A DNA stretch of 64,000 nt from Ectothiorhodospira haloalkaliphila ATCC 51935 (GTDB taxonomy: Bacteria > Pseudomonadota > Gammaproteobacteria > Ectothiorhodospirales > Ectothiorhodospiraceae). The notes under the pieces were generated by a model. That model searched no databases and was not told the DNA's origin. It was given only the letters and a program-made list of their open reading frames with translations. The translations under genes were made by a program, and so were the position numbers. This document shows positions 1 through 64,000 of this stretch, piece after piece. The stretch's first letter is position 1. Each line of letters opens with the position of its first letter. The stretch is taken from NCBI RefSeq assembly GCF_000633935.1, contig NZ_KK214998.1, forward strand, positions 74,356-138,355, written 5' to 3'.

Positions 1-466
1 GCGTTCGATCCTCGTCACACAGATAGCCGCGCACCAGGGATTCGTGGGCGAAGATCTGTCCTGGATTCTGGCAGTGGACGATGGGCTGGAAGTGAAAGAT
101 GAAACGCTCGGCCTCGATCATGTCGGCCAGCCAGCCGCTGCCGGCCCGGGCCAGCAGGGTCATCAGACTTTGCGTGTGGGGCAGGGTGGCCAGGGTGAAG
201 GGCTGGCCCTCGGGTAGGAACACGGCGCGGCAGTCGGTGATCTCCGCCTCGCTCAGGTGCTTGCGCAGGGTGGCGTCCACGGCGCCGGGGCCGCCCGTGG
301 GCACGGGCACTTGCAGCACCCCGGCATCCACCTCCTGGGCCTGGATGCCCTGGTTGCTCAGCTGCTGCTTGAGGGCCTTGAGGGTGTGGGAAAGGAAAGG
401 TGCCAGGAACAGGCTGCCCGGTCCTTGGGGACTGCGTTCAATCACCTGGCAATCTTTGCATGTCAT
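1..466 (-). CDS. EAL-domain protein, N-terminal part (cut by window edge)
   Basis: The reading frame starts at an ATG whose complement is at 464-466, after a strong purine-rich ribosome site (GGGGAGGGGAAG), and runs off the left edge after about 155 codons. Near residues 128-145 it reads FHFQPIV followed about ten residues later by HESLVRG, which matches the opening of EAL cyclic-di-GMP phosphodiesterase domains (FQPIV...EALVRG) with Ser in place of Ala. The first 125 residues hold two Cys near the start (CKDC) and no recognised domain. Whether the protein is an active phosphodiesterase or a degenerate sensor cannot be told because the catalytic residues lie outside the window. It is divergent from msrB. 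Confidence 0.7.
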   Translation of the reverse strand, partial: MTCKDCQVIERSPQGPGSLFLAPFLSHTLKALKQQLSNQGIQAQEVDAGVLQVPVPTGGPGAVDATLRKHLSEAEITDCRAVFLPEGQPFTLATLPHTQSLMTLLARAGSGWLADMIEAERFIFHFQPIVHCQNPGQIFAHESLVRGYLCDEDRT

Positions 467-630
467 GCTCTTCCCCTCCCCATTATCCCCTTGGGCGGTG
501 TTCTCCCGGAGCCTTTGTCAGCCAGAATGGTCCAAGGGACCATCGGCGTGCGCAGCAGTGCCGCAAGCCGCTGCCACTCCGGGGGGATCATACCCGATCC
601 ATTGTCAGCGTTGAAAACATGAGGTGATTC

Positions 631-1059
631 ATGACGCAAAAGAACAGCAAAACCGATGCCCAGTGGCGGCAGCAACTCAGCCCGGAGGCCTACCGGGTGA
701 CCCGCGAGGCGGGCACCGAGCCGCCCTTCACCGGGGAGTATTACGACCACAAGGCGTCAGGCCTGTACCGCTGCATTTGCTGCGGTGCGCCGCTGTTCTC
801 CAGTGATCATAAATACGATTCCGGCAGCGGTTGGCCCAGTTACTGGCAACCGGTGGATAAGCAGGCCGTGACCGAGCATACCGACCGCAGTTTGTGGATG
901 AAGCGGGTGGAAGTGCGCTGCGCATCCTGCGACGCCCACCTGGGGCATGTGTTCAATGACGGCCCCCATCCCACCGGGCTGCGCTATTGCATCAACTCCG
1001 CTGCCCTGGATTTCGAGCCGTCGGGCGCGAAAAGTCCAGATCCGGACCACGGGGGATGA
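631..1059 (+). CDS. msrB: Peptide-methionine (R)-S-oxide reductase MsrB
   Basis: Reduces the R-epimer of methionine sulfoxide in oxidised proteins, a cytoplasmic repair function. The 142-residue length fits the single-domain family (E. coli about 137). Visible landmarks are the zinc cysteines C48/C51 and C97/C100, the motif HLGHVFNDG (103-111), and the catalytic cysteine C120 in RYCINSAAL. The ATG at 631 has only a short GAGG-like site upstream (620-624), but the next Met is far inside the domain. The 3' end overlaps the oppositely oriented hydroquinone reductase gene by 68 bp, so both C-termini are read from the same DNA. Family assignment is firm. Confidence 0.95.
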
Positions 1060-1978
1060 TGCCGCTGGGGTTCAGGTGCTCGTGACTGCCGTAGTAGTGG
1101 GTCTTGATGTGGTCCATGTTCACCGTCTGGGCCACCCCTGGCACCTGGTAGAGCTCGCGGGTGTATTCCCACAGATTGGGGTAGTCGATGATGCGGCGGC
1201 GGTTGCACTTGAAGTGGCTGTAATAAACGGCATCGAACCGCACCAGAGTGGTGAACAGTCGCCAGTCTGCCTCGGTGATCCGATCCCCGGCCAGATAGGG
1301 CTGGCGTGACAGGTGCTCCTCCACCCAGTCCAGGGTGTCGAACAGTCTGTCGTAGTTCCGCTCGTAGGCCGCCTGCTCGGTGGCAAAGCCGCAGCGGTAA
1401 ACGCCGTTGTTCAGGTTCTCGTAGATGCGCTCGTTGACCTGGTCGATTTCCCCGCGCAGGTCCTTGGGGTAATAATCCGTGCGCCGATCGATGAAGGCGT
1501 CGAAGGCGCTGTTGAACATGCGGATGATCTCCGCCGATTCGTTGTTGACGATGGTGCGGCGCTTCTTGTCCCAGAGGGTGGGCACGGTAATGATGCCGGT
1601 GTATTCCGGCTCGGCCAGGGTGTAGGCCTGATGGAGGAATTCGAAGCCGTTCACATGGTCCGGGGTGCTGCCCGGATAGGGGTGAAAGTTCCACCCCTCG
1701 TCCAGCATGTAGGGGTTCACCACGGACACGCTGATCAGATTCTCCAGCCCCTTCAGGGCCCGGAAGATCAGGGTGCGATGGGCCCAGGGGCAGGCCAGGC
1801 AGACATACAGATGATAGCGGTCCGGTTCGGCGGCAAAGCCCCCTTCGCCGCTGGGGCCAGGGGTCCCATCCGGAGTGATCCAGTGGCGGAACTGGGAGTC
1901 CTGGCGGATGAACTCGCCATCCTCGGTCTCCGCGGCCAGCCAGTCGCTGCGCAACTGGCCCTTGATGAGCAGACTCAT
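992..1978 (-). CDS. yqjG: Glutathionyl-hydroquinone reductase (Xi-class glutathione transferase)
   Basis: Reduces glutathionyl-hydroquinones and related aromatic glutathione conjugates in the cytosol. The start at 1978 (protein MSLLIKG) is chosen over an ATG 45 bp upstream because it follows GGGAGG at good spacing and gives 328 residues, the same length as E. coli YqjG. The family signature CPWAHR is present near residues 63-68 with the catalytic Cys, and the C-terminal half has the helical transferase domain (motif [16 protein letters not shown]). The gene converges on msrB with a 68-bp overlap. Both are oxidative-stress genes, but they are not co-transcribed. Confidence 0.93.
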
Positions 1979-2138
1979 GATGCCTCCCTGAGGAATGTCG
2001 GGCCATTGTGGGCCCTTGGTCATTATTCCATGGGACCGGGATGCAGGAACAATCGTTCACCGTTCGTCACTGCTTGGCGGGCGGGCTTTGCCGCTGATTT
2101 TCTGGTAAAACGTGGGCGACTGCACAGGAGACCCGGTA

Positions 2139-4682
2139 TTGTCACTTCCGACGCTGCGCAAGGCGGTTCTTGGCCCCGCTGGCCTGATTGGCCTGGTGCT
2201 GCTGGTCGTGCTGGCGGGCAGCTTCAGCGACGCCCTGCGCCCTCTGGATGAAGGCCTGCGCAGCCTGGCCACCCGGCTGGTGCCGGACATGCGCCCCGGT
2301 GTGCCGGTCACCCTGATCGAGATTCACGACTCCGCTCAGGCCCTGGATCGGGCCCGGCTGGCCCGTGCCGTGGAACGTCTGGATGCCATGGGCGCGGCGG
2401 CCATCGGACTGCATCTGCCCCTGGACCACCCCCATACGCCGCCCCGCCTGGAGCCCTGGCTGGGGCAGGCCCGGAATGCTCTGGGGCCTGAGATGGCCGA
2501 GTCCTGGCGCCATGAACTGGATACCGATGATCGCCTTGCCCAAGCACTGACCGGCCACGGCCGGAGCGTGCTGGCCGCGCCGCTGGCCATGGGGGCCGGG
2601 ACAGCGTCGGTGCCTCACCCCGATGCCTTGTTGAATGTGGATCGCTCGGCGAGAGCCTGGTACGACTGGGGCGTGTTTCGCCCCCTGTTTCGACCCGCCG
2701 AGCCACCCGGTCGCAATCTGACCGTGCACTGGCCCACCCAGGCGCTGGTCACTGCCGGCCTGCCCGCCGCCACCGCCACGCCGGATCGTCCCCGTCCCCT
2801 GGCCCCTGGGATCGTGCCGGTGGAGGAGGGCTATCTGGCGGGTTTTGCGGTGCCGCTGGCCGCTGCTGTCCGGAGTGTTGCTGTTGATGACATCATCGTG
2901 GAACCGGGCCGCGGCCTGCGCCTGGGAGAGACCCGGATCACCCTGGGGCCGGATCGTTCACTGGGGGTGATTCCGCCCCGGCGTGATCCGCGTGGTCGTC
3001 AGGTGGAGGTTCATCGCCTGGACACCCTCATGGCCGGGGACCTGGGCAACAGCCAGATCCAGGGGCGCGCGGTGATTCTGGGCATGGCGGAGGGCGCCGG
3101 TCAGCCGCTCATGTCCCACGCGGGCCTGACACTGCCCCAGGCCACCTGGAGTGCCTGGACCACGGCCGCCCTGGTGGAGGGGCACCGGGTGGCTACGGGC
3201 GGTTGGTTCCATGGGGCCGAGCGGTTGCTGATCCTCCTGGCGGCCTTGTACCTGCTGTGGCTGCCCGCGCGGCTGCACCTGTCCACCACGGGACTATTGA
3301 TCAGCGGCGTGACGGTCTTCGTGCTGCTCAACCTGTCCATCGGGCTGGTGCTGCTTCTGCAATGGTGGTTGCCCGTGGTGCTGCCGGCCCTGGTGATTGC
3401 CCTGGGACATCCTTTGCTGGCGTTGCGCTGCTGGCTGCTGGATCGTCTGGAGGGGGATCGACGCGAGGCCTCCGAGGCCTGGTTGCAACTGGGTATCGGC
3501 CAGCAGGGGCAGGGGCATCTGGAGCCGGCCTTCGACGCCTATCGTCACTGCCGTCTGGACAGCGACACCCTGTTCGCCCAGCTCTACCAGCTGGGGCGCG
3601 ACTTCGAGCGTCGGCGCCAGTACGGTCGCGCCGTGGAGGTGTTCCGGTTCCTGCAATCCCGGCATTCGGATTTTCGCGACACCACCCAGCGCTTGGAGCG
3701 GCTCAAGCCCTTCGTGGGCAGCCGCCAGCCCCGGCTGGGGGAGATGCAGCGCATGGGCGGCGGTCGGGAACTGGCCGTGGACGATGACAGCCTGGAAAAG
3801 CCCATGATCGGGCGTTACAACGTGGAGCGTCAGCTGGGTCGGGGCTCCATGGGCATTGTCTATCTGGGGGTGGACCCGCATATCCAGCGCAAGGTGGCCA
3901 TCAAGACCCTGGCCCTGAACCGGGAGTTCGAACCGGAACTGCTGGAGCAGGCGAAATGGCGGTTCTTCCGGGAGGCCGAGGCATCGGGGCGGCTGAATCA
4001 CCGCAATATCGTCACTGTCTATGATGTGGGCGAAGAGCATGACCTGGCCTTCATCGCCATGGACTACCTGCAGGGGGTGCCCCTGGATCAGTTCACCCAG
4101 CCCCTGACCCTGCTGCCCATCACCGAGGTCCTGGAGGTCTGCGCCCAGGTGGCCGACGCCCTGGACTATGCCCATCAGCAGGAGGTGATTCACCGGGACA
4201 TCAAGCCGGCCAACGTCATCTACGATCAGGGCAAGGGCCTGGTGAAGATCACGGACTTTGGCATCGCCAGCGTGACCGATCACAACAAGACCCGCACCGG
4301 CACCATCCTGGGCACACCGGCGTTCATGTCGCCCGAGCAGGTGGCCGGCAAGCCGGTGGACAGTCGTACCGACCTGTTTTCCCTGGGGGTGATGCTCTAC
4401 CAGATGCTCAGCGGCCAGTTACCCTTCACCGCCGACACCATGGCTGGTCTGGTCTACCAGATCACCCAGACCCATCCCGCCGACATCACCGATGTGCGCC
4501 CGGAACTGGGCCCGCTGGTGGGGGTGATCGTCACCAAGAGCCTGCAGAAGGACCCGGCCAAGCGCTATCAGACCGGCGGCGAGATGGCCCGCGCCCTGCG
4601 TGGCTGCATCGAAGCCTTCCGGCGCATGCCCCGGCCGGGGCAGTTCAGTGGGTCGGCATCGGATTATTATCATGATCATTAA
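2139..4682 (+). CDS. CHASE2-domain transmembrane serine/threonine protein kinase
   Basis: Likely a membrane sensor kinase with an extracytoplasmic CHASE2 domain and a cytoplasmic Hanks-type kinase. I start at TTG 2139, eight bases after AGGAG (2126-2130); a GTG at 2112 would add nine residues. One membrane segment lies at about residues 8-26, the CHASE2 region at about 30-350, three membrane segments at about 360-430, a TPR-like helical stretch at about 455-520, and the kinase at about 556-815. Kinase residues visible are the glycine loop GRGSMG, K589 in VAIK, H685-R-D687 in HRDIKPAN, D706-F-G, and the activation-loop GTPAFMSPEQ. All catalytic residues are present, so activity is expected. 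The ligand and targets are unknown. The gene ends 2 bp from the convergent adaptor gene. Confidence 0.88.
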   Translation: MSLPTLRKAVLGPAGLIGLVLLVVLAGSFSDALRPLDEGLRSLATRLVPDMRPGVPVTLIEIHDSAQALDRARLARAVERLDAMGAAAIGLHLPLDHPHTPPRLEPWLGQARNALGPEMAESWRHELDTDDRLAQALTGHGRSVLAAPLAMGAGTASVPHPDALLNVDRSARAWYDWGVFRPLFRPAEPPGRNLTVHWPTQALVTAGLPAATATPDRPRPLAPGIVPVEEGYLAGFAVPLAAAVRSVAVDDIIVEPGRGLRLGETRITLGPDRSLGVIPPRRDPRGRQVEVHRLDTLMAGDLGNSQIQGRAVILGMAEGAGQPLMSHAGLTLPQATWSAWTTAALVEGHRVATGGWFHGAERLLILLAALYLLWLPARLHLSTTGLLISGVTVFVLLNLSIGLVLLLQWWLPVVLPALVIALGHPLLALRCWLLDRLEGDRREASEAWLQLGIGQQGQGHLEPAFDAYRHCRLDSDTLFAQLYQLGRDFERRRQYGRAVEVFRFLQSRHSDFRDTTQRLERLKPFVGSRQPRLGEMQRMGGGRELAVDDDSLEKPMIGRYNVERQLGRGSMGIVYLGVDPHIQRKVAIKTLALNREFEPELLEQAKWRFFREAEASGRLNHRNIVTVYDVGEEHDLAFIAMDYLQGVPLDQFTQPLTLLPITEVLEVCAQVADALDYAHQQEVIHRDIKPANVIYDQGKGLVKITDFGIASVTDHNKTRTGTILGTPAFMSPEQVAGKPVDSRTDLFSLGVMLYQMLSGQLPFTADTMAGLVYQITQTHPADITDVRPELGPLVGVIVTKSLQKDPAKRYQTGGEMARALRGCIEAFRRMPRPGQFSGSASDYYHDH

Positions 4683-4684
4683 CC

Positions 4685-5875
4685 TCACTCTGTCACCTTC
4701 ACACCATCCTGCACCCGCTCCCCCGGATGGGTGATGACCCGCTCCCCCGGCTCCAGCCCCGACTCGACCTGCGTGCGCAGACCACTGCGGCGCCCCGGTT
4801 CCACGGAACGCAAACGGGCCCGGCCATCCTCCGCCACAAACACCGCCCAACGGTCCTGATCCCGGAACAGGGCACTGGTGGGGATGTGCACCACGTCCTC
4901 CCCCTCCCAGATCACGAACCGGGCCTCCACCCGATAGCCATCCCCCAGATGCGCCCAGTCCGCCCGGGGTGAGGTGATCCGCGACCAGACCCAGACCCGT
5001 TGCTCTTCCACCCCCAATGCCGAGATCTTCTCGAATCCCGCCGGCTCCACGCGTCGCACCCGGGCCTCCAGTGGGTCGCCGCCACCCCAGCGCTCCAGGA
5101 TCACCCGCATCCCGGGACGCACCCGCACGGCCTCCAGGGACAGCAGATCCACCTTCACCTCCAGATCATCCAGATTGCCCAGTTCCAGAATGGCCTCGCC
5201 GGCCTGGACGGGACCCTCGTCGCGCCGATGGCGCCGGGTGATGACACCGTCGATGGGGGCCTCCAGGGCAAGGGCAGGGATTGCCTCGTCGGCCCGCTGG
5301 CCATCGGCGATCTCCAGTTGCAGCCGGGCCGAGGCCAGGTCGAAGCGGGCCACGTCCACCGCATGCCGGGCGGCCTGTTCGGCGGCCCGGGTGGCGTCCC
5401 GCTGGGCGCGGCGGCGGTCCCTTTCTTCCGAGGAGATCAGTTCACGCTGATGCAGGCGCTCGGCCCGTTCGTATTCCACCTGTGCCAGCTCATGCTCAGT
5501 GGCGCGGGCCTCCCGGTTGGCCTGGGCAGCCTCCAGGCGCGCCCGCGCCGCCGCCATGGCTTCCTGGGCCTGCTCCCGGGCGCGGGGGTCCAAAGCGGGT
5601 GCCGGGGCGGGTTCGATCCGGAACAGGGGCATGCCCGCCTGCACGGCATCGCCCGGTTCCAGGGTGACCCGCTGCAAATAGCCATGGATGGGCGCGGCCA
5701 CGGTGAAGGGTTCGCGCAGACGGGTGCGACCCTCGTCCTCGACCACCTCGGCGAAATGGCCTTGCTGAACCTGGCTGGTGCTGACCGGGACCGGCGATGG
5801 CATCAGGGCCAGGGTCAGCAGGAGCAGGAGGGTGGCGGCTGCGAGGATGGTGAGGAGCTTTTTCTTCCAGGTCAT
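4685..5875 (-). CDS. HlyD/RND-type periplasmic adaptor subunit
   Basis: Membrane-fusion protein expected to link the neighbouring ABC permease and ATPase across the periplasm. The 396-residue protein has an N-terminal membrane anchor (residues about 6-25), a lipoyl-like half motif (EPFTVAAPIHGYL, then LEPGDAVQAGMPLF), a long Ala/Arg/Glu-rich coiled coil at about 100-180, the returning lipoyl half (LEAPIDGVITRRH), and beta-barrel and membrane-proximal regions. It is the last gene of a three-gene operon (ATPase, permease, adaptor) reading leftward, 28 bp after the permease. An outer-membrane partner is not encoded nearby. The substrate cannot be inferred. Confidence 0.88.
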   Translation of the reverse strand: MTWKKKLLTILAAATLLLLLTLALMPSPVPVSTSQVQQGHFAEVVEDEGRTRLREPFTVAAPIHGYLQRVTLEPGDAVQAGMPLFRIEPAPAPALDPRAREQAQEAMAAARARLEAAQANREARATEHELAQVEYERAERLHQRELISSEERDRRRAQRDATRAAEQAARHAVDVARFDLASARLQLEIADGQRADEAIPALALEAPIDGVITRRHRRDEGPVQAGEAILELGNLDDLEVKVDLLSLEAVRVRPGMRVILERWGGGDPLEARVRRVEPAGFEKISALGVEEQRVWVWSRITSPRADWAHLGDGYRVEARFVIWEGEDVVHIPTSALFRDQDRWAVFVAEDGRARLRSVEPGRRSGLRTQVESGLEPGERVITHPGERVQDGVKVTE

Positions 5876-5903
5876 GCTGGCTTACCTCTGTTCATCTAAC
5901 CCC

Positions 5904-8267
5904 TCACTCTGCCGTCTTCAACGCCGACACCATGTCCAGCCGCCTCAACCGTCGCGCGATCATCAATAGCGACAGCGTCGAGGCCAGCAGCACGCCGCCG
6001 GCGGAGAAGGCATAGCTGCGGGGCGTGATGATCATCGGCACCCGGTACATGTCCATGGTCATGGCCTCATTGAGCAGGAACGCAAATCCGGTGCCCACCA
6101 GCCAGCCCAGGGGGATGGCGGCCAGGGTGATGACGCTGATCTCGCCGATCAGGATCCAGCTCACCTCGCCCCGACTGAAACCCAGCACCCTGAGGGTGGC
6201 CAGTTCCCGGGCCCGCTCGGCAAAGGCGATGCGTGCATTGTTGTAGACCACCGCAAAGGTGATGGAGCCGGCCATGAGCAGCAGGATGCCCATCATCACC
6301 AGTACCGTATCACCGATGTACTCCCGGAACTGACGCTCCACGTCATCGATCTGGCCGATGCCGGCGACCCTGGGGGCCTCCCATAGCCGATCGAACAGAT
6401 CCGCCTCATGGGCCGTGTCCGTGAGCAGCCACACGCCGCTGATGGCCGGGCCCTCGCCCATCAGCCGGTTCAGGGCGCGGCGCTCCATGTAGGCACTCAC
6501 GCCGATGGGTTCGTCCACGGTGCCGGCCACCTCCACGCGCAGGGTGCGCCGGTGGCCTTCCAGGATCTCCACCTCCAGGGTATCCCCCGGGCGCACGCCC
6601 AGGTGATCGGCCAGATAATGGGTGAGCAGCAGACCCTCGGGGGGCAGACGGGTGGGGCGATGGTCCTGGTCCAGTAGCCCTCGCAGGGCGGGTTCTGCCT
6701 CCATGCCCATGATGCTGGTGCGATAGTCCCGCCGCCCGTGGGTGAGGTGCACGGGCACGCCGCGATAGCCCTCGGCAAAGCTCACCCCGGGCATTGCCCG
6801 CAGTTCCGCCAGGGCCCGCTCCGGCGTCGGGTCGGTGAAGGTGACATGCACATCCATCCTCATCACCAGCCGGTACTGCAGGTCCAGCAGATGATCCACG
6901 GCGTTGAACTGATAGCTGCCCAACAGCAGCAGGCTGCCGGACAGGCCGATGCCCACCATGGACATCAGCCCCTTGAGCCGGTGACGGGAAAGGTTGCGAA
7001 TGATGATGCGCGTGGGCTGATCCAGACGCCGCCCCAGGGCGGAGCGCTCCAGCCAGGAGGCCCGGAAGCGTTCCGGGGCCGGTGGCTGCATGGCCTGGGC
7101 CGGGGGCAGTCGCACCGCCGCGCTCACCGCATGCCATGTGCCGAGCAGGGCGGCGCCAGCCGAGATGATGAAGGCCAGGGCCAGGATGCGCGGCTGCAGC
7201 CGGAAACTCAGTTCAGGAAAGCGGAAATACTCCGCATAGATCTCCGCCATGGCCTCGGCGGCCCAGGCCCCCAGGGCCACCCCCAGCGCCCCGCCTGCGG
7301 CCACGATGACCCCGGTGAACAGGCCGTAATGCAGGGCCAGATCCCGGTTGTCATAGCCAAAGGCCTTGAGCAGGGCCACCTGCTGGCGCTGGGTGCGGAT
7401 GACGCGGCCCATCAGCACGTTGAGCAGAAAGGCGGCCACCCCCAGAAAGATGGTGGGCAGCACCCAGGCCATCACCCGCAGCTGGTTCAGTTCTTCCGAC
7501 AGGAAGCGGTGCGAGATCTGATCATCGCGCCCGGTGGCGCCGATGCCTCCGTACAGGGCCAGGATGCGGTCCACGGCGTCGATCACCTCCGCTTCCCGGG
7601 CCCCGGCCTGCAGGCTCAGCACCACGTTGTTGAAAGCCCCGTCCATGTCCATGGCGTGGCCCAGGGCACGACGGTTCATCCACAGCACGCCGAAGCGGGC
7701 ATAGTCGGGCAGCAGGTCCGCCGGCCCCAGTTGATAGATGAATTCGGGGGAGAGGCCCACGCCGCTGATGGTCAGCCGCTGCAGGCGGCCATCAATGATC
7801 GCGGTGATGTGATCGCCGGGCGCCAGGCCGTGGGCCTGGGCAAAGGGCTCGCTGATCACCACCTGATCGTTGCGACCGGACTCGGGCAGTGTGCCCTGAC
7901 GCAGGTACAACCGGTTGAGCCGGGGTTGTTCGCCATCGGGCACCGACACCAGCAGGCCGCGCACCGGGTCGTCGAAGCCGGGCACCTCCAGGCGCACCGG
8001 CGCCTTCACCCGGGTCTGCACCTGGTTCACGCCCGGAATGTCGGCAAGGCGCCCGGCCACCCCCTCGGGGGCCCGTTTCAGGTCGGCGAACACCTGGGCA
8101 AAGTGATGGCTGTCGTAAAAGCGGGCCTTGGACAGGGAGATGGCATCCAGGGTGGTGACTGCCAGGATGAGTACCATCACCCCGGCGGCAATGACCACGC
8201 CGATGGCCGCCGCCTGGCCCTTGAGGCGGGCCAGGTCCCGGATCAGCTTGCGGTGCAGGGGAGCCAT
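5904..8267 (-). CDS. FtsX-like ABC transporter permease
   Basis: Large inner-membrane permease of 787 residues in the MacB/LolCDE/FtsX superfamily. It has an N-terminal membrane segment (about 22-42), a periplasmic MacB-type core, three membrane segments around 265-385, a second periplasmic domain, and three more segments near the C-terminus, which is the duplicated FtsX layout. The ATG at 8267 is used; the codon before it is GTG at 8270 and could also serve. The start overlaps the stop of the upstream ATPase gene (TGATG), indicating translational coupling. With the adaptor it forms an export or lipid/lipoprotein-handling complex. No substrate is evident from the sequence. Confidence 0.88.
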   Translation of the reverse strand: MAPLHRKLIRDLARLKGQAAAIGVVIAAGVMVLILAVTTLDAISLSKARFYDSHHFAQVFADLKRAPEGVAGRLADIPGVNQVQTRVKAPVRLEVPGFDDPVRGLLVSVPDGEQPRLNRLYLRQGTLPESGRNDQVVISEPFAQAHGLAPGDHITAIIDGRLQRLTISGVGLSPEFIYQLGPADLLPDYARFGVLWMNRRALGHAMDMDGAFNNVVLSLQAGAREAEVIDAVDRILALYGGIGATGRDDQISHRFLSEELNQLRVMAWVLPTIFLGVAAFLLNVLMGRVIRTQRQQVALLKAFGYDNRDLALHYGLFTGVIVAAGGALGVALGAWAAEAMAEIYAEYFRFPELSFRLQPRILALAFIISAGAALLGTWHAVSAAVRLPPAQAMQPPAPERFRASWLERSALGRRLDQPTRIIIRNLSRHRLKGLMSMVGIGLSGSLLLLGSYQFNAVDHLLDLQYRLVMRMDVHVTFTDPTPERALAELRAMPGVSFAEGYRGVPVHLTHGRRDYRTSIMGMEAEPALRGLLDQDHRPTRLPPEGLLLTHYLADHLGVRPGDTLEVEILEGHRRTLRVEVAGTVDEPIGVSAYMERRALNRLMGEGPAISGVWLLTDTAHEADLFDRLWEAPRVAGIGQIDDVERQFREYIGDTVLVMMGILLLMAGSITFAVVYNNARIAFAERARELATLRVLGFSRGEVSWILIGEISVITLAAIPLGWLVGTGFAFLLNEAMTMDMYRVPMIITPRSYAFSAGGVLLASTLSLLMIARRLRRLDMVSALKTAE

Positions 8268-8992
8268 CACCAGGAGAGCTGGGCGGGGGGCTTGCGCTGC
8301 GGGTTATCGGTGACCTCCTGCACCCGTCCATCGGCCAGACGAATCACCCGGTCGGCCATCTCGCCAATGACGGCATTATGGGTGATCACGGCCGTGGTGG
8401 TGCCCAGCTCATCATTGATATCCTGCAATACCTGCAGCACGCGGATGCCGGTGGTGGAATCCAGGGCGCCGGTGGGCTCGTCGCAGAGCAGCACGTCGGG
8501 GCGCTTGGCCACCGCCCGGGCAATGGCAACGCGCTGCTGTTCGCCGCCGGAGAGTTGGGACGGGAAGTGGTCCAGTCGCGACGACAGCCCCACCAGTTCC
8601 AGGGCTGCCTCGGGTGTCATGGGGTTGCGGGCGATCTCGGTGACTATGGCCACGTTCTCCCGGGCGGTGAGGCTGGAGATCAGGTTGTAGAACTGGAACA
8701 CGAAGCCCACGTGATGGCGACGAAACCGGGTGAGGTCCCTCTCGGTGGCGTTCACCAGATCCTGGTCCCGGTAGCGGACTTCACCAGCGGAGGCCGTGTC
8801 CAGACCGCCGAGGATGTTCAGCAGGGTGGACTTGCCAGAGCCCGAGGCCCCGAGCATCACCACCAGCTCGCCTGCGTACAGGGACAGGTCCACCCCGCGC
8901 AGGGCGTGGATCTCCACCTCTCCCATCACGTAGGTCTTGGTCAGGTGCCGGGTGAAAAAGACCGTTTCTTTGTTATGGGCATGATCGGGCAC
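8267..8992 (-). CDS. ABC transporter ATP-binding protein (LolD/MacB type)
   Basis: Energises the neighbouring FtsX-like permease. In 241 residues it shows Walker [13 protein letters not shown] (about 47-58), the Q-loop region [10 protein letters not shown], the ABC signature [14 protein letters not shown] (about 142-155), Walker [13 protein letters not shown], and the H-loop ITHN. The length and the [10 protein letters not shown] form of the signature fit the LolD/MacB subfamily. It is the first gene of the leftward operon, and a 137-bp divergent region separates it from kaiC. Confidence 0.93.
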
Positions 8993-9129
8993 ACGCTATT
9001 CCCTTGAAAACAAAGGGCCATGGACGCAGTATGCGATGCACGCATCAGGCCTACAAGCAATCGGCCAGTGTCCCGGACACCTGGCAGCAGCTTCCGGCGG
9101 CGCCAGCCCAATCTCAATCGGAGATCACC

Positions 9130-10803
9130 TTGAATCCATCAAAACCGGAAACCGTCGATACCGGCATCCAGGGACTGGACTTCGTGTTGCAGGGCGGCTT
9201 GCCGCGCGGTCGCCCCTCCCTGATCCGCGGTGGTCCGGGCACCGGCAAGACGGTGATCTCCCTGACGTACCTCTGCCATGGCATCACTCAGGGCGAGCCC
9301 GGCGTGCTGGTCACCTTCGATGAGGACCCGGATGCCCTGCTTCACCATGCCCGGGGATTCGGCTTCCCCGCTGACACCTATTTGAAGGAAGGCAGCCTGC
9401 GCATCCTCGACATGCGCCCCGATCAGAGCGAGACGGCCGGGGAGGGGATCGAGCTCACCGCCGTCCTCACCCGCATCGAATATGCCCTGAAGCAGACCGG
9501 CGCCCACCGCCTGGTGCTGGACGCCATCGACGGCATGGAGGGAGCCTTCCCGGGGCAGTCCGGTCTGCGCAAGGAACTCAATCGTGTCTTTGACTGGGTG
9601 CGCGATCAGCGAGTCACCACCCTGATCACCACCGGAGAGGTGGAGAATTTCAGCACCCGCTTTGGCCTGGAGGACTACATCGCCGATTGCGTGATTGCCC
9701 TCAAGCAGGAGGTGCAGCACCGGGTGATGACCCGCCTGTTGCGGGTGGTGAAGCGCCGCGGTGGCCCCCATGGCGCCGGCGAGTTTCCCTTCCTGCTGGA
9801 CTCCCAGGGCATATTCATGGTGCCGGTGAGCGGCGCCGCCCTGGATGCCCGGGTTTCCAGCGAACGTATCTCCAGCGGTGTGCCCGGTCTGGATCAGATG
9901 CTCGGCGGGAAGGGGCCCTACAAGGGGTCCACCATCCTGCTGTCCGGGCAGGCCGGTACCGGCAAGACCAGCCTGGCCTCGGCCTTTGCCCAGGCGGCGT
10001 GCCGGCGCGGCGAGAAGGTGCTGTACATCAGTTTCGAGGAGAGCATCGACGAACTGGTGCGCAACCAGAGCAGCATCGGCGGCGATCTGGCCCATCATGC
10101 CGGCCCGGAGGGCGGGCACCGCCTGATCATGGAGCCGGTGCGGGCCATCGAGATGGGACTTGAAGAGCACCTGATGCGGATCATGCGCTCCGTGAGTCGT
10201 CACCAGCCTGATCTGGTGGTGCTCGATCCCATCAGCAGCTTCACCAACCGGCATGAAGGCGACTGCGCCAAGGAGATGCTGCTCAGGCTCATGTATCTGA
10301 TCAAGGAGCAGGGCATCACCACGGTGGCCACGGAACTGCTGAGCGATTCCAGCGGCGGTGTGAGTCATCTGGACGTGTCGTCCATGATCGATGTCTGGAT
10401 CAAGCTGCGCCGCCACGAGGGCAATGGCGAGCTGAACCGACTGATCACGGTGATCAAGGCCCGTGGTCTGGCCATCTCCAATCAGGTCAAGGAATTCCGC
10501 ATGACTGATTCGGGGATGACCATCGAGGATCCGTATGTGGGCGAGAGCGGCATCGTCTACGGCACGGCCCGGCATGCGCGTCAGGCGGAGGATGAGCAGG
10601 TCATTGCGCAGTTGCATCGGGAACTGGAGCAGGCCCGGCGTTTGCGTGAGGAGACGGAAGAGATCAATGCGGCCCGTGAACGCCTGGCTCGGGCAGAGCG
10701 CGAGGCCCGTGCGGTGGACCTGGATCGCCAGGTGATGGAACTGGAGCGGCGTCTGGCGTCCATCGAGGGTGCCCGCTCGGCCATCCGCAGGAGCCGCCAA
10801 TGA
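9130..10803 (+). CDS. kaiC: KaiC-family double-RecA ATPase/autokinase
   Basis: KaiC homologue with two RecA-like domains. I choose TTG 9130, six bases after GGAG, because the conserved TGIQGLD motif then follows directly as in other KaiC proteins; an upstream ATG at 9031 or TTG at 9004 would add a non-conserved extension. Walker A motifs are at 34-41 (GGPGTGKT) and 273-280 (GQAGTGKT). The second domain carries the catalytic pair E303-E304, while the first has E-D at that place. The residues aligned with the cyanobacterial phosphosites S431/T432 are S417-S418. After about residue 485 the protein ends in a charged coiled coil rather than the usual short KaiA-binding tail. It overlaps kaiB by 4 bp; no kaiA is seen. 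Confidence 0.9.
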   Translation: MNPSKPETVDTGIQGLDFVLQGGLPRGRPSLIRGGPGTGKTVISLTYLCHGITQGEPGVLVTFDEDPDALLHHARGFGFPADTYLKEGSLRILDMRPDQSETAGEGIELTAVLTRIEYALKQTGAHRLVLDAIDGMEGAFPGQSGLRKELNRVFDWVRDQRVTTLITTGEVENFSTRFGLEDYIADCVIALKQEVQHRVMTRLLRVVKRRGGPHGAGEFPFLLDSQGIFMVPVSGAALDARVSSERISSGVPGLDQMLGGKGPYKGSTILLSGQAGTGKTSLASAFAQAACRRGEKVLYISFEESIDELVRNQSSIGGDLAHHAGPEGGHRLIMEPVRAIEMGLEEHLMRIMRSVSRHQPDLVVLDPISSFTNRHEGDCAKEMLLRLMYLIKEQGITTVATELLSDSSGGVSHLDVSSMIDVWIKLRRHEGNGELNRLITVIKARGLAISNQVKEFRMTDSGMTIEDPYVGESGIVYGTARHARQAEDEQVIAQLHRELEQARRLREETEEINAARERLARAEREARAVDLDRQVMELERRLASIEGARSAIRRSRQ

Positions 10804-11081
10804 CGCAGTACCTGCTCAGACTCTATATCGCCGGCATGACCCCTGCCGCCCGCCGTGCCATCAAGAATCTTGAGGCCCTGACGGCAGATATGGCGGGGCA
10901 GGAAATGGACATGCAGGTGGAAGTGGTGGATATCCTGGAGCGTCCGCAGTTGGCGGAGGATGAGCGCATCCTGGCCACTCCGGTGGTGGTGCGCAGGCTC
11001 CCACCCCCGGTGCGGCGGGTGGTGGGGGATCTGTCCGAGCGTGAGCGGGTGCTGGTGGGGTTGGATATTCTGGAGCGGTAA
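10800..11081 (+). CDS. kaiB: KaiB-family protein
   Basis: Thioredoxin-like partner that binds the KaiC ring. The 93-residue protein carries the family pattern LRLYIAGMTP (6-15), then VDILERPQLAEDERILATP (43-61) and the C-terminal LPPPVRRVVGDLSERERVLVG. The start codon overlaps the kaiC stop (ATGA at 10800-10803), so the two are translationally coupled and made together. Gene order is C then B, unlike cyanobacterial kaiABC. Because KaiA is absent, a KaiA-driven oscillator is unlikely; family knowledge from non-cyanobacterial KaiBC points to stress adaptation or hourglass-like timing, which is inference here. Confidence 0.93.
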   Translation: MTQYLLRLYIAGMTPAARRAIKNLEALTADMAGQEMDMQVEVVDILERPQLAEDERILATPVVVRRLPPPVRRVVGDLSERERVLVGLDILER

Positions 11082-11102
11082 AGGGCCGCCCCCTCACCCC
11101 AA

Positions 11103-11138
11103 CCCCTCTCCCCAAAGGGGAGAGGGGCTCTTCTTTTT
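11103..11138 (+). terminator. Perfect hairpin plus T-tract after kaiB; copy of the dispersed CCCTCACCCC repeat
   Basis: Stem CCCCTCTCCCC at 11103-11113, loop AAA, exact complement at 11117-11127, then a pyrimidine tract ending in five T. The lead-in CCCTCACCCCAA (11091-11102) is shared with copies near 16.7 and 35.2-35.3 kb. It lies between the convergent kaiB and gshA genes and fits a rho-independent terminator for the kaiCB transcript. Confidence 0.75.
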
Positions 11139-12708
11139 ACTGGGCAAAATATCGCCGCAGATATTCCCCGAACTCCAGCTCGTCCTCCGCCTCCATGGCC
11201 CGCTGTTGACGCAGCGATGAACGGGCCTGTTCCTCCAGTTCCGCCTCCCTCGCGCCGTCCAGCCGCGCATCCCGGAAGCAGGCCGCGTGTTCCCGGGAAA
11301 CCCGCTTGGCGAAGTGATGAAAGCCTTCCTCATTGGCCGCCATGCTGGCCAGCATCTGAGCCGATGGTGTCAGCTCCGCGTTGTCCACCTTGGCCTTCTG
11401 CTGTGCCAGGGAGGCTGTATAGGGCTTGAGCGGATCCCTGCCATCCAGGATCCTGCACAGCGGCTCCATGGCCTGCAGGACCTCCTCGGCCCAGTAACGC
11501 AGCGAAATCTGCTCACCACCACGCATCAGCTTGAGGGAAGGGTCCCGGCCCCGGTGGGCAGTGGCGCCCTGATTGTGGTCGATGGCAAACCGCTCCAGTT
11601 CACTGATGGGCGGGCTGTCGTTGAGCAGGGCAAAGATCATCAGGGCTTCCAGGAAATACAGCTGGGACTCGCCCACCCCCAGGGGCTCAAAGGCGTTGAT
11701 GTCCACCGAGCGCAGTTCCACATAGGCCACTCCGCCCCGGCGCAGGGCCGCGGTGGGCTTCTCATTGCCCTGGGGGCTGGGCTTGGGACGCACGGTACTG
11801 TAGTACTCGTTCTCGATCTGCAGGATGTTGGCGTTAAGTTGGCGATACTCCCCGTCCACCACCACGCCCAGGCGCTCGTACTCGGGCGAGGGTGTGGCAA
11901 TGGCCCGGCTCAGGCTCTGCACATAGCCTTCCAGATTGTCGTAGTTGGCCTTGATGCCACTCTCTTCCTCCTTGCGGTTCTGATAGCCGATGTCCCCCAG
12001 GCGCAGGCTGGTGGCATAGGGCTCGTAGTAGGTGCTCTCATCAAAATCGGCCAGGGTGGTGGGCTTGCCCGCCAGGAAGGACTTGCATACCGCCGGCGAG
12101 GCCCCGAACAGGTAGGGCACCAGCCAGCCCAGGCGCTGCAGGTTACGCAGCATGCCGAAATAGATTTCGTCCCTGAACGTGCGCTCATCGCCGCCGGCCC
12201 CCAGGATTTCCTGATACGCCGGCCAGAACGCCTCCCCCATGGAGAAATTGAAGTGCACCCCGGCGATCACCTGCATCAGTCGCCCGTAGCGCAACCCCAG
12301 TCCCAGGCGGTAGACGGTTTTCATGCGCCCGGCGTTGGAGTGTCCGTAACGGGCCACCGGGATGCCCCGCTCGCCCTCCAGCACGCAGGGCATGCTGGTG
12401 GCCCAGAGCAGTTCCTCGCCGATGCGCGGATAGGTGAACCGATGCAGATCCCGCATGAAGTCCAGGGCCTGCCGGGCGCCGGTGCAGGGCGGGGTGATGA
12501 ACTCCAGCAGGGCCTCGGAATAATCCGTGGTGATCCAGGGGTGGGTGAGGGCGGAACCCAGGGCCGCCGGATGCGGCGTCTGGGCGATGCCGCCGTCCGT
12601 GCGCACGCGCAGGCTCTCCTTTTCCAGACCAATCAGGCCGCTGCGCAGTGTGTGGGCCTGTTCGCGGGACAGCAGACGCTCCAGGCGGGCTTGGTAGGAT
12701 GCGTACAA
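11137..12708 (-). CDS. gshA: Glutamate--cysteine ligase (proteobacterial type)
   Basis: Catalyses the first step of glutathione synthesis, joining glutamate and cysteine with ATP. The open frame extends upstream to 12969, but similarity begins near TTG 12708, which follows AAGGA by nine bases and gives 523 residues, the usual length of the gamma-proteobacterial enzyme (about 518). Recognisable segments are GLEKESLRV near the N-terminus, TTDYSEALLEFITPP, the substrate-loop FNFSMGEAFW, and YVELRSVDINAFEPLGV. The upstream in-frame stretch is rich in Arg/Ser/Pro and looks non-coding. The gene is monocistronic, converges on kaiB with a terminator between them, and is divergent from the M90 peptidase gene. 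Confidence 0.93.
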   Translation of the reverse strand: MYASYQARLERLLSREQAHTLRSGLIGLEKESLRVRTDGGIAQTPHPAALGSALTHPWITTDYSEALLEFITPPCTGARQALDFMRDLHRFTYPRIGEELLWATSMPCVLEGERGIPVARYGHSNAGRMKTVYRLGLGLRYGRLMQVIAGVHFNFSMGEAFWPAYQEILGAGGDERTFRDEIYFGMLRNLQRLGWLVPYLFGASPAVCKSFLAGKPTTLADFDESTYYEPYATSLRLGDIGYQNRKEEESGIKANYDNLEGYVQSLSRAIATPSPEYERLGVVVDGEYRQLNANILQIENEYYSTVRPKPSPQGNEKPTAALRRGGVAYVELRSVDINAFEPLGVGESQLYFLEALMIFALLNDSPPISELERFAIDHNQGATAHRGRDPSLKLMRGGEQISLRYWAEEVLQAMEPLCRILDGRDPLKPYTASLAQQKAKVDNAELTPSAQMLASMAANEEGFHHFAKRVSREHAACFRDARLDGAREAELEEQARSSLRQQRAMEAEDELEFGEYLRRYFAQ

Positions 12709-12859
12709 CGTGGCGGATCCTTCGTCTTTTGAATGGCTTCTGTGGATGGTTGCATTCCCAAGAATACTGCATGGCGGCGCGCCTGTGGGCCGTGCCCCAT
12801 GACATGCCGCCGCATCTGGCTGATAATGCGGGCAGACCCAAGCCCGCGCCGACCCATCC

Positions 12860-13645
12860 ATGGCCTCCCTGCTTCGCGCCTGGCAACGCCGCCGAGCGCT
12901 CTCCCGTGATCCGATTCCACCCGCCCTGTGGCAGCAGGGGGTGGACTCCCTGGTGCTGCTGGATGGCATGGACGACGCCTCCCTGGAGCGGTTGCGGCGC
13001 CTGGTGGTGCCCTTTCTGGCGGAAAAACGTCTCTACGGGGCCCACGGCCTGGAGGTGGGGCCGGACATGGCGCTGAACATCGCCCTGCAGGCCTGCCTGC
13101 CCATCCTCGAGCTTGGCCTGGACTGGTATGACGAGTGGGCCACGATCATCGTCTACGAAGATGATTTTCTCCCCCGTCACGAAGTGATGGACGAGATGGG
13201 CGTCCTGCATGTGGAAGACATGCCCTACAGCGGCGAGGCCTGGGAACGTGGCCCGGTGCTGTTATCCTGGGGGGCCATGGCCCGGGGCGAAACCCTGGCC
13301 ATTCATGAGTTCACCCACACCCTGGACATGCGCAATGGCGCCGCCAACGGCATGCCCCCCCTGCACCGGGAGATGCGGGTGTCGGACTGGACCCGCATCA
13401 TGACCGCGGCCTACGATGACCTGAACCGGCGCCTGGATCTGGAACAACCCAGCGACTTTGATCCCTATGCCGCCACCGATCCCGGAGAGTTCTTTGCCGT
13501 GATGAGTGAGTATTTCTTCGCCCGGCCCCGGTTGCTTCAGCGGGAGTATCCGGATGTCCATGCACAGTTCCGCCAGTTCTACCGCCAGGATCCGGCAGAG
13601 CGTCGGATGTTGAGGGCGTCCATGCCCATCAGGAGTGACAGATGA
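12860..13645 (+). CDS. mtfA: Zinc-dependent peptidase, M90 (MtfA/YeeI-like)
   Basis: Cytosolic metallopeptidase family. The active-site motif is HEFTHTLD (HExxH form; E. coli MtfA has HEFAHKLD), and a downstream EFFAVMSEYFF helix supplies the expected third-ligand Glu. The 261-residue length matches MtfA (265). E. coli MtfA controls the glucose PTS by binding Mlc, but whether that role applies here is unknown. The start ATG at 12860 gives MASLLRAW, consistent with homologues. The stop overlaps the next gene (ATGA), so the two are probably one operon. Confidence 0.85.
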   Translation: MASLLRAWQRRRALSRDPIPPALWQQGVDSLVLLDGMDDASLERLRRLVVPFLAEKRLYGAHGLEVGPDMALNIALQACLPILELGLDWYDEWATIIVYEDDFLPRHEVMDEMGVLHVEDMPYSGEAWERGPVLLSWGAMARGETLAIHEFTHTLDMRNGAANGMPPLHREMRVSDWTRIMTAAYDDLNRRLDLEQPSDFDPYAATDPGEFFAVMSEYFFARPRLLQREYPDVHAQFRQFYRQDPAERRMLRASMPIRSDR

Positions 13646-14241
13646 GCCAGCTTCGCGACCAACTCCTCAAGGCCGGCCTGGTCACCGAGGAACAGGCCCA
13701 GAAGGCCGAGGAGGTTCAGAGTCGTCCGCCCCGCGCCCGGGATGGGCGCCCGGCGCGGGGCGGCGGCGGGCAGGGCCGGTCGGACAACCGCAAGGGCGGG
13801 GCGGCTCGCACCAAGAAGGCCCGACCTCCGGGCCGTCCGGACAAGCCCCGGCGGGCGCCGGAGCGCGAGGCGCGCGCGCCTGCATCGGCACCCGACAGGC
13901 CTGCCAGGTCCTCCAGGGGCCATCAGGGCCAGCCCAGTCCCCAGGCCCGCGCCCTCAAGCAGGAGCTCAGGGAATTGATTGCCGCGCATCGGGTCAATCA
14001 GGAGCAGGCCGAGCAGCCCTATCACTTTCAGGTGGGGCAGACCATCAAGCATCTGTATGTGACCGAGCAACAGCAGACGCAGCTGGCCGAAGGGCAGCTA
14101 TGCATCGCCTTTCTGGACGGACGCCGGCATCTGCTGCCTGCAGTCATCGGTCGTCAGATCCTGGAGCGGGACCCGAATCGAACCGTGGTCTTCCCCGGAG
14201 AGCCTGATGAAGAGGCCGATCCCTTGCCCACCTCGGGATGA
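13642..14241 (+). CDS. DUF2058 family protein (YaiL-like)
   Basis: The N-terminus (QLRDQLLKAGLVTEEQA) and the C-terminal segment (VGQTIKHLYVTEQQQTQLAEGQLCIAFL, split here by my spacing) match the YaiL/DUF2058 family, which is believed to be nucleoprotein- or polysome-associated but is not functionally settled. Between them, residues about 25-110 are an Arg/Gly/Pro/Ala-rich disordered stretch that is longer and more basic than in E. coli YaiL, suggesting nucleic-acid contact (inference). The gene is translationally coupled to the M90 peptidase by a 4-bp overlap. The C-terminus is acidic. Confidence 0.8.
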   Translation: MSQLRDQLLKAGLVTEEQAQKAEEVQSRPPRARDGRPARGGGGQGRSDNRKGGAARTKKARPPGRPDKPRRAPEREARAPASAPDRPARSSRGHQGQPSPQARALKQELRELIAAHRVNQEQAEQPYHFQVGQTIKHLYVTEQQQTQLAEGQLCIAFLDGRRHLLPAVIGRQILERDPNRTVVFPGEPDEEADPLPTSG

Positions 14242-14283
14242 GACCATGGTGCATACCCAACCCCAAGAGGAAAAACATCGCCC

Positions 14284-14691
14284 ATGAAGACACGGACCTA
14301 CATCCTGCCGCCCCTGCTGGCCATGTTGCTGCTCTTCGTCACTGCCCAGGTTGCATCGGCCGGCGACGGCGACTACCCCGGCTACATCGCCCTGGAACCC
14401 GCCCTGGTGGTGAACCTGGATAACCCGCGCCGTGCCCAGTTCCTGCAGATCCAGGCCCAGTTCTATGTGGAGACCGCAGCCGACGCCGAACGGGTACAGC
14501 AGCACATGCCCGTGATTCGCGATCGCATGATCACCTACTTTGGGGGGCGCGACCCGGACAAGGTGCGCGGCGCTCAGGAACGCGAACGGATGCGGGCCGA
14601 GGTCCTGGATCACTTGCGCGAGGCCATGGAGGAGACGTCTGGTGCTCCATCCATCAGCAACCTCTATTTCACCGGCTTCATCGTCCAGTGA
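14284..14691 (+). CDS. FliL-like secreted protein
   Basis: The 135-residue protein has a cleavable-looking signal peptide (residues 1-26, ending VASAGDG) and then the FliL core: a YIALEPALVVNL strand, a helix ending in HMPVIRDRMITYFGG, and the terminal TGFIVQ (FliL proteins end in FTxFIxQ). Classical FliL is a membrane-anchored stator-associated flagellar protein; here the hydrophobic segment looks like a signal peptide and no flagellar genes are nearby, so this is a paralogue of unclear role. It precedes the DUF2914 gene by 114 bp, in the same orientation. Confidence 0.7.
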   Translation: MKTRTYILPPLLAMLLLFVTAQVASAGDGDYPGYIALEPALVVNLDNPRRAQFLQIQAQFYVETAADAERVQQHMPVIRDRMITYFGGRDPDKVRGAQERERMRAEVLDHLREAMEETSGAPSISNLYFTGFIVQ

Positions 14692-14805
14692 ACCCGCCCC
14701 AAACCGGGCTGTGACGGGTTCCGCGGAGTTGAGCCCGGTCAGTGGTAATGGGTGCCGATTCCCCCTATCCTCCCCTAAAAACCACAGCTGCAGGGAGTCC
14801 ATACC

Positions 14806-15687
14806 GTGATGAGAAGCAATCCACGTTCCTCCAGTATTGTCGGCTCGGTGCTCATGCCCGGCATCCTGGCCCTGGCCTGCGCCTCGGGCACGGCCCTGGC
14901 TCACAACCACACCGGACACGAGCAAACCGCCAGCGCCAATGGTGCGGCACCCGAGACGGACGCGGCCCGTAATTTCGAAGAGCCCTCCGAGACCATGCCG
15001 CGGGAGGCGCCTGCCATGGATGAGCCGCCCGTCAGCCCTGCGGAGGCCGACGCCCCCGAGATGCCACCCGTGCAGGATGGCGGCGCCGACATGGATGAGC
15101 CGACCCTGGACGAGGCCCCCGAGGCTGCTCCTTCTGTGGATGCCCCGGAGGTTGATCCTGCCGGTGCCCCGGCAGTGGACGAGCCCCACGATGCCATGCC
15201 TGAAGACGCCCCGGCCATGGACGCCGAGCCGGACGTGACCGAACCCGACATGACCGCGCCGGACACCACCGACGAACCCATGGACGCGCCTGCCGAAGAA
15301 CCAACGGAGCCTGCCCAGCCGGAGCCCACCGCCGAGGAGCCGGAGATGGCCCCTGAACCGGGCCCGCGTGGCCAGGTGTCCCGCGGCCAGTTCACCTCGG
15401 GTATCGATAACCGCGAACCGGTGGACAATCTGACCCGGGTGGATGCCGATACGGAGCAGGTGTATTTCTTCAGCGAGATCATGGACCATGAGGGTGGTGA
15501 GATCATCCATCGCTGGCGTTACCGGGATGATCAGGAGATGGGCGACATCCACTTCGACGTGGGTGGCCCCCGCTGGCGCATCTGGTCCATCAAGACCCTG
15601 GATCCGGCCTGGACCGGCCCCTGGCACGTGGAAGTGGTCACCCAGGACGGCGAGGTGCTGGACACCTATCGGTTCGAGTTGCGGTGA
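14806..15687 (+). CDS. DUF2914 protein with acidic Pro/Glu/Asp-rich linker
   Basis: GTG 14806 and ATG 14809 are adjacent starts after GGGAG. A signal peptide-like segment (to about residue 34) with a Cys near position 25 is followed by a His-containing patch, then about 140 residues of low-complexity Pro/Ala/Glu/Asp/Met repeats built from units such as DAPAMDEP. The C-terminal 95 residues fit DUF2914 (YFFSEIMDHEG, IIHRWRYR, WRIWSIKTL, GPWHVEV). The role is unknown, but an extracytoplasmic location is expected. The last four bases overlap the start of the COG0523 GTPase gene (GTGA). The repeats probably act as a spacer from the membrane (inference). Confidence 0.7.
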   Translation: MMRSNPRSSSIVGSVLMPGILALACASGTALAHNHTGHEQTASANGAAPETDAARNFEEPSETMPREAPAMDEPPVSPAEADAPEMPPVQDGGADMDEPTLDEAPEAAPSVDAPEVDPAGAPAVDEPHDAMPEDAPAMDAEPDVTEPDMTAPDTTDEPMDAPAEEPTEPAQPEPTAEEPEMAPEPGPRGQVSRGQFTSGIDNREPVDNLTRVDADTEQVYFFSEIMDHEGGEIIHRWRYRDDQEMGDIHFDVGGPRWRIWSIKTLDPAWTGPWHVEVVTQDGEVLDTYRFELR

Positions 15688-16760
15688 GTGGAGCCGTTCT
15701 CAACCTGATCACCGGCTTTCTGGGAGCAGGCAAGACCACCGCCATCCTGCACCTGCTGGCCCACCGCCCGGCCCATGAGCGCTGGGCGGTGCTGGTCAAT
15801 GAGTTCGGCGAGGTGGGCATCGACGGGGAAATCCTCGCCGATGCCGCTGGCGACGAGATCCGCGTGCGGGAGGTGGCCGGTGGCTGTATCTGCTGCACCG
15901 GGGCCATGAACCTGCGGGTGGCTCTCACCAAAATATTGCGGGAGATCCGCCCGGATCGCCTGCTGGTGGAGCCCACCGGGCTGGGGCATCCCACCGGCAT
16001 CGTGGATACCCTGCGCGACCCCTGGCTGGCCTCTGCTGCCCGGCTGGGCAACATCACCTGCATCGTGGACCCGGCCGGTTTCAGTGAGGAGCGTCTGGAG
16101 AAGTCCTTGATCTACAAGGATCAGCTCACCCTGGCCGATGTGGTGGTCATCAACAAGACGGATGTGGCCCCGGTGGACCAGCTGGAAGCCCTCGAGGCCT
16201 TCGTGGCAGGGCTGTATCCACCGAAGCAGGCCGTGGTGCGCACCACCCACGGGCAGATCGATCCGGCCCTGCTGGATCTGGAGGCTTCGGGGGTGGGTGG
16301 CATGAGTGGCGCCGGGGGGCAGGGTGTCTTCACGCGGGTGACGCCAGCATTCACCCCTCAGTCTGGTCTATCCACCGGGTACAGTGCCTCCAGTGCATCC
16401 GTCGTATCACCTGTATCCCTTGGTCTCGCGGATCCGGCCACCCAGGCCCCTGCCGCCGATACCGCCCGTGGCTGGCGATTCCCGCCGGAGGATCGTTTTG
16501 ATCTGAAGGTGCTGGAGGGGTTGTTCAGCAAGCCACCGTTCAGTGAGCTGGTGCGTGCCAAGGGTGTGGTGCGTACCGGTCGGGAGTGGTATCGCGTCGA
16601 CTGGGCCGAGGGCCGATTCTCCACCGCCCCCATCGCCTGGCGGCGGGACAGTCGGGTGGAGTTGATTGCCGATGAGGCGCTGGATTGGGCGGCAGTGGAG
16701 GCGTTGTTGCTGCAGGCCCTCACCCCAACCCCTCTCCCGCAAGCGGGAGAGGGGCTTTGA
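15684..16760 (+). CDS. CobW/COG0523-family GTPase (metal chaperone type)
   Basis: G3E P-loop GTPase probably involved in metal delivery. Visible are P-loop GFLGAGKTT (11-19), the metal-binding GGCICC, the G-motif NKTD, and a CobW C-terminal domain after about residue 260. The start is GTG overlapping the DUF2914 stop. Between the domains is a Gly/Ser/Ala-rich stretch (about 198-260) instead of the His-rich loop many members carry. The final 14 residues (ALTPTPLPQAGEGL) and the stop codon are encoded by a copy of a dispersed palindromic repeat, so the ancestral C-terminus has been replaced. The metal is not predictable; zinc or cobalt are family possibilities. Confidence 0.85.
   Translation: MSGAVLNLITGFLGAGKTTAILHLLAHRPAHERWAVLVNEFGEVGIDGEILADAAGDEIRVREVAGGCICCTGAMNLRVALTKILREIRPDRLLVEPTGLGHPTGIVDTLRDPWLASAARLGNITCIVDPAGFSEERLEKSLIYKDQLTLADVVVINKTDVAPVDQLEALEAFVAGLYPPKQAVVRTTHGQIDPALLDLEASGVGGMSGAGGQGVFTRVTPAFTPQSGLSTGYSASSASVVSPVSLGLADPATQAPAADTARGWRFPPEDRFDLKVLEGLFSKPPFSELVRAKGVVRTGREWYRVDWAEGRFSTAPIAWRRDSRVELIADEALDWAAVEALLLQALTPTPLPQAGEGL
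16717..16754 (+). repeat. Dispersed CCCTCACCCC repeat inside the 3' end of the GTPase gene
   Basis: The lead-in CCCTCACCCCAA is followed by a 12-bp perfect stem (16729-16740 with 16743-16754) around AA. It is the same family as the elements at 11091, 35161, 35238 and 35303. It lies within the coding frame, supplies the protein tail, and ends next to the convergent bolA gene, where it may also act as a terminator, although the following T-run is weak. Confidence 0.8.
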
Positions 16761-16762
16761 CT

Positions 16763-17065
16763 TCACCCCATACATGGCGGCGATTCCTTCACCCGGCCAC
16801 CCCGCGCCGACCACTCCGCAGGCGTGAAGGTATGCAGCGCCAGCGCATGTACCGTGCTTTGCAACTCATCCATCAACAAGGCATTCACCTTGCGGTGCCT
16901 GGCCAGCAGTCGCTGACCCTCGAACGCATCCGCGGCCACCGTGACCTTGAAATGAGACTCTGAGCCCGCCGGCACATTGTGCCCATCGCTCTCGTTCTCC
17001 ACCTCAAGATAGGCGGGGTTCAGCCCCTGGGACAGCTTGCGTTCGATCTCGGACTGCACACTCAT
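16763..17065 (-). CDS. bolA: BolA family protein
   Basis: Small 100-residue protein of the BolA/YrbA fold. It is a partner of monothiol glutaredoxins and a morphology or stress regulator in E. coli. The core reads SHFKVTVAADAFEGQRLLARHRKVNALL, interrupted here only by wording, followed by VHALALHTFTPAEW, which is diagnostic. I start at ATG 17065 (MSVQSEIERKL), 63 bp inside the longest frame, because the conserved N-terminal helix begins there. The gene lies 2 bp from the end of the COG0523 GTPase on the opposite strand and is divergent from pepN. Confidence 0.9.
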   Translation of the reverse strand: MSVQSEIERKLSQGLNPAYLEVENESDGHNVPAGSESHFKVTVAADAFEGQRLLARHRKVNALLMDELQSTVHALALHTFTPAEWSARGGRVKESPPCMG

Positions 17066-17279
17066 AATTCCGACCGTTTTGCTATGGATTGGTGACCGCA
17101 TCATCCGATATCCGCACCGGGCAGGCAAGTCTCTGTTGTCCCTCTGCGTTTCCGGTCACGCCTGACCCCGGGGCGGCTCATTCATCTGCGCCCCCTTGGC
17201 CGCTTCCTATCCCAAACGTTATAGTAAGGAATAGCCTGCCACCCCGGCCTGAACGCCCGGCCAGAATGGACATCGCCCC

Positions 17280-19910
17280 ATGAAAGAATCCACCCCCGCC
17301 GCCATCCACCTCACGGACTATGCACCGCCCCAGTGGCGCATTGAGCACGTGGACCTGTGCTTCCAGCTGGACCCGGTCGACACCCGTGTGCGATCCCGGC
17401 TGCAACTGCGCCGTGCGGTGAGCCAGGAGGCGCCGCTGGTGCTCCAGGGGGAGGAACTCAAGCTGATCAACCTCACCGTGGACGGCGAACCCGTGGCGCC
17501 GGGCAATCTCCAGCAGGATGAGGGCAGCCTCACCCTCCACGAACTCCCCGCCCAGTGCACCCTGGAGATGGAAACGGCCATCAGCCCCGAGGCCAACACG
17601 GCCCTGTCGGGGCTGTACGTTTCCGGCGGCAACTTCTGCACCCAGTGCGAGGCGGAGGGGTTTCGGCGCATCACCTGGTTCCTGGATCGGCCCGATGTCA
17701 TGACCCTGTTCACCGTGCGCCTGGAGGCGGACAAGGACCGCTTCCCGGTGCTGTTGTCCAACGGCAATCTCGCCGACGCCGGCGACCTGCCCGAGGGGCG
17801 CCATTATGCCGTGTGGCACGACCCCTTCCCCAAGCCCAGCTACCTGTTCGCCCTGGTGGCCGGGGATCTGGTCTGCCAGCAGGACAGATTCACCACCTGT
17901 TCCGGCCGGGAGGTGGACCTGCGCATCTATGTGCAGCGTCACAACCTGGACAAGTGCGATCACGCCATGCGTTCGCTGAAAAAATCCATGCGCTGGGACG
18001 AGGACACCTACGGGCGTGAATACGATCTGGACATCTACATGATCGTGGCCGTGGACGACTTCAACATGGGGGCCATGGAGAACAAGGGCCTGAACGTCTT
18101 CAATTCCAAATACGTGCTGGCCCGGCCCGACACGGCCACCGACGATGACTTCGTGGCCATCGAGAGCGTGATCGCCCACGAATATTTCCACAACTGGTCG
18201 GGCAATCGGGTCACCTGCCGGGACTGGTTCCAGCTCTCCCTCAAGGAAGGGCTCACCGTCTTCCGCGACCAGGAGTTCACCGCCGACCAGAGCCTGCGGG
18301 CGGTCAAGCGCATCGGCGATGTGCAGCGCCTGCGCTCGCTGCAGTTCCCCGAGGATGCCGGCCCCATGGCCCATCCGGTGCGGCCCCAGTCCTATATCGA
18401 GATCAACAACTTCTACACCATGACGGTGTACGAGAAGGGCGCCGAGGTGGTGCGCATGATCCAGACCCTGGTGGGCCGCGAGGGCTTTCGCCGCGGGCTG
18501 GACCTGTATTTCGAGCGCCATGACGGCCAGGCGGTCACCACCGATGACTTCGTCAAGGCCATGGAAGACGCCAATGCCCGGGACCTGCGTCGCTTCCGCC
18601 GCTGGTATGACCAGGCCGGCACCCCGGTGCTGGACGTGGCCGGTGAATACGACGAGACCAACCAAAGCTATCGCCTGACCGTGCGCCAGTCCTGCCCGCC
18701 CAGTCAGGGGCAGTCGGAAAAGCTGCCCTTCCATATCCCCCTCACCCTGGCCCTGCTGGACAGCCAGGGCCGGGAGATCCCCCTGCGCCTGGAAGGGGAG
18801 AGCCAGGCCACCCCGGGCGAGCGGGTGATCGAACTCACCGCCCCGGATCATGTGCTGGTATTCCGCGACGTGCCCGAGGCCCCGGTGCCCTCGTTGCTGC
18901 GGGGGTTCTCGGCGCCGGTGAAGCTGAAATTCCCCTACACCTCCGAGGAACTGGCCTTCCTCATGGGCCACGACACCGACGACTTCAACCGCTGGGAGGC
19001 GGGCCAGCAGTTCGCCGTGCAGATGCTGCAGGGGCAGATTGCCCACATCCAGGCCGGTCGTGAACCCACGCTGGACCCGTTGTTCCAGGAGGCCTTCGCC
19101 CGGGTGCTGGACAACGATACCCTGGATCCCGCCCTGGTGGCCGAGGCCCTCACCCTGCCCGGCGAGACCTACCTGGCCGAGCAGATGGAGGTGGTGGATG
19201 TGGATGCCATCCATCAGGCGCGCCAGTTCACCCGCCGCGCATTGGGGCAGGCCCTGGCCGCGCGCTTCCGGGCCGTGTATGACGCGCTGCAGGACACCCA
19301 GGGGATGGATGCCGCCGCCATGGGCCGCCGGCGCCTGCGCAACCTGTGCCTGGCCTATCTGTGCGCAGCCGAGGATGCCAATGCCCAGGCTCTGGCCGAG
19401 GCCCAGTATCAGTCCGCCGACAACATGACCGATGCCATGGGTGCCCTGCGTGCCCTGATGGACTGCCCAGGGGAGATCCAGGAGCGCAGTCTGGCCCACT
19501 TCGAGGCCCGCTGGCGGGAAGAGCCGCTGGTGCTGGACAAGTGGTTCGGCCTGCAGGCCACCGCCAGTGCGCCCGGGGCCCTGGATCGGATCCGGCGACT
19601 CATGCAGCACCCGGGCTTTTCCATCCGCAATCCCAACCGGGTGCGTGCCGTATTGGGGGCCTTCGCCATGGCCAACCCGGTGCATTTTCATGCCGCCGAT
19701 GGCAGCGGCTACGAACTGATCACCGATCAGGTGCTGGAACTGGATGCCCTGAACCCCCAGATCGCCGCCCGGCTGGTCACCAGTCTGAGCCGCTGGAAGC
19801 GATTCGATGAACAGCGCCAGGGGCTGATGCGGGCGTGCCTGGAGCGCATCGTCGCCCACCCGGGGCTGTCCCGGGATGTGTACGAGATTGCCTCGCGGAG
19901 TCTGGGGTGA
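17280..19910 (+). CDS. pepN: Aminopeptidase N (M1 family)
   Basis: Broad-specificity cytosolic aminopeptidase in protein turnover. The 876-residue length matches E. coli PepN (870). The family exopeptidase motif GAMENKGLN is followed by the zinc site H300-E301-x2-H304 (HEYFHNW), with the third ligand Glu in LKEGLTVFRDQEF. The catalytic region, the beta-sandwich domain and the C-terminal helical superhelix are all intact. The ATG at 17280 is the first Met. A very long open frame on the opposite strand across this gene is an artefact of codon bias. recQ follows 13 bp later in the same direction. Confidence 0.97.
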   Translation: MKESTPAAIHLTDYAPPQWRIEHVDLCFQLDPVDTRVRSRLQLRRAVSQEAPLVLQGEELKLINLTVDGEPVAPGNLQQDEGSLTLHELPAQCTLEMETAISPEANTALSGLYVSGGNFCTQCEAEGFRRITWFLDRPDVMTLFTVRLEADKDRFPVLLSNGNLADAGDLPEGRHYAVWHDPFPKPSYLFALVAGDLVCQQDRFTTCSGREVDLRIYVQRHNLDKCDHAMRSLKKSMRWDEDTYGREYDLDIYMIVAVDDFNMGAMENKGLNVFNSKYVLARPDTATDDDFVAIESVIAHEYFHNWSGNRVTCRDWFQLSLKEGLTVFRDQEFTADQSLRAVKRIGDVQRLRSLQFPEDAGPMAHPVRPQSYIEINNFYTMTVYEKGAEVVRMIQTLVGREGFRRGLDLYFERHDGQAVTTDDFVKAMEDANARDLRRFRRWYDQAGTPVLDVAGEYDETNQSYRLTVRQSCPPSQGQSEKLPFHIPLTLALLDSQGREIPLRLEGESQATPGERVIELTAPDHVLVFRDVPEAPVPSLLRGFSAPVKLKFPYTSEELAFLMGHDTDDFNRWEAGQQFAVQMLQGQIAHIQAGREPTLDPLFQEAFARVLDNDTLDPALVAEALTLPGETYLAEQMEVVDVDAIHQARQFTRRALGQALAARFRAVYDALQDTQGMDAAAMGRRRLRNLCLAYLCAAEDANAQALAEAQYQSADNMTDAMGALRALMDCPGEIQERSLAHFEARWREEPLVLDKWFGLQATASAPGALDRIRRLMQHPGFSIRNPNRVRAVLGAFAMANPVHFHAADGSGYELITDQVLELDALNPQIAARLVTSLSRWKRFDEQRQGLMRACLERIVAHPGLSRDVYEIASRSLG

Positions 19911-19923
19911 AAAGATAGGCGGC

Positions 19924-21743
<1,820 letters not shown>

Positions 21744-21756
<13 letters not shown>

Positions 21757-21775
21757 CCCGAGGTTTGAGTAACCC
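21744..21775 (+). repeat. 16-bp perfect tandem duplication across the recQ stop
   Basis: GAGGTTTGAGTAACCC occurs at 21744-21759 and again at 21760-21775 with no gap. The first copy contains the recQ TAA (21754-21756). This looks like a recent slippage duplication and has no evident function. Confidence 0.9.
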
Positions 21776-21778
21776 TGA

Positions 21779-22417
21779 TCACCGCGCGTTGAATACGACT
21801 ACTGTCTTCCCCTTGGCCGTGATCAGCTCCCGCTCTTCCAGGTCCTTGAGTACCCGTCCGGCCATCTCCCGGGAGCAGCCCACGATCTTGGCCAGTTCCT
21901 GGCGGGTGATGCGAATCTGCATGCCCTTGGGATGGGTCATGGCGTCCGGTTGCTGGGCCAGTTCCATCAGGGTGCGGGCGATGCGGCCGGTCACGTCCAG
22001 GAAGGCCAGGTCGATCACCTTGCGGCTGGTTTCGCGCAGGCGCACGGCCATCTGGGTGGCCAGGAGAAACAGGATGGTCGGGTCCTGCATGGCCAGTTCG
22101 ATGAACTTGGGGTAGTGGATCTCCGCCGTCTCGGTGGGGGTGCGGGTCACGATGCCGGCACTGCGCGCCTGGGAGGAGAACACCCCCATCTCCCCGAAGA
22201 ACTGCCCCGGGTTCAGGTAGGCCAGCACCATCTCGTGCCCCAGCTCATCCTCGATCATCACGCTGACCGAACCCTGGATGATATAGTAGAGCGTGTCCGG
22301 GCGATCCCCCGCGTGGATGATGGTGGCACGGGCGGGATATTGGCGACGATGGCAATGGGCAAGCAATTTATCCAGTGCCTCTTCAGGCGCCTGTTGTTGC
22401 TTGAGTAGACTACTCAT
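21779..22417 (-). CDS. crp: cAMP receptor protein (Crp/Vfr-type regulator)
   Basis: Global transcription regulator of the CRP-FNR superfamily. The start is ATG 22417, after GAGGTGG; the upstream frame extension is not conserved. In the 212-residue protein the cyclic-nucleotide pocket residues known from E. coli are conserved: R85-S86 (Arg82/Ser83) and T130-S131 (Thr127/Ser128), and the FLDVTGRIA segment follows the C-helix. The recognition helix reads GCSREMAGR, keeping R183, E184 and R188, the three residues that read the TGTGA half-site. It should therefore bind cAMP and CRP-type sites. It is divergent from the yhfA-type gene, as in E. coli. A CRP-type dyad lies upstream of the exopolysaccharide operon. 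Confidence 0.93.
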   Translation of the reverse strand: MSSLLKQQQAPEEALDKLLAHCHRRQYPARATIIHAGDRPDTLYYIIQGSVSVMIEDELGHEMVLAYLNPGQFFGEMGVFSSQARSAGIVTRTPTETAEIHYPKFIELAMQDPTILFLLATQMAVRLRETSRKVIDLAFLDVTGRIARTLMELAQQPDAMTHPKGMQIRITRQELAKIVGCSREMAGRVLKDLEERELITAKGKTVVVFNAR

Positions 22418-22608
22418 TGTCCACCTCGTAGGGGCAGGACGACAAACCGCCAACGCGAACAAGGGGGAAGGCGGGGCCTGTAGCCGCTGATGCGTCGGAT
22501 GAGCTGAGGGCGCTTATCTTATTATTTTCCCTGCGCCGAGTTTATGGTAGCCCGGGTGGATTGTCGAATATTTGCATCGGCCGAGCGTGCCGAGAGGAAG
22601 AAAGGGCC

Positions 22609-23025
22609 GTGAAAACCCGGATCAAGTGGCTGGATAACGCAACCTTTGTGGGCGAGTCGGGCAGCGGACATGCCGTGGTGATGGACGGCCCGCCGGAGCA
22701 CGGTGGGCGCAACCTGGGCCCGCGCCCCATGGAAATGCTGCTGCTGGGCATGGGCGGCTGCACGGCCTTCGATGTGATGCAGATCCTCAGGAAATCCCGG
22801 CAGTCGGTGACCGACTGCGAGCTGGAAGTGTCCGCCGAGCGCGCGGAGACCGACCCCAAGGTGTTCACCCGTATCCATGTGCACTACATCGTCACCGGTC
22901 ACGAGCTGTCGGAGAAGCACGTTGCCAGGGCCGTCAGCCTGTCGGCAGAAAAGTACTGCTCGGCCTCCATCATGCTGGGCAAGGTGGCCGAGATCACCCA
23001 TGATTTCGAGATCCGGTCGCCCTGA
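22609..23025 (+). CDS. yhfA: OsmC-family protein, YhfA type
   Basis: Small OsmC-like fold protein. The sequence closely follows E. coli YhfA: RIKWLDNATFVGES, PRPMEMLLLGMGGCTAFDV with the conserved first Cys, and LSAEKYCSASIML with the second Cys. OsmC relatives are thiol peroxidases, but YhfA itself has no settled role. I use GTG 22609 (138 residues, as in YhfA) after an AAAGGG site rather than the TTG at 22561. It sits head-to-head with crp, an arrangement conserved in gammaproteobacteria. Confidence 0.9.
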   Translation: MKTRIKWLDNATFVGESGSGHAVVMDGPPEHGGRNLGPRPMEMLLLGMGGCTAFDVMQILRKSRQSVTDCELEVSAERAETDPKVFTRIHVHYIVTGHELSEKHVARAVSLSAEKYCSASIMLGKVAEITHDFEIRSP

Positions 23026-23127
23026 GCAAGGCGGTGCAGCGGTGTGATCTGTCGTTGCCGCGAAGACGGGTGATACACTCAATCGCCCTGAGGGAATCCA
23101 TGAATCGCCGATTTCTTTGGTGCGGTA

Positions 23128-23156
23128 TTGAAATGTGAACTGGTTCACATTAATCT
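23128..23156 (+). promoter_or_regulatory. Sigma70-like promoter with a perfect CRP-type dyad filling the spacer
   Basis: TTGAAA (23128-23133), exactly 17 bp, then TAATCT (23151-23156). The spacer is the perfect palindrome TGTGAAC-TG-GTTCACA with flanking A/T, matching the CRP consensus TGTGA-N6-TCACA at every defined base (23134-23149). It lies about 150 bp upstream of the first exopolysaccharide gene. A protein bound here would occlude the promoter, so repression is the simplest prediction. Another dyad-binding regulator could be the true ligand. Confidence 0.65.
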
Positions 23157-23304
23157 CTCAAGCAGTGACCGTTGCCCTTCGGCTTCGGGTCCCGCCTGCG
23201 TTTCAGGCGTCAGCCCGTTGGGATGAGGGGTTTCACGCGAATATTCCGTCCACCCGGGCATTCGGGTCCGCGGAGCAGGGTAGGCGCCAGAAAAGGAGAA
23301 GCAC

Positions 23305-23928
23305 GTGAGCAAGCCAAGTGTCCAGGGGTTCATCCGATACCTTCTCGTCCTCCTCGCGGCGTTGGCGCTGGGCGCCTGTGCCACCAAGCACCCCCCGCTG
23401 GAAGATGTCTCGCTGGACGGCAGTCCCGACTACATCATTGGCCCCGGAGATAACGTGAACATCTTCGTCTGGCGCCAACCCGAGCTCTCCATGTCGGTGC
23501 CGGTGCGCCCCGATGGCAAGATCACCACCCCGTTGATCGAAGACGTACCCGCCGCCAACAAGACCCCCACCGAACTGGCCCGGGACATGGAAGAGGTCCT
23601 GTCCGTGTATGTGCGGGACCCGGTGGTCACGGTCATCGTCACCGGCTTCCGTGGGCCCTATGATCAGCAAATCCGTGTGGTGGGCCAGGCCGCCAATCCT
23701 CAGGCCATTCCCTTTAATGAAAACATGACCGTCCTGGATGTGATGATCGCCGTTGGCGGGCTCACCGAGTTCGCGGCGGGCAATCGGGCCTCCATCGTGC
23801 GCCATGCCAACGGCGAGACCCGTCAGTTCAACGTGCGGCTGAACGATCTGCTCAACCGGGGTGACATCGAGGCCAACGCCCATGTGCTCCCCGGGGACAT
23901 CCTGATCATTCCGGAATCCTGGTTCTAA
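23305..23928 (+). CDS. XrtA-associated polysaccharide export lipoprotein (Wza-like)
   Basis: Outer-membrane/periplasmic exporter of the polysaccharide export (Poly_export/SLBB) family, in the short form found in exosortase A loci. The GTG start follows AAGGAGAA. A signal peptide ends in the lipobox LGAC, with the lipidated Cys at about residue 25. The export domain begins YIIGPGDNVNIFVW, typical of the family, and continues to LPGDILIIPES. At 207 residues it lacks the C-terminal transmembrane helix of true Wza, so the barrel protein encoded three genes later may provide the outer-membrane channel (inference). It is the first gene of the operon behind the CRP-type promoter. Confidence 0.92.
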   Translation: MSKPSVQGFIRYLLVLLAALALGACATKHPPLEDVSLDGSPDYIIGPGDNVNIFVWRQPELSMSVPVRPDGKITTPLIEDVPAANKTPTELARDMEEVLSVYVRDPVVTVIVTGFRGPYDQQIRVVGQAANPQAIPFNENMTVLDVMIAVGGLTEFAAGNRASIVRHANGETRQFNVRLNDLLNRGDIEANAHVLPGDILIIPESWF

Positions 23929-24012
23929 TGCCCGTGTCGGGTGGCCAGGGATGGCTCCCCCTTAGTTGATGTGCAGTAAGCAGCAGTTCGCGTAGGCGAG
24001 GAGGTCGCCGCC

Positions 24013-25575
24013 ATGCAGGAAATCCTCAATCAGGTCCTGGGTTACGTCAGGTCCACCTGGCGCTACCGGTGGATCGTGCTCATCGTGGCCTGGATCATCA
24101 GCCTTGCCGGGTGGGCTCACGTCACCCAGTTGCCCGACCAATACCGCGCCTCCGCCCAGGTCCACGTGGATACGCAATCCATGTTGAGGCCTCTGTTGCG
24201 GGGCTTGGCTGTGGATACCAATATCTCCCAGCGAGTGGAATTCATGACCCGCACCATGCTCACCGGCCCCAACCTGGAAGAGGTGGCCCGGGAAGTGGAT
24301 CTGCATCTGCAGGCGCGTGATGACAGCGACATGCAGCGGATCGTGAATCGGCTGCGCAGTGGGATCAATATCTCCTCCACTCGCCAGAATGATGTGTACA
24401 CCATCTCCTACACCCACGGGAATCCACAGCATTCCTACGATGTGGTGCAGGCGCTCATCAACCGATTTGTGGAAGGGGCCCTGGGCGACACCCGCGCCGG
24501 GACGGATCATGCTCAACGTTTCCTGCAACAGCAGATCGAAGAGTACGAACAGCGCCTCACGGCTGCTGAGCGTCGGCTGGCAGATTTTCGTAGGGACAAT
24601 GCGGGCTTGCTGCCGGGCGAAGGGGGGACCTATTACTCCCGGCTCCAGCAGGCCAGAAACCAGATGGAAGAGACCCAGCAGCGCCTGCGGGAGGCAGAAA
24701 ATCGCCGTAACGAGATTCGCCGGCAGATTGCGGGCGAGGAACCCACCTTCGGCATCATGGGGGGCACTCGGACCTCGCAGGCCACGGCCGCCATCGACAG
24801 TCGTATCCAGAATCTGCAAAGCCGCCTCGATGAATTGCTGCTGACCTACACCGAACGGCACCCGGATGTACAAAGCATCCGCCGCACCATTGAGGATCTG
24901 GAGGAACAGCGGGAAGAGGAGATCATGCTGGCCCGCCAGAGTGGCCCCACGCCCGAGCAGTTGGATACCAACCCCGTGTATCAGCAGATGCGCATGAGCC
25001 TGTCCAATGTGGAGGTGGAGATCGCCAGTCTCAGCTCCCGGCTGCAGCGTCAGCAGGAGACCGTGGAAAATCTCCAGGGTATGGTGAACGTGATCCCCGA
25101 GGTCGAGGCTGAACTCAAGCGCCTGGACCGGGACTACAACATCAATCAGCAACAGTACAACCAGTTGCTTCAGCGCCGTGAATCGGCCGCCATCAGTCGT
25201 AGGGTGGAAGAGGGTGGCGATCAGGTGCAGTTCCGGGTGATCGAGCCGGCACGCGTGCCGTCCTCGCCGTCTGCCCCGAACCGACCGGCCATGTTCAGTG
25301 CCTCCCTGGTGGGTGGGTTGGCCGTGGGTGCTGGCCTGGCCTTCCTGATCGGTCTGCTGCGCCCCGTGTTCGACAACCGTCGCACGCTCAACTCGGTCAC
25401 CGGCTTCCCGGTGCTGGGTGTGGTCTCCCAGGTGAGCAATGCCCGCATCAAGCGGCGTGAGCGAATCGAACTGGCCGCGTTTGCGTCCTTCGGTGGCCTG
25501 CTGATCCTCACCTACTTCGTGGTGGTGGCAGCGGGCGGAATTCATCTACCCATCGTGGAGCGGCTGCTGGGATGA
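24013..25575 (+). CDS. XrtA-system polysaccharide chain-length determinant (Wzz/GumC type)
   Basis: Polysaccharide co-polymerase that controls chain length with the kinase encoded next. The 520-residue protein has a membrane segment at about 20-38, the Wzz motif region (YRASAQVHVDT), a long periplasmic coiled coil (about 165-390, with repeated Gln/Glu/Arg heptads), a Pro-rich PSSPSAPNRP before a second membrane segment at about 423-445, and an extra hydrophobic segment near 490-510. It lies 84 bp after the lipoprotein and overlaps the kinase gene by 4 bp. Confidence 0.93.
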   Translation: MQEILNQVLGYVRSTWRYRWIVLIVAWIISLAGWAHVTQLPDQYRASAQVHVDTQSMLRPLLRGLAVDTNISQRVEFMTRTMLTGPNLEEVAREVDLHLQARDDSDMQRIVNRLRSGINISSTRQNDVYTISYTHGNPQHSYDVVQALINRFVEGALGDTRAGTDHAQRFLQQQIEEYEQRLTAAERRLADFRRDNAGLLPGEGGTYYSRLQQARNQMEETQQRLREAENRRNEIRRQIAGEEPTFGIMGGTRTSQATAAIDSRIQNLQSRLDELLLTYTERHPDVQSIRRTIEDLEEQREEEIMLARQSGPTPEQLDTNPVYQQMRMSLSNVEVEIASLSSRLQRQQETVENLQGMVNVIPEVEAELKRLDRDYNINQQQYNQLLQRRESAAISRRVEEGGDQVQFRVIEPARVPSSPSAPNRPAMFSASLVGGLAVGAGLAFLIGLLRPVFDNRRTLNSVTGFPVLGVVSQVSNARIKRRERIELAAFASFGGLLILTYFVVVAAGGIHLPIVERLLG

Positions 25576-26645
25576 GCGATAACGATCGAGAACTGAGCCT
25601 GATCGAAAAGGCAGAGCGCCGCCTGCGAGAGCAGGAGAGCGGCAAGGCAAGCGCCCCGTCGGCCTCGTCTGGTTTTGAGCGGACACAGGTCGATGCCCGG
25701 GTGGCCGACCAGCCCGAGTCCGCTCCGAAACCGGATTCGGAAGCAGTACAAGTGGCTGCCCACGACGCGAACGGTGTTGAGGCCGGCCCGGCAGAGCAGG
25801 TCCCCCTGCATCCGCTGCCGGATGTGCCACCGCCCCCGCCGGATCTGAAGCCGGACAGCGATCGTTATGTGGAACTCAATCTGGCCCATTTGCGCGAGCA
25901 GGGCTTTGTCACCGCCGGGTCTGAGCGCACCCAGGTGGCCGAAGAGTTCCGCATGATCAAGCGCCCGCTGCTGGCCAATGCCTTCGGTCGCGGGGCCGAT
26001 CTCGTGGATCAGGGCAATCTGGTGATGGTGACCAGCGCCAAATCCGGCGAGGGCAAGACCTTCACGGCCGTCAACCTGGCCATCAGCATCGCCATGGAAA
26101 TGGACAAGACGGTGCTGCTGGTGGATGCCGACGTGGGGCGCTCCCGGGTGCATGAGATCCTGGGCACCCCCATGGGGCCCGGGCTCATCGACCTGCTGCT
26201 GGACGACAAGCTGGACGTGGGCGATGTGATGATCAAGACCAACATCCCCAAGCTGCGGGTGGTGCCCATGGGCAAGTATCACCCCCATGCCAACGAGTTG
26301 CTGGCCAGTGAGGACATGCTGCGCCTCACCAAGGAGCTGGCGGAACGCTACCCGGACCGTATGGTGATCTTCGACTCCCCACCGCTGTTGCTCACCAGCG
26401 AGGCCTCGGTGCTGGGCGGCCTGCTGGGCCAGGTGGTCTTCGTGGTGGAGTCGGAAAAGACCCTCCATGGGGCGGTGAACGATGCTCTGGCCCTGCTGGA
26501 TCATTCCAAGCCCATCGGGCTGGTGCTTAACAAGATGCGCTCGTCCCTGATCAGTCGCTACGCCGGCTATGGATATGGTTACGGCTATGGCTACAGCTAC
26601 GCGAAACAGGGCAACGATCAACCCGCACAGGGATCCGCCGCATGA
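25572..26645 (+). CDS. XrtA-associated bacterial tyrosine autokinase
   Basis: Cytoplasmic BY-kinase that pairs with the chain-length protein. It has a disordered acidic N-terminal 100 residues, then Walker A SAKSGEGKT (about 155-163, K162), Walker A-prime LLVDADVGRS, and Walker B-like VIFDSPPLLL. The C-terminus is a tyrosine cluster: Tyr at 330, 333, 335, 337, 339, 341 and 343, alternating mainly with Gly, as expected for trans-autophosphorylation. The start overlaps the previous stop (ATGA) and the stop overlaps the next start. All signature elements are intact. Confidence 0.94.
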   Translation: MSDNDRELSLIEKAERRLREQESGKASAPSASSGFERTQVDARVADQPESAPKPDSEAVQVAAHDANGVEAGPAEQVPLHPLPDVPPPPPDLKPDSDRYVELNLAHLREQGFVTAGSERTQVAEEFRMIKRPLLANAFGRGADLVDQGNLVMVTSAKSGEGKTFTAVNLAISIAMEMDKTVLLVDADVGRSRVHEILGTPMGPGLIDLLLDDKLDVGDVMIKTNIPKLRVVPMGKYHPHANELLASEDMLRLTKELAERYPDRMVIFDSPPLLLTSEASVLGGLLGQVVFVVESEKTLHGAVNDALALLDHSKPIGLVLNKMRSSLISRYAGYGYGYGYGYSYAKQGNDQPAQGSAA

Positions 26646-28006
26646 ATCCTCCATGGAGTGGAGCGCTGCTGGGAGGCGCCGCCGTTCTGTTCCTGAGCGC
26701 CGACGCCTCGGCCAACCGGTGGGATTTTACGCCGCGGGTGAGTGTCTCGCAGACCTACACGGATAACGTGAATCTGGCCTCCTCCTCCGATGACAAGGAA
26801 TCGGAATCGGTCAGTCAACTCAATACCGGCTTTTCCCTGAGTCGGGACGGTGGACGCACCGACCTGAGTCTGGGGTACAACCTGCAAAGCCTGGCCTATT
26901 GGGGAGATGACAGCCGTAACACGGTGAACCACACCTTCTCGGGCAACAGCACCACCGAGCTCCTCAGGGAGACCTTTTTCGTGGATGCTTCCGCTAGCTA
27001 CCGGGAGCGATTGGTGGATGGTCGCGATGGTTTTGCGGATGACACTCTCACCGATGGCAACCGGACGGGGGTCGCTAACTACCGGATCAGCCCCTTTTGG
27101 CGCCAGCAGTTCGGGCGGTTTGCCGGTGGTGAGGTGCGCTACACATGGGACAAGACGGATTATCAGGATGCCAGCATTGGGGGTTCCGGGAGTGAGTCCA
27201 ATCGGGTGCAGGCCAGCCTGAACAGTGGTCCCCAGTTCACCACCATTGGTTGGGGCCTGACCTACAGCTGGGACCAGGTCGACTTCGAGGACGGTTCCCA
27301 GACCACCTTCGAATCCATCGAGGGGCTGGTGCGGTTGAATCTCACGCCGCAGTTCAGCGTGTTTGCTGCCGGCGGGGAGGAGCGCAACGACTTCCAGCGC
27401 GATGCCGGGACCGATGACCCCGATGACAGTTTCTGGCGCGCAGGTGCCACCTGGCTGCCCACTCCCCGAACATCGCTTGATGCGTTCTATGGCGAGCGTT
27501 TTTTTGGGGACACCTATGGTTTGACTTTAAATCATCGATTTCGCCATGCGACGTGGTCTGTTGCTTACTCCGAGACCGTAGACACCCAACGAGGTGAGTT
27601 GGACGATGTTTTTGACCCATCCACAGACACATTCATCTCCCGACAACTCAGCGTCAGTGCTTCCGGTCAGCGATCTAGAGTGTCGTGGACGGTAAGCGGC
27701 TCCCGCGTGGAGCGCGAATACCAGACGGACCGAGGTGACGAAGAGGTCAACACCCTCACCACCTCCGCCAGCTACCAACTGGCCCCCCGCACCAGCGCCC
27801 AGGCCAGCCTGCAATGGCAGGGCACCGATTACGACGTGGATAACCGCAAGGACGACCTCTACGCCCTCAGCCTTGGCCTGAGCCGTACCCTGGGCCCACG
27901 CACCTCCGCCTCACTGACCTACCGCCATCAGCAGCGTGACTCGGACCTGCCGGACGGCGATTACGAAGAAAACCGGGTGACCGCCACACTCAGCGCCACG
28001 TTCTAG
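26642..28006 (+). CDS. XrtA/PEP-CTERM-associated outer-membrane beta-barrel protein
   Basis: The 454-residue protein has a signal peptide (to about residue 25, ASANRW) and then many alternating amphipathic strands rich in Tyr, Ser, Thr and Asp, ending in Phe (ATLSATF), typical of outer-membrane barrels. It corresponds to the TIGR03016-type protein always found in XrtA polysaccharide loci. Its role is not established, but it is a reasonable candidate for the outer-membrane exit pore, because the neighbouring export lipoprotein lacks its own membrane helix. It is coupled by overlap to the kinase gene and lies 8 bp before the ATPase gene. Confidence 0.85.
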   Translation: MNPPWSGALLGGAAVLFLSADASANRWDFTPRVSVSQTYTDNVNLASSSDDKESESVSQLNTGFSLSRDGGRTDLSLGYNLQSLAYWGDDSRNTVNHTFSGNSTTELLRETFFVDASASYRERLVDGRDGFADDTLTDGNRTGVANYRISPFWRQQFGRFAGGEVRYTWDKTDYQDASIGGSGSESNRVQASLNSGPQFTTIGWGLTYSWDQVDFEDGSQTTFESIEGLVRLNLTPQFSVFAAGGEERNDFQRDAGTDDPDDSFWRAGATWLPTPRTSLDAFYGERFFGDTYGLTLNHRFRHATWSVAYSETVDTQRGELDDVFDPSTDTFISRQLSVSASGQRSRVSWTVSGSRVEREYQTDRGDEEVNTLTTSASYQLAPRTSAQASLQWQGTDYDVDNRKDDLYALSLGLSRTLGPRTSASLTYRHQQRDSDLPDGDYEENRVTATLSATF

Positions 28007-28014
28007 GGAGCGTC

Positions 28015-29049
28015 ATGTACGAAGCCTACTTCAAGCTGGATCGCAAACCCTTCCAGCTCAGCCCTGACCCGCGCTACTTCTTTGGCAGCCGCATTCATCG
28101 GCGGGCGCTGGCCTATCTGCGTTACGGACTGAGCCAGGGTGAAGGCTTCATTGCCATCACGGGGGATGTGGGCACAGGTAAGACCACCCTGGTGCGCATG
28201 CTCTTCAACGAGCTCAACGATGACAACCTCATCGCCGCCCAGATCGTCACCACTCAACTCCAGGCCGATGACCTGCTGCGCATGGTGGCCATCGCCTTTG
28301 GGTTGGAGGTGGAGAAGGACAGCAAGGCGACCATCCTCTCCCGCCTGGAACGTTTCCTCACCGAGAGGGCCCGGGAAGGCAAGCGCATGCTGCTGGTGGT
28401 GGACGAGGCCCAGAACCTGCCCCCCCATGCCCTGGAAGAGCTGCGCATGCTCTCCAACTTTCAGGTGTCCGGTCGTCCACTTTTGCAAAGCTTCCTGCTC
28501 GGTCAGAACCAGTTCCGCCGCACCCTGCAGATGGCCGAACTGGAACAGTTCCGCCAGCGCTTCCTGGCCGCTTGCCACCTCACGCCCCTGTCGGAAGAGG
28601 AAACCCGGGAATACATCGAGTATCGCCTGGAGAACTCCGGCTGGCAGCGAGACCCGGACTTTACCCCTGAATCCTTCGCCGAGATCCACCGCCAGACCGA
28701 AGGCATCCCCCGACGCATCAACAGCCTGGCCGACCGCCTGCTGCTGTTCGCCTTCCTGGAGGAGCGGCACGAGATCGACGGTGCCGTGGTGCGTGCCGTG
28801 GCCCAGGAACTGGGCGAGGAGATGAACGCCCTCGCGGAAGAAACCGGTTCCGGGCCACTGGAAGGGGGCCTGGATCGCGGCGGTGTGTACGACGCCGAGG
28901 GCCTGCCGGCCCACTACTCCTGGAGCAACCTGGAACTGCGGGTCTCGGCACTGGAAAGCCGCATCCAGACCATGGAAAAGACCTTCTACCGGGAAATCTC
29001 CCAGGTCCGCCGCTTCATCAAGCATTTCCTGAAGGAGAAGCCCCAGTGA
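28015..29049 (+). CDS. XrtA-associated AAA ATPase (ExeA-like)
   Basis: 344 residues: MYEAYFKLDRKPFQLSPDP opening, Walker A GDVGTGKTT (about 49-57), Walker B LLVVDEAQNL, and an AAA lid helix region (RRINSLADRLLL). The C-terminus adds a short helical or coiled tail (ALESRIQTMEKTF). It is related to the secretion ATPase ExeA/GspA and to the general XrtA-system ATPase family. It presumably assembles or gates the export apparatus; the direct substrate is unknown. The stop overlaps the deacetylase start (GTGA). Confidence 0.92.
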   Translation: MYEAYFKLDRKPFQLSPDPRYFFGSRIHRRALAYLRYGLSQGEGFIAITGDVGTGKTTLVRMLFNELNDDNLIAAQIVTTQLQADDLLRMVAIAFGLEVEKDSKATILSRLERFLTERAREGKRMLLVVDEAQNLPPHALEELRMLSNFQVSGRPLLQSFLLGQNQFRRTLQMAELEQFRQRFLAACHLTPLSEEETREYIEYRLENSGWQRDPDFTPESFAEIHRQTEGIPRRINSLADRLLLFAFLEERHEIDGAVVRAVAQELGEEMNALAEETGSGPLEGGLDRGGVYDAEGLPAHYSWSNLELRVSALESRIQTMEKTFYREISQVRRFIKHFLKEKPQ

Positions 29050-29915
29050 CCCAGGTTCCCAACGCCCCCCAGTGCATCCGCAATGCCATGACCGTGGATG
29101 TGGAAGACTACTTCCAGGTCTCCGCCTTTGAGGAACACATCTCCCGGGGGAGTTGGGATGATCTGCCCTGCCGGGTGGAACAGAACGTGGATCGCATCCT
29201 GGAGATCTTCTCGGACCAGGGCGTGAAGGCCACCTTTTTCTATCTGGGGTGGGTGGCTCGCCGCTATCCGGAACTGGTGCGGCGCACCCGGGACGAGGGC
29301 CACGAGATCGCCAGCCACGGCTGGTCCCATATTCGTGCCACGGAACAGACCCAGGAGGCCTTCCGTCAGGATGTCTCCCGCACCAAGGCGCTGCTGGAGG
29401 ACGTGACCGGCGACCCGGTGCAGGGCTATCGGGCCGCCAGTTACTCCATTGGCCGCAACAACCTCTGGGCCCTGGATGTCCTTCAGGAAACGGGGTATCG
29501 CTACAGTTCCAGCATCTACCCCATCCGCCACGACCTCTACGGCATGCCCGAGGCCCCCCGCTTCGCCTTTTACCCCGTGGAGGGCGACCTGCTGGAGGTG
29601 CCGGTGACCACCCTGGAACTGGCGGGCCAGAAGTTCCCCTGCGGCGGTGGCGGCTATTTCCGCCTATTCCCCTATCACCTGTCCCGCTGGGCCATACAGC
29701 GTATCAATCAGGCCGAGGGGCAGCCGGCGGTGTTCTATTTCCACCCCTGGGAGATCGACCCGGACCAGCCCCGCCAGCAGAACATCGGCCTCAAGACCCG
29801 GGTTCGCCATTACCTCAACCTGAAGCGCACGGAATCGCGCCTCAAGCTACTGCTCAAGGACTTTCACTGGGACCGCATGGACCGCGTGTTCCTGGAGCCT
29901 GCCCCCAGCCCATGA
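29046..29915 (+). CDS. XrtA-system polysaccharide deacetylase (DUF3473 type)
   Basis: NodB-fold carbohydrate deacetylase expected to remove N- or O-acetyl groups from the polymer or its intermediates. Metal and catalytic motifs are visible: D18 and D21 in TVDVEDYF, H91 and H95 in SHGWSH, and YRAASYSIG. The C-terminal DUF3473 part ends with a YFHPWEID motif. No signal peptide is present, so action on cytoplasmic lipid-linked intermediates is likely (inference). The start is GTG overlapping the ATPase stop; the stop overlaps the FemAB gene by 4 bp. Confidence 0.93.
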   Translation: MTQVPNAPQCIRNAMTVDVEDYFQVSAFEEHISRGSWDDLPCRVEQNVDRILEIFSDQGVKATFFYLGWVARRYPELVRRTRDEGHEIASHGWSHIRATEQTQEAFRQDVSRTKALLEDVTGDPVQGYRAASYSIGRNNLWALDVLQETGYRYSSSIYPIRHDLYGMPEAPRFAFYPVEGDLLEVPVTTLELAGQKFPCGGGGYFRLFPYHLSRWAIQRINQAEGQPAVFYFHPWEIDPDQPRQQNIGLKTRVRHYLNLKRTESRLKLLLKDFHWDRMDRVFLEPAPSP

Positions 29916-30976
29916 CCGCACAGCCACAGACCTCAAGCCCGTCCACGAACCTGACCATCCAGCGCCTGGAGCCGGCGATGGAGTCTGGCTGGGAAGCCTT
30001 CGTGGATGCCTGCCCCGACGCCACCTTTTTCCACCGTGCCGGCTGGAAACGGGTGCTGGAGCAGGCCCTGGGGCATAAGGGCTATTACCTTTACGCCGAA
30101 TCCGGGGGCCGCATCCGCGGTGTGCTGCCCCTGGGGCATGTGAAGACCCTGCTGTTTGGCAATGCCCTGATCTCCGTGCCCTTCTGCGTGTACGGTGGCG
30201 TGGCCGCCGAGGATGCCGAGGCCGAGCAGGCGCTGATCCAGGCCGCCCAGGACCTGGCCGAGGAACTCCAGGTGGATTATCTGGAACTGCGCCACCGGGA
30301 GCGTCGCCTGCCCGAATGGCCCTGCAAGGACGACCTGTACGTGACCTTCCGCAAGCCCATCGATCCCGACCCGGACGTGAACATGAAGGCCATCCCCCGC
30401 AAGCAGCGGGCCATGGTGCGCAAAGGCATCAAGCGGGAACTGGCCTCGGAGCGGGATACGGGCATCGACCGATTCTTCCCCATTTATGCCGACAGCGTGC
30501 GCCGCCACGGCACGCCGGTGTTCGCCCGCCGGTTCTTTCAGGCCCTGATGGATGAGTTTGGCGAGGCGGCCCAGGTGACCACGGTCAGCCATGACGGGCA
30601 GCCCGTGAGCAGCGTGCTGAGCTTCCTGTTCCGGGATGAGGTGCTACCTTACTACGGCGGGGGCACCCCCGAGGCCCGTGACCTGGCCGCTTTTGATTTT
30701 CTCTATTGGGAGGTGATGCGCCGGGCCAGCCAGGAGGGCTACTGCCTGTTCGATTATGGTCGCAGCAAGCGGGGCACAGGCTCCTTCAGCTTCAAGAAGA
30801 ACTGGGGTTTCGAGCCGGAGCCGCTGCACTACGAATACCATCTGGTACGGGCGAAGGATGTGCCGGATATCAATCCCTTAAATCCCAAGTATCGGTTGTT
30901 CATTGCTGGCTGGAAGCGGTTGCCGTTGCCGGTGGCCAATGTGTTGGGGCCGGTGATCTCAAGGGGGTTGGGCTGA
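29912..30976 (+). CDS. XrtA/PEP-CTERM-associated FemAB-like acyl/aminoacyl transferase
   Basis: GNAT-fold double-domain protein related to FemAB peptidyltransferases. ATG 29912 (MTAQPQTSS) overlaps the deacetylase stop; the longer upstream frame is not used. In 354 residues it shows ACPDATFFHRAGWKRVLEQ near the N-terminus, the linker RKQRAMVRKGIKREL, and the C-terminal YCLFDYGRSKRGTGSFSFKKNWGF, written here in parts, which is diagnostic of the family. It may add an amino acid or acyl group to a sugar; the donor is unknown. A REP-like inverted pair lies directly downstream. Confidence 0.9.
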   Translation: MTAQPQTSSPSTNLTIQRLEPAMESGWEAFVDACPDATFFHRAGWKRVLEQALGHKGYYLYAESGGRIRGVLPLGHVKTLLFGNALISVPFCVYGGVAAEDAEAEQALIQAAQDLAEELQVDYLELRHRERRLPEWPCKDDLYVTFRKPIDPDPDVNMKAIPRKQRAMVRKGIKRELASERDTGIDRFFPIYADSVRRHGTPVFARRFFQALMDEFGEAAQVTTVSHDGQPVSSVLSFLFRDEVLPYYGGGTPEARDLAAFDFLYWEVMRRASQEGYCLFDYGRSKRGTGSFSFKKNWGFEPEPLHYEYHLVRAKDVPDINPLNPKYRLFIAGWKRLPLPVANVLGPVISRGLG

Positions 30977-31001
30977 TGGTGTGGAGTCCGTGCCTTCGAC
31001 T

Positions 31002-31029
31002 TTCGCGACCAAGGGTCGCTCCCACAGGG
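31002..31029 (+). repeat. REP-like element, forward copy
   Basis: Starts TTCGCGACC, loop AAG, then GGTCGC and CTCCCACAGGG. It is a diverged copy of the elements at 31062 and 34544, in the opposite orientation to the neighbouring copy, so the pair could fold into a long hairpin in the gap between femAB and the next glycosyltransferase gene. Confidence 0.75.
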
Positions 31030-31061
31030 AGCGGGGCCAGCACCACTCTATGTAGCACCAC

Positions 31062-31088
31062 CCCGTGGGAGCGGCCCTCGGCCGCGAA
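31062..31088 (-). repeat. REP-like element, inverted copy
   Basis: Its reverse complement begins TTCGCGGCC, loop GAG, GGCCGC, CTCCCACGGG. All 27 bases are identical to 34544-34570. It ends five bases before the GGAG ribosome site of the following glycosyltransferase gene, so folding could affect that gene's translation. Confidence 0.8.
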
Positions 31089-31103
31089 GGCCGGAGCCCG
31101 GTA

Positions 31104-32324
31104 ATGCCAAAACCCCACCTTCTGTTCCTGGCCCACCGAATCCCCTATCCCCCCAACAAGGGGGACAAGATCCGTTCCTTCAACCTGCTCAAGCACCTGG
31201 CGGCCCACTACCGGATCCACCTGGGCTGCTTCGTGGACGACCCGGCAGATTGGCGCTACCAGGACGATATCACCGCCTATTGCGAAGAAGCCCACCTTCA
31301 GGCCCTGCACCCCCGCCTGGCCAAGCTCAAGAGCCTGCGTGGCTTGCTGACCGGCCAGGCCCTCACGGTGCCCTATTATGCCGACGCCCGGATGCATGAC
31401 TGGGTGCATAAAAAGCTGGATGCCGGCATCGACCGGGTGTTGGTGTTTTCCTCGGCCATGGCTCAGTACCTGCGGCCCGAGGACCATGCAAAGTGCCATG
31501 TGGTGGTGGACTTCGTGGATGTGGATTCCGATAAATGGCGTCAGTACGCCCCATCGCATCGGTTTCCCATGAAGCAGCTCTACCTGCGCGAGTCACGCGA
31601 ACTGCTGGCCTTCGAACGCGAGACTTCTGCGCGGGCCACGGCCGGGGTCTTCGTCAGCCACGAAGAGGCGGAACTGTTCCGCCAACTGTCCCCCGAGACC
31701 GCCCGGATCACCCATGCCATCGACAACGGCGTGGATGTGGACTACTTCTCACCAGAGCACGCCTATCCCTCGCCCTTCCAGATAGGGGAGCATCATCTGG
31801 TCTTCACGGGCGCCATGGACTACTGGGCCAATGTGGATGCGGTGCGTTGGTTTGCCGAGTCGATCTTTCCGGGGATCTACAAACAGTGCCCCAAGGCCCG
31901 TTTCACCATCGTGGGCGCCCGCCCCAGTCCGGAGGTGAAACGGCTGGAAGAGATCGAGGGTGTGCAGGTGACCGGGGCGGTCAAGGACGTACGCCCGTAC
32001 CTGGCTTATGCCGCAGCCGCCGTCGCCCCCTTGCGCATTGCGCGCGGGGTGCAAAACAAGGTGCTGGAGGCCATGGCCATGGCCCGCCCGGTGATCGCCA
32101 CCTCCCAGGCCATGGATGGCCTGCGGGTGTGTGAGGATGTGGATCCCATGGTGGCTGACACACCCGATGCCCTGAATGCACTGGCGGTCGCGGTGTTGAC
32201 GGGGGAAATCCCCGATGACACCGGGGCGCGGAATCGGGCGTGCGTGTGCAGGCATTACAGTTGGGCGGAGCACATGGGGCGATTTGTGGATTTGCTGGAG
32301 AGTGATCGGGGGGCAGGAAAATAG
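31104..32324 (+). CDS. XrtA-associated glycosyltransferase, GT4 type (Stp1)
   Basis: GT-B fold sugar transferase conserved in exosortase A loci. ATG 31104 follows GGAG at seven bases and gives 406 residues; the longer GTG start at 31065 would run through the REP element. The N-terminus LFLAHRIPYPPNKGDKIRSF is characteristic of this subfamily. The C-terminal donor domain shows FTGAMDYWANVDAVRWF and the E-x7-E-like KVLEAMAMARPVIAT. It probably adds one sugar of the repeat unit at the cytoplasmic membrane face. xrtA starts on the base after its stop. Confidence 0.92.
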   Translation: MPKPHLLFLAHRIPYPPNKGDKIRSFNLLKHLAAHYRIHLGCFVDDPADWRYQDDITAYCEEAHLQALHPRLAKLKSLRGLLTGQALTVPYYADARMHDWVHKKLDAGIDRVLVFSSAMAQYLRPEDHAKCHVVVDFVDVDSDKWRQYAPSHRFPMKQLYLRESRELLAFERETSARATAGVFVSHEEAELFRQLSPETARITHAIDNGVDVDYFSPEHAYPSPFQIGEHHLVFTGAMDYWANVDAVRWFAESIFPGIYKQCPKARFTIVGARPSPEVKRLEEIEGVQVTGAVKDVRPYLAYAAAAVAPLRIARGVQNKVLEAMAMARPVIATSQAMDGLRVCEDVDPMVADTPDALNALAVAVLTGEIPDDTGARNRACVCRHYSWAEHMGRFVDLLESDRGAGK

Positions 32325-33941
32325 ATGAACACCAGCCCATCCAGCACACAAGCTCAACCCGATGCCCCGGCCCCCATCAAGGCCAGGAAGAGTGGCCTCC
32401 CATGGCCCCTGGCCCTCGGCCTGCTCGCCGCCGCCTTCCTGGCCATGCTGGCCCTCTATTGGCCCAGCGTGCAAAGCCTGGTGGGCATCTGGGCCAATTC
32501 CGACACCTATGCCCACGGCATGGTCATCCTCCCCATCAGCCTCTTCCTGGCCTGGACCCAGCGCCACCGACTGGCACAGGTCACGCCCAGCCCCAGCCTC
32601 TTCGGCGCCCTGGTCATCCTGGCCCTCGGCGTTGGCTGGTTCCTGGCCCGCGCCGCCGATGTCACCGTGGTACAGACCTTCGTGGTGGTGGCCATGGTCC
32701 CGGCGCTGGTGCTGGCCATCCTGGGCTGGCAGGTTTCCCGGGTGCTCATTTTCCCGCTGGCCTATCTGTTCTTTGCCTGGCCCGTGGGCAACTTTCTGGT
32801 GCCCATCCTGCAGGACTACACAGCCTGGTTCACCGTGTGGATGCTACGGGCCAGTGGCATCCCCACCTTCAGCGAAGGCTATTACATCAGCATCCCCGCC
32901 GGAGATTTCGTGGTGGCCGAGGTATGCAGCGGCATCCGCTACCTGATCGCCTCCGTGGCCCTGGGGCTGGTGTATGCCTATCTGGTCTATCGCAGCATCT
33001 GGCGCCGTCTGGCCTTTGTGGCCCTGTCCATCCTCGTACCCATCGTTGCCAATGGCCTGCGCGCCTACGGCATCATCATGATCGCCCACTGGACCAATAT
33101 GGAGCACGCCGTGGGGGTGGATCACCTGATCTATGGCTGGCTGTTCTTCGGGTTCGTGATGTTCCTGTTGTTCTGGATCGGCACCTTCTTCAGGGATGAC
33201 CACGAACCGCTCAGTGCCAAGGTCAAAGGGGAAGATGCCGCACCGGGTGCGGGCACAGGCCTTCCGCTGACCCGCAGCCTCGCCTCCCATGCCACCCCCA
33301 TCGTGGCCGTTGTGGTGGCCCTTGCCCTGGCCCCCAGCGGCGAGACCTGGCTTGACCAGCGCATGGCCGCCCTGGCCGGCGACCTGCGGCCCGAGGCCCC
33401 GTTGATGGCCGGTTGGGATGGTCCGGAAACCCTGGACGAGGCCCCCTGGAACCCTCGTTGGGCCGAGCCGGACACTCGCCTCCAGGTGGCCTACGCCAGC
33501 CCGCGCGGACACATGGAATGGCATGTGTATCATTACCGGCATGATCAGCCCGGTACTGACCTGATCCGCTATGACAACCGCATCTTTGATGGCGACCGCT
33601 GGCGGCGCATCAGCCAGGGCAGCCAAAACGTGACCCTGCCTGATGGCAGTCAGCGCCCGGTGCGCGAGACGCTGCTGCGGGGCAGGGAAGGGAATGACCG
33701 GGTGGTATGGCACTGGTATCAGGTGGCCGGACAGACCACCGTCCGTCCCATCGAGGTGAAGCTTCTGGAGGCCAGCGCCCGCCTCACCGGTCATCGGGAA
33801 GGCTCCCTGCTGGTAGTGGTGAGCGCTGAATACGAGATCTCAGCCGACGAGGCCCGGGACACCCTGGCGGGATTCCTGGAACAGTCGCCCCGCCGGGTGG
33901 CCGTGGTTGAATCGACGCCCCAGGTGGCCGCGGATGAGTGA
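32325..33941 (+). CDS. xrtA: Exosortase A fused to an EpsI domain
   Basis: Multi-pass membrane transpeptidase-like enzyme that cleaves and sorts PEP-CTERM proteins. The N-terminal part (to about residue 300) has eight or so membrane segments and the invariant catalytic set C201 (EVCSGIRYL), R246 (NGLRAYG) and H267 (DHLIYGW). The C-terminal about 220 residues are an EpsI-type periplasmic domain (WHVYHYRHDQPGTDLI, VWHWYQVAGQ). In some species these are separate genes. ATG 32325 follows AGGAAAATAG. It overlaps the next glycosyltransferase by 8 bp. All active-site residues are intact, so it should be functional. Confidence 0.95.
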   Translation: MNTSPSSTQAQPDAPAPIKARKSGLPWPLALGLLAAAFLAMLALYWPSVQSLVGIWANSDTYAHGMVILPISLFLAWTQRHRLAQVTPSPSLFGALVILALGVGWFLARAADVTVVQTFVVVAMVPALVLAILGWQVSRVLIFPLAYLFFAWPVGNFLVPILQDYTAWFTVWMLRASGIPTFSEGYYISIPAGDFVVAEVCSGIRYLIASVALGLVYAYLVYRSIWRRLAFVALSILVPIVANGLRAYGIIMIAHWTNMEHAVGVDHLIYGWLFFGFVMFLLFWIGTFFRDDHEPLSAKVKGEDAAPGAGTGLPLTRSLASHATPIVAVVVALALAPSGETWLDQRMAALAGDLRPEAPLMAGWDGPETLDEAPWNPRWAEPDTRLQVAYASPRGHMEWHVYHYRHDQPGTDLIRYDNRIFDGDRWRRISQGSQNVTLPDGSQRPVRETLLRGREGNDRVVWHWYQVAGQTTVRPIEVKLLEASARLTGHREGSLLVVVSAEYEISADEARDTLAGFLEQSPRRVAVVESTPQVAADE

Positions 33942-35205
33942 GGGCCCTCGCAAGGATGCCGTACCGCCACTGGTCGCCCACATCATTCACCGACTGGATG
34001 TGGGCGGCATGGAAAACGGTCTGGTGAACCTGATCAACCACATGCCGCCTCAGCGTTATCGGCACGCCATCATCTGCATGACCGACTACACCGACTTCGC
34101 CCAGCGCATCCAGCGTGACGACGTGAGCCTGCACGCCCTGAACAAGCGCGAGGGCAAGGACTTGGTCGTACATGGGCGGCTCTGGCGACTGCTGCGGGAA
34201 CTGCGGCCCGATATCGTTCACACCCGCAACATGGCCACCCTGGAATCCCAGGTGACAGCGGCCCTGGCCGGCGTGCGCCATCGGGTGCATGGTGAGCATG
34301 GTTGGGACATGGGGGATCTGGATGGCTCCCGCATCAAGACCCAGCGTCTGCGCCGGCTGGTGAGGCCGCTGGTGGGGCAGTACATTGCCCTGTCGCGGCA
34401 CCAGTTGGGGTATCTGCAGGACGCAATCGGGGTGCCGGCCTCGCGGTTGAATCATGTATGTAACGGTGTGAACACGGGGCGGTTTCGGCCGGCGGCTTTA
34501 CCGGATGATTCCGGGGTCAGGGAGGCTGATGGTGGCTTCGATATTCGCGGCCGAGGGCCGCTCCCACGGGGGGGCAGGGACGCAGCATTGCCAGAGGGAT
34601 TTGCGCCGGAGGGGACCACCGTGATCGGGGCCGTGATGCGCATGCAGGCGGTGAAGGCGCCCGAGGTACTGTTGGAGGCCTTCATCCAGTTGTGCCAGCG
34701 TCCGGGGCACGAGAGCGCCCGCCTGGTCATGATCGGTGATGGCCCGAAATTGGCCGGTTTACGTGAGCGCCTGGAGCAGGCTGGCTTGACCGATCGCGCC
34801 TGGCTGCCCGGCGCCCGGGATGACGTGCCCGATTTGATGCGGGCCATGGATCTGTTCGTCGTGCCCTCGCTGGCCGAAGGCATCTGCAATACCATCCTGG
34901 AGGCCATGGCCACGGGTCTGCCGGTCACTGCCACCCATGTGGGGGGCAACCCGGACCTGGTAGAGGAGGGGCGCACCGGCCGTTTGATCCCCGCCGGGGA
35001 CGTGGGCGCCCTGACGGACGCTCTGGCCGGGTATCTGGCCTCGCCGGAGACTGCGGCAGCCCATGGGACCAATGCACGCGCCCGCGCTGAGGCATCCTTC
35101 AGCATGGATGCGATGGTTCAGGGGTATATGGATGTTTATGATGGGCTGGTTGGGTCAGCCCCTCACCCCAACCCCTCTTCTCCCCAAAGGGGAGAGGGGG
35201 TCTAA
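33934..35205 (+). CDS. XrtA-associated glycosyltransferase, GT4 type (Stp2), with repeat-derived segments
   Basis: GT-B sugar transferase: N-terminus HIIHRLDVGGMENGLVNLIN, HGEHGWDMGDLDG, C-terminal domain VVPSLAEGICNTILEAMATGLPVTAT. ATG 33934 lies inside the xrtA 3' end. Two oddities are seen. Residues about 204-213 (DIRGRGPLPRG) in the interdomain linker are encoded by a REP-like element identical to the one at 31062-31088, and the linker is correspondingly long. The final residues (SAPHPNPSSPQRGEGV) and the stop are encoded by a copy of the CCCTCACCCC repeat. Both are in frame and outside the core folds, so activity is probably retained (inference). Confidence 0.9.
   Translation: MSEGPRKDAVPPLVAHIIHRLDVGGMENGLVNLINHMPPQRYRHAIICMTDYTDFAQRIQRDDVSLHALNKREGKDLVVHGRLWRLLRELRPDIVHTRNMATLESQVTAALAGVRHRVHGEHGWDMGDLDGSRIKTQRLRRLVRPLVGQYIALSRHQLGYLQDAIGVPASRLNHVCNGVNTGRFRPAALPDDSGVREADGGFDIRGRGPLPRGGRDAALPEGFAPEGTTVIGAVMRMQAVKAPEVLLEAFIQLCQRPGHESARLVMIGDGPKLAGLRERLEQAGLTDRAWLPGARDDVPDLMRAMDLFVVPSLAEGICNTILEAMATGLPVTATHVGGNPDLVEEGRTGRLIPAGDVGALTDALAGYLASPETAAAHGTNARARAEASFSMDAMVQGYMDVYDGLVGSAPHPNPSSPQRGEGV
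34544..34571 (+). repeat. REP-like element inside the Stp2 glycosyltransferase gene
   Basis: TTCGCGGCC-GAG-GGCCGC-CTCCCACGGGG. The first 27 bases match the reverse complement of 31062-31088 without a mismatch. The element keeps the reading frame open and falls between the two domains of the encoded enzyme. Confidence 0.85.
35161..35201 (+). repeat. CCCTCACCCC repeat, copy 1 of a local cluster, at the Stp2 stop
   Basis: CCTCACCCCAACCCC lead-in and a hairpin centred on CTCCCC-AAA-GGGGAG (35180-35194) extended by imperfect pairs. It encodes the tail of the glycosyltransferase and lies two bases before its TAA. Confidence 0.8.
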
Positions 35206-35237
35206 AGTTCCCATGCCCAGCGAGAAGTCTTCAAACT

Positions 35238-35276
35238 CCCTTCTCCCCTCGGGGGAGAAGGGCCGGGGATGAGGGG
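35238..35276 (-). repeat. CCCTCACCCC repeat, copy 2, inverted
   Basis: Stem CCCTTCTCCCC (35238-35248), TCG loop, exact complement (35252-35262), then CCGGGGATGAGGGG, which is the lead-in of the family read on the other strand. It is non-coding. Confidence 0.75.
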
Positions 35277-35302
35277 AACGGAGGGCACGGTACCAGCGGT
35301 GG

Positions 35303-35340
35303 CCCTCACCCCAACCCCTCTCCCGCAGGCGGGAGAGGGG
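35303..35340 (+). repeat. CCCTCACCCC repeat, copy 3, upstream of amidotransferase 1
   Basis: CCCTCACCCCAA lead-in and a 12-bp perfect stem (35315-35326 with 35329-35340). It ends 22 bases before the amidotransferase start codon. Hairpins here could attenuate transcription into the last gene of the operon, though no long T-tract follows. Confidence 0.8.
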
Positions 35341-35362
35341 CTCAATTAAAGAGAACAAGTTT

Positions 35363-37261
35363 ATGTGCGGCATCACAGGGATCTTCGACACCCGCGAACA
35401 GCGCCCCATCGACCGGGCGCTGCTGGAACGCATGAACAAGACCCAGTTCCATCGGGGGCCGGACGAGGGCGGCATCCACGTGGAACCGGGGCTGGGTTTC
35501 GCCCACCGGCGCCTGTCCATCATCGACCTGTCCAGCGGCCAGCAACCCCTGTTCAACGAGAACGGGTCCGTGGTCGTCACCTACAACGGCGAGATCTACA
35601 ATTTCCCGGAGCTCACCGAAGAACTGAAGGCCGCCGGCCACCAGTTCCGGACCCACTGCGACACCGAGGTGATCGTCCACGCCTGGGAGCAATGGGGCGA
35701 GGCCTGCGTGAAACGCTTCCGGGGCATGTTTGCCTTTGCCGTGTGGGACCGGAACGTGGACACGCTGTTCATCGCGCGGGACCGTCTGGGCATCAAGCCT
35801 GTCTACTACGCCATCAGGCCCGACGGCATACTCACCTTCGCCTCCGAGCTCAAGGCTCTGATGGCCGATCCGGATCTGCCCCGTGCCCTGGATCCCCAGG
35901 CCGTGGACGACTACTTTGCCTATGGCTACGTCCCCGAGCCGCGCACCATCTACGACGCCGTTCATAAACTCCCCCCAGGGCACACCCTGTCTATCCACCG
36001 CGGCCTGCGGGTGCCCGAACCGCGCATCTACTGGGACGTGCCGTTCCGGGATACGGGCCCCATGAGCGAGGCAGAGGCCATGGAAGGGCTGGAGGAACGC
36101 CTGCGCGAGGCCGTGCGTGTGCGGCTGGTGGCCGAGGTACCGCTTGGGGCCTTCCTATCCGGCGGTGTAGACTCCAGCGCCGTGGTGGCCATGATGGCCG
36201 GTCTGTCATCCGATCCGGTCAAGACCTGCTCCATCGCCTTCAGCGACCCGGCCTATGATGAATCCGCCCACGCTGCCCAGGTGGCGCAGCGTTTCGGCAC
36301 CAGTCACCAGGTGCGTCAGGTGGATCCAGACGATTTTGGACTACTGGATCGCCTGGCCGAGTTGTACGACGAACCCTATGCCGACAGCTCAGCCTTGCCC
36401 ACCTACCGTGTGTGCGAGTTGGCCCGGGAGCAGGTAACCGTGGCCCTGTCCGGCGACGGCGGCGATGAAACCCTGGCCGGCTACCGGCGCTACAGGTTCC
36501 ACATGCAGGAGGAACGTCTGCGCTCCATGATGCCCCTGGGTCTGCGCCGCCCCCTGTTTGGCGCCATGGCGCACCTCTACCCCAAGGCCGATTGGGCACC
36601 CCGCATGTTCCGGGCCAAGGCCACCTTCCAGGCCCTGGCCCGGGATGCTGTGCAGGGTTATTTCAACAATAACGCGATCATCCGCGACGAGCAGCGGCAG
36701 CGCCTGTACAGCGAATCCTTCCGCCGCAGCCTGCAGGGTTATCATCCCGTGGAGGTCCTGCGCTACCACGCCCAGCGCTCCCCTACGGATCACCCCCTAT
36801 CCTTGGTGCAGTACCTGGACATGAAAACCTACCTCCCCGGCGACATCCTCACCAAGGTGGACCGCGCCAGCATGGCCCACGCCCTGGAAGTGCGCGTGCC
36901 CATCCTGGATCACCCGTTGGTGGAATGGATCTCCGGCCTCTCACCGGACATGAAGCTCAAGGGCGGGGAGGGCAAGTACATCTTCAAGAAGGCCATGGAG
37001 CCGCACCTGCCCCAAGACATCCTCTACCGCCGCAAACAGGGCTTCGCCGTCCCCCTGGCCCAGTGGTTCCGTGGGCCTCTAAAACAACGCCTTCAGGAAA
37101 CCATCCTGGGCGACCGCCTCAGAGACTCCGGCATCTTCGACATGAACACCCTCCAGCACCTGGTGGATGCCCACGTGAGCGGCCAGCGGGACTACAGCGC
37201 CCCGCTGTGGAGTCTGTTCATGTTTGAGGCGTTTTTGCGGAGGAACGAGGGTGTGGGGTAA
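35363..37261 (+). CDS. Exosortase A-associated amidotransferase 1 (asparagine synthase family)
   Basis: Glutamine-dependent amidotransferase thought to amidate a carboxyl group of the polysaccharide or a precursor. It has the catalytic N-terminal Cys2 (MCGITGIFDT), a full class II glutaminase domain (FHRGPDEGG, YNGEIYNF), and a synthetase PP-loop SGGVDSS at 266-272, with YRRKQGFAVPLAQWF at the C-terminus. At 632 residues it matches the XrtA-linked family. It is separated from the upstream glycosyltransferase by 157 bp filled with repeats and is the last gene of the first block. Confidence 0.93.
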   Translation: MCGITGIFDTREQRPIDRALLERMNKTQFHRGPDEGGIHVEPGLGFAHRRLSIIDLSSGQQPLFNENGSVVVTYNGEIYNFPELTEELKAAGHQFRTHCDTEVIVHAWEQWGEACVKRFRGMFAFAVWDRNVDTLFIARDRLGIKPVYYAIRPDGILTFASELKALMADPDLPRALDPQAVDDYFAYGYVPEPRTIYDAVHKLPPGHTLSIHRGLRVPEPRIYWDVPFRDTGPMSEAEAMEGLEERLREAVRVRLVAEVPLGAFLSGGVDSSAVVAMMAGLSSDPVKTCSIAFSDPAYDESAHAAQVAQRFGTSHQVRQVDPDDFGLLDRLAELYDEPYADSSALPTYRVCELAREQVTVALSGDGGDETLAGYRRYRFHMQEERLRSMMPLGLRRPLFGAMAHLYPKADWAPRMFRAKATFQALARDAVQGYFNNNAIIRDEQRQRLYSESFRRSLQGYHPVEVLRYHAQRSPTDHPLSLVQYLDMKTYLPGDILTKVDRASMAHALEVRVPILDHPLVEWISGLSPDMKLKGGEGKYIFKKAMEPHLPQDILYRRKQGFAVPLAQWFRGPLKQRLQETILGDRLRDSGIFDMNTLQHLVDAHVSGQRDYSAPLWSLFMFEAFLRRNEGVG

Positions 37262-37333
37262 GGACCGCGCTGACTCACATTACATGAAGGCATTGTTGCG
37301 CGGTGCGCTGCGCTCGTCTGTCATGATCAAATC

Positions 37334-37399
37334 ATGCGACTAACCCTCGAATTCTACGATGGCAATGCGTATCTGCTTGATGACGAGGATTATCACTGA
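37334..37399 (+). pseudogene. higB toxin remnant (C-terminal about 20 codons)
   Basis: The short frame MRLTLEFYDGNAYLLDDEDYH matches the end of RelE/HigB-type toxins (consensus ...WRLTFEF.DG.AY..DYEDYH) and runs into higA with the usual TGATG overlap. Upstream bases do not continue the toxin sequence, so the first three quarters of the gene is missing. It is too short to make an active RNase. Confidence 0.75.
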
Positions 37400-37692
37400 T
37401 GGCTATGTACAATCCCCCCCATCCTGGCGAGTTCATCCTTGCAACCTATATGGAGCCCTTTGGGCTCAGTTGCCGGTACCTGGCAGAGCAGCTGGACGTC
37501 TCTCCATCTACTCTGAGCCGGATCCTCAAGCAGCAAAGCGGCGTCAGCCCTGAAATGGCATTGCGTTTATCGAAAGCACTTGGCCGCACACCGCAAAGCT
37601 GGCTTGCGATGCAAGATTCCTATGATCTTTGGCACGCAGGCAGGAGCATTGACCTCGATAGGGTCCACAAGGTGGAACTGATTTCCGCGTGA
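37399..37692 (+). CDS. higA: HigA-family addiction-module antitoxin (orphan)
   Basis: 97-residue helix-turn-helix protein with the HigA signature NPPHPGEF, AEQLDVSPSTLSRIL and SPEMALRLSKALGRTPQSW, ending YDLWHAGR. HigA normally neutralises HigB and represses its own operon. Here only a fragment of higB precedes it, so it is an orphan that may still act as a DNA-binding repressor or is decaying. It lies between two polysaccharide blocks, suggesting past insertion of the module. Confidence 0.9.
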   Translation: MAMYNPPHPGEFILATYMEPFGLSCRYLAEQLDVSPSTLSRILKQQSGVSPEMALRLSKALGRTPQSWLAMQDSYDLWHAGRSIDLDRVHKVELISA

Positions 37693-37801
37693 TCCGTTAT
37701 TACGTCCCGCTCTGTCCGAGGTCTTCAGTCCCACCCTCATCGATCTGCATACGGTGGAATCATGAACCGGGGCCGGGCATCCAGCCCTTCTTCCGAGACG
37801 C

Positions 37802-38323
37802 TTAACACGGACGCTTGATCTGTCCGGGCAGCCGAGTGTCCGGCAGATTGAGGCGCGTCTGAGCATCCTCGCGCAGACTGTCATAGGTGTCCATCAGCAT
37901 CAGAGCATGATCCCTGGCCAGCAGCAGGCTCGCGGCAAACTCTGCGGGGCAGGTCATGTATTCGTGAACCAGTTCGTTGCGAAGCTTCCGTGCTTCCAAC
38001 CACTCCGACGTGCTGCTCAGCACCCCAAGTCGCTCAGCCCGGTTCAGCACCTCAATCTGGCTGCCGGGAGTCTCCGCCAGTGCCCTCAGCCAACGAGGCA
38101 GCAGCTTGTCGGCGATGGTGTCCTGCATCCTGGAGAATCTCGATACAAAGGCCTCGAGCCTTTCAGCCATTTCCGGCCGATCTTCCAGTTGGCGAACCCA
38201 TTCCTCGGAGATGTTTTCGGTGTAAAGGCGTCGCCAACTGTAGGCCAGGTGATGCCCCTCTCGAGATACAATCTCCAGGGTGTGGAGAAAACGATCAACC
38301 GGTAAAAATTCCTCCCGACTCAT
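37802..38323 (-). CDS. HEPN-domain protein, probable toxin of an MNT-HEPN pair
   Basis: 173-residue helical protein. Near the C-terminal half it carries R115-NELV-H120-E-Y122, the RX4HXY motif of HEPN ribonuclease toxins such as HepT; in that family the motif Tyr is AMPylated by the partner nucleotidyltransferase. It is encoded 4 bp overlapping and downstream of an MNT gene, the standard order for this toxin-antitoxin type. The N-terminal 100 residues are not recognised in detail. Toxicity is inferred from motif and context. Confidence 0.75.
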   Translation of the reverse strand: MSREEFLPVDRFLHTLEIVSREGHHLAYSWRRLYTENISEEWVRQLEDRPEMAERLEAFVSRFSRMQDTIADKLLPRWLRALAETPGSQIEVLNRAERLGVLSSTSEWLEARKLRNELVHEYMTCPAEFAASLLLARDHALMLMDTYDSLREDAQTRLNLPDTRLPGQIKRPC

Positions 38324-38619
38324 AAAGGTATACCTGTTTTCAGCGCCCGATCATGGATCGGTTGGCGGGGTGTATTCGGGTCCAGTACCAGCACATCGAT
38401 GGGTTGGTCGCCCAGTGCCATCTGAAGCCGCGCCACCATCCGCAGGGACTGGCGCTTTCGCTCCTCCAGGGGGTGGGGGCACTGGATCAACAGGTCAATG
38501 TCCCCACCCCGCAAGGAATCATCCACCCTCGAGCCAAACAGCCACACCTGCGCCTCGGGGCCAAACAGATCCCGTGCGGTTTGCTTGATGACGCTGGTCT
38601 GCTCAGCTGACAGTCGCAT
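38320..38619 (-). CDS. Minimal nucleotidyltransferase (MNT), probable antitoxin
   Basis: 99-residue pol-beta-like nucleotidyltransferase. The motif GSRVDDSLRGGDID gives GS-x9-DxD, with a third acidic residue likely in IDVLVLD. In MNT-HEPN modules this enzyme adds AMP to the HEPN toxin and blocks it. The stop overlaps the HEPN gene start (ATGA). There are 30 bp to the end of the DAHP synthase gene, which reads the same way, so read-through transcription is possible. Confidence 0.85.
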   Translation of the reverse strand: MRLSAEQTSVIKQTARDLFGPEAQVWLFGSRVDDSLRGGDIDLLIQCPHPLEERKRQSLRMVARLQMALGDQPIDVLVLDPNTPRQPIHDRALKTGIPL

Positions 38620-38649
38620 CGGCTCACTCGAACACTGAAAGCAGGCCCC

Positions 38650-39717
38650 TCAGGCCTGCTTGCGCACCTGCCGCAGCACCTCGGCCCCTTCCCGGATCAT
38701 CTCCTCCGTGGTGGCCCAGTTCACGCAGGCATCGGTGATGGAGCAGCCATAGCGCAGCTTGGAACGATCCTCCGCCATGGGCTGATTCCCTTCCTCCAGG
38801 AAACTCTCCACCATCAGCCCGACAATGGACTGATTCCCCTCGCGGATCTGATGCATCACATCCTTCATCACCAGCGGCTGCAATTCTGGCTTCTTGGAGG
38901 AATTGGCGTGAGAGCAGTCCACCACGATGTTCTTGGGGATGCCCGCCTTCTCCAGGGCCTGCTCGGCCAAGGCTACGGAGACCGTGTCGTAATTGGGCTG
39001 GCCATTGCCGCCGCGCAGCACCAGGTGCCCGTAGCGGTTGCCCCGGGTGCGCAGGATTACCGATTGCCCATCGCTGCCGATACCCAGGAAACTATGCGGG
39101 TTGGATGCCGACAGGATGGCGTTCACCGCCACGCCCAGATCCCCATCCGTGCCGTTCTTGAAGCCCACCGGCGTGGACAGCCCCGAGGACATCTCCCGGT
39201 GGGTCTGCGACTCCGCCGTGCGGGCGCCGATGGCCGTCCAGGCGATCAGATCCCCGTAATACTGAGGCGCGATGGGGTCCAGGGCCTCGGTGGCCGCTGG
39301 CAGGCCCAGTTCGTTGATGTCCATGAGAAAGCGCCGCGCCTTGGCCATGCCCTCATCGATCCGGAAGCTGTCATCCAGATACGGGTCATTGATGAAGCCC
39401 TTCCAGCCCACGGCGGTGCGGGGCTTCTCGAAATACACGCGCATCACCAGCAGCATGGTGTCGGCCACCTCGTCCGCCAACACCTTCAGCCGCCGGGCGT
39501 AATCCAGCCCCGCCTCCGGGTCATGGATGGAGCAGGGCCCCAGCACCACAAACAGCCGCGGATCCTTGCGATCCAGGATGTCGCACAGGGCCTGGCGCCC
39601 CTGCAGCACCGTGTGCTCCGCCGCCTCGGACATGGGCAACTGGGCCTTGATCTCCCGAGGCGAGGGCATGTAGTCCACGGAGGCGATGTTGAGGTTGTCG
39701 GTCTGTGCAGTGCTCAT
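38650..39717 (-). CDS. 3-deoxy-7-phosphoheptulonate (DAHP) synthase, class I
   Basis: First enzyme of the shikimate pathway, condensing phosphoenolpyruvate and erythrose 4-phosphate. Motifs are LGPCSIHDPE, RVYFEKPRTAVGWKGF, GARTAESQTHREMSSGLSTPVGFKNGTDG (seen in consecutive pieces), and VDCSHANSSK. The 355-residue length fits the AroF/AroG/AroH type; which amino acid inhibits it cannot be assigned by eye. It is a housekeeping gene inside the polysaccharide region, on the opposite strand, and marks one of the breaks in that locus. Confidence 0.95.
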   Translation of the reverse strand: MSTAQTDNLNIASVDYMPSPREIKAQLPMSEAAEHTVLQGRQALCDILDRKDPRLFVVLGPCSIHDPEAGLDYARRLKVLADEVADTMLLVMRVYFEKPRTAVGWKGFINDPYLDDSFRIDEGMAKARRFLMDINELGLPAATEALDPIAPQYYGDLIAWTAIGARTAESQTHREMSSGLSTPVGFKNGTDGDLGVAVNAILSASNPHSFLGIGSDGQSVILRTRGNRYGHLVLRGGNGQPNYDTVSVALAEQALEKAGIPKNIVVDCSHANSSKKPELQPLVMKDVMHQIREGNQSIVGLMVESFLEEGNQPMAEDRSKLRYGCSITDACVNWATTEEMIREGAEVLRQVRKQA

Positions 39718-39880
39718 GCGGCTGTCCGGGTGATATGAATGGCAATCTCGTCAGTTTAACGCGAAAAGCAGGGGCTGTGCGTTGCGGGGTAGGGAGTGGC
39801 CGAATAGACTGGAGCCTCTGTCACAAGCTTGATCGAGGAAGGCAGGGATCAATGCCATCTATCCGGGATGATTTCGGCCC

Positions 39881-41218
39881 ATGACCCTTAAAGAGCAACT
39901 CACCCGCCATGCCCTGCTGCCGCTGCATGAACGACTGCGGGGGCGAGATACCGTTCGGGAATGGAAGCGGTTTCGCGCCAACGAAAGGCTCTCGTCCGAG
40001 GCGTTCCACCAACTGCGACTCACCAAACTGCGGCAAATGCTGCAGCACTGCGGCCATCACGTTCCCTACTACCGCGAGGTCTTCGAACGAATCGGCATGA
40101 CCGACCCTGGGCACTGCGACCTGCAGGATCTGAAGCAGCTGCCCATCCTGGAGCGCTCCACCCTGCGGGATGAGGGGCAGCGCCTGATCACCGAAGGCTG
40201 GGAACCCCGGCTCATCCGCTACAGCACCGGCGGCTCCACGGGCGAGCCCTTGGTCTTTTACACAGACAAGCATCGCGAATCCTGCCTCAACGCACAGAAA
40301 CTGCGGGCCCGCTCCTGGTTTGGCGTGCACCCGGGGGATCGACAGGTGGACTTCTGGGGCTCGCCCATCGAGATGTCCCGACAGAGCCGGCTGCGTGTGC
40401 TCAAGGACCGCTGGCTGCTCAACCAGGTGGTGCTTTCCGCATCCAACCTCACGCCCCAGCGTATCGCCGAATATCTGGAGTTCCTGGCTCGTTTCCAGCC
40501 CAGGCTGATCTACGGTTACCCCACCGTGATCTATCGCGTGGCCCAGCACCTGCTGGAGCACCCGGGTCTGCTGGGCGACTATCGCCCCCGGCTGATCGCC
40601 TGCACCTCGGAGATGCTGCTGCCGCATCTGCGCGAGGCCATCGCGGAAGCCTTTGAATGCCCCGTGGCCAATGAATATGGTGCCCGGGACGGCGGCTTGG
40701 TCGCCCATGAATGCCCTGAGGGCCATCTTCATATCATTGGGGAGCACGTGATTGTGGAGGTGGATCAACCTGATCAAGATGGCGTGGGTGATCTGTTGGT
40801 CACCAATCTGGATGGGTACGGCATGCCCTTCATCCGCTATCGCATCGGCGACCGCGGTGCCCTGGCCGACGAACCCTGTCCCTGCGGGTCGCCCCTGCCG
40901 CGTCTGCGGGAGATACAGGGTCGGGCCAATGACTTCCTGGTGGGCCGCGAGGGTCGCCTCATCCACAGCTCCACCGCCAACTACATCCTTCGTGAGATCC
41001 CCATCTTGCGCCAATACCAGCTGCGTCAGCGCCCGGATCGCAGCTTCGACCTGATCGTGGTGCCCTCCCGGCCCCTGACGGACCAGGAACAGGAACACAT
41101 TCGTGCAGGTCTGTGCCGCATTCTGGATGAATCCGTGGCGGTGCGTTTCCAGCCGGCTGAGACCATCCCACCCGAGAAATCGGGCAAATATCGTTGGGTG
41201 ATCAGTGAGGCGGCATGA
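39881..41218 (+). CDS. CapK/PaaK-like adenylate-forming enzyme
   Basis: Member of the phenylacetate-CoA ligase-like group found in capsule and exopolysaccharide loci. Adenylation motifs are visible: STGGSTGEPL (P-loop), NEYGARDGG, MPFIRYRIGDRG and a C-terminal lysine region PPEKSGKYRW. At 445 residues it is intact. It may activate a carboxylic acid for transfer to the polysaccharide or to the ACP encoded 9 kb downstream (inference; the usual exosortase-associated acyl-CoA ligase is absent). It overlaps the following deacetylase by 4 bp, so they are one unit. Confidence 0.85.
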   Translation: MTLKEQLTRHALLPLHERLRGRDTVREWKRFRANERLSSEAFHQLRLTKLRQMLQHCGHHVPYYREVFERIGMTDPGHCDLQDLKQLPILERSTLRDEGQRLITEGWEPRLIRYSTGGSTGEPLVFYTDKHRESCLNAQKLRARSWFGVHPGDRQVDFWGSPIEMSRQSRLRVLKDRWLLNQVVLSASNLTPQRIAEYLEFLARFQPRLIYGYPTVIYRVAQHLLEHPGLLGDYRPRLIACTSEMLLPHLREAIAEAFECPVANEYGARDGGLVAHECPEGHLHIIGEHVIVEVDQPDQDGVGDLLVTNLDGYGMPFIRYRIGDRGALADEPCPCGSPLPRLREIQGRANDFLVGREGRLIHSSTANYILREIPILRQYQLRQRPDRSFDLIVVPSRPLTDQEQEHIRAGLCRILDESVAVRFQPAETIPPEKSGKYRWVISEAA

Positions 41219-42231
41219 CCACCCCCCGGAACTGGCGTGGAGAAAAGCCCATGATGTCCCAAATGCTGATCGGGCCGATGCGTCCTGTGCTGCAATGGCT
41301 GGCCCCAGGCGGGTCTCGGGCGCCCCTGTCCATCCTGATCTATCACCGCGTGCTCCCCGAACCCGATCCCTTGCTGACCGGGGATCCGGATGCCGCCACC
41401 TTTCGATGGCAGATGCAGCTGGTCGCACGGCTATTCAACGTGCTGCCCTTGTCCGATGCGGTGAGGAGACTGCAAGACGGCACCTTGCCTTCCCGAGCGG
41501 CCTGTATCACTTTCGACGACGGTTATGCCGACAACCACGAAGTGGCCTTGCCGATTCTGCGTGAGCAGGGCCTGCCTGCCACCTTCTTCGTGGCCACCGG
41601 CTTTCTTGATGGCGGCATGATGTTCAATGACCGCGTGCTGGAGAGTATTCGCCGCATGCCGTCGGGTGAGCTGGATCTTGAGCATATCGGACTCGGCATG
41701 CGCAGCATCGACGGCTTGGATGAACGCAAGGCTCTGATCAAGGAGGTGATCCAGTCGGTGAAGTACCTGGAGCGTGGCGAGCGGGAGGAGAAGGTTGAAC
41801 AATTGACGGCCCAGTGCCCGCAGGCCCTGCCCGACGACCTGATGATGACCACGGCGCAACTGAAGGGCCTGGCTGCCGCCGGCATGGAGATTGGCGGGCA
41901 CACGCACAGCCATCCCATCCTGGCGCGCCTGACGGATGACCAAGCGCGGGCTGAGATCCACCAGGGCAAAGAGGCGCTGGAATCAATCCTGGGGCAACCG
42001 GTGATGATGTTTGCCTACCCCAACGGCAAGCCCGGTTCAGACTACCTGCCCAAGCACGCGGCCATGGTGCGCGAGTGCGGTTTCGATGCCGCCGTCTCCA
42101 CCACTTGGGGTGTTTCCACCCCGCACACCGATCGCTACCAGTTGGCCCGCTTCACACCCTGGGACGCCACGCCAGGTCGTTTCGGGCTCAGACTTGCGAG
42201 AAACCTTCTCAAGCGCCACCACCCTGACTGA
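41215..42231 (+). CDS. NodB-type polysaccharide deacetylase
   Basis: 338 residues: LIYHRVLPEPDP, then the metal site in ITFDDGYADN and GGHTHSHP (HxxxH form), then FAYPNGKPGSDY, the usual order for this carbohydrate esterase family. No clear signal peptide is present. It is distinct from the DUF3473 deacetylase at 29.0 kb, so the locus encodes two deacetylases. The start overlaps the CapK-like gene (ATGA). Only 56 bp separate its end from the convergent glycosyltransferase gene. Confidence 0.9.
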   Translation: MTTPRNWRGEKPMMSQMLIGPMRPVLQWLAPGGSRAPLSILIYHRVLPEPDPLLTGDPDAATFRWQMQLVARLFNVLPLSDAVRRLQDGTLPSRAACITFDDGYADNHEVALPILREQGLPATFFVATGFLDGGMMFNDRVLESIRRMPSGELDLEHIGLGMRSIDGLDERKALIKEVIQSVKYLERGEREEKVEQLTAQCPQALPDDLMMTTAQLKGLAAAGMEIGGHTHSHPILARLTDDQARAEIHQGKEALESILGQPVMMFAYPNGKPGSDYLPKHAAMVRECGFDAAVSTTWGVSTPHTDRYQLARFTPWDATPGRFGLRLARNLLKRHHPD

Positions 42232-42287
42232 CTGACTCACTCACGCCCTCTGGCCGCCACTCTGCAGGTCCCTTTATAGAGCCGCGC

Positions 42288-43532
42288 TCAATGGCTCTCA
42301 AGGTCGGGGCATGCAACGGACGCGTTCTTCGCATGGATGTCGCGGAAGATGTCGACAAGCTCCGGGATGCGTTGCTGCCATGCGTTATCACGGGCATGAC
42401 GCAGGATCACTTCGGTGTTCCACGTGGTTGTTAGTGCTTGATGCAGGGCATCCTCGAGGGCTTTGGCATCTCCGAAGGGCACCAGCACACCCACATCAGG
42501 TGAGTTGACCACTTCCGCGTTACCACCCACCCGCGTCGTGACGATCGGTAGACCACAAGCCGACGCCTCAAGGAAGACGTTGGCCCAGCCTTCGAATCGT
42601 GTGGCCAATGCAAAGACATCCCCGGCCGAATAGACGTACTTCAATTCATCGGGTGAAACCGGTCCGAGAAGATGGACCCTATCCTCAAGCTTCAGGTCCT
42701 GAATTTGCTGCCTCAGCTGTGGTTCATTGTTGCCCTCGGGGGTAGCCCCGCCCGCAATCACAAAATGCAGGTCCGGGATCCGCCTGAGCAGCGAGGGCAT
42801 GACATCGATAATGCGATGGAAGCCCTTTCGTTCTGTTAATCCACCCACCGAAACCAGCAGGCGGGCGTTGGCAGGCAACCCCCAGCGGTCGCGACTTGAC
42901 CTGCGATCCTCCGGCCCGAATCGGTCAAGATCCACCCCATTGCCCACCACTCGCACATGATCAGGCGGGTGTCCCCAGGCGATGGCATCCTGTCGTAATG
43001 AGTCGGCAACCGACAGGACAATGGATGCCCCCTTGAGCGCCTGTTGGATCTGTTTTTTTTCTAGTGGGCTGTGCTCGAAACGCCGCAGGCTTCCCCGAAG
43101 GGTGATCGTGTAAGGGTAACCCAACCAACGGCTTAGCAGTCTGGCAGCAACGCCATCCGGGTAGATGAAATGTGCGTCAATGATGTCGAAGCGGTCTTCC
43201 CGCTTCAGTTGACGCAGGACCCTCCACGATCCCAGGGCCTGAAACCATCCGTCGGTCCATTTAAAAAGGCCTGGAAACGAGAAGTAGCGTGGATGGTATA
43301 CATCAATGCCATCCTGGGTCTCATGGTGTGGCAGGCGAGGCCGGTATTCGGGTTTGAATCTTCTCAGTAATCCTTGAAAGGGAAACCACGGTGCTGGAGC
43401 CACGACAACCAGTTCCAGTTCCTGGGCGACACGGCGCATGCGCTCCCGAACGAACAAACCAAAGTTGGGCTGGCTTGTATTCGGGTAGACGTGGGTGTAA
43501 ACCACGAGTCGAGGGCGCCGCTCAGATGGCAT
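42288..43532 (-). CDS. Glycosyltransferase family 4
   Basis: GT-B enzyme of 414 residues starting at ATG 43532 after GGAGAAAGG; an upstream frame extension lies inside the neighbouring gene. Features are VVYTHVYPNTSQPNFGLFVRER (in two parts), the middle HFIYPDGVAARLL, and the donor domain GGLTERKGFHRII with ATRFEGWANVFLEASACGLPIVTT (E-x7-E type, seen in parts). It probably adds a sugar to the repeat unit. The start overlaps the preceding glycosyltransferase stop by 11 bp, so the two are co-translated. Confidence 0.88.
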   Translation of the reverse strand: MPSERRPRLVVYTHVYPNTSQPNFGLFVRERMRRVAQELELVVVAPAPWFPFQGLLRRFKPEYRPRLPHHETQDGIDVYHPRYFSFPGLFKWTDGWFQALGSWRVLRQLKREDRFDIIDAHFIYPDGVAARLLSRWLGYPYTITLRGSLRRFEHSPLEKKQIQQALKGASIVLSVADSLRQDAIAWGHPPDHVRVVGNGVDLDRFGPEDRRSSRDRWGLPANARLLVSVGGLTERKGFHRIIDVMPSLLRRIPDLHFVIAGGATPEGNNEPQLRQQIQDLKLEDRVHLLGPVSPDELKYVYSAGDVFALATRFEGWANVFLEASACGLPIVTTRVGGNAEVVNSPDVGVLVPFGDAKALEDALHQALTTTWNTEVILRHARDNAWQQRIPELVDIFRDIHAKNASVACPDLESH

Positions 43533-44739
43533 GGCCTTTCTCCAGAGCGTCCAGGGAAGCTCTATAAACGTCCTGATAACGCGCAACACTGGCGCGCCAG
43601 TTTCGTTCGACCTCAACGAAGCGTCGCCCGGAGGCTCTTACGGAATCCCACTCCGACTGCCGCCCGAGAGTTTCGATAATGGTTTCAGCGAGGGCCCGGG
43701 AGTCTCCAGCCTGGAACAGCCAACCCGTTTCGCCGTGGCGGATCAACTCTCGATGTCCACCCACATCGGATGCGACCAACAAGCGGCCCTGCGCCATGGC
43801 CTCCAGTGGCTTGAGGGGGGTGACCAGTTCCGTGAGACGCATGGATAGGCGAGGATAAACAAGCAGATCGACAAGATCGTAATACATCTGTATCTGCTCG
43901 TTGGGGATGCGGCCGGTGAAGATGACATCTTTCTCGATACCCATGCGCGCGGCCTGCTGCTTGAGGTTATCTTCCTGCGGTCCCCCTCCAACCAGCAATA
44001 TCCGTATGTCCGGTGCTTGTTGTTTGATCAGCGGATAAGCGTCGAGCAGCAGCCTTAAACCTTCATAAGCATAAAAAGATCCGATAAAACCCAGCACGCG
44101 GCAGCCTTTCAAGCCCAACGACTCTTGCAGTGCCGGATCGGCTTGGCCGCCCAATGTGAAACGGTCCGGGTCGACCGCGTTCGGGATGACTGTGACCTTT
44201 TCCGGGGGGACACCCCGGTCAATGATGTCCTTGCGTAGCCCCTCGCAAATCGTCGTGACGTGGTCGGCTCGCCTGAGCGCAAATGTTTCCAAGGCGCGGC
44301 TGAGCCGGTAGCGAAGGCCTCCTTCACGACTCGTTCCGTGATCCACGGCTGCGTCTTCCCAGAAGGCGCGAACCTCGTACACCACGGGTATGCCGAACTG
44401 TCTACCCACCCATAACGCCGGAATCGCGTTCAGAACAGGTGAATGAGCATGCAGGATATCCGGGCGTATCGTTTCGGCCAGCTGACGCAAACGCCGCCCC
44501 AGATGTTGCATCAGGCGCAATTCCCGGAGTACCGGCAGTTTGGGTAGACCGGCTGGCGTGCGATGGAAATGCAGCCCTTCCACATCCTCCTCAAGCACCC
44601 CATTCCCCGTATGTTTCGGGCTGGTGAGATGGGCCGTTTCCCAGCCAAACCGGCGCTGCTCCTTCAGAATGGCGACAGTACGAAATGTATAGCCGCTGTG
44701 ATGGGGGATGGAATGGTCAAGGATGTGTAGGATTTTCAT
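43522..44739 (-). CDS. Exosortase A-associated glycosyltransferase, GT4 type (Daro_2409-like)
   Basis: 405 residues from ATG 44739. The N-terminus MKILHILDHSIPHHSGYTFR is diagnostic of a glycosyltransferase subfamily confined to XrtA loci. Other motifs are HAHSPVLNAIPAL, YEVRAFWEDAAVD, GFIGSFYAYEGL, and the donor site LTELVTPLKPLEAMAQGRLL. It is the first gene of a leftward two-gene operon, divergent from wecB. Confidence 0.92.
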   Translation of the reverse strand: MKILHILDHSIPHHSGYTFRTVAILKEQRRFGWETAHLTSPKHTGNGVLEEDVEGLHFHRTPAGLPKLPVLRELRLMQHLGRRLRQLAETIRPDILHAHSPVLNAIPALWVGRQFGIPVVYEVRAFWEDAAVDHGTSREGGLRYRLSRALETFALRRADHVTTICEGLRKDIIDRGVPPEKVTVIPNAVDPDRFTLGGQADPALQESLGLKGCRVLGFIGSFYAYEGLRLLLDAYPLIKQQAPDIRILLVGGGPQEDNLKQQAARMGIEKDVIFTGRIPNEQIQMYYDLVDLLVYPRLSMRLTELVTPLKPLEAMAQGRLLVASDVGGHRELIRHGETGWLFQAGDSRALAETIIETLGRQSEWDSVRASGRRFVEVERNWRASVARYQDVYRASLDALEKGHAI

Positions 44740-44833
44740 GGGCTTGGATAATGGGTGTTGGGGCGCATGTACAGGACATGAAGCCCTGAGCGGCGAAAAC
44801 GGCACGTGCTTGACTGGCTCCGCAGGGAAGTGT

Positions 44834-44851
44834 GCCGGTTCTTGGACCGGC
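44834..44851. other. Short hairpin in the region between the leftward glycosyltransferases and wecB
   Basis: GCCGGT-TCTTGG-ACCGGC, a 6-bp perfect stem in the 222-bp divergent gap (44740-44961). It could be an operator or chance. No clear promoter boxes were recognised around it. Confidence 0.3.
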
Positions 44852-44961
44852 TTGCCAAATTCTTGGTCACAATTTCGCCTGCAATCGGCGGGAGGTAGGC
44901 CAGAGCTTCAATTCTGCAGGTTCACCGACTACCATGGAGGCCGTTTCAAGGAGAGCCCCCT

Positions 44962-46092
44962 ATGTCCAGTCCGCAGCCGCGCCCGATCCTGTGTGTCGTT
45001 GGCGCTCGCCCCAACTTCATGAAAATCGCCCCCATCATGCGGGCATTCCGTGAAGAGGGCCTACCCGCATGGCTCCTGCACACCGGACAGCACTACGATG
45101 AGGATATGAATACCTCCTTTTTCAGGGACCTGGGCATACCCGAGCCCGATATCAATCTCGGTGTGGGCTCAGGGACCCACGCACAGCAGACAGCCGACAT
45201 CATGCGCAAGGTGGAGCCGGTCCTGGATGAGCAGCATCCCGCTGCCGTCCTGGTCGTGGGGGATGTCAATTCCACCATTGCCTGCGCTCTCGTGGCTTCC
45301 AAGAAGGGCATCCCCGTGATCCATGTGGAAGCAGGCCTGCGAAGTCGCGACCGAACCATGCCGGAGGAAATCAACCGGGTCCTGACGGATCAGATATCCG
45401 ATCTGCTTTTCACGACCGAGCGCTCGGCGGCCGACAACCTGGTTCGTGAGGGTATCGACATCGAACGGGTTCACTTCGTCGGTAATGTCATGATTGACAC
45501 GCTTCATTACAATCTATCGAGAGCCCAGCCCATCGGCGACACCCTTGCAGAATACGGTATTGATCCTCGCATTGCAGATGATCCCGCCGGGTTCGCGTTG
45601 GTGACCCTTCACCGACCATCCAACGTGGATGACCCCGACATCCTCGAAGGCATCGTCGGGTGCCTGGGCCAGATCTCTTGCGAGCTCCCGTTGATATTCC
45701 CCATTCACCCACGGACCCGGGCAAGACTGGAGGACTTCGGCCTGATGGAGCGCATGGCGTCGAACCGGATCATGTGCACGCCACCAATGGGTTATTTGCA
45801 ATTGCTGGGGGTGATGAAGGAGTCTCGCGTCGTTCTGACCGACTCCGGGGGCATTCAGGAGGAAACCACCGCACTTGGCATCCCCTGCGTTACCCTGCGC
45901 GAGAACACGGAGCGCCCAATCACCGTGACGGAAGGGGGCAATGTGCTTGTGGGCCATGATCCGCGGAGGATCATGGCGGCTGTCGGAGAGGCGATCAGCC
46001 GTCGCAGAGGTGAACCCAGGCGGCCCGAGTATTGGGATGGCAAGGCCTCTCAGAGGATCGCGACCATCCTGCGGGATTGGTTGCCGTCGTAG
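44962..46092 (+). CDS. wecB: UDP-N-acetylglucosamine 2-epimerase (non-hydrolysing)
   Basis: Makes UDP-ManNAc from UDP-GlcNAc, a precursor for ManNAc or ManNAcA residues. 376 residues, with the start VVGARPNFMKIAPIM, then HTGQHYD, VVGDVNSTIAC, HVEAGLRSRDRTMPEEINR and DSGGIQEETTALGIPC, all family landmarks with the catalytic acidic and His residues in place. A ribosome site AAGGAG precedes ATG 44962. No wecC dehydrogenase was found in the window, so the product may be used as ManNAc itself or be oxidised elsewhere. Confidence 0.95.
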   Translation: MSSPQPRPILCVVGARPNFMKIAPIMRAFREEGLPAWLLHTGQHYDEDMNTSFFRDLGIPEPDINLGVGSGTHAQQTADIMRKVEPVLDEQHPAAVLVVGDVNSTIACALVASKKGIPVIHVEAGLRSRDRTMPEEINRVLTDQISDLLFTTERSAADNLVREGIDIERVHFVGNVMIDTLHYNLSRAQPIGDTLAEYGIDPRIADDPAGFALVTLHRPSNVDDPDILEGIVGCLGQISCELPLIFPIHPRTRARLEDFGLMERMASNRIMCTPPMGYLQLLGVMKESRVVLTDSGGIQEETTALGIPCVTLRENTERPITVTEGGNVLVGHDPRRIMAAVGEAISRRRGEPRRPEYWDGKASQRIATILRDWLPS

Positions 46093-46116
46093 CCGGCATC
46101 CCGGTCACCGTGCTTT

Positions 46117-47961
46117 TCAGGAGGCACGCTGGCCCTTGATTTGGTGGGACTCCATCCAAAGATCCAGCATCATCAGGATCCACACCATCTCCCCATAGTA
46201 GGCCGCATGCTCCTGCTGGTGCAGGCGGATGAGTTCATCCACAAAGCCCGGCTTCATGATCTCCCGCCCCTTGAAGCGCAGCAGCCCGTCGTAGGCCATC
46301 TCCCTGAGCGGCGGATGATCCTGCATCCACACCCCGAACGGCAAACCAAAACCGTGTTTCTTCTTGTGGATGATCTCATCGGGCAGAAAGCCGGTGGTGG
46401 CCTCCTTGTAGAAGTGCCGCAGTCGCCCCTTCGAGGCCTTCATCTCAGAGGGCACCCGGCAGGAGAACGCCACCAGATCTTCATCCAGCATCGGAAACAC
46501 CACATCCACCCCCGCCATCTGGCACATGCGGGTTACCTTGCGCAGATCGTTGTCCGCCAGGGTTTGCTGCCAGTCCAGATACATCATGCGGTTCAGGGTG
46601 GAGGCCTCGGCGGGGCGCTGGTAGATGTCCCGCATCAGTGACCACGGGGCGTCCTGGTCCACCTGCCCCAGAAAGTCCGGTTCAAACATGTCAGCCAGGC
46701 TCAGCCGGTGCAGGTGGTTGTACGTTTGCAGCCGATCGGGCAGGGGGATGCGTGCCTGCTCCACATAACTACGGGCCTTGCCCAGCAGCGGCACGCCACG
46801 GGGCAGACGGGTGAACAGGGGCTCCAGCAGGGAGCGGCGCAATGGCATGGGCAAACGCCCCCAGAGTTCGAACACATCCTGCTTCACATAACGGGCGTTG
46901 CCGGCAAAGAGTTCATCACCGCCATCCCCGGCCAGCATGCGCTTGATGCCGGCATCGGCGGCCATGCGCGCACAAAAATAGGCGGGCAGGGCCGAGGAGT
47001 TACCAAAGGGTTCATCGTAGGCGGCAGCGATCAAAGGCACGGCCTCCACCACATCCTCGGGCGTGACGTAGTATTCGTGGGCGCGGGTATTGAAGTGGCG
47101 CGACGCCGTGCGGGCGTATTCCATCTCGTCATAGCCCGGGGCATCAAAGCCGATGCTGAAGGTATCGGCCTCGCCGGGCCGCAATCGGGCCAGGCAGCCG
47201 CTGACGGTGGAACTGTCCAGCCCGCCGCTGAGAAAGGCCCCGGTATGGGGTTCTTCACTCAACCGCGTGACCGAAGCCTCCAGGTGCTCGCGCATCTCCT
47301 GGCCGAGGGTGGCGGCATCGGCCCCGTCCGGTTCCTGGAACGCAGGCTGCCAGTAAGCCTTCACCCGGGGCGGCTCATCGCCCTCAAGGATCAGGCACTG
47401 CCCGCCCTGGAGTTTTTCCAGCCCCTTATACAGGCTCATCGGGGCCGGCAGCATGTGAAAGAAGAGGTAGTGAAACAGGCCGCTGGAGGTGACCCGTCGC
47501 TCCATGCCCGGATGCGCCAGCACGCTCGCCGCCGATGTTCCAAAGGCCACGCCGCCCGGGATGCGGGCGAAAAACATGGGGAACTGGCCGATGCGATCAA
47601 TGCCCACCAGCAGGCGGCGATTGTCCGGGTCCAGAACGCAGGCCGAGAAGTCCCCGCCCACGCGCTCGAAGGCGCCGCGTTCGTGCCGCCGATAGGCTTC
47701 CAGCAGGGCAGCCGCTGGGCTGTGGTCCCGGGCCAGAGCGGCCAGATGAGGGTCACGCCATCGGGGATGCCCGGCCAGCGCGACGATCACGCCCCCGGAC
47801 CCTCCGGCCACCCACCCATCCCGCGTGTTGCAGGCGCCACCCCGGGTCGTCAGGGTTTCGGAGTCACCGCCGGGCAGGCCCGGCAAGGCCCCGGCACACC
47901 CGGCATCAACCTGGCTCAACCCCTTTCCATCCGTGATAAACCAACCGCAGAGTCCTGACAT
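46117..47961 (-). CDS. Asparagine synthetase-like protein with displaced N-terminal Cys
   Basis: 614 residues from ATG 47961. It has a glutaminase-like N-terminal domain and a synthetase domain with the PP-loop LSGGLDSSTV and the C-terminal HKKKHGFGLPFGVWM. The N-terminus is MSGLCGWF: the only nearby Cys is residue 5, not residue 2, so the usual Ntn nucleophile is not exposed unless the start is processed or differs. The glutaminase half also lacks the RGPD motif seen in amidotransferase 1. It may use free ammonia or be a non-glutaminase ligase. It converges on wecB and is divergent from the methyltransferase. Confidence 0.85.
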   Translation of the reverse strand: MSGLCGWFITDGKGLSQVDAGCAGALPGLPGGDSETLTTRGGACNTRDGWVAGGSGGVIVALAGHPRWRDPHLAALARDHSPAAALLEAYRRHERGAFERVGGDFSACVLDPDNRRLLVGIDRIGQFPMFFARIPGGVAFGTSAASVLAHPGMERRVTSSGLFHYLFFHMLPAPMSLYKGLEKLQGGQCLILEGDEPPRVKAYWQPAFQEPDGADAATLGQEMREHLEASVTRLSEEPHTGAFLSGGLDSSTVSGCLARLRPGEADTFSIGFDAPGYDEMEYARTASRHFNTRAHEYYVTPEDVVEAVPLIAAAYDEPFGNSSALPAYFCARMAADAGIKRMLAGDGGDELFAGNARYVKQDVFELWGRLPMPLRRSLLEPLFTRLPRGVPLLGKARSYVEQARIPLPDRLQTYNHLHRLSLADMFEPDFLGQVDQDAPWSLMRDIYQRPAEASTLNRMMYLDWQQTLADNDLRKVTRMCQMAGVDVVFPMLDEDLVAFSCRVPSEMKASKGRLRHFYKEATTGFLPDEIIHKKKHGFGLPFGVWMQDHPPLREMAYDGLLRFKGREIMKPGFVDELIRLHQQEHAAYYGEMVWILMMLDLWMESHQIKGQRAS

Positions 47962-48079
47962 ATGCCTGTTCGCCTGTGGGGATTGGGTTATATACTTCGT
48001 GGCCTGAACGTAATCACTCAATGGGCCATCATAAAACATCCATGCCCCTGGGGCATCCGGCCCGATCAACTGGCTTGCC

Positions 48080-48817
48080 ATGAGATCCCAATTCGAAGAA
48101 GTCTGGCGCAGGCGTTTTACCGAAAGGGGGCGTCTATTCGATGACGATGCCGGCATTGCCGGCTGGACCGATACGGGCCTGGAGACTCGTCTGCGGCATT
48201 TTCAAAGGGTGTGGCCGGGGGACGAACCTGGCGCTCAATGGCTCGATGTGGGCTGCGGTGCTGGCAGCTACACCCGTTACCTGGCGGAGCAGGGCGTGGC
48301 GCCCCTGGGGGCGGATTACTCCCTTCCCTCGGTGCAAAAGGCCCGGTTGCGCAGCGAGGCCGCCATCGAGTGGATGGTGGCCGACGCCACCCGGTTGCCC
48401 CTGAAGCCAGGCACCATGGATGGCGTCATGTGCTTTGGCGTCATGCAGGCACTCTCGGGGCCCGAACAGGCCGTCACTGAACTGGTGGCCGCCACCCGGC
48501 CAGGGGGGCAGGTCTGGATCGACGCCCTCAACCGGGGCTGCCTCACCACCCTGATCAAGCGCCTGTTGGCCAGGCTGCGCCGCCGACCGCTCAACCTGCG
48601 TTACGATGACCCCAGGGCGCTGGCGGCGCTCCTGGAGCAGGTGGGTGCCGAGCAGGTCCGGGTGTACTGGATTCCCATCCTGCCGGGGCGGTTGAGTCGG
48701 TTTCAGCCGTGGGTGGAGTCCGGGGTCGTGCATGAATTGCTGCAGCGTCTGCCCTGGCTCGGGGGGCTGTTCAGTCATGCCTTTCTGGTGTCTGCCAGGA
48801 AGGGCGAGCATTCATGA
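48080..48817 (+). CDS. Class I SAM-dependent methyltransferase
   Basis: 245 residues with the SAM motif LDVGCGAGSY at 55-64, an acidic partner strand (LGADYSLPSV), and VADATRLPLKPGTMDGVMC, the usual motif II region. It probably methylates a sugar or lipid-linked intermediate of this polysaccharide. It is the first of four + strand genes (methyltransferase, ACP, two hydrolases). The stop is 77 bp before the ACP start. Confidence 0.88.
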   Translation: MRSQFEEVWRRRFTERGRLFDDDAGIAGWTDTGLETRLRHFQRVWPGDEPGAQWLDVGCGAGSYTRYLAEQGVAPLGADYSLPSVQKARLRSEAAIEWMVADATRLPLKPGTMDGVMCFGVMQALSGPEQAVTELVAATRPGGQVWIDALNRGCLTTLIKRLLARLRRRPLNLRYDDPRALAALLEQVGAEQVRVYWIPILPGRLSRFQPWVESGVVHELLQRLPWLGGLFSHAFLVSARKGEHS

Positions 48818-48894
48818 TCCAACAATAACCATCAGGCCATCTTCTGGGGTAACGCCCGACGGAGCCTGAACGAACCAATGACATGGGGAACACG

Positions 48895-49149
48895 ATGTCG
48901 AGCATGGAACAGATCAAAGGCGTCCTGGACGCCGTCCTGGGCCTGAACGGGCGGGCGGCTTCGTTCGATGCCTCCACACCGTTGCTGGGGAACATCCCGG
49001 AACTGGACTCCATGGCGGTGGTGACCGTGATCACCACCCTGGAGGAGCAGTTCGGCATCATGGTGGATGATGATGAAATCAGCGCGGAGACCTTCGAGAC
49101 GCTGGGCTCACTCACGGATTTCGTGGATGCCAAACTGGCGGGGGCCTGA
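48895..49149 (+). CDS. Acyl carrier protein, exosortase locus type
   Basis: About 84 residues. The phosphopantetheine attachment serine is S39 in ELDSMAV, with the surrounding helix 2 intact, and the remainder is acidic as usual for ACPs. ATG 48883 is an alternative start four codons upstream, but the GGGGAA at 48885-48890 suits ATG 48895. It carries an acyl or amino-acyl group, presumably for decorating the polysaccharide. It is one base-frame step from the hydrolase gene, whose TTG directly follows its stop. Confidence 0.88.
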   Translation: MSSMEQIKGVLDAVLGLNGRAASFDASTPLLGNIPELDSMAVVTVITTLEEQFGIMVDDDEISAETFETLGSLTDFVDAKLAGA

Positions 49150-49992
49150 TTGACCCAGGATTTGTCCAACACGCGCATGGATGTGGGCTTTATCCAGGGC
49201 CGGCAAGGTGCACTCTTTCAGGTGGTGCATCGGCCACCTGAAGGTGTCGCCGTACGTGGCACCGTTTTATACGTTCATCCCCTCATGGAAGAACACAACA
49301 AATCCCGACGCATGGCCGCCCTTCAGGCGAGGCAACTAGCCGCCCAAGGCTGGGTGGTGCTCCAGCCGGACCTGTACGGCTGCGGCGACAGTGACGGGGA
49401 TTTCGAGGAAGCGCGCTGGGCGGTGTGGCTGGAAGACCTGCACGCCGGCTTGCAGGCACTGCCCCACGACGCGCATCAACCTCTCATCCTGTGGGGCCTG
49501 AGGGCAGGCTGCCTGCTCATCAGTGACCTGCTGTCCTCCCATCCATGCACGCCTGCCCTGACGATCCTCTGGCAACCGGTGACCCAGGGGGATATCCACC
49601 TGAACCAGATCCTGCGCCTGCGCCTGGCCTCGGGCATGATGTCAGGCACCCAGGGCGAGACCACCAAGGGCTTGCGCGAACGCCTGAAAAACGGCGAGAC
49701 ACTGGAAGTGGCGGGCTATGCCCTGCATCCGGAGTGGGTGGCGGGTCTTTCAGCAGCCACACTGCAGCCCCCTCCCTCGGGTGAGGTGGCTTGGTTCGAG
49801 GTGTCGGGCACCGCCGATGCACCGCTTTCACCGGCTGCCCAGCGTCAGATCCAGGCCTGGACGGCGTCCGGGATGGCCGTGCATGCCGAAGTGCTGATGG
49901 GCGAGCCCTTCTGGACCACGCAGGAGATCCGCGAAGTGCCGGAATTGATCGAGGCCACCACCCGGCGCGTCCAAGAGGTCATCACGCGATGA
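49150..49992 (+). CDS. Exosortase A-associated hydrolase 2 (alpha/beta fold)
   Basis: 280-residue alpha/beta-hydrolase-like protein. TTG 49150 immediately follows the ACP stop and has a GGGGG ribosome site; ATG 49177 is an alternative. VLYVHPLMEEHNKSRR and DLYGCGDSDGDF are typical of the family. At the nucleophile elbow the sequence is WGLRAGC rather than GxSxG, so it may not be an ordinary serine hydrolase. It probably acts on the ACP-bound or sugar-linked acyl group. It overlaps hydrolase 1 by 4 bp. Confidence 0.85.
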   Translation: MTQDLSNTRMDVGFIQGRQGALFQVVHRPPEGVAVRGTVLYVHPLMEEHNKSRRMAALQARQLAAQGWVVLQPDLYGCGDSDGDFEEARWAVWLEDLHAGLQALPHDAHQPLILWGLRAGCLLISDLLSSHPCTPALTILWQPVTQGDIHLNQILRLRLASGMMSGTQGETTKGLRERLKNGETLEVAGYALHPEWVAGLSAATLQPPPSGEVAWFEVSGTADAPLSPAAQRQIQAWTASGMAVHAEVLMGEPFWTTQEIREVPELIEATTRRVQEVITR

Positions 49993-50855
49993 GCCCCGAT
50001 GCCTTCCTCTTTCATGTGGACGAGGCGCCCCTGGTGGGGATTATCCACCCGGGTGCGGAGGAGGCTCGTACCGGGGTCTTGATCGTCGTGGGTGGCCCCC
50101 AGTACCGGGTGGGGAGTCACCGGCAATTCCTGTTGCTGGCTCGGGATCTTTCCGCCCAGGGTATCCCGGTGATGCGTTTTGATTACCGGGGCATGGGCGA
50201 CGCCGGAGGTGATCAGCGAGACTTCGAGCATATCGATAAGGATATCGAGGCAGCAATCGACGCCTTTCAATCCCGGATGCCCCATCTGGAGCGCGTGGTC
50301 ATCTGGGGCCTGTGCGACGCCGCCTCGGCCGCCCTCATGTATGCTTGGCGCGACCCCCGAGTGGCCGGCCTTGTGCTGCTCAACCCCTGGGTGCGCACCG
50401 AACAAAGCCTTGCCAAGACCTATCTCAAGCACTATTACGTGAAACGTGCGTTCAGTCGCGACTTTTGGTCCGGTGTGCTCAGTGGGCGATTCGATCCGCT
50501 TGGTTCCCTTTGTTCGCTCGCCGATCTCGTGCGTCGCACCGTGGCGCGACCCCCTGAACGCTCGGGCACGAGCAACGGGCCATCGTCGCGAAATGCGGTG
50601 CTTCAAGGGGGGCTGCCTGAGCGCATGGCGAGTGGCTGGCAGCGCTTCGAGGGGCGCATCCTGCTGATTCTTAGCGGGGATGACCTGACGGCAGCGGAGT
50701 TTCGTGATGTGGCGGCGGGATCACCCACTTGGGCGGGATTGCTGGACGAATCGCGTGTGACGGTACAAGAATTGGCCCAGGCCAATCACACCTTTTCCAG
50801 AAAGGAATGGAGGGGGCAGGTCTCCCGCTGGACCCTGGAGTGGTTCAGCGAGTGA
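49989..50855 (+). CDS. Exosortase A-associated hydrolase 1 (alpha/beta fold)
   Basis: 288 residues from ATG 49989, overlapping the hydrolase 2 stop; the longer upstream frame is the other gene's shadow. Motifs are VVGGPQYRVGSHRQF, MRFDYRGMGDAGG, and an elbow WGLCDAAS where Cys replaces Ser as the likely nucleophile, with SGDDLTA and ANHTFSR supplying acid and His. It pairs with hydrolase 2 and the ACP in exosortase A loci; the reaction is not known. Confidence 0.87.
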   Translation: MSPDAFLFHVDEAPLVGIIHPGAEEARTGVLIVVGGPQYRVGSHRQFLLLARDLSAQGIPVMRFDYRGMGDAGGDQRDFEHIDKDIEAAIDAFQSRMPHLERVVIWGLCDAASAALMYAWRDPRVAGLVLLNPWVRTEQSLAKTYLKHYYVKRAFSRDFWSGVLSGRFDPLGSLCSLADLVRRTVARPPERSGTSNGPSSRNAVLQGGLPERMASGWQRFEGRILLILSGDDLTAAEFRDVAAGSPTWAGLLDESRVTVQELAQANHTFSRKEWRGQVSRWTLEWFSE

Positions 50856-50901
50856 TGTCTCGCGCTTCTGGGGCAGGCTCTGATGTTGAGGGTGTTTCAC
50901 C

Positions 50902-51618
50902 TTGAGATATGCCTGGAATACCCACTTGTTTTTCACGTTGCGCCAATTGGGTTGGTGCGACGGCGTGTGGTTCCTGCTGTCCGAACTGGTTGGGCGCCTG
51001 AGCGGTGGTCGCGCCCAAATCATCAAATATCATTTATTGGTGCAGCCGTTGAACGACATGCCCCACATACCGCCGTATCGCGGCGCGGCACTTCATGTCA
51101 GGGAAGTTGAAGAGGGCGATCCATTACTGGAGGCCATGGGGCGCAACCCGCAATCCATGCGTCGACGGTTTCAACAGGGCGCCCACTGTCTGGCCTTGCT
51201 CAAACACGGCGATTTGGTGGGGTATCTCTGGTGGCAGGGGGGAGCGTACGAGGAAGACGAGGTGCGCTGCCTGTTCCTGCCTCAGCCCGAGGGACGCGCG
51301 GTCTGGGATTTCGATGTCTTTATCTGCCCGTCACAGCGGTTGAGCGCAAGCTTTGCAAAACTCTGGCAAGAGGCTGGGAGGCGATTGCGTGAGCGGGGTT
51401 TCACTCATACCTGTAGCCGTATATCGGCCTTCAATCCGGCCTCGCTGAGTGCTCACCGGCACTTGGGTGCCCACGTGGTGGGTTCGCGGATTTTCATGGT
51501 TTTTGGAGGGCTAGAGGTGAGCGTTGGCTCGCAGACCCCAAGGTGGTATGTCTCTCGACCCGGAACCCCGGGTCCGCACATCAAGGTTGGGCCCTTAGGG
51601 GACGGCCCCGTCGGATAA
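50902..51618 (+). CDS. GNAT-like acyltransferase of unknown specificity
   Basis: 238 residues from TTG 50902, which has only a distant GAGGG site. The middle part (HCLALLKHGDLVGYLWWQGG) and the end (NPASLSAHRHLGAHVVGSRIF) follow the GNAT pattern of strand, bulge and a final Asn-x3-Ser...H-LG motif. A donor-binding loop is not obvious. It may acylate a sugar amino group. The N-terminal 50 residues are hydrophobic and unassigned. Its last 38 bp overlap the oppositely oriented ATP-grasp gene. Confidence 0.6.
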   Translation: MRYAWNTHLFFTLRQLGWCDGVWFLLSELVGRLSGGRAQIIKYHLLVQPLNDMPHIPPYRGAALHVREVEEGDPLLEAMGRNPQSMRRRFQQGAHCLALLKHGDLVGYLWWQGGAYEEDEVRCLFLPQPEGRAVWDFDVFICPSQRLSASFAKLWQEAGRRLRERGFTHTCSRISAFNPASLSAHRHLGAHVVGSRIFMVFGGLEVSVGSQTPRWYVSRPGTPGPHIKVGPLGDGPVG

Positions 51619-52804
51619 CCTGAATGGCTTTTGCCCAGGCGCGCGATATAAACCACTTCAGGAACCGCCACATGGCCCAGACGCTCGGCGCCGGATCTCT
51701 TCGGTCCCAGTAGGCGAATCTGGCATTCCAGCGGGCAGTTGCCGTTTCGCCCCCCAGCCAACGCAAACGCAGGTAACTTGCCGGGCTGCTCTCCGTGTCA
51801 AACCAGATCGTTCCTGCTGTCTGCCTTGGAGTTGTACCAGGCAGGCCGCACTGCGACTGGTACTCCACCCATGGCAGATTGACCCCATTGGCGGTGCAGC
51901 AATCCAGCCAGTAGTCTGTGCGTCCCAGGGTGGGCTCTATGATCCAGGGGTTCCCGTGATCATCCAGCTTGGCCTCCAGCGACACCGGGCCGGATAGCCG
52001 CAATGGCTTGAAAAACTCCTCGGCAAGCGCTTCCATGCGCTCGTGTTGGTAAGACTCAGCGACGGTTGTCTGTCCCATGGCTGGTGGTTGCGAGGCCAAT
52101 TTGCGCCCCGTAAAACGCGCCAGGATACGGCCTTGGTCCAAGTATAAAGCTACAAACAAGATGCGGCGATCTCCTCCTTGAATCCAGTGCTGTAACAGAA
52201 ATGGTAGCGCGTTGGGATAGGAATTGACCAATTCCACAAGCTCGTTCCGACTGCGAACCAGCCGCACCTTGAATCCGGAAAGCGGTTGGGTGGGTTTCAC
52301 GATCAGGGGAAAGGTGAGACCCTGTGCCTCGAGGTTATTCAAACTGACATGGTGAGGATTGTCCTGGCTGTGAAAGGTCCAGGTGCGGGGGTAGGGCAGG
52401 TCATTTTCCCGGCAGTGGGCTTCAAGGCTGGCCTTGTCCAGCAAGGAGAGTATTGAATCCCGGCAATGCCCCCAGCTTAGCCTGTAAAGGCCGTCGATAT
52501 CTTCCCAGTGCCGCGCAACCACTCGTACCATGTTGTCGTTGGTGAGGAACAGCACCGGTTCTGGTGTTGCCGGAAGCTGGTTGCGCAATGTTTGAAGCGC
52601 GTCAATCAGCCCGATACCATTGATGTCCGGCGTATGTATGACCTTGGCCACTCGGGTGCGGTAGCCCGGTAGCTCGCGTCTGGCCTCCAGCGCTACCACA
52701 GGCACGCCCGCCCGACCGAGGCTGCGGACTACCGCAAGGCCGTGGGCGCAAAGGCCGGCCACGACGGCAGTCGCAGGGGCAGATGGCGTAGGGTGGTCGG
52801 GCAT
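51581..52804 (-). CDS. ATP-grasp ligase-like protein
   Basis: About 407 residues from ATG 52804; an ATG at 52885 after GGGAG would add 27 residues. The opening ATAVVAGLCAHGLAVVRSLG is a Rossmann-like pre-grasp domain, followed by FPLIVKPTQPLSGFKVRLV (ATP-lysine strand) and a late EAKLDDHGNPWIIEPTLGRTD carrying the metal-binding Glu/Asn region. It is related to carboxylate-amine ligases and may attach an amino acid to a carboxylated sugar. It stands alone on this strand between two + genes. Confidence 0.8.
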   Translation of the reverse strand: MPDHPTPSAPATAVVAGLCAHGLAVVRSLGRAGVPVVALEARRELPGYRTRVAKVIHTPDINGIGLIDALQTLRNQLPATPEPVLFLTNDNMVRVVARHWEDIDGLYRLSWGHCRDSILSLLDKASLEAHCRENDLPYPRTWTFHSQDNPHHVSLNNLEAQGLTFPLIVKPTQPLSGFKVRLVRSRNELVELVNSYPNALPFLLQHWIQGGDRRILFVALYLDQGRILARFTGRKLASQPPAMGQTTVAESYQHERMEALAEEFFKPLRLSGPVSLEAKLDDHGNPWIIEPTLGRTDYWLDCCTANGVNLPWVEYQSQCGLPGTTPRQTAGTIWFDTESSPASYLRLRWLGGETATARWNARFAYWDRRDPAPSVWAMWRFLKWFISRAWAKAIQVIRRGRPLRAQP

Positions 52805-53019
52805 GGCTGTGTACCTGTATCGGGATGACTTTTCCCTTCGAGGATAAAGGACAAATGGTTGCGAGTGCGAACGTGCCGAAACCATGAAGCGGCGCTCCCT
52901 ATGCGGGCAAGCCGCCAAAAAACTACCCTCGACCCCATACAGGCTGCAAGTCCTTTGAGCTTGGGTTACGATGCAAGGAAGGGGTGGCTTGAAGATGTGG
53001 ATTAGGGGGTGTCGTAGCG

Positions 53020-53643
53020 ATGTATAAATGGCTTTTCAGTTTGTTCTTGGGGATTGTATCCTCAACGCTTGCCCTGCCGGTGTTCAGTGCTGGCGCGTGC
53101 GGGCCGCCGCCGGGCGTCAACCTCGATTACCTGGATCCTAGGAATGGAGGCCGTCTCGAGGTCGTGGAGAGGGTTCATTTCACAGACGACGTTCGCAGTC
53201 TGAGAAGTGGAAGCACTGGCTATTTGGCGCAGGATATCGAGTTCGTGCTGAACGTTTTTCCCAACCACCATGCTGGATTAGATGCGATGAGTCGCCTGGT
53301 TAACCGCGAAGGCACCTCGCAGCCCAGGAGCGCACGGTGGCCGATTGAGTGTCGGTTTCACTGGGCACGTCTACGCAATGCCAACGATGGGATGGTCTCA
53401 CTGATAGAGGGTGTCCATTATCATCGGCTTGGCAACCGCGCCGAGGCTAGAACGCATCTAAAGCGAGCTGCAGAACTCTCCCCGGAGAATCCTGAAGTCC
53501 GGTATAACGTGGGGTTGCTGCTATTCCGCTATGGAGAGCATGACGCTGCCTATGGGCATGCCAAGGAGGCGTATGCCATGGGGTATCCATTGCCCGGGCT
53601 GCGCAATATGCTGGAGCGAGCTGGCTACTCTCTTGACGACTGA
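53020..53643 (+). CDS. Secreted TPR-containing protein
   Basis: 207 residues with a signal peptide (hydrophobic 4-22, cleavage near FSAGA) and a C-terminal pair of tetratricopeptide-like helices (GVHYHRLGNRAEARTHLKRA, then NPEVRYNVGLLLFRYGEHDAA). The central part has four or so Cys/Trp positions without a known motif. It is much shorter than PrsT-type TPR proteins of XrtA loci. A periplasmic scaffolding role is a guess. The next gene starts 74 bp later. Confidence 0.65.
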   Translation: MYKWLFSLFLGIVSSTLALPVFSAGACGPPPGVNLDYLDPRNGGRLEVVERVHFTDDVRSLRSGSTGYLAQDIEFVLNVFPNHHAGLDAMSRLVNREGTSQPRSARWPIECRFHWARLRNANDGMVSLIEGVHYHRLGNRAEARTHLKRAAELSPENPEVRYNVGLLLFRYGEHDAAYGHAKEAYAMGYPLPGLRNMLERAGYSLDD

Positions 53644-53717
53644 CGTAGCCCGTAATATGCGTTCCAGGGCTCTCCATTTGCCTAATCGTTCAGGGAAAAC
53701 CCTGGTGGCCCTTTCCC

Positions 53718-55139
53718 ATGCGTGACTTGCTGCTTTTCGCCATTATGGTTGGCCTCGTCCCGGTCATCTTTTGGCGCCCCTGGATAGGGATCCTGGCCTG
53801 GTTCTGGGTGGGGTTGATGGTGCCCCATGGGCTGGCCTGGACCTTCATGCGTGACTTCCCGATCGCTGCGGTCATGGGTGGGGCCACGTTGGCGGCGCTC
53901 GCGCTCAGCAAGGATCGGCGCCCCATGCCGTTTACGCGCGAGATGGTCATGATGTTCGTGTTCGTGGCCTTCACGGCCATGACCAGCTATTTTGCCGTAA
54001 ATCCCAGCGGGGCTTGGGATCAGTGGACCAATGTTGCGAAGATCCTGCTGATCACCTTCATTACTCCCGTTCTGATCTATAGCGAGCGGCGCATCGTGCT
54101 GCTGCTTCTGGTGATCACATGCTCCCTGGGCTTTTATGGGCTCAAGGGGGGCATCTTTACGCTCACAACCGGCGGCAGTTACATGGTGCTGGGGCCGCCT
54201 GGGTTCCTGTCCGGTAATACCTATATCGGTCTGGCGATGATCATGATCCTGCCGCTGATCCTCGCGACGGCGCGGATGTTTCAGCGTAAGTGGATCAACT
54301 GGGAAGCGTATGGTTTGCCGATGGTGCAGCGTTTCTCCATTCCCATTGGCTGGGGGTTTTATGGTGTCTTCTGGCTGACGGCGATAGCCATTCTCGCGAC
54401 CTATTCGCGCGGTGCGCTGCTGGGTCTTGTAGCCGTTGCACCATTACTTTTCCTGCACATGCGTTACAAGACAGTGATGGTATCCATCGCTGTCTTGCTG
54501 GTGGTTGTCGTAGGTGTGACTGTCCCCGATCGCCTGATGGAGCGCTGGCAGACCATCGAGACCTATGAGGAGGATCGATCCTCCATGATGCGCATTCAAG
54601 CCTGGGGTGTGAACTGGAATATGGCGATGGAAAGGCCTCTGACAGGTATGGGTTTCAGAAGTGGGCGTATGGGTTACGATTGGTGGGTGAGTTATGCGAA
54701 TTTTGAAGGACCTTGGACGCATGTGCTTTCTCCTCACAGCATGTACTTCCAATTGCTGGGGCAGCACGGGTTCGTGGGATTGGGCGTCTACGCGCTCTTG
54801 ATTGGCTTTACGTTGCTGACCCTGAACCGCATACGCCGGGAGGCCCGACGACGAACAGGGCAGATCTGGCTGTCGGAGTACGCCTGGGCCATCATGGTCG
54901 GGTTCTGGGGGCTGCTTGTGGCCGGTGCCTTCCTGGATGTGGCCTATTTCAACCTGATCTTTGCCTTTATTGCCCTCGCCATCATCATGCGACGCGAGTT
55001 GGAAGAGGCACCGTCGCCTGACGAGGCCCCGCAGGCCGAACAGGCCTCATCTATTGGCAATCCGGCAGTAGGTGGGCCTCGTTTCCCTGATTTTGTCGCT
55101 AAATCAGAGCGCGCGGCGCCCCCCACGAATCGGGTTTGA
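53718..55139 (+). CDS. O-antigen ligase-like membrane protein, exosortase A-associated
   Basis: 473-residue polytopic protein of the Wzy/WaaL-like family typical of XrtA loci (probable O-glycosylation ligase). About ten membrane segments are seen. The large periplasmic loop carries GMGFRSGRMGYDWW and SPHSMYFQLLGQHGFVGL, where the His and Arg expected for ligase or polymerase activity lie. It may polymerise the repeat unit or ligate glycan to protein. The cytoplasmic tail is Pro/Glu/Ala-rich. The next gene begins one base after its stop. Confidence 0.88.
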   Translation: MRDLLLFAIMVGLVPVIFWRPWIGILAWFWVGLMVPHGLAWTFMRDFPIAAVMGGATLAALALSKDRRPMPFTREMVMMFVFVAFTAMTSYFAVNPSGAWDQWTNVAKILLITFITPVLIYSERRIVLLLLVITCSLGFYGLKGGIFTLTTGGSYMVLGPPGFLSGNTYIGLAMIMILPLILATARMFQRKWINWEAYGLPMVQRFSIPIGWGFYGVFWLTAIAILATYSRGALLGLVAVAPLLFLHMRYKTVMVSIAVLLVVVVGVTVPDRLMERWQTIETYEEDRSSMMRIQAWGVNWNMAMERPLTGMGFRSGRMGYDWWVSYANFEGPWTHVLSPHSMYFQLLGQHGFVGLGVYALLIGFTLLTLNRIRREARRRTGQIWLSEYAWAIMVGFWGLLVAGAFLDVAYFNLIFAFIALAIIMRRELEEAPSPDEAPQAEQASSIGNPAVGGPRFPDFVAKSERAAPPTNRV

Positions 55140-55140
55140 T

Positions 55141-56988
55141 ATGGGGGACTGCAAGTCATTTGAGCACCTGCATGATGCGGGCGAGGGGGTGGCATCTATA
55201 CCACCCCCAGACATTGAAGCCTTGCTGGCAGACACTATCGATACTCTGGTTATGGCCCTGCGGAAGCACCTTCGTCCGGACAGCGGCCTATGGGACCCTC
55301 TTGATCACGCACCGACCCCGACTGACCACTACGGGCAGGTGGCTGCGGCCCTGGCGTTGCGCCTGCAGGAGGAGCCCGGGGACCGGCGTTGGCTGGAGCC
55401 ACTCAATGCGTGGATGGCTGTGCCCGATAAAGCGCTGGGTCATCAGCCTTTCAACCGTTTCCTGCTGAGCTTGCTGGCCGAGGTGCTACGCGACGCGGAG
55501 GCGCCAACGGTTGAGCAGGAGCTCGTGGCGCGGGCGAGCAATCGTTGCCACCTCGGTAATCGTTACCCTTCCAATAACTGGACACTGCTGGCTCATGCTT
55601 GCCGGGTGATGGAGTCGCAAGTAGGCCAAGCGTCACATCGCCAACAAGCCAGGTTTGCAAATGCCTTGCGGCAGTGGCTGACCCAGGATGGGGGCTTTGT
55701 TGACTACCCGTGCAGACCCCAGGAACACAAGGGTGTGGCCACCCCGTTGGCCTATCATCACAAGGCTTTGTTCCTGACTCGTTTGGTGGCGGTACACACT
55801 GGCGATGACTCCCTTGCTCTGCAGGCAGATCGCATGCTGCAGTGGGCCCTGCACCTCTGGGATGGCCAGGGCCATGTGGGAGGATTCGGGCGCAGCACTC
55901 ACGCTCTTTTCGGTGATGCTTGCCTGGCCGCCAGTCTTATCCTAAGGGGGGGCGACGACAATGATGTTCCGAAGCAACTCCTGGCCGGGTTGATGCGGCG
56001 CTGGCAAGAACAGCAACGGGAAGATGGTTTTCTGGAGCTGACGCCGTCTGGTCATGGGTGGGATAACTACATGCACCTGTCTGTCTACAATGCCTGGGCT
56101 GCGGCGATCCTGAGTTGGGCCCGGTACAGGGTAAAACGGCAGCCTGCGCCGGTTTCGTTGGAGTGGCACACATACACCAAGGCCTGCCACATCGTGGATG
56201 ACCGCGCCGGTCTGGTGCGAATGGGGCGTGACTCGGGCACGCTGGCTCTTTGGTCTTCCCGTGGGCAGCCCCCTCAATCCTTTAGCAGCCACGAGGCCGA
56301 GATGCGTTACGGGGGCGGCCTTCCCTTCCACCTCACCTGGCAGGGTAGGCCATTGTGCCCCCCACCCACGCGAGTGCTTGTCGATGACTTGTACCAACAG
56401 CCGGCGCTGGCGGGTTGGACGCCGATCCTTAAGGTCAATGGGTCGTTACATGCCCTGAATCACTGGACGTTTGTGGAACTGCAGGACCGCCAAGGGAAGG
56501 CGTTGCTGATGCTCCAAGGCCACCCAATACCCCTGGTTCGACCTCAGCCCAAGAGCGTGGGGAGCAAGCTGATTGCGGCTCTGGACTGGCGCCTGCTCAG
56601 CGGCGCATTGGGCCGAGGAGCGGCCTTACGGCGTTGCCCTTTGAAGGGTATCGTTGCCCAGATGCAGATTCGAGTGTGCGTCAACCATCCTGAAATCCAG
56701 GTTGAGATGACCCTTGAGAGCCAGCTGCGCGAGCCGGTCACCCTCCTTAACCCCTGCGGTCATGCCACCCTGGATCAGCCTCTTCCCAGTTTTCGGCAGG
56801 CGCAGTGGAGTCTTGGCGACGCCTCCTCAGGGAAAGGCATGCCTGCCGGGGGGTGGCAGGTCGCTGACCAAGCGGCGGCGTTGCCGGGGGCGCGGGGGTA
56901 TTGTCTCTCCGAGATGGTGGTGCCTGCCAATGGCAGTCTCAGTCAAGGTTTGAAGCTTGCATGGCAGCTCGTTCCAGTTCCAGAGTGA
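55141..56988 (+). CDS. Large unknown protein in the polysaccharide locus
   Basis: 615 residues with no family I can name. The N-terminal about 320 residues are helix-rich with repeated W/L/H patterns (QAARFANALRQWLTQDGGF, then GQGHVGGFGRSTHALFGDA, and WDNYMHLSVYNAWAAAIL), reminiscent of an alpha/alpha-barrel of polysaccharide lyases or glycoside hydrolases. The C-terminal half is beta-rich. No signal peptide is seen, which argues against a periplasmic lyase. It starts one base after the ligase-like gene stop, and its last 50 bp overlap the convergent synthetase gene. Confidence 0.6.
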   Translation: MGDCKSFEHLHDAGEGVASIPPPDIEALLADTIDTLVMALRKHLRPDSGLWDPLDHAPTPTDHYGQVAAALALRLQEEPGDRRWLEPLNAWMAVPDKALGHQPFNRFLLSLLAEVLRDAEAPTVEQELVARASNRCHLGNRYPSNNWTLLAHACRVMESQVGQASHRQQARFANALRQWLTQDGGFVDYPCRPQEHKGVATPLAYHHKALFLTRLVAVHTGDDSLALQADRMLQWALHLWDGQGHVGGFGRSTHALFGDACLAASLILRGGDDNDVPKQLLAGLMRRWQEQQREDGFLELTPSGHGWDNYMHLSVYNAWAAAILSWARYRVKRQPAPVSLEWHTYTKACHIVDDRAGLVRMGRDSGTLALWSSRGQPPQSFSSHEAEMRYGGGLPFHLTWQGRPLCPPPTRVLVDDLYQQPALAGWTPILKVNGSLHALNHWTFVELQDRQGKALLMLQGHPIPLVRPQPKSVGSKLIAALDWRLLSGALGRGAALRRCPLKGIVAQMQIRVCVNHPEIQVEMTLESQLREPVTLLNPCGHATLDQPLPSFRQAQWSLGDASSGKGMPAGGWQVADQAAALPGARGYCLSEMVVPANGSLSQGLKLAWQLVPVPE

Positions 56989-58495
56989 ACAGGCTGGGCC
57001 GCAGGTACCAGGAACCCTCGCAGTGGGGCTTGAGCAGGTCTCGCATCAGCATGAGCAACACCCGCTCTGAACGGATAAATTCCGAGCGTAGCATAGAGGG
57101 ATGGCGCAGGAAATAACCCAAGAACTCCCTTACCGATCGACGGTAATAGGCGCTGTATTCCCTGCCCCGATCCCTTGGGGCTTCGTGGTTCTCGAAGGGT
57201 AGGTGGGCATACTGGGGATACGTCCTGCGGATGGTCTCGTCATGCAAGGCGTTGCCAAGGGAATGTTCGGCATCCAGATTCATCAGGAAGTTGAATACAT
57301 CGTGATCAAGGTAGGGGCAGAACACGCGGTCCACGTGGCTGAGAATCGAGAATGGAATAAGGCTGATACCGCGCCGGGTCCGATTCCAGAAAATGTAGGA
57401 AACCAGCGGATGTCGCGCATCCATGTGAGTGTCCAGTTCTTGGGCCAGTTGCTCAATGGCCAGGCCCTCACTCATGTTTTTGATTATCTGCGGGCGTAAG
57501 TTGGCTTTCAGGAAAGACTCGAGTCCATTCTCGCGCAGCAAGTAGGTGGCCAGTTCGCGAGTGTTTCCGGCTTTTACCAAAGCCAGTTTATCCTGGTTTA
57601 CCTGAAATCCGCCGGAGATGACGCTACCAGCCAATCCGTCGTAGAGAGTGTGTGTTCTGCCTTTGAGGTAGGCCGCAACCGGCAGCAGCCAGGTGTGGCC
57701 GCTGCCGCAGAAGTGGGTGAGTTCGATGTCTTTGAGGTTAGCCTTGAAATAGGAGGGTGGCCGATCGATCTCCTCGTGCCGGAGATCGAGTTCCTGGGTG
57801 AGGATGCGGGCGACCCGGATGTCCTCGTTCGGGGAGGGTGGTCGGGATCGTACCGTCACGGTCAGGTCTGGCTTGTGGCCTTGCCGGAGGAGTTCAAAGA
57901 GGATATGCCTGGAATCCCGCCCCCCGCTGATGGGCACTGTGAACTCCGAACCCCTGGGTGCCCTGCGCTCAATGGCCTGGCGGAACAGGGCCGCATACTC
58001 CTCCACTGCCTCGTCGAACGAATTGGCCGGATTGGTTGGCATGGGGACGTCCCTTGGCCCCCTCCGCAGGTTCAATTGCCCGTTTTGCCAACGTAGCTCG
58101 CTGCCAGGTGGCAGCGCGTGGACGTGCTCGAACGGAGTGTCGTCCTTGATGAAAAATCCCAGGCGGAAAAAGACGGCCAGTCCTGGCTCGTTAAGCGTTT
58201 TGGGGAAGTTTCCTCGCAGCACGTGCAAGATGCTGGGGGAGATGCGGATTTCTCCCCCGTGACAAACGTAAAACAGGGGATAAATGCCATACCGGTCATT
58301 GCGCACCGTCAGCGTGTTGCCGTCCCAATGCCAATCCACGAAGACGCCGTCCGGAGCTGCCCCGCTGGCGTTTTCCAGACGGTGACCCAGTTGGCAGGAG
58401 GGTGTGCCCCCGACACTGACCTCCCCACCGCGCAAGCAGGCGGAAAACCAGGGGCGCTCATGGGCTGACAAGTTTTCCAGTGTGATGTTGTGCAT
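56939..58495 (-). CDS. Asparagine synthetase-like protein without glutaminase Cys
   Basis: 518 residues, N-terminus MHNITLENLS with no Cys2, so no glutaminase nucleophile. The synthetase domain is present with PP-loop ISGGRDSRHILF, plus SPNEDIRVARIL and DHDVFNFLMN. It is the third asparagine synthetase-like gene of the locus and the most diverged; it may form an amide or adenylate using free ammonia or another amine. AAGGAAA precedes the ATG. It converges with the unknown gene at 55,141 with a 50-bp overlap, and a GT2 gene is upstream on the same strand. Confidence 0.78.
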   Translation of the reverse strand: MHNITLENLSAHERPWFSACLRGGEVSVGGTPSCQLGHRLENASGAAPDGVFVDWHWDGNTLTVRNDRYGIYPLFYVCHGGEIRISPSILHVLRGNFPKTLNEPGLAVFFRLGFFIKDDTPFEHVHALPPGSELRWQNGQLNLRRGPRDVPMPTNPANSFDEAVEEYAALFRQAIERRAPRGSEFTVPISGGRDSRHILFELLRQGHKPDLTVTVRSRPPSPNEDIRVARILTQELDLRHEEIDRPPSYFKANLKDIELTHFCGSGHTWLLPVAAYLKGRTHTLYDGLAGSVISGGFQVNQDKLALVKAGNTRELATYLLRENGLESFLKANLRPQIIKNMSEGLAIEQLAQELDTHMDARHPLVSYIFWNRTRRGISLIPFSILSHVDRVFCPYLDHDVFNFLMNLDAEHSLGNALHDETIRRTYPQYAHLPFENHEAPRDRGREYSAYYRRSVREFLGYFLRHPSMLRSEFIRSERVLLMLMRDLLKPHCEGSWYLRPSLFTLELERAAMQASNLD

Positions 58496-58536
58496 GGGTG
58501 GCTTTCCTTGAAGGTATTCTCATAGGGCAGGGGGAG

Positions 58537-59532
58537 TCAGGTCTGGCTCCGCTTCAGCAGGATGTGCCATAAGTGCGAGGGAAGCAGTGCGACGGACTTA
58601 GGGTCCTCCTTGAAGGCGGCGACCACGAGACTCCAGTCCACGCGCGTCCTTCGTTTGAGCAGGTGAAGTACATTGGCCACCAAGGCATATCTTGCTTCGG
58701 CCAGTTGCCCCTCTACGAAGGCGCGTTGCGCCGGGTTCAGGCGAATGGAACTGAGTATCGTGCGGGATAGGCGGATATAGCTGGCTGAGAGCCTTACCGA
58801 ACCCTCAGACCCCCATTGTGATTTGTCGAAGATGTTCACCCCTTCCCCCTCGAAGGCGTAGACTTTGGGTGAAAAGGCAACGGTTTTCAGGTCTTGCCCC
58901 AGCGTGAGCTTGAACAGGCGATCCTGCCCATTGTAGATGCTGGGATCAAATCGCACATGGGGGAAACGCTCAAAACGGTAAGCGAAGGTCGTGGGGCCTA
59001 TCAGATTGGAGCGACGCACCAGCATGTCGAAGAAATCACCCTGGAAAAGGTGGATGTCGCGCTCCACGTCAACGACACGGTGGTCGCCCGGTTTGAGGTT
59101 CAGGTGCTTATCTGCACCCCATTCGAACCGTGTTGCTTCCTGCCCGGCTCTGGTGCTGTTGCCTATGAACAAGTCAGAGCCCTGCTCCAATGCGTGTACC
59201 GCATCATCAAGGAAGGGGCCTGTCCATTGGTCATCCGAGTCCATGAAGGTGACGAACCGCGTGCCTTCCGGTACGTGGTCAAGCCCGGTATTGCGCGCCG
59301 CCCCTGGCCCTGCATTGGTCTGCAAGACCACCTGAAGTTGGGTTTTTGCTTGAGCCTGAAGCGGCTCCAGCTCCGAGGCGGCCGGGACAGGCGAGCCATC
59401 ATCCACTACAACGATGTGGAAATCGATGTTTCCCGGTTGCGCCAGGATTGAGCCGACGCACTGCCTGAGCAGGCCGGCTTCGCGCTGAAAATAGGGGATG
59501 ATGATCGCGATCTGGGACGGTCGGGGTGTCAT
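58537..59532 (-). CDS. Glycosyltransferase family 2
   Basis: 331 residues from ATG 59532 after AAGGA; the longer frame above is not used. The GT-A motifs are IAIIIPYFQREAGLL, VVVDDGSPVP, and FMDSDDQWTGPF (DxD). It extends or branches the polysaccharide on the cytoplasmic side. It lies 41 bp upstream of the asparagine synthetase-like gene on the same strand, so the two are probably co-transcribed. It is divergent from the ABC transporter gene across 227 bp in which a TATACT box at about 59,656 was the only promoter-like element noticed. Confidence 0.88.
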   Translation of the reverse strand: MTPRPSQIAIIIPYFQREAGLLRQCVGSILAQPGNIDFHIVVVDDGSPVPAASELEPLQAQAKTQLQVVLQTNAGPGAARNTGLDHVPEGTRFVTFMDSDDQWTGPFLDDAVHALEQGSDLFIGNSTRAGQEATRFEWGADKHLNLKPGDHRVVDVERDIHLFQGDFFDMLVRRSNLIGPTTFAYRFERFPHVRFDPSIYNGQDRLFKLTLGQDLKTVAFSPKVYAFEGEGVNIFDKSQWGSEGSVRLSASYIRLSRTILSSIRLNPAQRAFVEGQLAEARYALVANVLHLLKRRTRVDWSLVVAAFKEDPKSVALLPSHLWHILLKRSQT

Positions 59533-59759
59533 GTCCTTGCCTTTGCGATGTGGGCAGTCGATACTGCGCCCTCGGGTATCCCGAATGCTAACGTAAACTG
59601 GGTAAGCTGTCGCCCCTTCCCTGTGCGGTCGTGTTTCCAGGGTCGGTTGTCGGCTATACTGGCGTCCCGCACGCGTCAAAGTAACCACTCCATCGCGCCT
59701 GCAGGGGGTGGCAGCATCCTCTGCATATGGCCGCGACCACGATTCGACCAGGTCACTGA

Positions 59760-61559
59760 ATGTTACATGTTGTAAAGAAACTAAATGCCTTGCTGGAGCC
59801 GCGCGACCGCCCCAAGGTATTACTGCTCGCGGCCCTCATGGTCTTGACCGCCTTTATGCAGACTGCAGGTGTGGCATCCATCATGCCCTTTCTCTCGGTG
59901 CTGTCCGACCCAGGCGCCATCCAATCCAACGAATGGCTGAACACCGCTTATACAGTCCTGGAATTTGATAGCGATCGTAGTTTCCTTTATTTCTTGGGCA
60001 TTATTTCCTTCGCAGTTTTCGTATCGGGCACCGCCCTTCAGGCGCTGACATTTTGGGCTATCAACAGATTTTCCCACATGCAGCAGTACGAGCTGTCGCG
60101 TCGCCTTATGGCTGACTATTTGCGTCGTCCATTCAGCTTCTTTCTGACCCGTAACTCAGGTGATCTTTCCAAGACCATTCTGAACGAAACTTCGCAGGTG
60201 GTGAGCGGCGCCATGATGCCTGCGATGCGTCTACTCAGTCATTTTCTACTGGCTGTGGCGATTATTTCGCTATTGATTATAGTACACCCTTTTCTGGCCG
60301 TATCCGTGGCGATAGTTCTGGGTACGGTATATGGCATCATTTACTTCGCTGCACGCGCTTGGTTGCAGAGAGTGGGCCGTGAGCGCGTGGTGGCTAACCG
60401 TGAGCGATTTACTGCGGCAGCTGAGGCCTTCGCTGGCGCCAAGGAGATTCGTCTTCTGGGTCGAGAGCAAGCCTATCTGGAACGTTACCGCTTGCCCTCG
60501 AAGCGTTTCGCCCGACACCAGGCCAATGCGGCATTGCTGAACCAATTGCCTTTGTTTGCAATCGAGGCGGTGGCCTTTGGTGGTGTGCTTTTGCTAGTGC
60601 TGGTCTTGATGGCTGGGGAGGGGGGGTTGAGCCAAGCGCTACCCCTGATTGGCTTATATGGTCTCGCGGGCCGCCAGCTCATTCCAGCCTTCCAGAAGAT
60701 TTTCGCTGCTGTAGCGAATATCCGCTTTAACATGGCGGCAGTAGAAGAGGTGTTGCTGGATTTGGGTGACCGAGAAGGGTCTCAATCTTTCACCAAGGTC
60801 ATCCCGCACGGAGAACGCCTGGTACCCAGTGAAACCATTCGGGTCGAGGATGTATGTTTCACTTACCCCGGTAGTGGCGAGCCCTCTTTGCAGGGGCTCT
60901 CACTGGATATACCCGCCCGAACAACCGTGGGTATTGTGGGCTCCTCTGGGGCCGGTAAAAGCACCTTGGTCGATCTGCTGCTGGGCTTGCTGAGACCCGA
61001 TTCCGGCTGTATCAGGATCGACGACACCAAGGTAGACCACTCGAACGTGCGCCGTTGGCAGGCTGCCGTGGGTTATGTGCCCCAACATATTTTTCTGGCA
61101 GATCAGAGTGTTGCTGCTAACATCGCACTGGGCCTCACGGAGTCCGAAATCGACCGAGACGCGGTTATCAAGGCAGCTAAGCTTGCCAATCTAAATGAGT
61201 TCGTCACGCAGGAGCTGCCAGAATCGTATGATACGATCATTGGTGAGCGCGGTGTTCGATTGTCTGGTGGGCAGCGCCAACGGATTGGCATTGCGCGCGC
61301 GTTGTACCGCGATCCGGACGTGCTTTTCTTTGATGAAGCTACCAGTGCTCTGGACAACGCCACGGAGCGAGCAGTCATGGAAGCCATTCACAACCTGAGT
61401 GGCCATAAGACCATTGTCCTCGTGGCCCACCGACTTACCACCGTCCGGCCCTGTGACTGGATCTTCGTGATGCAAGGCGGTAGCCTGGTCGAGGAGGGAG
61501 ACTGGGAGACTCTGAGCCGTTCAAGCGGTCAGTTTAAGCGGCTCTCAGCAGGGATATAA
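59760..61559 (+). CDS. ABC exporter/flippase (membrane and ATPase domains fused)
   Basis: 599 residues with six membrane segments in the first 320 residues and an ATPase domain after about 360: GSSGAGKST (Walker A), VGYVPQHIFL (Q-loop), LSGGQRQRIGIARAL (signature), LFFDEATSALD (Walker B) and VLVAHRLTT (H-loop). The layout is like MsbA and PglK, which flip lipid-linked glycans. Because no Wzx flippase is visible here, it is a candidate for lipid-linked oligosaccharide translocation. AGG ribosome site with ATG 59760. Confidence 0.88.
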   Translation: MLHVVKKLNALLEPRDRPKVLLLAALMVLTAFMQTAGVASIMPFLSVLSDPGAIQSNEWLNTAYTVLEFDSDRSFLYFLGIISFAVFVSGTALQALTFWAINRFSHMQQYELSRRLMADYLRRPFSFFLTRNSGDLSKTILNETSQVVSGAMMPAMRLLSHFLLAVAIISLLIIVHPFLAVSVAIVLGTVYGIIYFAARAWLQRVGRERVVANRERFTAAAEAFAGAKEIRLLGREQAYLERYRLPSKRFARHQANAALLNQLPLFAIEAVAFGGVLLLVLVLMAGEGGLSQALPLIGLYGLAGRQLIPAFQKIFAAVANIRFNMAAVEEVLLDLGDREGSQSFTKVIPHGERLVPSETIRVEDVCFTYPGSGEPSLQGLSLDIPARTTVGIVGSSGAGKSTLVDLLLGLLRPDSGCIRIDDTKVDHSNVRRWQAAVGYVPQHIFLADQSVAANIALGLTESEIDRDAVIKAAKLANLNEFVTQELPESYDTIIGERGVRLSGGQRQRIGIARALYRDPDVLFFDEATSALDNATERAVMEAIHNLSGHKTIVLVAHRLTTVRPCDWIFVMQGGSLVEEGDWETLSRSSGQFKRLSAGI

Positions 61560-61653
61560 GGTTATCTTTTCTCGGCGCTCGGAGTGGTAGATCGGCCCGG
61601 TTAAAAGTATGTCAAGGTAGCTCGTCGGCACGTCACAATTGGATACTCCCTTC

Positions 61654-62418
61654 ATGGCTTTAATTCTACTCATCATGCTCGCACTGGTACTCGGTATCGC
61701 CGTAGGCCAGGTGTTGCTTCTCCATAAGGTGACTCGGATTCACCTTGCTACATTCCAGCTAATGTCGGCGGGGCATGAAGTCAAGGGGCTCTTTCATCAG
61801 CTTCAGGCTTACAACGACCTCAACAGTCTTATTCGTCCCCAGTCACCTTTGCCTCTCTTGCGGGGGTGGGCTTCTTCACCTGATTTTCTCCTTCATTTGA
61901 CGCAAGATGCCTTGCGAAGCAAGCCGTCAATAATATTGGAGTGCAGTTCAGGCGCCTCGACAACCGTTCTAGCCCGTTGCTGCCAGTTGAATGGCGCGGG
62001 TCATGTGTTCAGCTTGGAGCATGATGCCCGGTACGCAGAAGAAACTCGTGAGCAACTCGAAGACCAGGGTCTGGAGTCGTGGGCTACAGTGATTCATTCC
62101 CCACTGGTCGAAAATGTGGTTGCAGGGCAGCCGTGGTATGATTTGAGTGACCTTGCCACCTCAGTGGAATTGTCCTCCGCCGATATGCTTGTGGTGGATG
62201 GCCCTCCCGCTACCACGGCTCAGGAAGCGAGGTATCCCGCACTTCCTGAACTGGATAAGTATCTCAAGCAGGGCGGTAGGGTGTATCTGGATGACGCTAG
62301 CCGAAAAGATGAGTTGAGGATTATCGAAAGGTGGCTTGAGGAATATCCTGGTTACACGAAGAATGTGCTGCGAGCAGAAAAGGGTGCGGTTAAGCTTGTG
62401 AAGCAACTGGACCCCTAG
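61654..62418 (+). CDS. Membrane-anchored SAM-dependent methyltransferase
   Basis: About 254 residues from ATG 61654; TTG 61639 would add five. An N-terminal hydrophobic segment (MALILLIMLALVLGI) anchors it. The catalytic part has ILECSSGASTTVLA, EHDARYAEET and VVDGPPATT, the pattern of class I methyltransferases similar to FkbM- and O-methyltransferase-type enzymes of polysaccharide loci. No strong ribosome site is visible. It follows the ABC transporter by 94 bp in the same direction. The acceptor is unknown. Confidence 0.72.
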   Translation: MALILLIMLALVLGIAVGQVLLLHKVTRIHLATFQLMSAGHEVKGLFHQLQAYNDLNSLIRPQSPLPLLRGWASSPDFLLHLTQDALRSKPSIILECSSGASTTVLARCCQLNGAGHVFSLEHDARYAEETREQLEDQGLESWATVIHSPLVENVVAGQPWYDLSDLATSVELSSADMLVVDGPPATTAQEARYPALPELDKYLKQGGRVYLDDASRKDELRIIERWLEEYPGYTKNVLRAEKGAVKLVKQLDP

Positions 62419-62436
62419 AGAAGCTTGATCGAAATC

Positions 62437-62463
62437 TCGGCCTGCCTTAGGATGCTAGGCCGA
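62437..62463 (+). terminator. Weak hairpin after the methyltransferase gene
   Basis: TCGGCCT...AGGCCGA, a 7-bp stem with a 13-base loop at 62437-62463. No T-tract follows, so it may be only a weak or rho-dependent stop between the convergent methyltransferase and GT11-like genes. Confidence 0.35.
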
Positions 62464-62537
62464 AGAGGGGAAGAGGGGCGTGACGAATTTGTTGGTGGGA
62501 AATGATGTTTCGCGTCGAGTATTCTGTGGGGGCTCGG

Positions 62538-63449
62538 CTATCGCATCAGTATCCGTCGCAGGCCAGGCGTTCCAGCAATTAACTGGCCCACATACTGCCG
62601 AAACAATATAGAGCCCGCTGCCGCCTTTGCGAAGCTAAGCGAGTCCAACTTTCCCTTCTCTCCCTGCCAATATACCGTGGGAAATCCATAAAACGTGTAT
62701 CGTTTATCATGCCGAGGCGCCAAGTTAACATCAGGTCTTTGCATGGGGTTGAACATCCCAAGGAGGGGCATGTGTATGTCGGTACATCTCTCCGATAGCC
62801 AGCATGCTAACCAGCTGAACGTGCTCACCGGTACCAGTACATGCTTCGTCTGACGGATGGTTTCGAAGTCATGGATTGGATTCCTTGATGGTATGAACTC
62901 ACAATCGGAAAATCGTTTTCGCAATGTGTGTGTATACCAGTCATCACCCAGTTGTCCCATAAACACTGGCGTAAGCCCGGTGTTTTCAATGACGTGATCG
63001 ATAAGAGCGGTCGGTGTCGGGATGTAGTCCGGGTGTGCGCCGGAAGCGATTTCGGCAGCACGCACGTTAACAAGCAGCTTATTTTCAGAAACACCGATCC
63101 CCTCAAGATGGCTGGGTGTTGGGAACAGGTCGCGGAACTGCTCAGGTCCACCATAATACTCGACTCTGCAAGCCCACCCTTCGTGATCCACGCAATCAAC
63201 ATCCCCTCTTTCAAGTGCATCTACCACGCGGCCAATATCGAGTTTGTGTCCGCTCACGTGGGCAGTCTTGGCAAACTCCTGTTTGAAAAGGCCTGCACTC
63301 TCGGGGTCATCGACAATTCCCCATTCAGGAATGTCGAGTCCGCAAATTCGAAGTCCTGGAACCCGCTTCGCAATAACGGTAGCGATCATGTATTGGAACA
63401 TGCGGTTGCCAAGCCGTCCCTTGTGTCGTATACGCCAAACCTTTTCCAA
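62538..63449 (-). CDS. GT11-like glycosyltransferase (alpha-1,2-fucosyltransferase related)
   Basis: 303 residues. The N-terminal RLGNRMFQYMIA matches the GT11 hallmark (GLGNQMFQYA), and LLVNVRAAEI lies where the HxRRxD donor-binding motif would be but without its His and second Arg. PVSTFSWLACWLS is the third conserved motif in changed form. It may use a different donor from GDP-fucose. It lies on the opposite strand from its neighbours, near the AT-richer right end. Confidence 0.6.
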   Translation of the reverse strand: MEKVWRIRHKGRLGNRMFQYMIATVIAKRVPGLRICGLDIPEWGIVDDPESAGLFKQEFAKTAHVSGHKLDIGRVVDALERGDVDCVDHEGWACRVEYYGGPEQFRDLFPTPSHLEGIGVSENKLLVNVRAAEIASGAHPDYIPTPTALIDHVIENTGLTPVFMGQLGDDWYTHTLRKRFSDCEFIPSRNPIHDFETIRQTKHVLVPVSTFSWLACWLSERCTDIHMPLLGMFNPMQRPDVNLAPRHDKRYTFYGFPTVYWQGEKGKLDSLSFAKAAAGSILFRQYVGQLIAGTPGLRRILMR

Positions 63450-63777
63450 ATCACAACTCCGTGGCTGAAACGATGAAGACCCTGATACTGAACGTTTATG
63501 GCAATCCCGCGCCTGAGTTTCGAACTCTGCTTGGGTGCACTCTGCAGCTCCTCAAACAACGGCATTATAACCTGTCCTTGGGGAAAGGGCATCCCACCCG
63601 TGTGCACCTGGCAGGCAGCCGGAACACTAGTCGACTGCCTGACCCGCTGCGAAAGTAATGGCGTCACGCAGTAGTGCCTCGAAGTAACTATGCTGGCCTT
63701 TACGGCGGTTAAAATGATGCTCGTGCGTGTGAATTCAAGTGTCGCAATTCTAATGCTAGCTTAGAAGGGTAAAGTTT
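63450..63777. other. Non-coding gap between divergent glycosyltransferase genes
   Basis: About 330 bases with no convincing gene. Short open frames on both strands (for example 63461-63658 +) have no ribosome site or recognisable product. The GC content falls from left to right. Promoters for both divergent genes should be here, but I could not fix their boxes. Confidence 0.5.
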
Positions 63778-64000
63778 ATGTGGTTGTCGCCTGAATGCCA
63801 AAAAGATCTGGTGAGTGTGATTGTTCCTACCTATAATCGCGCATCCGTCCTCACTGATGCTATGAATAGCGTTTATGGGCAGACTTACCGACCCATAGAG
63901 CTTATTATTGTGGACGATGGTTCGACGGATCCAACTAAAGATATTGTCGCGACGTTTTCAGAGCAGGTAGCTAATGATGGGTTGTTTAAAGTAAAATATA
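63778..64000 (+). CDS. Glycosyltransferase family 2, N-terminal part (cut by window edge)
   Basis: ATG 63778 follows AAGGGT. The readable 74 codons contain [14 protein letters not shown] and [14 protein letters not shown], the nucleotide-sugar binding half of a GT2 GT-A fold. The catalytic domain lies beyond the window. Bases here are clearly AT-richer than in the rest of the locus, suggesting a more recently acquired sugar-transferase gene. Confidence 0.85.

Follow-up and report, generated by a model that had tools for sequence, protein, structure and literature searches.

What controls the polysaccharide operon of an XrtA/PEP-CTERM system is the question that this locus raises; such systems are widespread, and the published control that we found concerns PEP-CTERM protein genes (PrsR, sigma-54) and not the polysaccharide operon. 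The window, meaning the whole 64-kb stretch of DNA analyzed here, contains an operon starting at 23305 that curated family models identify as an XrtA/PEP-CTERM polysaccharide operon. Its first gene encodes the exopolysaccharide export protein (23305-23928, + strand; TIGR03027, 248 bits, cut-off 180), and it is followed on the same strand by genes for the XrtA system polysaccharide chain length determinant (24013-25575, TIGR03007), the XrtA-associated tyrosine autokinase (25572-26645, TIGR03018), a PEP-CTERM system-associated outer membrane protein (26642-28006, TIGR03016), an XrtA system-associated ATPase (28015-29049, TIGR03015), the XrtA system polysaccharide deacetylase (29046-29915, TIGR03006), exosortase A (XrtA) with an EpsI-like C-terminal domain (32325-33941, TIGR03109 and TIGR02914), and an XrtA/PEP-CTERM system amidotransferase (35363-37261, TIGR03108). 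Upstream, a 279-bp gap separates the operon from an OsmC family gene of the PRK10738 type (22609-23025, + strand; NF008009, 171 bits, cut-off 138), whose start was inferred from the family match, and beyond that gene lies crp (21779-22417, - strand), which encodes a Vfr/CRP-type regulator of 212 amino acids.

We found that the gap contains a -35 hexamer, TTGAAA (23128-23133, + strand; five of six positions against TTGACA), and a -10 hexamer, TAATCT (23151-23156, + strand), with a 17-bp spacer, just as an earlier note on this DNA had described for 23128-23156. That note also took all 17 bp for a perfect palindrome; the dyad is indeed perfect, but its length was overstated, since it covers 16 of the 17 spacer bases. 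This predicted Crp operator, TGTGAACTGGTTCACA (23134-23149, no strand), is a 16-bp perfect TGTGA-N6-TCACA dyad whose arms, TGTGAAC/GTTCACA, form a perfect 7+7 repeat flanking a central TG, and a single T at 23150 stands between it and the -10 hexamer. It is the sole perfect match in the window, where eight other matches have two mismatches and show no excess over shuffles, while the expectation from base composition is 0.027 perfect dyads per 64 kb and about 1e-4 in the OsmC-XrtA gap. TTGAAA-17-TAATCT is the highest-scoring sigma-70 arrangement within 150 bp and is an arrangement kept in relatives, which places the dyad inside the spacer of the best predicted sigma-70-like promoter in the gap. 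A strict promoter scan made no call for this promoter, because TAATCT matches TATAAT at only three of six positions, the key T-12, A-11, and T-7. Since the CRP consensus prefers AAA in front of the half-sites and TT(A) behind them, a preference that helps to create TTGAAA and TTA, parts of both hexamers coincide with AT flanks preferred by CRP, and this counts against reading them as a straddling promoter. A leader RNA element was considered and rejected, as an Rfam search of the leader gave no match and its folding is ordinary (z 0.18).

When the whole 3.45-Mb genome was scanned, four perfect dyads were found, compared to none for the reversed control pattern, and two of the four precede the XrtA operon and a second operon, epsB2-prsK-prsR (dyad at C4:1800055; epsB2, TIGR03013, 537 bits; prsK, TIGR02916, 808 bits; prsR, TIGR02915, 739 bits). 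The earlier note had proposed Crp control instead of PrsK/PrsR control, and this part has to be given up, since the genome encodes both, about 1.7 Mb from the XrtA operon on the same contig, where they share an operon with epsB2 behind a perfect Crp dyad of its own; by their upstream sequence, prsK and prsR are themselves probable Crp targets. The premise that PrsK/PrsR control the exopolysaccharide (EPS) operon in other XrtA systems is also unsupported, since the published PrsR/sigma-54 boxes lie upstream of PEP-CTERM protein genes and not of EPS operons (Haft et al. 2006, PMC1569441), so that the EPS operon was never an established PrsR target. Work on Aquincola (PMC9850573) agrees, as pepA depends on RpoN there, and it cites a 2017 study that according to its title found EPS biosynthesis not to need RpoN. 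Sigma-54 control of the XrtA or epsB2 operon was rejected in our genome because neither carries a TGGCACR-N4-TTGCW box with at most one mismatch (-24 GG/-12 GC).

Conservation in close relatives had been set beforehand as the test that could refute a role for the dyad, and we compared ten Ectothiorhodospira genomes, our own included. The operon has named relatives in Ectothiorhodospira lacustris, shaposhnikovii, and mobilis. The XrtA export gene is present in eight of the ten, and the same eight carry EpsB2 (TIGR03013) and PrsR (TIGR02915) over cut-off, with the PrsK/PrsR genes beside epsB2 in every one. The dyad passed this test, as all eight keep it in the gap that runs from the OsmC gene to the export gene, with no mismatch in three, one in three, and two in two; the last are E. 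mobilis, where the site has decayed and the straddling promoter is absent. Ahead of epsB2, the dyad is perfect in 8/8. While the OsmC-XrtA gap has diverged in sequence around it, the 29-bp promoter/dyad block holds 12 of the 28 invariant intergenic columns (hypergeometric P about 1e-5, uncorrected for relatedness); since the genomes are related, the genus counts are not independent. Beyond the genus, a survey of 80 XrtA loci across proteobacteria (79 with enough upstream sequence) revealed no dyad with zero or one mismatch outside Ectothiorhodospira, whose four records in the survey have dyads with one or two mismatches, and the occasional two-mismatch matches elsewhere look like chance. The dyad as a general XrtA feature was therefore rejected, as the surveyed XrtA operons outside the family lack it, and so was the crp-OsmC-XrtA adjacency, which among the loci examined around XrtA export genes occurs only in Ectothiorhodospira. 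Judged from sequence, the predicted Crp-operator target set is restricted, among those surveyed, to Ectothiorhodospira and part of its sister genus.

The encoded Crp has the features expected of a reader of this dyad. It scores 325 bits against the CRP equivalog model NF008732 (cut-off 266), and its nearest solved relatives are Vfr (E 1e-81), CRP (1e-73), and Clp (PDB 3iwz, 5e-59). The residues that the earlier note had named, R183, E184, and R188, are correctly numbered from the ATG and make up an R-E-x3-R recognition helix with the TGTGA contacts. Four CRP/FNR paralogues in the genome have E-x-x-S-R helices of the FNR/Dnr kind, and they were rejected as dyad readers since these recognition helices do not fit; of the CRP/FNR members that we found in this genome, Crp alone has an R-E-x3-R helix. 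We consider the dyad very likely to be a Crp operator. The cAMP-contact residues G75-E76, R85-S86, R126, and T130-S131 are also present, which we take to correspond to E. coli G71, E72, R82, S83, R123, T127, and S128. A class III adenylate cyclase (PF00211) occurs in 9/10 genus genomes, while a class I cyclase (PF01295) was found in none of the ten. The retained contact residues, together with the class III cyclase, favor cAMP as the ligand, and it is the likely one on the evidence of these genes. The class III cyclase of our own genome, a membrane protein that combines a HAMP domain with a sensor region resembling SMP_2, is encoded 10 kb before the window (L083:517-2121) and is a candidate source of the signal. 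Compared to Vfr, Crp lacks four residues in the loop that precedes R85-S86 (GVFSSQARSA), which adjoins the cAMP pocket, and this shortening could change nucleotide affinity or specificity.

Crp, the class III cyclase, and perfect dyads occur together in nine of the ten genus genomes. The exception, G006 (2.0 Mb), has no Crp over cut-off, no class III cyclase, no perfect dyads, and no XrtA operon, and it retains four CRP/FNR paralogues. Another genome, G004, has Crp, the cyclase, and one dyad and lacks the XrtA operon. The joint loss in the single lineage G006 is no more than suggestive of a link between Crp, cyclase, dyad, and XrtA.

If Crp binds the dyad, its effect should follow from where the site lies relative to the promoter. 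Classical CRP activation needs a site at -41.5, -61.5, or further upstream. A promoter of the form TTGnnn-17/18-TAnnnT straddles the dyad at both operons in six of the eight genomes, examples being TTGAAA-17-TAATCT, TTGATT-18-TATGCT, TTGCAA-18-TAACCT, TTGAAA-18-TAGTAT, and TTGAAA-17-TAGCAT, and TTG followed by A/W is kept at -35 in 6/8 congeners. The -10 elements are mediocre; the pairs nonetheless rank first or second among sigma-70 pairs within 150 bp, with a random-flank P of at most 0.0024 each. The genus has 28 perfect dyads, of which 11 precede the XrtA operon or epsB2, and the straddling arrangement is found at nine of these 11 compared to 0/17 elsewhere (Fisher P 8e-6, uncorrected for relatedness), with none in reverse orientation among the genus perfect dyads. 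In E. mobilis and the sister genus, dyads lie at or just past the predicted start. The dyad overlaps the final base of TACACT/TAGACT at E. mobilis epsB2, with its center at about +0.5, and at the XrtA operon of the sister-genus genome G017, TTGACG-16-TAGAAT is followed by a one-mismatch dyad centered at +0.5. At epsB2 of the sister-genus genomes G012 and G015, a perfect dyad is centered at about +9.5 of TTGCAA-16-TATGCT, though an alternative promoter with a slightly better score lies further upstream and would put it at +36.5. A dyad inside the spacer, or overlapping or closely following the predicted start, predicts repression and not class I or II activation. The earlier reading of a Crp site in a probable promoter, positioned for repression, is thus backed by the comparative evidence, and Crp likely represses the XrtA operon.

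Activation is the alternative that survives best, although we consider it unlikely. Here, Crp would activate both operons in class II or class I fashion from a downstream start, and the straddling hexamers would be a by-product of AT-rich CRP flanks. Crp does keep counterparts of AR2 (H19, R21, K101, as numbered in E. coli) and the greater part of AR1, as judged by aligning it to E. coli CRP and to Vfr. In addition, at epsB2 of G003 and G005 a TATAAG follows the dyad by about 22 bp, which would fit class II activation from an additional start, and epsB2 of G000, G007, and G009 has AAGAAT one base off the class II distance. However, the XrtA operon of our own genome has no good -10 at that distance (20-23 bp past the dyad), and over the genomes the -10 score is highest 0-2 bp past the dyad. 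The TTG lies outside the CRP consensus, yet it is retained in 6/8 at both operons, and the dyads of E. mobilis epsB2 and the sister genus overlap or follow +1.

The best explanation, and one that we regard as probable from the sequence comparisons, is that Crp-cAMP represses both promoters through their dyads and that repression is relieved when cAMP falls. The class III cyclase would make cAMP, which would load Crp; Crp-cAMP would then occupy about -21.5 and exclude sigma-70 RNA polymerase from both promoters. This would switch off the synthesis and export of polysaccharide along with the initiating sugar transferase EpsB2 and the regulator PrsK/PrsR, all at once, and a drop in cAMP would release Crp and allow both promoters to fire. 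Since the dyads are placed to block RNA polymerase, the slime coat is probably off at high cAMP.

It is also conceivable, but improbable, that the Crp site has little effect on the XrtA operon because the main promoter lies elsewhere and Crp only trims its output. Read-through from the OsmC gene is possible, as no terminator-like site was found in the 279-bp gap, and our own genome has a second, weak promoter-like pair, TTGGGA-16-AATATT, about 90 bp downstream; against this, the conserved part of the gap is the promoter/dyad block itself, and the same wiring recurs at the unlinked epsB2-prsK-prsR operon. Weakest of all, and very improbable, is the reading that the palindrome arose by chance and has no regulator, or that an FNR/Dnr paralogue reads it: four ideal sites in our genome are few for a global regulator and one-mismatch near-sites number 40 compared to 20 for the control, but the dyad is kept in 8/8 at two operons, the paralogues carry FNR/Dnr-type helices, and G006 has four paralogues yet neither Crp nor perfect dyads.

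Repression by Crp as proposed here would be classical in mechanism. CRP/Vfr operators that overlap the core promoter are known for repression, and they share with our case the TGTGA-N6-TCACA dyad, the R-E-x3-R helix with a cAMP pocket, and a site over -35/-10/+1. The targets differ, since here they are XrtA/PEP-CTERM polysaccharide operons in a purple sulfur phototroph, and so does the source of cAMP, which would be a HAMP/class III cyclase, with no class I cyclase found. The CRP homologue Clp of Xanthomonas, which responds to c-di-GMP and regulates EPS genes, likewise puts an EPS operon under CRP-family control; however, Clp is a more distant match to our Crp, which keeps the cAMP residues. 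In Vibrio cholerae, CRP lowers biofilm formation (PMC11980369), but the polysaccharide system is a different one, whereas the predicted operators here lie directly in the promoters for biosynthesis and, in addition, upstream of the PrsK/PrsR genes. The PrsK/PrsR/sigma-54 system (PMC1569441; PMC9850573) has the same two-component genes beside epsB2, but it regulates PEP-CTERM protein genes, while here prsK-prsR would probably be under Crp itself. We found no papers linking exosortase or PEP-CTERM with CRP control, which is weak evidence as the search covered mostly papers outside subscription, and the Crp target regulon appears undescribed in the literature searched. The comparative evidence names a candidate regulator, operator, and signal for the polysaccharide operon and ties them to the same regulator on prsK-prsR. 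More tentatively, and with a little less than even confidence, we propose that in Ectothiorhodospira, as well as in part of its sister genus, the entire XrtA/PEP-CTERM surface system may have cAMP-Crp as its top switch, through direct repression of the polysaccharide and epsB2-prsK-prsR operons and, via PrsR, of sigma-54-dependent PEP-CTERM cargo genes as well. If so, a single nucleotide signal would gate the polysaccharide along with the proteins that are sorted to it.

Crp-type dyads were also observed at other genes. G005 (L039:1501-1516) and G002 (L044:1501-1516) have perfect dyads inside a hydrolase gene, at its 3' end and before a GNAT-like gene; the hydrolase resembles the one that ends the XrtA cluster of the window, where the copy has no such dyad. 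The fourth perfect dyad of our genome, at C4:536060 (L037:1501-1516), is followed after about 25 bp by the start of an HDOD/GAF-like gene (domains judged by eye), which sits behind a hybrid-cluster-protein-like gene, and G007 has an identical dyad. About 20 kb beyond the window end, TGAGATCAGTCTCACA and TGTGATTGGTGTCTCA are one-mismatch Crp dyads 85 bp apart (C4:157995-158095; L078:196-296) upstream of a gene for a PEP-CTERM-like protein (P0001), and some 4 kb before them another perfect dyad, at C4:154264 (L036), precedes a gene cluster with an HprK-related kinase A.
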